From positions 1 through 20,260 of the forward strand of contig JAMNXK010000012.1 of NCBI GenBank assembly GCA_023653245.1: DNA of 20,260 nt, given 5' to 3'. The stretch comes from Tagaea sp. (GTDB lineage Bacteria > Pseudomonadota > Alphaproteobacteria > CACIAM-22H2). The stretch's first letter is position 1; each line of letters opens with the position of its first letter. Positions 1 through 20,260 of the stretch are shown piece by piece. Under the pieces are notes generated by a model, which saw only the letters and a program-made list of their open reading frames with translations, searched no databases and had not been told where the DNA came from. The translations under genes and the position numbers were made by a program.

Positions 1-296
1 GCGAGGCGTTCCAGCGGCTGCTGGTCGAGAATGGCATCGAATGCTCGATGAGCCGCGCGGGCGACGTCTGGGACAATGCGGCGATGGAGAGCTTCTTCTC
101 GTCGCTGAAGGTCGAGCGGGTTGACCGCAAGGTCTATCGCACGCGCGACAAGGCCAGAGCCGACGTGTTCGACTACATCGAGCGCTTCTACAATCCGCGC
201 CGGCGTCATTCGACGCTTGGATACGAGAGCCCTATGGCGTTCGAGGCGAAGATGCGGATAGCTTAACTACGTGTCCACAGAACTCGGGGCATCCCA
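1..296 (+). mobile_element. Right end of an IS3-family insertion sequence (left part outside window)
   Basis: The window opens inside an IS3-family transposase reading frame, whose stop is at 264-266. About 30 bp later the sequence GTGTCCACAGAACTCGGG, running on to a terminal CA at 296 (roughly 271-296), has the form of an IS3-family right inverted repeat, which typically begins TG and ends CA. The left repeat and target duplication are outside the window, so the exact boundary is inferred. The element ends about 51 bp before the tRNA-Thr fragment. Confidence 0.7.
3..266 (+). CDS. IS3-family transposase OrfB, C-terminal part (5' truncated by window edge)
   Basis: The frame is open from the first base of the window, so only the C-terminal 87 residues of OrfB are visible. 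They contain the typical end of the DDE (rve) integrase core of IS3-family transposases. The segment GDVWDNAAMESFFSSLK carries the catalytic Glu of the DDE triad, and the segment FYNPRRRHSTLGYESPMAFE closes the domain as in almost all IS3 OrfB proteins. OrfB is normally produced by -1 frameshifting from OrfA and catalyses copy-out transposition through a circular intermediate. The Asp residues and OrfA lie upstream and cannot be judged, so whether the element is active is unknown. Its sequence style differs from the OrfA remnant at 2566-2816, so they probably come from different IS types. Confidence 0.9.
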   Translation, partial: EAFQRLLVENGIECSMSRAGDVWDNAAMESFFSSLKVERVDRKVYRTRDKARADVFDYIERFYNPRRRHSTLGYESPMAFEAKMRIA

Positions 297-347
297 GTAG
301 ACACACCGGAAGAGAACACGCAAAAATCCAAGTATCGCGCCAGGTTA

Positions 348-384
348 GCCGGGTTAGCTCAGCGGTAGAGCAGCGGTTTTGTAA
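348..384 (+). pseudogene. 5' half of tRNA-Thr(UGU), broken after the anticodon loop
   Basis: This stretch matches the first half of an alphaproteobacterial tRNA-Thr(UGU). It has acceptor strand GCCGGGT (348-354), TA, D-stem GCTC/GAGC (357-360 and 368-371) around a 7-nt D-loop, anticodon strand GCGGT (373-377) and loop TTTGTAA (378-384) with anticodon TGT at 380-382. The next bases (GACGGCGC...) do not pair with the anticodon stem. No variable loop, T-arm or 3' acceptor strand follows, and I see none elsewhere in the window. The break at the end of the anticodon loop is where many tyrosine recombinases cross over, so this may be an att junction of an old integration; that is inference. Confidence 0.75.
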
Positions 385-456
385 GACGGCGCTCGCTTCG
401 GGAAAGCTTGATTTTACTGAGTTTTCAAGTAGCGCTCGTTGCCCAGAGTGCCTGGG

Positions 457-480
457 TTTGCCTGGGGAATCCCACCCAAA
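457..480. repeat. Short inverted repeat downstream of the XRE gene
   Basis: TTTGCCTGGG and CCCACCCAAA flank a 4-nt GAAT loop, pairing perfectly except for two facing CC pairs. The octamer TGCCTGGG also occurs twice in tandem just before (449-456 and 459-466). It lies 16 bp past the stop of the minus-strand XRE gene but has no U-tract, so a terminator role is uncertain. It could also be a recombinase site, since it sits between the broken tRNA and the first gene. Confidence 0.35.
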
Positions 481-495
481 GTCCCACCGCGATTT

Positions 496-759
496 TCACT
501 CTTCCGGCGCCGGCTTCTTGCTTGGCTTGCGTGCTCTCACGCCGATGGGCCGCTTACCGCTTGACCCGCGATCGGACGGAAGATCCGACGGCTTCAACTT
601 CTGAATCAGCATGGCAGTCGGCGGCGAGATATTCCGAAGACCTTGCTCCCAATTTCGCCACGCACCTGCAGTGACGCCAACGACGCGCGCAGCCTGCTCT
701 TGGGTCAAGTTGTGCTTGATCCTCCAATTGTAGAGCGACTCGCGATCGAACTTAGCCAT
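496..759 (-). CDS. XRE-family helix-turn-helix regulator (87 aa)
   Basis: This is a small DNA-binding protein. Residues about 8-50 form a Cro/C1-type helix-turn-helix with the usual pattern (LYNWRIKHNLTQEQAARVVGV, then AWRNWEQG, where the second half is the recognition region). A basic, Pro-rich tail (about 55-87) follows. The ATG at 757-759 has no strong Shine-Dalgarno. The gene is divergent from the Lon-like ATPase at 836, with 76 bp between them containing a promoter and two overlapping inverted repeats, so it most likely represses that operon and perhaps itself. That role is inferred from arrangement only. A role as antitoxin-like controller is possible but not shown. Confidence 0.8.
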   Translation of the reverse strand: MAKFDRESLYNWRIKHNLTQEQAARVVGVTAGAWRNWEQGLRNISPPTAMLIQKLKPSDLPSDRGSSGKRPIGVRARKPSKKPAPEE

Positions 760-799
760 GGGCAGAGACTATCCCGGTCGTTGGGTAGGCAGAAAGGGA

Positions 800-835
800 T
801 TGACAACTACATCTATGTTGTATATATAGATACCC
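800..835 (+). promoter_or_regulatory. Promoter with overlapping operator-like palindromes, upstream of the AAA+ gene
   Basis: TTGACA (800-805), a 17-bp spacer and TATATA (823-828) form a near-ideal sigma-70 promoter. Two inverted repeats overlap it: ACAAC-N9-GTTGT (803-807/817-821) and ATCTAT-N9-ATAGAT (811-816/826-831). A repressor bound there would block RNA polymerase, and the divergent XRE gene is the obvious candidate. The -10 box ends only 7 bases before the ATG at 836, so the predicted transcript starts at or next to the start codon (leaderless). Confidence 0.65.
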
Positions 836-2221
836 ATGCCACACCGCAAGCGCCCCTTCGCCCGCGAAGATGTTCCTCTCGAAGACCTGCAAGCGCAGGA
901 GCTTTGGCGGACGACGCCTTTGGGGCGGTTGCAAACCTATGATCCCGACATGATCTGGCGCTACTTGCTTGAAGCCTGGCCTAACGTTCAACAAAGACCC
1001 GCCTTCAAGATGGCGAAGCGCTGCGATGAATGGTCGCTGATCGAACTGGCGCTCGCCGCTCGGGCCGCAAGCCTCGATGAAGACATCCAAGGTTCGCTCT
1101 GGTATCTCGCTGCCCTGCGCCAATCGCCCATCCCGGTTGCTGCCCTTCTCGCTTTGCTCTTGGGGCCGCTACCGTTTCCCCTGCTGACTCGGGAGCGCCG
1201 CGCCGCAGCCAGTTACTGGCGCAAATGCCTGATGAATTCGGAGCCGGTCGACAAAGCGGCCGATCTCGGCAGGAACTTTTCGCGCGTCGCGTCGCTGCTC
1301 AATACGGAGAAGGCGCTTCTCGCCGATGCGCAGCGGCCTGCGGATCAGCGTTGTCGCATGGTTCTATGCCCGGGCCTTCTCGGAGAACTGGCCACGGACA
1401 GCGACCTCAAGCCCTACCGAATGTTGGGCGACCCGTTGCCGCTTTGGCAACACACGATCGCGCCCGAGATTGTCGAGCGCACGCTGAAGCTCGAGTTTCC
1501 GCATCTTGAAGCGGCAATCCCCGGAGTGGTTGAAGCCGTTATGGATGGCGGGGCTCGTATAGCGCCCGCTGTGCTCCTCGTCGGGCCGCCGGGGATTGGC
1601 AAAGATTCACTCTGGCGGCGCGCATGTGCGCTCTCCGGACGACCATTCGTGGAGTTCGAGTTGGCGGGCTCGGCCGACTCCCGGACTTTGCGCGGAACTT
1701 CGCGCGGATGGTCGAGCCGGACGCCTAGCTATCCCGCGATGGTCGCACGCCGGCTTGGCCTCGCCAATCCGTTTCTGCTTCTGACGGAGCTTGATAAGGC
1801 CGGTGGTAGCCATTGGAATGGCGTCATAGCGGATACGCTCCTCTCCTGGCTGGAAGCGGGATCACGCTCGGCTTGGCACGATGAAGGTCTTGGCCTCACG
1901 ATAGATCTCTCGCGATTCACGTTTGGATTCTCCGCGAACAAACTGGACCAAATCCCGGGGCCGCTTCGCAGCCGCCTTCGGATTATCGAGCTCGAAAGTA
2001 TCCGCGAGGCGCATGTCCCCGAACTTCTCCAGCAAGCCGTCCAAAGACGAGCGGCGGCGCTCGGTATCCGCGCTGCGGACATCCCCGAGATCGATCCGCG
2101 CGTCGTCGCAAAACTACGCGGTCACACGCGCAAGGGTAGACTCAATCTTCGCATGATCGAGCGAATCATCGCCGTAATCGCGCCGGCGACACCTATTCCT
2201 GGCAACACGGTTATCAACTGA
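836..2221 (+). CDS. Lon-like AAA+ ATPase without protease domain (461 aa)
   Basis: Residues 1-235 are helix-rich with no domain I recognise. Residues 240-390 form an AAA+ module of the Lon type: Walker A GPPGIGKDS (250-258), Walker B region LLLTELDK (314-321), sensor-1 Asn in FSANKLDQIPGPL (368), and candidate arginine-finger residues in PLRSR (376-380). The order NP-LLL-E-DK ... DLS ... ANKLD-IP-PL-R closely follows Lon. A small helical lid ends at about 450. There is no Lon Ser-Lys protease domain, so it is an ATPase only. Two magnesium-binding positions are unusual: Asp257 replaces the Walker A Thr/Ser, and Thr317 replaces the Walker B Asp. No ribosome-binding site is visible and the promoter suggests a leaderless start at ATG 836. 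Its partner gene follows 14 bp later with a good RBS. Function is unknown; remodelling of protein or nucleoprotein is a guess from the fold. Confidence 0.8.
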   Translation: MPHRKRPFAREDVPLEDLQAQELWRTTPLGRLQTYDPDMIWRYLLEAWPNVQQRPAFKMAKRCDEWSLIELALAARAASLDEDIQGSLWYLAALRQSPIPVAALLALLLGPLPFPLLTRERRAAASYWRKCLMNSEPVDKAADLGRNFSRVASLLNTEKALLADAQRPADQRCRMVLCPGLLGELATDSDLKPYRMLGDPLPLWQHTIAPEIVERTLKLEFPHLEAAIPGVVEAVMDGGARIAPAVLLVGPPGIGKDSLWRRACALSGRPFVEFELAGSADSRTLRGTSRGWSSRTPSYPAMVARRLGLANPFLLLTELDKAGGSHWNGVIADTLLSWLEAGSRSAWHDEGLGLTIDLSRFTFGFSANKLDQIPGPLRSRLRIIELESIREAHVPELLQQAVQRRAAALGIRAADIPEIDPRVVAKLRGHTRKGRLNLRMIERIIAVIAPATPIPGNTVIN

Positions 2222-2235
2222 GCGCGGAGGCGATC

Positions 2236-2571
2236 GTGAAACCGAAGAAACAGATCTCGGCGACGGGAAATATCCGCGCGAAGCGAAATGGTCCGGGAAA
2301 AACCCGGTCCAAGAGAGCGAATACTCGAAGTCACCAACCGGCCTCGAAGGTCGCCGCCCATTCGCTTAACCTCACGGTCGACCCTGCCTATAAGTGCCGA
2401 GTCAGCGATGGCGTCGCTTCGGCAACGGGCGTGACCATGCCGTCCGCTCGCACCCTCCGCATTTGGGGAGCGCGTTTCGCAGCCAGCGTCGCAGTGATCA
2501 AAGCGATCATTGAAGACGGCGAGCCGATTTTGGCCTTCGTCGAGCAGCTCGTTGGACAGATCGTAGCTTGA
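2236..2571 (+). CDS. Small basic protein, probably 3'-truncated by an IS remnant (111 aa)
   Basis: This gene begins with GTG, preceded by a good ribosome-binding site (GGAGG at 2226-2230), 14 bp after the AAA+ gene, so the two form an operon. Residues 1-42 are very basic (Lys/Arg/Thr/Asn-rich), suggesting nucleic-acid contact or disorder. Residues about 45-111 are mixed, with a helical stretch near SVAVIKAIIEDGEPILAFVE. I recognise no family. The stop codon (2569-2571) lies at the junction with the IS3-type OrfA remnant read on the other strand, whose frame runs cleanly until about 2566. The natural C-terminus has therefore probably been lost and the present last residues may come from the junction. 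Confidence 0.55.
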   Translation: MKPKKQISATGNIRAKRNGPGKTRSKRANTRSHQPASKVAAHSLNLTVDPAYKCRVSDGVASATGVTMPSARTLRIWGARFAASVAVIKAIIEDGEPILAFVEQLVGQIVA

Positions 2572-2816
2572 CGCTCGCTATCGCCCGACAGCCGCTTTCT
2601 GCCGGCCTCCAGGAAGTCCTTTGACCACGCGTAGTAGAGGCTCTCGGCGATCCCTTCGCGGCGGCACAGCTCGGCGACCGAGTGCTCGCTGCGCAGGCCC
2701 GATAGAACGATCCGGATCTTCTCTTCGGAGGAGTACTTCTTGCGCGTCTGGCGGCGGATATCGCGGATATGCTGCTCGGCGGTGCCGGTCGGTGCGGTCT
2801 GTTTCATCGGTCTCAT
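2566..2816 (-). pseudogene. IS3-family OrfA fragment (N-terminal ~80 residues)
   Basis: The fragment carries the N-terminal DNA-binding part of an IS3-family OrfA. The run KYSSEEKIRIVLSGL followed by VAELCRREGIAESLYYAW is the characteristic Tnp_1 (PF01527) helix-turn-helix that recognises the terminal repeats, and FLEAGRKRLSGD closes it. Past ERQA the reading frame continues into foreign sequence (read in the opposite direction to the 111-aa gene) and loses all OrfA character, including the leucine zipper and frameshift window. The protein cannot support transposition. Confidence 0.85.
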
Positions 2817-2873
2817 CCTCGTCCCTTTCGCGGTGACGATGAGCCGAAAACGCTCCGGTACGCAAACACCTCA
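2566..2873 (-). mobile_element. Truncated IS3-family element remnant (left end plus start of orfA)
   Basis: On the minus strand the remnant begins at 2873 with TGAGGTGTTTGCG, consistent with an IS3-type terminal TG. It has a 57-bp leader and then an OrfA start at 2816. OrfA homology stops at about 2566, where the sequence becomes the tail of the adjacent 111-aa gene. The rest of orfA, all of orfB and the other terminal repeat are missing. The remnant separates the ATPase module from the nucleotidyltransferase module and probably marks a deletion or recombination junction. Confidence 0.75.
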
Positions 2874-3051
2874 ATCCGTCTCAAGGGCGCTGACGGGGAA
2901 CAAGGAGAGAAGCGATCAAACGAAAGACCATCGAGTACCGTCGCTTGCTGCACCGGCAGGCGACCGCCTAAACTGCCAACCCAGATGCGCGGAAGCCTCC
3001 GCTATCAATCGGGCCCTGCAGTCTCCAATATCCTGCCGACGGACACGCTCC

Positions 3052-3639
3052 ATGCCGATACCATCCTTCACCATTGACGGCGTGATGCCACCCTTCGTTG
3101 GCCCAAATGGGCCAGGCGGCGCTCCTGAAGATCTTTCACCCTATCCGACAACGGCGACCGAGGTGGTGACGACACTTGCCTCGACAGTAGCCCGCCGCAC
3201 GATCCTGAAAGGCTGGCTCGGTCATCGGGCGTCCCTGAGAGCGATCGGCTTTGACCGCGGCTTCCAATGGCTTGATGGGAGCTTTGTCGAAGACAAAGAG
3301 CCTCAGGATCTCGACATCGTTGGCTTTTTCTATCGGCCGCCCGGAATCCGTGACGGCAATATGCTCGCGCGTCTGATGCAGGCTAACATCGCCCTGTTCG
3401 GTCGCGCGCAAGTCAAGACAACCTACCGTCTCGACTTTTTTCCGGTTGACCTTAACGGCACGCCTGAGGCTCTTGTCAGCCTGACCCGTTACTGGCTTGG
3501 TCTGTTCTCACATCGCCGCCAGGACAGTCTTTGGAAAGGCATGCTGCAGGTTCGTCTTGAAGACGAGGCTGATGATACAGCGGCGCTGGCCATGCTCGAT
3601 CCCGCCGACGTCCAACCCGATAATGGAGGAGCGCCATGA
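3052..3639 (+). CDS. DUF6932-type nucleotidyltransferase-fold protein (195 aa)
   Basis: The protein opens MPIPSFTIDGVMPPF, the usual start of DUF6932 family members, which selects the ATG at 3052 although the frame is open further upstream and no strong RBS is seen. The middle has the Pol-beta nucleotidyltransferase signature: Gly76-Ser77 followed nine residues later by Asp86-x-Asp88 (LDGSFVEDKEPQDLDIV). A third acidic residue lies in YRLDFFPVD (Asp128). This is the minimal catalytic set of MNT-like enzymes that transfer AMP or another nucleotide. The stop overlaps the start of the next gene (ATGA, 3636-3639), so the two proteins are translationally coupled. MNT proteins often act as antitoxins or modifiers of a partner; whether this one does so is unknown. 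The family call rests on remembered sequence similarity. Confidence 0.75.
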   Translation: MPIPSFTIDGVMPPFVGPNGPGGAPEDLSPYPTTATEVVTTLASTVARRTILKGWLGHRASLRAIGFDRGFQWLDGSFVEDKEPQDLDIVGFFYRPPGIRDGNMLARLMQANIALFGRAQVKTTYRLDFFPVDLNGTPEALVSLTRYWLGLFSHRRQDSLWKGMLQVRLEDEADDTAALAMLDPADVQPDNGGAP

Positions 3640-4571
3640 CCAGCCTGCGCAAGCTCGAACGGGACTTCGCTCATGCTGACGCGGCCGCCGTGAACGGCCT
3701 GCTCGCGCAGCTTGGCGACGAAGACGTCATGGCGCGCTTTGGACTTGAGGCGCGACTCGCTGACTTGCAGCAAGAGATCGCGCGGCTCGACGCGGCCGGC
3801 GATGAGCCGACCGCGTCGGCTGCGCTGTTCTTCGGTGGCCGCCCGGTTCTCGGTCAACGCGGGATCGAGTGCGAGTTCGCCGGCACCGTCATCACCAAAT
3901 TCCAAGACATCGTGGCCAAGGTTCTCGCGCATGAGACCGGCGGCCTCGGCCAGCGGGGAGTCGTCGCCAACAAGGCCGCTTCCACGCTCCACATAACTAA
4001 CATCGTGCGTGGCTCGTTCGGATTCCTCCTGGAAGAAGCAGGATCGCAGCAGCACATGGTCGAAACGCCCCTGCGCGCGGCCGTTGACGAAGCGACTCGT
4101 CTGCTCGATGCCTTTGGCGAACCCGACGAAGAGCAATTCCGGACAGCGATCGAGACCATCGACGATCGTCTTTTGGGGACGGCGCGCGACTTCTTCAACA
4201 TCATGCGCTCGAACGGGGCGACGCTCCGTCTGGTTTCAGGCGAAACCGACCGAAGTTTCGGGACGGAAGCGGTCGAGCGGGCCGCGGAGCGGGCAACCTC
4301 CACCACGGTCCAGGACAGCGAAGAAATTCTGCGCGGGCAGCTCGGGGGCGTTCTGCCTGACGCACATCAGTTCGAATTCCGTGTCGGCGCGCCGCAAGAG
4401 ACCATACGCGGACGCATTGATCGCGCCCTGACCGCAGATGAACTCTCACGCTACAATCGGCAATGGGTCAATGTCGATGCCGTGGCGCGCGTGCGGGTTA
4501 AGCGAGTTCGTCGCAACGACGCGGTGGTTCGCGAAGCCTATACACTTATCGGCCTCGACGCGGCCCGATGA
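3636..4571 (+). CDS. Partner of the NTase-fold protein, function unknown (311 aa)
   Basis: I recognise no domain with confidence. Residues about 1-60 look like a helical or coiled-coil region. Residues about 60-120 are mixed and Gly-rich. Residues 125-205 are helical (LRAAVDEATRLLDAFGEP, IETIDDRLLGTARDFFNIM). Residues about 235-311 alternate hydrophobic residues like a beta-rich domain (QFEFRVG, VNVDAVARVRVKRVRR, AYTLIGLD), possibly an OB-like fold. There is no signal peptide, membrane segment, HEPN R-x4-6-H motif or nuclease motif that I can see. The ATGA overlap with the NTase gene makes a two-gene unit. It ends 8 bp before the convergent DUF6527 gene, with no terminator between. It could be a toxin or substrate controlled by the NTase, but this is inference from the pairing alone. 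Confidence 0.7.
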   Translation: MTSLRKLERDFAHADAAAVNGLLAQLGDEDVMARFGLEARLADLQQEIARLDAAGDEPTASAALFFGGRPVLGQRGIECEFAGTVITKFQDIVAKVLAHETGGLGQRGVVANKAASTLHITNIVRGSFGFLLEEAGSQQHMVETPLRAAVDEATRLLDAFGEPDEEQFRTAIETIDDRLLGTARDFFNIMRSNGATLRLVSGETDRSFGTEAVERAAERATSTTVQDSEEILRGQLGGVLPDAHQFEFRVGAPQETIRGRIDRALTADELSRYNRQWVNVDAVARVRVKRVRRNDAVVREAYTLIGLDAAR

Positions 4572-4579
4572 CATTCGGC

Positions 4580-4912
4580 TCAATCGCACCATTGCACGCG
4601 GCCGGCGCGTAGCCAGAAGTGTGACCGGCATCCGGTCTTTCGCCACACCGAAGGCGACAGGCTCGGTCGGCCCTTGGAATCAACGGCCAGGTCCCACCGC
4701 GGCTTGGCTTCAGGGATGACCAGAAGTTCGATTGTCGATCGGCACCCGCATGGGCACCGAAATCCAACGCACCAATCCTCGGCGCCGTCGCGCGCCACGA
4801 CGAGATCGCGCCGGGGCAACGTTGCCGGAGGACTATCGCCTTCAACGACGCGCAAGCGGCGCGCGGGCGCGACCCGCTCCCAAAGCGCGCGCCACAATCG
4901 CTGCCAACTCAT
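4580..4912 (-). CDS. DUF6527 Cys-rich protein of the Ubl operon (110 aa)
   Basis: The start ATG (4910-4912) overlaps the stop of the JAB/E1 gene (ATGA), so it is the third gene of the operon; the frame is open further upstream but that is the antisense of the E1 gene. The protein matches the DUF6527 pattern: a clustered C-P-C-G-C (Cys53, 55, 57), then PRWDLAVDSKGRPSLSPSVW, then TGCRSHF (Cys95, His98) and a terminal WC (Cys109). The Cys/His set suggests zinc binding. From memory, DUF6527 proteins recur in operons with multi-ubiquitin, E2 and JAB/ThiF genes. Their biochemical role is not established to my knowledge; ligase-like or adaptor functions are possible. Confidence 0.85.
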   Translation of the reverse strand: MSWQRLWRALWERVAPARRLRVVEGDSPPATLPRRDLVVARDGAEDWCVGFRCPCGCRSTIELLVIPEAKPRWDLAVDSKGRPSLSPSVWRKTGCRSHFWLRAGRVQWCD

Positions 4913-6312
4913 GAGCGAGGCTTCGTAATGCGAGGGCCGAACATCGGGAGGCCGAGCAGCGGCTCGCGCGCACCCCGGCCAAGCACCGCCAACGGGCACG
5001 TCGTGAAGCCGTCTTCGGCGGTGTATTCTTCCTCGCACGCGGCCAAACTGAACGTCGTCCGCGCATAGAGCCGGTTGGGGTCGAGCCGAAACGGATAGGC
5101 CCGGGCAATGAACTCGTTCACGCAAGCCGACGCCGCGCGCATGTTGAGCGTGATCACAGCGGGCGCCTCCTCGACCGCGCCCTTGATATAGCCGGCCTGG
5201 AGCTCTTGCCGATGCGCCTCGGGCGCGACTTTGCGCAGATATTCGGCGCGAAGGCTCTCGGGCGTGTAGACGCCACGATCACCGAGCGTCGCGCCGCCTG
5301 GCTGCACATAGTCGATGCGACCGCAGACATCGCCGATCGCGATGCCGTCCACGGTCTTCCGCGTCGGAATCGTCACGCCGGCATCGAAGACCGGAATCAG
5401 GAACGCCGCGCTGATCAGGTCGACGATCTGGCGCGCTTCCAGCGTATCGACACAGCAGAACAGCACGTCACAGCCAGCCGCCACGATCACCGCCTCACGG
5501 GTGGCGATCGACAGATCGAGGGGCTCGACAATCCCGGCACCGCGATAGGCATGTACCGCCGCCGCGAACATCTCGACCTTCTTGCGCCGGGCGGCGGCAT
5601 CGGCCAACGTCGAATTCACGATGCGGTTGAGGTTGCGCAGCTCGACGCGGTCAAAGTCGATCGGCACAATTTTGCCGAATCCCAACCGTCCGATCTGCTC
5701 GCCGACGATAGATCCGGTTCCGGACACACCGATCACCCCGGCGGTGAGATCGCCCAGCTCGCGGCTCATGTCGCTCGTGAACGCGACCGGACGCCGCGCC
5801 AAGTCGGTCAGCGTCACGCTGGCGCTCCAGAAGTAGCGGAGATCGTCGCCCGCCACCGCGACCAGATCGATCGGGCGAGCGCGCATATCGGCGCTGTAGA
5901 GCCGCGCTCGCACACTTCCGTCGGCGATCATGATCGCCGACCCATGCTCCTCGCTGCAGGCCGCGAATAGCGATGGCAGCACGCGCTGGTCGCTTTCATC
6001 ATCGACGTCGGAGAACGCAAACAAGCCGCCAGGATGCGAGTGGATCAGAACAATCGTCAGGCCCTCGCCTTCGGCCAGGTCGATTGCCTCTTCGATGTAT
6101 GCGCCGGGCCAGGTAATGGCGTCGCGGGCGCGGCGCGCACAGGCTTCGTGCGGCACAAGGATCATGTCCCGTGCGACGAGGCGCACGCGCGGCCCGGGGC
6201 TGCGCGTGCAGACGAGCAAGGCGGCCGCCTCGAGTCCATCGCCCGGAAAGAGGTGTGTGTGGAGCGCGCCATGCATGACGCCGGAAAGGGCAAGCGTAGT
6301 CGCGGGCCTCAC
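4909..6312 (-). CDS. JAB deubiquitinase-like / ThiF-family E1 fusion (467 aa)
   Basis: The N-terminal domain (about 10-150) is a JAB/JAMM metalloprotease. Glu28 and H-S-H-P (91-94), with Ser101 and Asp104, give an exact H-x-H-x7-S-x2-D motif, so it should be able to cleave Ubl adducts. Residues about 165-440 are a ThiF/MoeB-type E1. They have a nucleotide-binding loop VIGVSGTGSIVG (193-204), DFDRVELRNLNR (219-230, with the conserved Asp and Arg/Asn residues) and CCVDTLEAR (286-294). E1s adenylate the C-terminus of a ubiquitin-like protein. The usual PG-x-C-x-x-C crossover-loop segment is here PGGATLG (338-344), without Cys; Cys330 just before it is a possible substitute. The GTG start overlaps the preceding stop (GTGA, 6309-6312), giving tight coupling to the Ubl/E2 gene. 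Confidence 0.9.
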   Translation of the reverse strand: MRPATTLALSGVMHGALHTHLFPGDGLEAAALLVCTRSPGPRVRLVARDMILVPHEACARRARDAITWPGAYIEEAIDLAEGEGLTIVLIHSHPGGLFAFSDVDDESDQRVLPSLFAACSEEHGSAIMIADGSVRARLYSADMRARPIDLVAVAGDDLRYFWSASVTLTDLARRPVAFTSDMSRELGDLTAGVIGVSGTGSIVGEQIGRLGFGKIVPIDFDRVELRNLNRIVNSTLADAAARRKKVEMFAAAVHAYRGAGIVEPLDLSIATREAVIVAAGCDVLFCCVDTLEARQIVDLISAAFLIPVFDAGVTIPTRKTVDGIAIGDVCGRIDYVQPGGATLGDRGVYTPESLRAEYLRKVAPEAHRQELQAGYIKGAVEEAPAVITLNMRAASACVNEFIARAYPFRLDPNRLYARTTFSLAACEEEYTAEDGFTTCPLAVLGRGAREPLLGLPMFGPRITKPRS

Positions 6313-7418
6313 TCGCCGACCTCCTTAGCTAGCGCCGCCTCGACCAGCATCAGTTGGGTCGCGACATTGTCGGCCTGCGGGTTCCAGGCAAGGCTTCCGC
6401 GGTTGCGCGACCACCCGTGAAACTCCACGTCATCGATCGTGCCGCGCATTTGCGTATTGTCGATGGCGCGTCCCGACGTGAGCGCGAGTGGCGGATAGGC
6501 ATAGAAGCCGTATATCTGCGCGCCGGGATAGGTCAGCGGGATTTCCAGCGCTAACAGCGCGTGGATTGTGCTGAAGCCACGCGGCAAAGGATAGTGATGG
6601 AGCAGAAGCCAGCGGCGCTCCAACTGGACGACCGTCTCCCAGCGCAGCCCCAACCGGGCAAGGTGCGCGTCGTCAGCCTCGAGCAGGTCGAACTCGCGGC
6701 GAGGCGCCCAGGGCGCCTCGCCGTTGTTGACCTCGTTCGGTGTCAGCCGGAGCTTCTCGATCCCCGGCGTGCGCAGATCGATCGTGTCGGTGAGCGTGAC
6801 CGGTCGCTTCGGCTGGCCGGCGATCTTGAGAAAGATCTGCCAGCCCTGATCGGGATTGAAGCCGGCGCGCGCGATGGCGTCGCGGACACCGATCGTCGGC
6901 GTCTCGACCTCCAAACCTACACCCTGCACGTTGAGCTTCCAGTGCCGGACCCTGGTGACGAACGACTCAACCCCGGCGGCATCGAGATTGACAAGATCAT
7001 GCGGGCCGATCGCCCGATCCGCCGTCTCGCTTTCCTCGAGGAAGATGGCCTTGTCTGACGGCACCTGGCCTAGCTTGCGCAGGACCCCTCCCGACACCAC
7101 GCGGCAAGGCCAGTCGAAGCGCTCGCCGTCGATCGTGAGACGATAGCTCCGGTCGCTCTCCACGATTACGAAGCGTCCCTCGGCGTGGCGCAAATCGGCG
7201 GTTTCGTCGGGCCGGATATCCTCGAGCTCGCCGTTCGCCAGCACCTGCAGCACGGTCGCCTGTTGCGCCGGCTTGAAGCCCGCCGCCGCCGCAAGCTGGG
7301 CGCCGGTCGGCGTAAAGTCGGCGATCGAGACCGACCGGAAGTTCAGGCCCGCATCGGCGACTTCGATGCGGTGGCGATCTTGGCCGCGATCCGCCGCAGC
7401 CTCCGAAACAATGTCCAT
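6309..7418 (-). CDS. Triple ubiquitin-like / E2-like fusion protein (369 aa)
   Basis: Three beta-grasp repeats of the multi-ubiquitin (PF14452) type can be aligned: about 15-88, 90-157 and 159-226. Each ends with a D-L-x(4)-G-like segment (ADLRHAEGRF, VNLDAAGVESF, IDLRTPGIEKL). Residues about 238-365 resemble the prokaryotic E2 family E fold: a short helical start, LPRGFSTIHALLALEIPLTYPG (277-298), YAYPPLAL, and WSRNRGSLAWNPQADN (336-351). Ubl substrate and E2-like conjugating factor are thus on one chain. The only cysteine in the whole protein is Cys105, in Ubl2, so the E2-like part has no candidate thioester residue. There is no C-terminal Gly-Gly; the end is VGE. It is the first gene of the operon, with GGAG 8 nt before the ATG and a promoter at 7463-7491. 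Confidence 0.85.
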   Translation of the reverse strand: MDIVSEAAADRGQDRHRIEVADAGLNFRSVSIADFTPTGAQLAAAAGFKPAQQATVLQVLANGELEDIRPDETADLRHAEGRFVIVESDRSYRLTIDGERFDWPCRVVSGGVLRKLGQVPSDKAIFLEESETADRAIGPHDLVNLDAAGVESFVTRVRHWKLNVQGVGLEVETPTIGVRDAIARAGFNPDQGWQIFLKIAGQPKRPVTLTDTIDLRTPGIEKLRLTPNEVNNGEAPWAPRREFDLLEADDAHLARLGLRWETVVQLERRWLLLHHYPLPRGFSTIHALLALEIPLTYPGAQIYGFYAYPPLALTSGRAIDNTQMRGTIDDVEFHGWSRNRGSLAWNPQADNVATQLMLVEAALAKEVGE

Positions 7419-7462
7419 AGGGGTAACTCCATAGTTGCCGACTCAAGGGCCGATGAGCCGCT

Positions 7463-7491
7463 AATATAGGTATGCGCGCTAAGTCTATCAA
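7463..7491 (-). promoter_or_regulatory. Promoter of the ubiquitin-like operon (minus strand)
   Basis: On the minus strand TTGATA (7486-7491) is followed after exactly 17 bp by TATATT (7463-7468), a good sigma-70 promoter with a predicted start near 7456, about 38 nt before the ATG at 7418. Its -35 box overlaps the first CAAGCG of the inverted-repeat cluster described next, so it can be repressed by the divergent XRE protein. Confidence 0.6.
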
Positions 7492-7523
7492 GCGCTTAAT
7501 TTGCACGCTTGCCATATCAAGCG
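7489..7523. promoter_or_regulatory. Operator-like cluster of CAAGCG/CGCTTG half-sites
   Basis: Three copies of one hexamer lie in alternating orientation: CAAGCG (7489-7494), CGCTTG (7506-7511) and CAAGCG (7518-7523), with 11-bp and 6-bp spacers. The first copy is also part of the self-complementary AAGCGCTT. They lie between the divergent starts and cover the -35 of the Ubl promoter and a probable plus-strand promoter for the XRE gene (TTGCCA at 7509-7514 with an AT-rich -10 near 7534-7539). This fits one repressor controlling both directions. Confidence 0.5.
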
Positions 7524-7584
7524 ATCACACTCATATCTATTGGGTCGGACTCCGCGTCCGGAACGCGCAAGCAGAGGAGCATCG

Positions 7585-7965
7585 ATGCCCGATGAAAAAC
7601 CAATGGAGAAGCCAACCAACCCTGCACTCGGACCGTTCCTGAGAAAGGCGCGCCAGGACATGCAGATGTCTTTGCGCGAGGTCGAAGACGCGACGGGAAA
7701 GGAAATCTCGAACGCGTATCTGAGCCAGCTCGAAAGCGGCAAAGTCACCAAGCCCTCGCCCCATGTCCTCTACGCTCTCTCGACGGCATTGGGCGTCGCG
7801 TATGAGACCCTGATGGAGCGTGCAGGCTACATTGTCCCTGCGGCCAACCGGGGCGACGATGAAAAGCATGGTCGCGCCGCCACCTTCTCGATCGACAACC
7901 TCACGGCCGACGAGGAGACCGAGCTGCTCGACTATCTCACCTACATCCGCTCGAAACGGAAATAA
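7585..7965 (+). CDS. XRE-family repressor, CapH-like (126 aa)
   Basis: Residues about 16-80 form an XRE helix-turn-helix. LGPFLRKARQDMQMSLREVE is helix 1-2, ISNAYLSQLESGKV is the recognition helix with the hallmark SQLE-G, and the rest of the bundle and a linker follow. The ATG at 7585 is chosen because AGAGGAG lies 6 bp upstream. The frame is open further 5', but that part covers the operator region. The metalloprotease gene follows after only 2 bp. XRE plus ImmA/IrrE pairs include ImmR/ImmA of ICEBs1 and CapH/CapP of CBASS, where the protease destroys the repressor on DNA damage. By position this protein should repress the divergent Ubl operon. The CapH analogy is inference from architecture. 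Confidence 0.85.
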   Translation: MPDEKPMEKPTNPALGPFLRKARQDMQMSLREVEDATGKEISNAYLSQLESGKVTKPSPHVLYALSTALGVAYETLMERAGYIVPAANRGDDEKHGRAATFSIDNLTADEETELLDYLTYIRSKRK

Positions 7966-7967
7966 CC

Positions 7968-8897
7968 ATGCCCCGGCCGGACGATTGCAGTTTGACGCCC
8001 GGCCAGCGACTTCGAGTCCGCAAGGAAGCCGAGCGTGCGCTGCGTGAAGCAGGCGCGCTCGGTGTTTTTCCGACGCCGATGGACCGCATCATGACGGTCG
8101 CGCGCGTCGAGGAGGTCAAGGAAGACGTCCTCAATCCAGGCTTCCTCGCCAAGCTCAGGGCCAATGTCGAACACACCGGTCAAATCGTGAAGAGCGCGGT
8201 GACCAAGGTGCTTGGGCTCTTCCACGCCTCCGAAGGCCTGGTGTTCCTCAGTCAGACCCTGATGGCCGTGAAGAAGCGCTTTGTCGGCTTCCACGAAGCC
8301 GCACATGGATTTTTGCCCTGGCAGCGCCCCATGTATGCGCTGGTCGAGGATTGCGAGAAAGCGCTCGATGGCGCAACCGCCGAGCTGTTCGACCGGGAAG
8401 CCAATGTGTTCGCGTCCGAGGTGCTCTTCCAGCTCGACACCTTCCATGAAATGGCCAGCAGCAAAGCCTTTGAGATCTGGACACCCGTCCGGCTGGCCAC
8501 GCGCTTCAACGCCTCCAACTATGCCGCGATCCGCCAGTATGTTTCGAAGAACCATCGCGCCTGTGCGGTGGTCGTCCTCAACATGCCCGAACTCGTTCCC
8601 GCCGACGGATTTCGAGCGACGTTGCGCCGGTCGATTCAGTCCGATCGCTTTACCGAGCTCTTCGGCGCCTATCCGTGGAAAGAGGCCTACACGCCGGACG
8701 ACGACATCGGTGCGCTTGTGCCCGTCGGCAAGTGCCGCTCCTCGGGCAAACGGTCGCTTGGTCTGACGGACAGCAACGGCGTGCTGCATGACTGCGTCGC
8801 CGAATCCTTCTCGACTGGTCATCAGGTCTTCATCCTGATCCATGCCGTCAGGACCCTGACCGCGACGCGCATATTGCTGCCGGCAGAGGCCTTGTAG
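7968..8897 (+). CDS. ImmA/IrrE (COG2856) metalloprotease, CapP-like (309 aa)
   Basis: The zinc-binding motif HEAAH (109-113) sits in FVGFHEAAHGFLPW, and FDREANVFASEVL (141-153) supplies Glu144 as the third ligand, the standard gluzincin layout of COG2856 proteins. The N-terminal 100 residues are helical. A C-terminal domain (about 190-309) of mixed strands could be the signal sensor. The start ATG follows the XRE stop by 2 bp, so the two are co-transcribed. Known relatives (ImmA, IrrE, CapP) cleave a partner XRE repressor; CapP is reported to respond to single-stranded DNA. The expected role is to relieve repression of the ubiquitin-like operon when infection or DNA damage occurs. This is not proven by sequence. 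Confidence 0.85.
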   Translation: MPRPDDCSLTPGQRLRVRKEAERALREAGALGVFPTPMDRIMTVARVEEVKEDVLNPGFLAKLRANVEHTGQIVKSAVTKVLGLFHASEGLVFLSQTLMAVKKRFVGFHEAAHGFLPWQRPMYALVEDCEKALDGATAELFDREANVFASEVLFQLDTFHEMASSKAFEIWTPVRLATRFNASNYAAIRQYVSKNHRACAVVVLNMPELVPADGFRATLRRSIQSDRFTELFGAYPWKEAYTPDDDIGALVPVGKCRSSGKRSLGLTDSNGVLHDCVAESFSTGHQVFILIHAVRTLTATRILLPAEAL

Positions 8898-8976
8898 GAT
8901 GCAGCGTCCGTCGCTTTTTCAGATAGCACTTACTGTGCGGGCTGGGCGTACTTTGAATTGATGGTGTGGATGCCTC

Positions 8977-9067
8977 TGACCTGACCGGGTGTTTCTGGGC
9001 CAGGTTGACTGAGGCAAATAGCCTAGTCCAAGAACACCCGGTTAGGTCACAGGGACACTTCCTAACC
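8977..9067. repeat. Nested and alternative inverted repeats in the intergenic region
   Basis: The outer arms 8977-8993 and 9033-9049 match in 16 of 17 positions (TGACCTgACCGGGTGTT against its complement). Inside them GACT-g-AGGC (9007-9015) pairs with GCCTAGTC (9021-9028) around an AAATA loop. The outer right arm also contains GGTTAGG (9040-9046), which can instead pair with CCTAACC (9061-9067). No U-tract follows. It could be a structured RNA, a regulatory switch, a small mobile-repeat relic or a terminator-like element. The 287-bp gap 8898-9184 holds nothing else clear apart from a TATAAT box at 9113-9118. Confidence 0.5.
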
Positions 9068-9112
9068 TGACGGAATATGAAGTAGGCCGCCGACGTTCCC
9101 GATCCGCCGATG

Positions 9113-9118
9113 TATAAT
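9113..9118 (+). promoter_or_regulatory. Consensus -10 box TATAAT before the coiled-coil/membrane protein gene
   Basis: A perfect TATAAT lies here but no convincing -35 is found 16-18 bp upstream. Transcription would start near 9125, after an in-frame ATG at 9110 and before the ATG at 9185, which supports the downstream start for the next gene. Confidence 0.35.
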
Positions 9119-9184
9119 CAAATAGATCGATGGCAAAATTCCCCGTCAGCGATTTGTATTTCCAGCGAACCCCGTGCGATCAAC

Positions 9185-9637
9185 ATGACCGAAGCTATCC
9201 AAGATGATCGGCCCCGCGTAAAGCTTCCGAGAGACCTTTTCGAGGCATTGGAAGCGAGTGCCAAGCGCCGCAATCTCTCCAACGTTGGTTTAGTTCGGGT
9301 ACTGCTTGAAAGCTCGGATCGAGAAGAACGTTTGACTGCTCAGCTTGAGGCTCAGAGGTTAGCCTTGGAAGAAGTCCGCGCGGACTTTAAAGGCCACGCC
9401 AATCGAGTCCAGGACGCCCAGTCCGCCTCGGACGAAAGACTCGAAGCGGTCGTTAAGGCGCTAAAGTTGATTCACTCGAAGATCACTGAACAGAGCAGCG
9501 CGCGCCCTTCTTTGTCGGGGGAGAACGCAGCCAAGTCGAAGGAAAAGGCGCGGCAACTTGAGCTGACTGTCTGGCGCTTTACAGCATCCCTCGTCTTTTT
9601 TGTGGTCGGCCTTTCTCTCGGCGCTTTTGTGCGATGA
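9185..9637 (+). CDS. Small coiled-coil protein with C-terminal membrane anchor (150 aa)
   Basis: The ATG at 9185 is preferred over an in-frame ATG at 9110: the -10 box at 9113-9118 would exclude the earlier one, and the first 25 residues of the longer form are not protein-like. No strong RBS is visible, so the start is uncertain. Residues about 10-43 (PRVKLPRDLFEALEASAKRR, then a second helix ending VRVLLES) resemble a ribbon-helix-helix or similar small DNA-binding unit. Residues about 45-110 are strongly helical and charged, suggesting a coiled coil. The last 22 residues (from TVWRFTASLVFFVVGLSLG) form one transmembrane helix. No family is recognised. It lies between two defence modules and could be a membrane-tethered regulator or effector; this is a guess. 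Confidence 0.6.
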   Translation: MTEAIQDDRPRVKLPRDLFEALEASAKRRNLSNVGLVRVLLESSDREERLTAQLEAQRLALEEVRADFKGHANRVQDAQSASDERLEAVVKALKLIHSKITEQSSARPSLSGENAAKSKEKARQLELTVWRFTASLVFFVVGLSLGAFVR

Positions 9638-9694
9638 TTGTTTGACCATTCGTCACTTTCCATCCTAGGCCTAGCGCAACAACGCTTCGCGTCT

Positions 9695-9934
9695 TTAGAC
9701 CCTCTTCACACAATAGGTTGAGTGCGCCAGAAGCTCCGCTGGTGTGGGCCCAGCTTGGACGTACACGGCTTTCTTACATGGCCCACCTTGGGCCCCCGGC
9801 TGCCCAGCCCGGGACGCTGGGTTGTCACACCGCCCAACCTGGGCCATTACTGACCCTGCTTGGCTCGCTGAACCAGGCGCGATCACACCAAACCCCATTG
9901 CAGCCAACGCAAGGAGAGGGACACGACGGTTCAA
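9695..9934 (-). CDS. Possible small exported protein with Cys/Gly-Pro repeats (79 aa)
   Basis: Read from a TTG at 9932-9934 (an upstream in-frame stop prevents a longer form), the protein has a credible signal peptide. RR is followed by a hydrophobic core (VPLLALAAMGFGVIAPG) and a small-residue region ending near SASQAG. The mature part has three versions of one motif, AQVGRC, AQGGPC and VQAGPT, and three cysteines. It ends in STYCVKRV. A TATAAC box lies 5 bases before the TTG. The TTG start and lack of a strong RBS are weaknesses, and there is no operon context. I recognise no family. Plus-strand frames over the same stretch look less protein-like. Confidence 0.4.
   Translation of the reverse strand: MNRRVPLLALAAMGFGVIAPGSASQAGSVMAQVGRCDNPASRAGQPGAQGGPCKKAVYVQAGPTPAELLAHSTYCVKRV
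9746..9845. repeat. Four CCCA-rich palindrome-like repeats
   Basis: Near-palindromes of the form GCCCA-x-C-x-TGGG occur at 9746-9760, 9780-9795 (GGCCCACCTTGGGCCC), 9802-9821 and 9832-9845 (GCCCAACCTGGGCC). They coincide with the repeated [AV]-Q-x-G-[RP] motif of the minus-strand small protein, so they may simply reflect its internal protein repeat. Confidence 0.45.
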
Positions 9935-10078
9935 ATTCCGTTATAAAAAAACGTCATACAGACGATTTAATTTCGCCCGCGTAGAAACATGGCTTGCTCT
10001 CAATTTCTTGTCATCCAAAGAACCCACCCCGGCAATCCACGCCAGTCTAAATCTCAATGAATGATCCCGATGCTCTCC

Positions 10079-13000
10079 CTAATCGTCGAGCGCGTCCGTG
10101 ATCCGATCGCGTGCATCGGCGGACAGTCGCTTAATACCGAAAAACCGCGCGATCTCCACTGGGATGTCACCGCCGGCGACATGCGCCGCGGCGGCCCGGA
10201 TTTCCTCCGAGGCGATATCCTCGATTCGCCGCCCATCCTCCTCGGCCGCCGGGCGGCGCGCGATCATGCCGCCCGAAACCTGCGCGTCGTCGAGCCAAAC
10301 GAACTTGCCGCCGACCGGGTCCTTCCTGATCGGGTGCTTCTTCTTCGCGAATTTCAACACCCGCTCGCGAATGCGATCCCCGGACCGCTGGAACCCATGC
10401 AGCCGCGAAACCCGCTCGACGAGCGCGTCATCCCGCATCGGCGCCTCGATCGTCAAAATCCGGTGGATCAACGCCGACAGGGTTGGCGCATAGGAGGCCT
10501 CTTCGAATCTGTCGCGGTCGAGCGTCAGATCGAGATCGGTCGCAGCGGCCCGCCGATAGGTTCCCGGAGGCTGGACGGGCGCTTCGGAGGATAAGTGTTC
10601 CGTGCCACCGGGCGCGGCGCCGCCCGCGTCATAGGCGCGCTTTGCGATCCCGACCTCGCGCCGGCTCTCGCCCCCACCGTCGTCGCGGACGGCAGCCGGA
10701 TCGCCCGAAACCGAATCGGCCGCGACAGCATTTTCGGCTGCAGAAGCGGCACCTGCGTCGCCTTCCGATATCCGCGCGGCCGCCTCGGCTTCCGCGTTCG
10801 CGCGCGCCTCAACGAGCAACCGTGTGATGTCGTCATGGACCTTTCGGAGCGCGGTGCGTCGATCGAACCACCAATCGGTCGACCAAATCCGGACCAGCTT
10901 CCAACCGAGATCCGCAAGGATGGCCGCGCGGATCTTATCGCGGTCGCGCGCCGTGGCACCGCTGTGGTACATCGCGCCGTCGCATTCCACGCCGACGAGG
11001 AAATCGCCCGGCTTGTCCGGATGGACGATCCCGAGATCGATCCGGAAGCGCGATACGCCGATCTGCGGCACGACCTGCCAGCCCAAACGGCGCAATTCCT
11101 CGGCCACCGCGGACTCGAACGGCGATTCGTGATCCCCCATCGACCCTTTGGACGCGGCGGCGAGCGCGACGGGCCCGCGCTCGGAGAATTCGATGAAGTG
11201 CTTCAAGTCGGCGACGGCGCGCGCGCCGGTCCGATGGAGATCGATCATCGAAGAGGTGAACGACGTGAAAACCACCATCTCGCGGCGCGCGCGCGTGACG
11301 GCGACGTTCAAACGCCGCCATCCGCCCTCACGATTGAGCGGGCCGAAATTCATCGACATCGTCGGCGAACCGGGCGTCGTGGGTCCGAACCCGATTCCGA
11401 GGAGCACCACGTCCCGCTCGTCGCCTTGGACGGTTTCAAGATTCTTGACCACCACGGGCTCGGCCAACGCTTCGTCGAAGAACGGTTCGATCTCCGGGTG
11501 CGCGCGCCGGCCTTTGTCGAGCAGGTCTTCGACGAGCGCCTGCTGCTCGGCGTTCAGCGTCACGACGGCGATCGTCTCCTCCGCGCCGCTCGCGACGTTC
11601 CGCTTGAGGCGCGCAACGACCTCGTCGGCGAGCGTCCGCGCTTCGATCGGGTTCGTATGATCCTTGCCCTTCGAGTAGACGCCGTCGACCTTGCGCCACG
11701 ACACGGCGCTGCGCTTGGTCACGGGCGCCGGGAACGTGACGAGCCCGCCGCCGTAGTAACGCTCGTTCGAGAACGCGATCAGGCTCTCGTGCCGGCTGCG
11801 GTAATGCCAAGTCAACGGAATGTTGGGCAATCCCGCCGCCTTGCATTCGTCGAGGATGCTTTCCATGTCCTCCTCGACGTCGTCGTCCACGGGGCTCGCG
11901 CCGCGCGTGAAGAAGCTCGTCGGCGGCATCTGCCGATGGTCGCCGGCGATAACGACTTGCTTGCCGCGCGCGATCGCGCCGATCGCGTCCCACGGCGAGA
12001 TTTGCGACGCTTCGTCGAAAATCACCAGATCGAAAAGCGCCTTCTCGGGCGGCAGGTACTGCGCGATGGAAAGCGGGCTCATCAGCATGCACGGCGCCAG
12101 CCGCGTGAAGGCGGGGCCCATGTCGGAAACCAACTGGCGGATGGGCTTATGCCGCTTCTGGAGCTGCAGTTGGTGCCGCAGGACGTCGTAGCCGTCGCCC
12201 TTCCCGCTCGCCTGCTTGCGCGGAATGTCCTTCGCGAGGCCCGCGCGGATGTAGCGAACCGACAGATCGGCGAGCCGGTCGTCGAGCGCGCGAAAATCCT
12301 CGATCTTTCCGATATGTTCGGCGGCCACGAAATCGCGGACGATGGGATCTTCGTCCATCGTCTTGGCCGCGAACCAGCGGGCGTAGGCGACCTCGAACAG
12401 CCGGTCGAGCCGTCCGATACCGTTCGGATCGGCCTCGGCGATCGCGGCCAGCGGCGCGAGACCCAGCGAGGTCGCCTCGGACTTGGCGCGACGCCAAGCG
12501 CACCACGCGTTCAATTGCGTTTGGTTGTCGGCGATCGCGGCGGCGAGCGCCCGCAAGCCCGCGAGATCGTCGGTCGTTTCGAACTCCGAGAGACGCGCGA
12601 GCCCCTCGGCCGCCGAAGCGCCGTCCTCGACCGCCGCCTTCAAAGCGGTCAGAACGATGCGGATCTGCCCCGTTTCGCCCAACAATTCGTTCGCGTCGAT
12701 CGCGACGCGCGCGACGGCTTGACGCAAGGCGGAGAGCGCGCTCGCATCGCCCGCGAGCACGGCGACCGCATCGCGAAGCCGTTTTCCGGCCGCGAGAGCC
12801 GCCCGCATGCGTGCCGTATCCGAGGTCAGCCCCGACCATCCCGGAATACCGGCGGCCTCGGCGGTCAACACGTCGATTTCGGCGAGGCGGGCCGCCAATT
12901 CGTCGAACACGTCGAGATCCGCGCCCACGTTCGGCGCAACGTTCGCGCCACCCTGCGCCTGGACCAGTTTCGCGGTCGCGCGCTTTCCGAACGCTGAGAG

Positions 13001-15967
13001 CGGCCAGACCTGCCCATTTGCTTTGTTCCATTTCGCCCGGAGGCCGGCTCGGTCGATCCGCCGAACCGCCTCGGGCATGTATGCCGCCGAGAGACGCTTC
13101 TCCGCCGCGCGATATGCCTCGATCGCGGCCACCGCCTTCTCGCCGACGACCAATTTCGCCGCCGCGTCCGGCGCGAACGCGAAGCTTAGATCGATGCCAT
13201 AAGCGCCCGCCAGCGCCTCGAACAACGCGATCGCCTTGCGGGCGTTGCCGAAATTCGACCAATCGAGCGGCAGACCGAGGGCGGCGTCGGCCTTAGCGGT
13301 CGCGTCGTCGTAGGACCGCGCCGCGTCCGACATACGACGCGCGGCCGCGACGATTTCGGCTTGCCACGCGTTCGACCAGGTCGTCCGTCGCAATCCCGCC
13401 AACGGCGTCAGCACGCCCGCGATCGGCGCCGCGTTGGCTTGAAGGCGACGCACCGTTTCGCGCAGCTTCGCGATATCCTCGGCGGTATGCGCGGTGCCAT
13501 CGGGCCAGCCGAGTTCGGGTATTGGCGCCTCCCCGTGCCCGACGACGCGTCCGATCGCGTCGTGCAACGTCAGGCCGTTCGGCGCGCGCCGATGAAGCGC
13601 GCGGACGAGCGCGTTCAAGCCGTCGCGCAGACGGCGAAGGCGCTCGGTCTCCTGCTTCCATTCTTCCGCCGTGTAGCGCTCGGCGACGCTCCAGGCGGCG
13701 TCGAGCTGATCGAGAACCGCGACTTTCGTCGCCTTGTTGGAGTGCAGTTCGAGGCAGAATTCGCCGAGACCTTTCGCCTTGAGCCGCCGATGGACCACGT
13801 CGAGCGCCGCGCGCTTCTCGGCGACGAACAGGATGCGCCGCCCCAGCGCCAAGTTCTGCGCGATCATGTTCGCGATGGTCTGCGACTTGCCGGTGCCGGG
13901 CGGGCCGTCCAGAACGAAGCTCATCCCCTCGGCCGACGCGACGACCGCCGATATCTGCGAGGAATCGGCGGGCAGCGGCAGGAAAAGCGAGGCCGGATCG
14001 ACGCGGTCGTCGAGCTCCTCGGGGCGAACGTGGTCGCGCTTGCCCGCGTAGGGTTCGTTCCGGCGGTCCAGCAAATGCCGCACGACGGGGCTTTCGCGCA
14101 ATTGGCCGATGCGATCCGCCAGATCCTTCCACATCAGGAACTTCGCGAACGAGAAGGTTCCGAGGACGACGTCGGTCGACACCTCGAAGCCTTTCGAATC
14201 CCTGACCGCGTGACGCACGGCGTTCCAAACCTTCGCGACGTCGATCCCGTTGTCGTCGGCCGGCAGCGGCCCGCTCAGCGGTCCGACGTCGAGCGCGAAG
14301 TCCTGACGGAGAAGCTCCAGGAGGGTCAGGTTGATCCGCGCCTCGTCTTCGTGCGCCCTAAGCGTGTAGCCGGAGCGCGCGCTGCGCCGTTCCAGCCGGA
14401 CGGGCATGAGAATGAGCGGCGCGCGGTTCACGCGCTTGTCGCTTTCGTTCTTGCGCCAGCGCAAGAAACCCAGCGCCAAGTAAAGCGTGTTGGCCCCGCC
14501 TTCGTTGAGATCGGCTTTCGCCTTTCGATAAAGCTCGACGATGGCGGCGTCGAACCGCTTGGGATCGAGGTCGCACAGGATGTCGCCTCGCTCGATGTAC
14601 TCGCGCGCGACGTCCTCGCGCAGCCGGGTCTGCCGCTGGCGGTCGTACAATTCGGTGTCGCGGCCGGCCGCACCGAGATCCGGCAACGGCATCACGCGGA
14701 TCGATTGTCCGGCGGCCAATTTGTCTTCGAGCCGCGCGGGATCGGGACAGAGCAGCGGAATGGAGCTGCTCCCGTCCGGCAGGTTGAGCAACCTGTTCCG
14801 GGTGGACAGATCGAGCAGCTTGCGCTGCCAAACGCCGATCCGGTCCGTAAGCGCGTCGGTGGCCGGCTTGGCGACCGCAACGTCGACGATGTCGTCGACC
14901 ATGTCCGGCGCCGCGTCGAGCGCGAGGGGCGCGTCCTCCGTCGGCGGCGCGTCGCCCGAAGCGCCGACGGCGGCCACCTGCGTATCGAGGGGGCGGATCT
15001 TCCGCATCCGGGCCCGGCGTATATCGATCACGGCGCCGAAATCGCCCTCGACGTCGATCGCGACTTGGCGCTTCGCTTCCTCGATCGCCTTCGAGAACGG
15101 CGGCACCTGCGACTGGCCCACATAAGTCGTCTCGAACACGACGATTTCGTCCAAATCGATCCGCTTGCGCAACGGCTCCGGATCGTCGATGGAAATGTCC
15201 GCGAATTCCTTCGGGGCCAGCCACGCCCCCGCGAACGCGTGCCCTTTGGTCAGGACGATGACCGCGTTGAGACCCATTTGCTCGATCGCCGCGGCGAACA
15301 GCGTCGCCGTATCGAGACAGGTCGCGACCCGTCCGTCGAGGATGTGCGTCGGCAACCGGATCTTTTGACCGGCCGTCTCGAAACTCGCCGGCGGAAGGAC
15401 GTAGCTCAGCCGGAGCGACGCCACGGCCGACCACAGCGCGGACAGCATCGTCCACACCCGCTTGCGCGATTTTGACTCGTAGCCGTTCAGCCCGTCCGGT
15501 TGGCCGCCTTTCCGGAGAATTTCGGCCGTCATCTTCAGGATTTTATCGATGGCCGGGTCGTTCGGCATGACGAAGGCCGGCAGCAACTCCGCCATCGACG
15601 TGGCTCCACCCCACTCCGATCGGGCGAGAACCTCGACGGCGGTCGCTTCGCTGGCGAGCACGGCTGCCCCCGCGGTCAATTCGAGTACGACGGTGCCGCG
15701 AACGGCCTCGTTGAGAGCGCCGAGATAGCCCGCACTCAACCGGACATCGCGGTCAGGAATATGAAAAGTTGATTCCGGATCGATACGGTCGATCCGCCAA
15801 ATCTTCTCGGCCAGGAAAGCGGGATCGGACGACAGTTTCAGCGTGAGATCGGTGGCCGCATTCCCCTCGGTGTTGACGAGCTTCAGTTCGCGAAGGACCG
15901 GAACCGAGTTCTGCTGCGAGGCGTAACCGATTTTCGTGGAGACGGACGCTTGGATTTCGATCTTCAT
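10079..15967 (-). CDS. hheA: Hhe-type DUF4011 / SF1 helicase / Vsr-like nuclease anti-phage protein (1962 aa)
   Basis: The order of parts follows. (1) An N-terminal region of about 330 residues includes a transglutaminase-like motif: Cys near 215 in ATCLDTATLF, His near 242 in KGHAFAGAW and Asp near 259. (2) The DUF4011-type segment begins near 370 (KLLDLSTRNRLLNL). (3) An SF1 helicase core has Walker A GPPGTGKSQT near 685, DEAS box with QISPWDA near 1317, the GDHRQMPP motif, and NVAVTRARR near 1530. (4) A PD-(D/E)xK or Vsr/DUF559-like nuclease spans about 1630-1730, with FRIDLGIV, VGVECDGAMYH and KLVRIWSTDWW. (5) A DUF3320-like winged-helix tail covers about 1830-1962. This matches the single-gene DUF4011-helicase-Vsr defence system (Hhe) reported by Gao and colleagues in 2020. 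All helicase motifs look intact. A weak RBS (GAGCGGGA) precedes the ATG. The gene stands alone. Confidence 0.85.
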   Translation of the reverse strand: MKIEIQASVSTKIGYASQQNSVPVLRELKLVNTEGNAATDLTLKLSSDPAFLAEKIWRIDRIDPESTFHIPDRDVRLSAGYLGALNEAVRGTVVLELTAGAAVLASEATAVEVLARSEWGGATSMAELLPAFVMPNDPAIDKILKMTAEILRKGGQPDGLNGYESKSRKRVWTMLSALWSAVASLRLSYVLPPASFETAGQKIRLPTHILDGRVATCLDTATLFAAAIEQMGLNAVIVLTKGHAFAGAWLAPKEFADISIDDPEPLRKRIDLDEIVVFETTYVGQSQVPPFSKAIEEAKRQVAIDVEGDFGAVIDIRRARMRKIRPLDTQVAAVGASGDAPPTEDAPLALDAAPDMVDDIVDVAVAKPATDALTDRIGVWQRKLLDLSTRNRLLNLPDGSSSIPLLCPDPARLEDKLAAGQSIRVMPLPDLGAAGRDTELYDRQRQTRLREDVAREYIERGDILCDLDPKRFDAAIVELYRKAKADLNEGGANTLYLALGFLRWRKNESDKRVNRAPLILMPVRLERRSARSGYTLRAHEDEARINLTLLELLRQDFALDVGPLSGPLPADDNGIDVAKVWNAVRHAVRDSKGFEVSTDVVLGTFSFAKFLMWKDLADRIGQLRESPVVRHLLDRRNEPYAGKRDHVRPEELDDRVDPASLFLPLPADSSQISAVVASAEGMSFVLDGPPGTGKSQTIANMIAQNLALGRRILFVAEKRAALDVVHRRLKAKGLGEFCLELHSNKATKVAVLDQLDAAWSVAERYTAEEWKQETERLRRLRDGLNALVRALHRRAPNGLTLHDAIGRVVGHGEAPIPELGWPDGTAHTAEDIAKLRETVRRLQANAAPIAGVLTPLAGLRRTTWSNAWQAEIVAAARRMSDAARSYDDATAKADAALGLPLDWSNFGNARKAIALFEALAGAYGIDLSFAFAPDAAAKLVVGEKAVAAIEAYRAAEKRLSAAYMPEAVRRIDRAGLRAKWNKANGQVWPLSAFGKRATAKLVQAQGGANVAPNVGADLDVFDELAARLAEIDVLTAEAAGIPGWSGLTSDTARMRAALAAGKRLRDAVAVLAGDASALSALRQAVARVAIDANELLGETGQIRIVLTALKAAVEDGASAAEGLARLSEFETTDDLAGLRALAAAIADNQTQLNAWCAWRRAKSEATSLGLAPLAAIAEADPNGIGRLDRLFEVAYARWFAAKTMDEDPIVRDFVAAEHIGKIEDFRALDDRLADLSVRYIRAGLAKDIPRKQASGKGDGYDVLRHQLQLQKRHKPIRQLVSDMGPAFTRLAPCMLMSPLSIAQYLPPEKALFDLVIFDEASQISPWDAIGAIARGKQVVIAGDHRQMPPTSFFTRGASPVDDDVEEDMESILDECKAAGLPNIPLTWHYRSRHESLIAFSNERYYGGGLVTFPAPVTKRSAVSWRKVDGVYSKGKDHTNPIEARTLADEVVARLKRNVASGAEETIAVVTLNAEQQALVEDLLDKGRRAHPEIEPFFDEALAEPVVVKNLETVQGDERDVVLLGIGFGPTTPGSPTMSMNFGPLNREGGWRRLNVAVTRARREMVVFTSFTSSMIDLHRTGARAVADLKHFIEFSERGPVALAAASKGSMGDHESPFESAVAEELRRLGWQVVPQIGVSRFRIDLGIVHPDKPGDFLVGVECDGAMYHSGATARDRDKIRAAILADLGWKLVRIWSTDWWFDRRTALRKVHDDITRLLVEARANAEAEAAARISEGDAGAASAAENAVAADSVSGDPAAVRDDGGGESRREVGIAKRAYDAGGAAPGGTEHLSSEAPVQPPGTYRRAAATDLDLTLDRDRFEEASYAPTLSALIHRILTIEAPMRDDALVERVSRLHGFQRSGDRIRERVLKFAKKKHPIRKDPVGGKFVWLDDAQVSGGMIARRPAAEEDGRRIEDIASEEIRAAAAHVAGGDIPVEIARFFGIKRLSADARDRITDALDD

Positions 15968-16038
15968 TTCCCGCTCGTCGTGCGTATTGTATTATTTTGC
16001 GGCGCCAAACGTCGCAGGCCGAACGCGGCGTGTCCAGA

Positions 16039-16059
16039 CCCGGTTATCGGGAAACCGGG
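16039..16059. repeat. Inverted repeat CCCGGTT-N7-AACCGGG between hheA and the mob genes
   Basis: A perfect 7-bp stem lies in the 191-bp gap upstream of hheA. It could be a weak terminator of the minus-strand mobilisation transcripts or an operator; no U-tract is present. A second small repeat, TGCCA-N6-TGGCA, occurs near 16092-16107. AT-rich sequence (ATAATACAAT on the minus strand, near 15985-16000) could hold the hheA promoter, but no clear -35 is seen. Confidence 0.35.
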
Positions 16060-16158
16060 GAGAGCTCTTCGCCTCAAAGAAGTGGGATCGTGTGCCATAT
16101 GATTGGCATCGGCTCGACCGGATCGGACAATGCAGCGGAGGCTACGCACCGTCCTGCG

Positions 16159-16398
16159 TCAGGGCCGCTCGAAAAGCACCCCAAGAACCGGCCATACCAG
16201 GGTTATGTCGGTCTGAGCCCCGATCTCGATCGTTGAAATGACGGGCCTGTACTCTCCACCAATCTCGAGACTTTCCAGCACCAAACCTCGCCCATCGGAA
16301 CGCCGGCGCTTGAAGTAGCGGGACCTGGTCGGCAAGCGCGAAGCCTGGAACGACATGTGGTCCTTCAGCTCACGCGTGCCGATGCCAAGCCATCGCAT
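16159..16398 (-). CDS. Small hypothetical protein downstream of the relaxase (79 aa)
   Basis: The frame begins 24 bp after the relaxase stop on the same strand; either ATG (16396-16398) or the TTG just before it could be used, and no ribosome-binding site is evident. The sequence is mixed and basic in the middle (RYFKRRRSDGRG), then alternates strands (LVLESLEIGGEYRPVISTIEIG) and ends with a hydrophobic stretch (DITLVWPVLGVLFE). I recognise no family. It might be a coupled product of the mobilisation operon or chance coding; the opposite-strand frames here look no better. Confidence 0.35.
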   Translation of the reverse strand: MRWLGIGTRELKDHMSFQASRLPTRSRYFKRRRSDGRGLVLESLEIGGEYRPVISTIEIGAQTDITLVWPVLGVLFERP

Positions 16399-16422
16399 CA
16401 AGAAGAACTGACGCTCTGAAGC

Positions 16423-17352
16423 TCAAAAAGGCGACGGGGACAACACAGCCGATCCCTCGCCGTCGGAGTTCGGATCGACACCCGGTTGCGCCTCATCACT
16501 CAACAATGGCAGAGTTTCCTTATCCTCATCGGGTTCGAAAACGGCCTTAGTCGGATCGGCAACCGGCCGCGATTCGAAGTTCAGACCGGCCGAGAGCAGA
16601 TTTCTCGCGGTGAACTTTCCTCCCAGCGCTCGCGGGCCAAAGGTCCTGTCGGCGTATACAAAGGCTAGCTGCGGGAGTACATCGACCCGTGAGCGGCGTT
16701 TGATCACGCGAATGTGCTTCTTGGCCAGGGCGCACTCGAAATCGTCGATCCAAACCTCGTTATCTTCACCTAAGATTTCCAGTATTGCTTCTTGGACGAG
16801 CATGACGTCGGATTGCTCGCCGAACCTCTCAAGCTTCTGGATCGCCGCCGCCGTCGGCGCACGAACATGCTCCCTCGATGCTTCTGGCTCCAGAAGGTGC
16901 GACGGTCGAACGCGCTGAAGCTCAAAATCGATCTCGATTAGCCGAACGATCTTTTCTCCCCGCGCAAAATCATGACCATCGGGAACGACGCTGCCGTCCA
17001 ATCGAATGCGTGGGCAGAGGATGTGGACATGGTCGCCGTGTGACACCACAAGAAACGTGTCAAATCCGAGTTCGCCGATGTATCTGCGACAGAGTCGCGA
17101 CCATTCCTGATCAGAAACGTGGCGATCTTTAGGGCTCAAGCGGAGAGTCGAGTGAAACATGTTTCGTTTTACAGTTGGGCGCCGCGCGACGATCGCAGAA
17201 ATCTCGCGGGTGAGTTCCCATTCGTTGCGCCCGGCAAAGACGCTATCGATGATTTCGGCGCGCGGGCGCCTGCGGCCAGACGAGTCGACCGACCCAAGCA
17301 AGTAGCGGAGCATATCCCCGATACCTCGCGCCTTGAGAATCTTTTGGATCAT
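16423..17352 (-). CDS. MobA/VirD2-type relaxase, compact (309 aa)
   Basis: The N-terminal 150 residues carry the HUH relaxase signatures: candidate nicking Tyr17 (DMLRYLLG), a strand HSTLRLSPKD (67-76), and the metal-binding motif H-G-D-H-V-H (105-110) followed by ILCPRIRLDG. Such enzymes cut one strand at oriT, stay covalently bound through Tyr and lead the DNA into a recipient. Residues 160-309 lack the helicase or primase domains of large relaxases and end in an acidic tail, so this is a minimal type suited to a mobilisable element that borrows transfer machinery. The start overlaps the stop of the MobC-like gene (ATGA, 17349-17352). No coupling protein or type IV secretion genes are in the window. 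Confidence 0.85.
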   Translation of the reverse strand: MIQKILKARGIGDMLRYLLGSVDSSGRRRPRAEIIDSVFAGRNEWELTREISAIVARRPTVKRNMFHSTLRLSPKDRHVSDQEWSRLCRRYIGELGFDTFLVVSHGDHVHILCPRIRLDGSVVPDGHDFARGEKIVRLIEIDFELQRVRPSHLLEPEASREHVRAPTAAAIQKLERFGEQSDVMLVQEAILEILGEDNEVWIDDFECALAKKHIRVIKRRSRVDVLPQLAFVYADRTFGPRALGGKFTARNLLSAGLNFESRPVADPTKAVFEPDEDKETLPLLSDEAQPGVDPNSDGEGSAVLSPSPF

Positions 17353-17780
17353 TTCTTCACCTCTATTCCTAGAAGGAGCAACCGAAGTCGGCGGATTTCT
17401 TCCGTAACCTTGGTCATCTGCTCCTCGACGGATTCGGGCATGAGCTTCGCTTCATAGGCGCGGCGAAACATAGTCGTGAGATCATCGAGTTGGCACCGGA
17501 GCGCATCCCATTGCTCCACATTCAAGGTCGGAACGATCCGCGGCGGCGATGCTTCCGTCACACGGGAGAGGATGTAGCTAGCGGTGCGCAAACCGGCCAA
17601 CGTCGCGTCATGTTTCAGCGACCTATAGACTGACTGTGGCACCGACAAGCTAACAGTCTTTACAGGCTCGCTCCGCTTAGGCCGACCAATGCGGCGCCGC
17701 TCCGGCGCAACTGCATGCGTTTCGGCCGACGGAAGTTGATCTACCTGATCTGAGATTGCTGCGGATGTCACGCGTGTCAT
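17349..17780 (-). CDS. mobC: MobC-like relaxosome accessory protein (143 aa)
   Basis: A basic N-terminal part (RRRIGRPKRSEPVKTVSLSV, about 28-47) leads into a ribbon-helix-helix-like segment (TVSLSVPQSVYRSLKHDATL) and a helical C-terminal part with Arg/Leu-rich heptads (VTEEIRRLRLLLLG). This layout is typical of MobC proteins that bind oriT and assist the relaxase. ATG at 17778-17780 is taken as start; a TTG five codons upstream is possible. A TATATT box (17787-17792 on the complementary strand) is only 6 bases before this ATG, which fits a leaderless mRNA. The stop overlaps the relaxase start, so both are made from one transcript. Confidence 0.75.
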   Translation of the reverse strand: MTRVTSAAISDQVDQLPSAETHAVAPERRRIGRPKRSEPVKTVSLSVPQSVYRSLKHDATLAGLRTASYILSRVTEASPPRIVPTLNVEQWDALRCQLDDLTTMFRRAYEAKLMPESVEEQMTKVTEEIRRLRLLLLGIEVKK

Positions 17781-18197
17781 GATGACAATATACAAACTCT
17801 GACCGGGAACGTCGGCGCCTTGCCCGGGATTTTCTCATGCAAAACACGAAGCCTGCGCATGCAGTTCAGTAATGCACGCGTAATTCTTACGCAGTTGGAG
17901 GCGGCGACCAGCGGGATCGTTGTGTAGATCGACATTATGAAAGTCTTTGACCAGCATCCGCTTCGAGCAGCAGCTTTCTTCCGCGACACAAATGTTTGGA
18001 ACTGCCGCCTCAACTCCGGAAGGACGTTGCCAGCTGTCAAAAATATTCGCCGGGTGAGTATTCGTCGCTGAAGATTGGTTGATTGAAGCACCACCTGACT
18101 GAAGATGAGGCGGGTTCCTCTGGCGAAATGTTTCGCCGTAACGCGCCCCGTGAAGGGCTGGGACTCAGTCCAATCGGTTCGCGCAGCTCTGATCGAG
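17781..18197. other. Gene-free 417-bp region with candidate oriT
   Basis: This stretch upstream of mobC has no convincing gene; the long frames across it have poor codon character. It contains the inverted repeat GCGTAA-TTC-TTACGC (17878-17892), followed by AGTTGGAGGC, about 100 bp from mobC. That is the usual place and shape of a relaxase recognition hairpin beside a nick site. Other hairpins are listed separately. The nic site cannot be fixed from sequence alone. Confidence 0.45.
18122..18137. repeat. Palindrome GGCGAAA-TG-TTTCGCC
   Basis: Two 7-bp arms are separated by 2 bp, about 60 bp past the stop of the small minus-strand gene ending at 18198. The compact, nearly loop-free symmetry is typical of a protein-binding operator rather than an RNA hairpin. 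It could serve the mobilisation operon or relaxosome. Confidence 0.4.
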
Positions 18198-18422
18198 TTA
18201 GCGATGGACTGATTCCCTGAGGATTTGAGCGATGAATTCACGCAAAGTCTGGCCCGCCGCCTTGGCGCGGGCCCGCAATTCGGCGGCAACGCCGGTGTCA
18301 ACGGTCGTTTCTACGCGTACAAGCCCGCGCGCATTGAGCGCTTCTCGGTGCGCTTTGACAGCGGCCCGGATCGCCCTGCGTCTGGCGGCTTGTTTCTTTT
18401 TTGTTCGAAAGAATTTGGCCAT
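18198..18422 (-). CDS. Small basic, ribbon-helix-helix-like protein (74 aa)
   Basis: The N-terminal 30 residues are very basic (KKKQAARRRAIRAAVKAHRE). Residues about 35-70 (RVETTVDTGVAAELRARAKA, then QTLREFIAQILRE) have the strand-helix-helix pattern of ribbon-helix-helix DNA-binding proteins. The ATG (18420-18422) lacks a strong RBS. Directly upstream is a 10-bp palindrome TTACCGGTAA (18429-18438) which could be its own operator. It is divergent from the gene at 18534 and upstream of the mob block. It may regulate the integration/excision or mobilisation genes; no family can be named. Confidence 0.6.
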   Translation of the reverse strand: MAKFFRTKKKQAARRRAIRAAVKAHREALNARGLVRVETTVDTGVAAELRARAKAAGQTLREFIAQILRESVHR

Positions 18423-18428
18423 CGGCTG

Positions 18429-18452
18429 TTACCGGTAAACACTTTTGCGCAA
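18429..18452. promoter_or_regulatory. Palindromes in the divergent promoter region
   Basis: TTACCGGTAA (18429-18438) and TTGCGCAA (18445-18452) are perfect palindromes close together between the divergent starts at 18422 and 18534. On the minus strand a TATATT lies near 18466-18471. On the plus strand TATATA (18520-18525) ends 8 bases before the ATG at 18534. They look like operator sites, probably for the small DNA-binding proteins on either side. Confidence 0.4.
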
Positions 18453-18533
18453 GTCTAAGAAAAAATATAGGCGTTGACTCAAGAGCTTAGGCGAAAATTT
18501 GGGAAGAGGCAGTGAAGCGTATATAGTAGTAGT

Positions 18534-18869
18534 ATGGGCGAAGATCATGCCGACAAGAAACTTCTGTGGACGATCGACAAGGCTCTTGAGGAGTTGTCGA
18601 TGTCGCGTTGGCAGTTCAAGCGCGAAGTCATGCCGTTCGTGGCGCCTGTCATCACGCCCGCACAACTCGCAATGAAGCGCCCGACGAAGCGGTACAGGCC
18701 CGACGCGCTCAAGAAGTTCATTTTGGGCTGCCCCGGCGGGGACGCCGGCGTTGATCCGGATTCGGCAGCGCGCGAGAAGGTTTTGGCGGAACTGCGCGCG
18801 CGCCGCGCGGCGGCTGAACAGCGTCGGGCAACGGCGGCGTCCAAGTCGCCGATTTCTCAAACGCGGTAA
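18534..18869 (+). CDS. Putative DNA-binding, excisionase-like protein overlapping the integrase 3' end (111 aa)
   Basis: Residues about 10-65 (LLWTIDKALEELSMSRWQFK, then RPTKRYRPDALKKFI) look like a winged or MerR-like helix-turn-helix of the kind found in excisionase/AlpA-type proteins: an N-terminal helix pair followed by a basic strand region and a final helix. The C-terminal 40 residues are charged and Ala/Arg-rich. It stands tail-to-tail with the recombinase and overlaps its last 152 bp. A TATATA box (18520-18525) lies 8 bp before the ATG and there is no clear RBS. Excision control is suggested by position next to the recombinase, but the fold call is weak. Confidence 0.55.
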   Translation: MGEDHADKKLLWTIDKALEELSMSRWQFKREVMPFVAPVITPAQLAMKRPTKRYRPDALKKFILGCPGGDAGVDPDSAAREKVLAELRARRAAAEQRRATAASKSPISQTR

Positions 18870-19980
18870 TCGCATTTTCTGCAAGCTTCGACGTTTTCGG
18901 AATGTAAATGTCGAGGATGCTTTGCGTGCGAGCGATAGAGTGCCCGGAGACTGACGCGATTTCCGGCGCGGTCGCGCCGGCTTCGGCAAGTGCAACCATC
19001 GCGCTCGAACGGAGCGCGCGGAACGTCAAGCTATGCAGACCCGCCGCCGCGCGCCAAACACGAAATTTGCGCTTGAAATGTGCAACATCGAAAACCCCGC
19101 CGCTTGCTGTCTGCACAAGCGGCCGGTCGTCGCCCGGCGTAATTTTTTGCCGGAGCAATTCTTTTCGGAGCGCCGAATTCAGCGGAATCGCGACGCGCGC
19201 GCCGGTTTTTTCCTGGCGGAACTCCGCACCGCCGGGCGCGCCAATCCACCAGCGACCTGCATTATCGACGGAGATTTGCGAGGCGTTGAGCGAGAGAATG
19301 TCGCCTAAACGCTGCGCGGTGTAGAAGCCGAGCATGACTGCGAGCCGCATGTCATCGGGAAGCGCCTCGGTCCGATAGCGCTGCGATTTGATCTTGGTCG
19401 GATTTCCGCCGATGTCCACGACGCGCTTCGCGTTCAAGAACGCATCTAACTGCTCGCGTCGCCACATCGGCTTTTTCGAGATAGCGCGCGCTTTCGTCGA
19501 TCGCGCGCCGTCTTCGAAGGCGAAAGGTGGATCTGCTGTGACCATCCCCCGCGCGCGCGCCCAGCTCCAAAATCTGTTTGCGGCACGGCGCGCGTTCTGC
19601 GCGCTCGGCACCCCGCGCTGAGCTGCGACGGCTTCGATCCAGGCGACTGCGACTGAGCGGTCGACTGACTGCAAGGCAAGTTCGCCAAGCGCGTCTTCTA
19701 GGTCGACCAAATAAAGCGCCCAAAGCGTCCGCGTGCTCTTCGCAATCGTCGCCCAGACGTTGGACTCGCGAAAATCTTTGAGCGCGCTCGCAACATCGCC
19801 GCGCATCCGCGCGCGCCCGGCGGGGCCTTGGAGCGCCCGCTGATCCGCCGCCCAGAGTCGGAGCGCGTGTTCTCGGTTGGTGCCGTAGCGCCGGCCGGTC
19901 ACGCGATGGCGATAGTATTCGACGATCTTTCCGGCGGTGTTTTTGACGCGATCAATTTTCAGATTTGGATAGTCGCGCAT
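18718..19980 (-). CDS. Tyrosine recombinase / integrase (420 aa)
   Basis: The N-terminal 60 residues resemble an arm-binding domain. Residues about 65-160 are a SAM-like core-binding domain. Residues about 205-370 are the catalytic domain with Arg224 (TAQRLGDIL), Lys258 (RQEKTGARV), Arg324, His347 (SVSGHSIA) and nucleophile Tyr359 (LDIYIPKT). The usual H-x-x-R box reads R-A-L-R (321-324), so the first His is replaced by Arg321. The last 40 residues are Pro/Arg-rich and coincide with the antisense overlap of the 18534-18869 gene. The start is 137 bp from the 3' end of tRNA-Pro, the usual place for an island integrase, and the gene reads away from it. It probably integrates the island; its exact target is not visible because no second att copy was found. 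Confidence 0.85.
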   Translation of the reverse strand: MRDYPNLKIDRVKNTAGKIVEYYRHRVTGRRYGTNREHALRLWAADQRALQGPAGRARMRGDVASALKDFRESNVWATIAKSTRTLWALYLVDLEDALGELALQSVDRSVAVAWIEAVAAQRGVPSAQNARRAANRFWSWARARGMVTADPPFAFEDGARSTKARAISKKPMWRREQLDAFLNAKRVVDIGGNPTKIKSQRYRTEALPDDMRLAVMLGFYTAQRLGDILSLNASQISVDNAGRWWIGAPGGAEFRQEKTGARVAIPLNSALRKELLRQKITPGDDRPLVQTASGGVFDVAHFKRKFRVWRAAAGLHSLTFRALRSSAMVALAEAGATAPEIASVSGHSIARTQSILDIYIPKTSKLAENAITAFEKSATWTPPLPDAVQPPRGARAVPPKPSRALPNPDQRRRPRRGSPK

Positions 19981-20039
19981 CGGAGCCTCGGGTTTCAGCG
20001 GCGTACATTAGCAGCAAATCCGAAGGATCGGCGAAAAAC

Positions 20040-20059
20040 CGGCTAAAACGCGGCTAAAA
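20040..20059. repeat. Tandem CGGCTAAAA direct repeats upstream of the integrase
   Basis: CGGCTAAAA occurs at 20040-20048 and again at 20051-20059, 11 bp apart or one helical turn, with a third weaker copy (GGCTGTAAAA) near 20067-20076. Direct repeats phased with the helix between an integrase gene and a tRNA are typical arm-type binding sites of tyrosine recombinases. Confidence 0.4.
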
Positions 20060-20078
20060 TCGCAAGGCTGTAAAAATG

Positions 20079-20113
20079 AAAAGCCCGCTAGATATCTGAT
20101 CTAGCGGGCTTTT
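20079..20113 (-). terminator. Strong intrinsic terminator after tRNA-Pro
   Basis: AAAAGCCCGCTAGAT (20079-20093) pairs perfectly with ATCTAGCGGGCTTTT (20099-20113) around a 5-nt loop. With T-runs on both strands it should work in both directions, ending the tRNA-Pro transcript 4 bp after its 3' end. Confidence 0.9.
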
Positions 20114-20116
20114 AAT

Positions 20117-20193
20117 TGGTCGGAGCGAGAGGATTCGAACCTCCGGCCCCTAGCTCCCGAAGCTAGTGCTCTACCAGGCTGAGCTACGCTCCG
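20117..20193 (-). tRNA. tRNA-Pro(CGG)
   Basis: This is a complete 77-nt cloverleaf on the minus strand. The acceptor stem CGGAGCG pairs with CGCTCCG. The D-arm has TAGCTCAGCCTGGTAGAGCA. The anticodon arm is CTAGC-TTCGGGA-GCTAG with anticodon CGG, and the T-arm carries GGTTCGAATCC. The discriminator A and CCA are encoded (20117-20120). It is intact and followed by its own terminator. It forms the boundary between the mobile region and probable core chromosome at 20194-20260, a GC-rich stretch with no visible gene. Confidence 0.97.
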
Positions 20194-20260
20194 ACCGTGC
20201 GGGGCCGTCCCTATACCGCCCCCGGCCGCCCTTCGCAAGCGCTGGCTCGCGCGCGCGCCC

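Follow-up and report, generated by a model that had tools for sequence, protein, structure and literature searches.

A bacterial ubiquitination-like (Bub) operon of Tagaea sp. is, with good confidence, one that a CapH-type repressor keeps silent until a protease of the CapP/PprI type releases it. Sequence comparison places the two regulators in a diverged CapH/CapP subfamily that looks dedicated to operons of ubiquitin-like (Ubl) proteins and has a predicted operator of its own. The locus lies in a stretch of 20,260 nt (assembly GCA_023653245.1, contig JAMNXK010000012.1, positions 1–20,260, forward strand), referred to here, at its full length, as the window. A sequence-only reading had assigned five genes in a divergent layout, and Pfam, PADLOC and solved relatives confirm their identities and places. 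The same reading regarded the joining of a Ubl operon with a CapH/CapP switch as new. This combination is already published, which weakens the claim: one study counts 219 of 544 Bub operons that adjoin CapW or CapH+CapP (PMC13373217). Two things appear to be new, namely an operator code and the likely dedication of the switch subfamily to Ubl operons; no earlier description of a GCTWR-N6-YWAGC operator or of such dedication was found in open PMC papers.

The Bub operon

The three bub genes occupy positions 4580–7418 of the minus strand and overlap by four bases at each junction. The first (6309–7418) encodes a BubAB-type fusion of 369 aa with three Multi_ubiq stretches and a Prok-E2_E domain (PF14452, E = 1e-31; PF14462, E = 9.5e-22). 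The second (4909–6312, minus strand) encodes a BubCD-type fusion of 467 aa, in which a JAB isopeptidase is joined to a ThiF/E1-like adenylyltransferase (PF14464, E = 2.2e-9; PF00899, E = 1e-18). The third (4580–4912, minus strand) encodes a DUF6527 protein of 110 aa (PF20137, E = 3.1e-24). The closest solved relatives are Citrobacter BubA (9d59, E = 1.6e-75), BubB (9eav, E = 4.1e-26) and BubCD (9ea4, E = 4.2e-154), and on this sequence comparison the three genes are a Bub operon. The Citrobacter system (BubA 9d59/9d5a, BubB 9eav/9eae, BubCD 9ea4/9ea5) has the same three Ubl units, E2-like domain and JAB–E1 fusion. A Citrobacter locus (L057, whose strain identity with the structures is unconfirmed) also keeps the order bubAB–bubCD–DUF6527, but has upstream, on the same strand, a gene pair of CapK+CapS size instead of a divergent CapH/CapP.

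The active sites of BubCD are intact as judged from the alignment, in which all 68 rows share H91, H93, S101 and D104 of the JAB part as well as G198, G200, R230 and D289 in the adenylation domain. We take the first four to be the JAMM motif, and the catalytic roles of the JAMM and adenylation residues are likewise assumed. At the junction of the Ubl and E2 parts of BubAB, NG is aligned in 64 of 65 rows and NNG, which the window has, in 38 of 65; the solved Citrobacter BubA chain terminates at the junction NNG. The Ubl C-terminus is probably freed by JAB trimming at this point. Cysteine, the residue on which Ubl transfer usually depends, is absent from the E2-like domain of the window, and no column of BubAB has it in half of the 65 rows. 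BubCD has a single invariant cysteine, C287, which precedes D289 by two residues. The DUF6527 protein, found in 68 of 71 Bub loci (two of the other three end before its position), has a conserved CPCGC ... CxxH pattern, with C53, C55, C57, C95 and H98 invariant in 65 rows, which suggests a zinc site. Its AF2 model (pLDDT 92.2) gave no convincing fold match.

Regulators beside Bub operons

A scan with a BubCD profile over one genome per species yielded 70 loci, or 71 with one IMG/VR contig; it selects relatives with two common peptide motifs and does not enumerate every Bub operon. BubAB is visible in 66 of the 71 loci (not in L046, L065, L067, L069 and L070), and upstream sequence is present in 65 (not in L001). 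Regulators were classed by clusters and profiles, Pfam confirming M78 on tested representatives only.

The expectation that the five-gene neighbourhood would recur in other genomes is borne out. Window-type CapH and CapP stand together at 16 of 65 Bub loci (with the peptidase frame split in L012 and L025), and the repressor occurs without that CapP at two more (L014 and L018, the latter with another M78 gene further off). The same five-gene layout is found on a plasmid of Bradyrhizobium septentrionale. Canonical CapP accompanies CapH at five loci (in L066 the CapH match is weak), and CapH is alone at one. At ten loci canonical CapP has a different partner of about 195 aa, for which Pfam gave no match in the one protein tested, and at one locus this partner occurs with an M78-UvrD-PDDEXK protein. 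The latter type of protein is encoded directly upstream, on the same strand, at 11 loci (in L055 only its C-terminal part is on the contig). Five loci have a PD-Lambda-2-like pair that includes an M78 domain, two a WYL regulator and one another M78 protein. The remaining 11 of the 65 have a gene pair of CapK+CapS size, an assignment made by cluster, sizes and order only; in two proteins tested, Pfam matched neither STAS nor GHKL. By these class assignments, an M78 peptidase is part of the regulator group beside bubAB at 49 of 65 loci, L018 not counted. PMC13373217 describes CapK+CapS as another controller that is activated by damage and adjoins Bub operons. It consists of a kinase and a STAS-wHTH repressor and differs in mechanism from CapH/CapP.

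The CapH-type repressor and the CapP-type peptidase

The two regulatory genes of the window lie in tandem on the plus strand, with a 2-bp gap, divergent from bub and at the bub promoter. The first (7585–7965) encodes an XRE repressor of 126 aa (HTH_3, E = 3.2e-11; PADLOC capH, E = 1.5e-7), which fits the profile of canonical CapH proteins at 97.3% across 78 columns. The second (7968–8897) encodes an M78 metallopeptidase of 309 aa (PF06114, E = 8.4e-7; PADLOC capP, E = 4.4e-13). Its HExxH residues H109, E110 and H113 are invariant in 14 rows and in a second, more diverse set of 14. The C-terminal domain finds its best fold matches in PprI/IrrE, with CapP sixth in the match list, and is a GAF-like sensor domain of the PprI/CapP type. 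The PADLOC capP score contrasts with 1.8e-43 to 4.5e-62 for four canonical CapP proteins tested from other Bub loci. The window pair belongs to a subfamily diverged from canonical CapH+CapP, the system that includes the solved CapP of Thauera sp. K11 (7t5t) and is treated in PMC13373217. The possibility that the switch came from a virus or phage was considered and rejected: a CapP-profile scan of IMG/VR matched 41 stretches, none encoding a relative, phage records gave no match and the BubCD scan of IMG/VR gave one locus.

The PprI (IrrE)–DdrO pair of Deinococcus, whose PprI the C-terminal domain resembles most closely in fold, governs DNA repair genes and not a Ubl operon. PprI is an M78 peptidase with a GAF-like domain that is activated by single-stranded DNA (ssDNA) and cleaves the helix–turn–helix (HTH) repressor DdrO, according to PMC10904395. 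The CapP of Bub-associated CapH+CapP is also described as an ssDNA-activated protease (PMC13373217). The sequence-only reading had proposed the same induction logic for the window. That logic fits the HExxH motif and the C-terminal domain, and release upon damage would follow by family analogy.

Linkage of the switch to Ubl operons

Were this type of CapH/CapP a general switch, its relatives should adjoin many different things. A tblastn search of plasmids with the window peptidase gave 19 records, of which 15 were fetched; those left out come from the same strain as another record (H10, as H9) or from the same species (H14–H16, as H13). In all 11 records whose 30–69% identity extends across at least 86% of the query (H1–H9, H11 and H12), HTH and peptidase genes are divergent from Ubl/ThiF genes, which were called by annotation or, for the unannotated H6 and for H12, by sequence analysis. 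H12, from Deinococcus, has Multi_ubiq (E = 1.7e-5) and ThiF (E = 3.2e-28). A further record, H19, is a fragment with 36% identity over 31% of the query only, in which HTH and Ubl genes were not seen. Counted as a miss, it leaves 11 of 12 plasmid records fetched with at least 30% identity linked to Ubl/E1 genes. For three more distant relatives (21–28% identity), from Clavibacter (H13), Mycolicibacterium (H17) and Nitrobacter (H18), the sequence read contains no Ubl gene. The Nitrobacter peptidase relative lies near a CBASS cyclase.

A total of 1818 genome searches covered one class and four order-level draws, in which some genomes recur. Among nine strong hits (E below 1e-90) not reached via Bub, eight have divergent Ubl/E1 genes. 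Six of these (L120–L125) combine Multi_ubiq with an E1, L123 being probably the same genome as L016. L117 combines Multi_ubiq with a DUF6791-ThiF protein, and L118 has a ThiF gene 1.4 kb away, Multi_ubiq not being found. The ninth (L119) is on a 3-kb contig, too short to judge its neighbours. Weak hits number 14 (E from 8.8e-11 to 8.5e-22, one 3.4e-26). In one of them (L126), ThiF and Multi_ubiq lie close by on the opposite side; the flank read for the remaining 13 was limited to about 1–1.5 kb. The readable strong hits of the window subfamily thus adjoin Ubl or ThiF genes, in which they differ from canonical CapH+CapP. The linked operons are of different kinds: a BubAB fusion accompanied by BubCD and DUF6527, Multi_ubiq alongside JAB and ThiF as separate genes, Multi_ubiq with DUF6791-ThiF, and a small Deinococcus set. 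On these gene neighbourhoods the window subfamily looks dedicated to Ubl operons.

Promoter and predicted operators

The gap between capH and bubAB contains a promoter for bub on the minus strand (7463–7491), with a −35 TTGATA at 7491–7486, a spacer of 17 and a −10 TATATT at 7468–7463. It agrees with consensus at 10 of 12 positions, and shuffles of the region contain 0.2 sites of this quality on average. The scan of the region called no promoter on the plus strand, in the direction of capH. A promoter whose −35 overlaps CAAGCG half-sites at 7489–7523 had been proposed earlier. Its promoter part has consensus support; the half-site gave way, once 19 intergenic regions were aligned, to a 16-bp dyad of which it is a piece, and the extent was corrected. 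The predicted operator, read from the aligned capH–bubAB gaps of 18 loci and the window, is GCTWR-N6-YWAGC, in pairs about 29 bp apart (28–30 bp in the aligned gaps). Gap blocks such as GCTAAGTTTGTCAAGC and GCTTGACAAACTTAGC are mutual reverse complements, and each fits this dyad.

Alignment and motif count place two perfect operator-like sites in the window. O2 reads GCTAAGTCTATCAAGC, matches 10 of 10 positions and overlaps the bub −35 (7478–7493). O1 reads GCTTGCCATATCAAGC, also matches 10 of 10, lies 29 bp from O2 (7507–7522) and contains a −35-like TTGCCA (7509–7514, plus strand) facing capH. By motif count a third site, O3, with 9 of 10 positions, lies over the bub −10 (7460–7475). In 2000 dinucleotide shuffles of 7419–7584, two 10/10 sites never arose and at least one arose in 19. 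In the 18 relatives, a −35-like box at the corresponding place, facing capH, agrees at five or more of six positions in 17; the bub −35 does so in all 18, a count that leans to match since site choice favoured −35-like boxes (the window row is excluded). The bub −10 agrees at 2–6 of 6, and at only 2–3 in eight relatives.

Perfect sites are concentrated where CapH would act: 29 of 40 in 1.096 Mb fall in the 19 capH–bub gaps, a partly circular count as the motif was derived there. The L022 gap has no perfect site. Bub loci that have other regulators, 46 in all, contain none, and 9/10 sites occur at six of these 46, against about three expected at the overall rate of 0.236 per kb. An out-of-sample set was formed by loci reached via the peptidase, comprising 11 plasmid loci and eight of the nine strong genome loci (L123 being left out as a repeat of L016). 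Some of them, such as L072 and L124, are closely related to loci of the first set. A perfect gap site is present in 17 of these 19 loci and a pair at 27–31 bp in 12 of 19, whereas 500 shuffles averaged 0.138 loci with a site and 0.0 with a pair, and never exceeded 2 and 0. Two plasmid loci (L077 and L082) have three perfect sites each, in 28–29-bp steps; the two loci without a perfect site are L075 and L080 (Deinococcus). Scans of 18 weak-hit loci found no perfect site near the HTH gene, and L083 has one 2.8 kb away. The conserved pair over the bub −35 is the predicted CapH operator.

Proposed mechanism

Gene content, operator-like sites, promoter consensus, conservation and linkage are the observations on which the mechanism is built. 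For the Tagaea strain we infer that CapH binds these sites and regulates itself, that ssDNA activates the peptidase to cleave it, and that trimming and conjugation take place. (i) In the resting cell, CapH dimers would occupy the two 16-bp operators 29 bp apart. (ii) One bound operator would cover the bub −35 and the other the −35-like box facing capH, so that CapH would repress both the operon and itself. (iii) DNA damage or phage replication would expose ssDNA and activate the peptidase via its GAF/PAS-like domain. (iv) By analogy with its family, the activated peptidase would cleave CapH, opening both promoters. (v) The operon would then produce BubAB, and the JAB domain would trim it at NNG to free the Ubl C-terminus. 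(vi) Finally, the E1 domain would adenylate the Ubl and the E2-like domain would hand it to targets.

Alternative explanations

The window looks like a mobile island because it carries a tyrosine integrase (18718–19980), a relaxase (16423–17352) and a tRNA-Pro at its edge; a repeat of the tRNA-Pro 3′ end, as left attachment site, was not found in the window. The operon may serve a general DNA-damage or proteostasis response and not phage defence, a reading compatible with CapH silencing, to which we give somewhat less than an even chance. Against it, bub stands on the island beside an anti-phage ProA homologue (NF058533, 2121.9 bits, cut-off 1500), and other genes there match candidate defence genes weakly. 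Such a location is not proof of phage defence, and the defence part of the sequence-only reading is weakened: PMC13373217 describes Bub operons without a demonstrated protection against phage.

It is also conceivable, if rather unlikely, that the pair is a CapH/CapP look-alike whose C-terminal domain senses another signal, such as a nucleotide or a protein; the peptidase would still clear the repressor. ImmR/ImmA is likewise an XRE repressor with a neighbouring COG2856/M78 protease, and controls excision and transfer of integrative elements. That the window pair is such a switch of the mobile element, placed beside bub by chance, agrees with the integrase and relaxase on the island but is very improbable, since the 20,260 bases contain just two perfect operator-like sites, both within the capH–bub gap (7478–7522), none of the four other 9/10 sites (343, 7460, 12543 and 14818) lies near integrase or relaxase, and the CapH/CapP pair is found with Ubl operons elsewhere, on plasmids as well as in other genomes.

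Implications

Control of the Bub operon by CapH and a CapP/PprI-type protease leads to a broader proposal, which we consider about as likely to hold as to fail. The CapH/CapP subfamily would be a switch dedicated to ubiquitin-like operons and would read an operator code of its own, in which GCTWR-N6-YWAGC is repeated two or three times in steps of about 29 bp. It would have remained with Multi_ubiq conjugation operons through a reshuffling of E1, E2 and JAB that produced several architectures. With four other M78 kinds beside bubAB, most such Ubl operons would be DNA-damage responses that act through repressor proteolysis. One control unit travelling with several types of Ubl operon suggests that Ubl tagging is switched on by DNA damage. 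With its predictable operator-like site, this unit allows operons likely to be under such control to be named from sequence, and the DUF6527 protein is an obvious missing piece of Bub operons. If the proposal is true, ubiquitin-like tagging in bacteria would belong to the damage response as a branch that does not depend on LexA.

Companion genes of the bub cassette

The window's ubiquitin-like conjugation (bub) cassette has a recurrent companion. Two forward-strand genes, encoding a nucleotidyltransferase-like DUF6932 protein (3052-3639) and a 311-aa protein (3636-4571), converge on bub from its DUF6527 side. The pair occupies an identical position at seven other loci (L008, L017, L036, L037, L046, L070 and L072; tblastn, E<=1e-4), and at the same threshold no match was obtained among the remaining loci collected. 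PADLOC returned weak candidate-defence matches for the pair.

Probable island context

The window looks like an integrative mobilizable island because it carries a relaxase, a tyrosine integrase and, at its right edge, a tRNA-Pro gene (together 16423-20193). No second copy of the tRNA-Pro 3' end is present elsewhere in the 20,260 nt. The island holds a second defence gene, a reverse-strand DUF4011 helicase/nuclease homologous to anti-phage ProA (10079-15967; NCBIfam 2121.9 bits, cut-off 1500). A remnant of an IS-type transposase OrfA (2388-2816, reverse strand; HTH_Tnp_1, 4.8e-10) lies between an AAA gene and the DUF6932 gene.

Regulatory variants at related loci

Many relatives carry a leader hairpin, often CCGGC..GCCGG, immediately ahead of the ribosome site of bubAB. 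The window's bubAB 5' leader (about 7420-7455, reverse strand) also folds, with a different stem. Two loci, L014 and L018, retain the window-type repressor and operators and lack the usual peptidase; L018 encodes instead a second kind of M78 protein together with one of 340 aa, as though one sensor had been exchanged for another. At ten loci, L026 (6138-6725) among them, the gene for a protein of ~195 aa sits where CapH is expected, between bubAB and canonical CapP, a group distinct from the window-type peptidase. Pfam gave no match for the one such protein tested; perhaps these proteins constitute an unrecognized repressor family. Finally, L002 (3359-6781) and 10 further loci encode a fusion of ~1140 aa that joins an M78 peptidase, a UvrD helicase and a PD-(D/E)XK nuclease. 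The gene lies immediately 5' of bubAB on the same strand; in L054 it is divergent. This fusion is possibly an all-in-one sensor of DNA ends and repressor protease.
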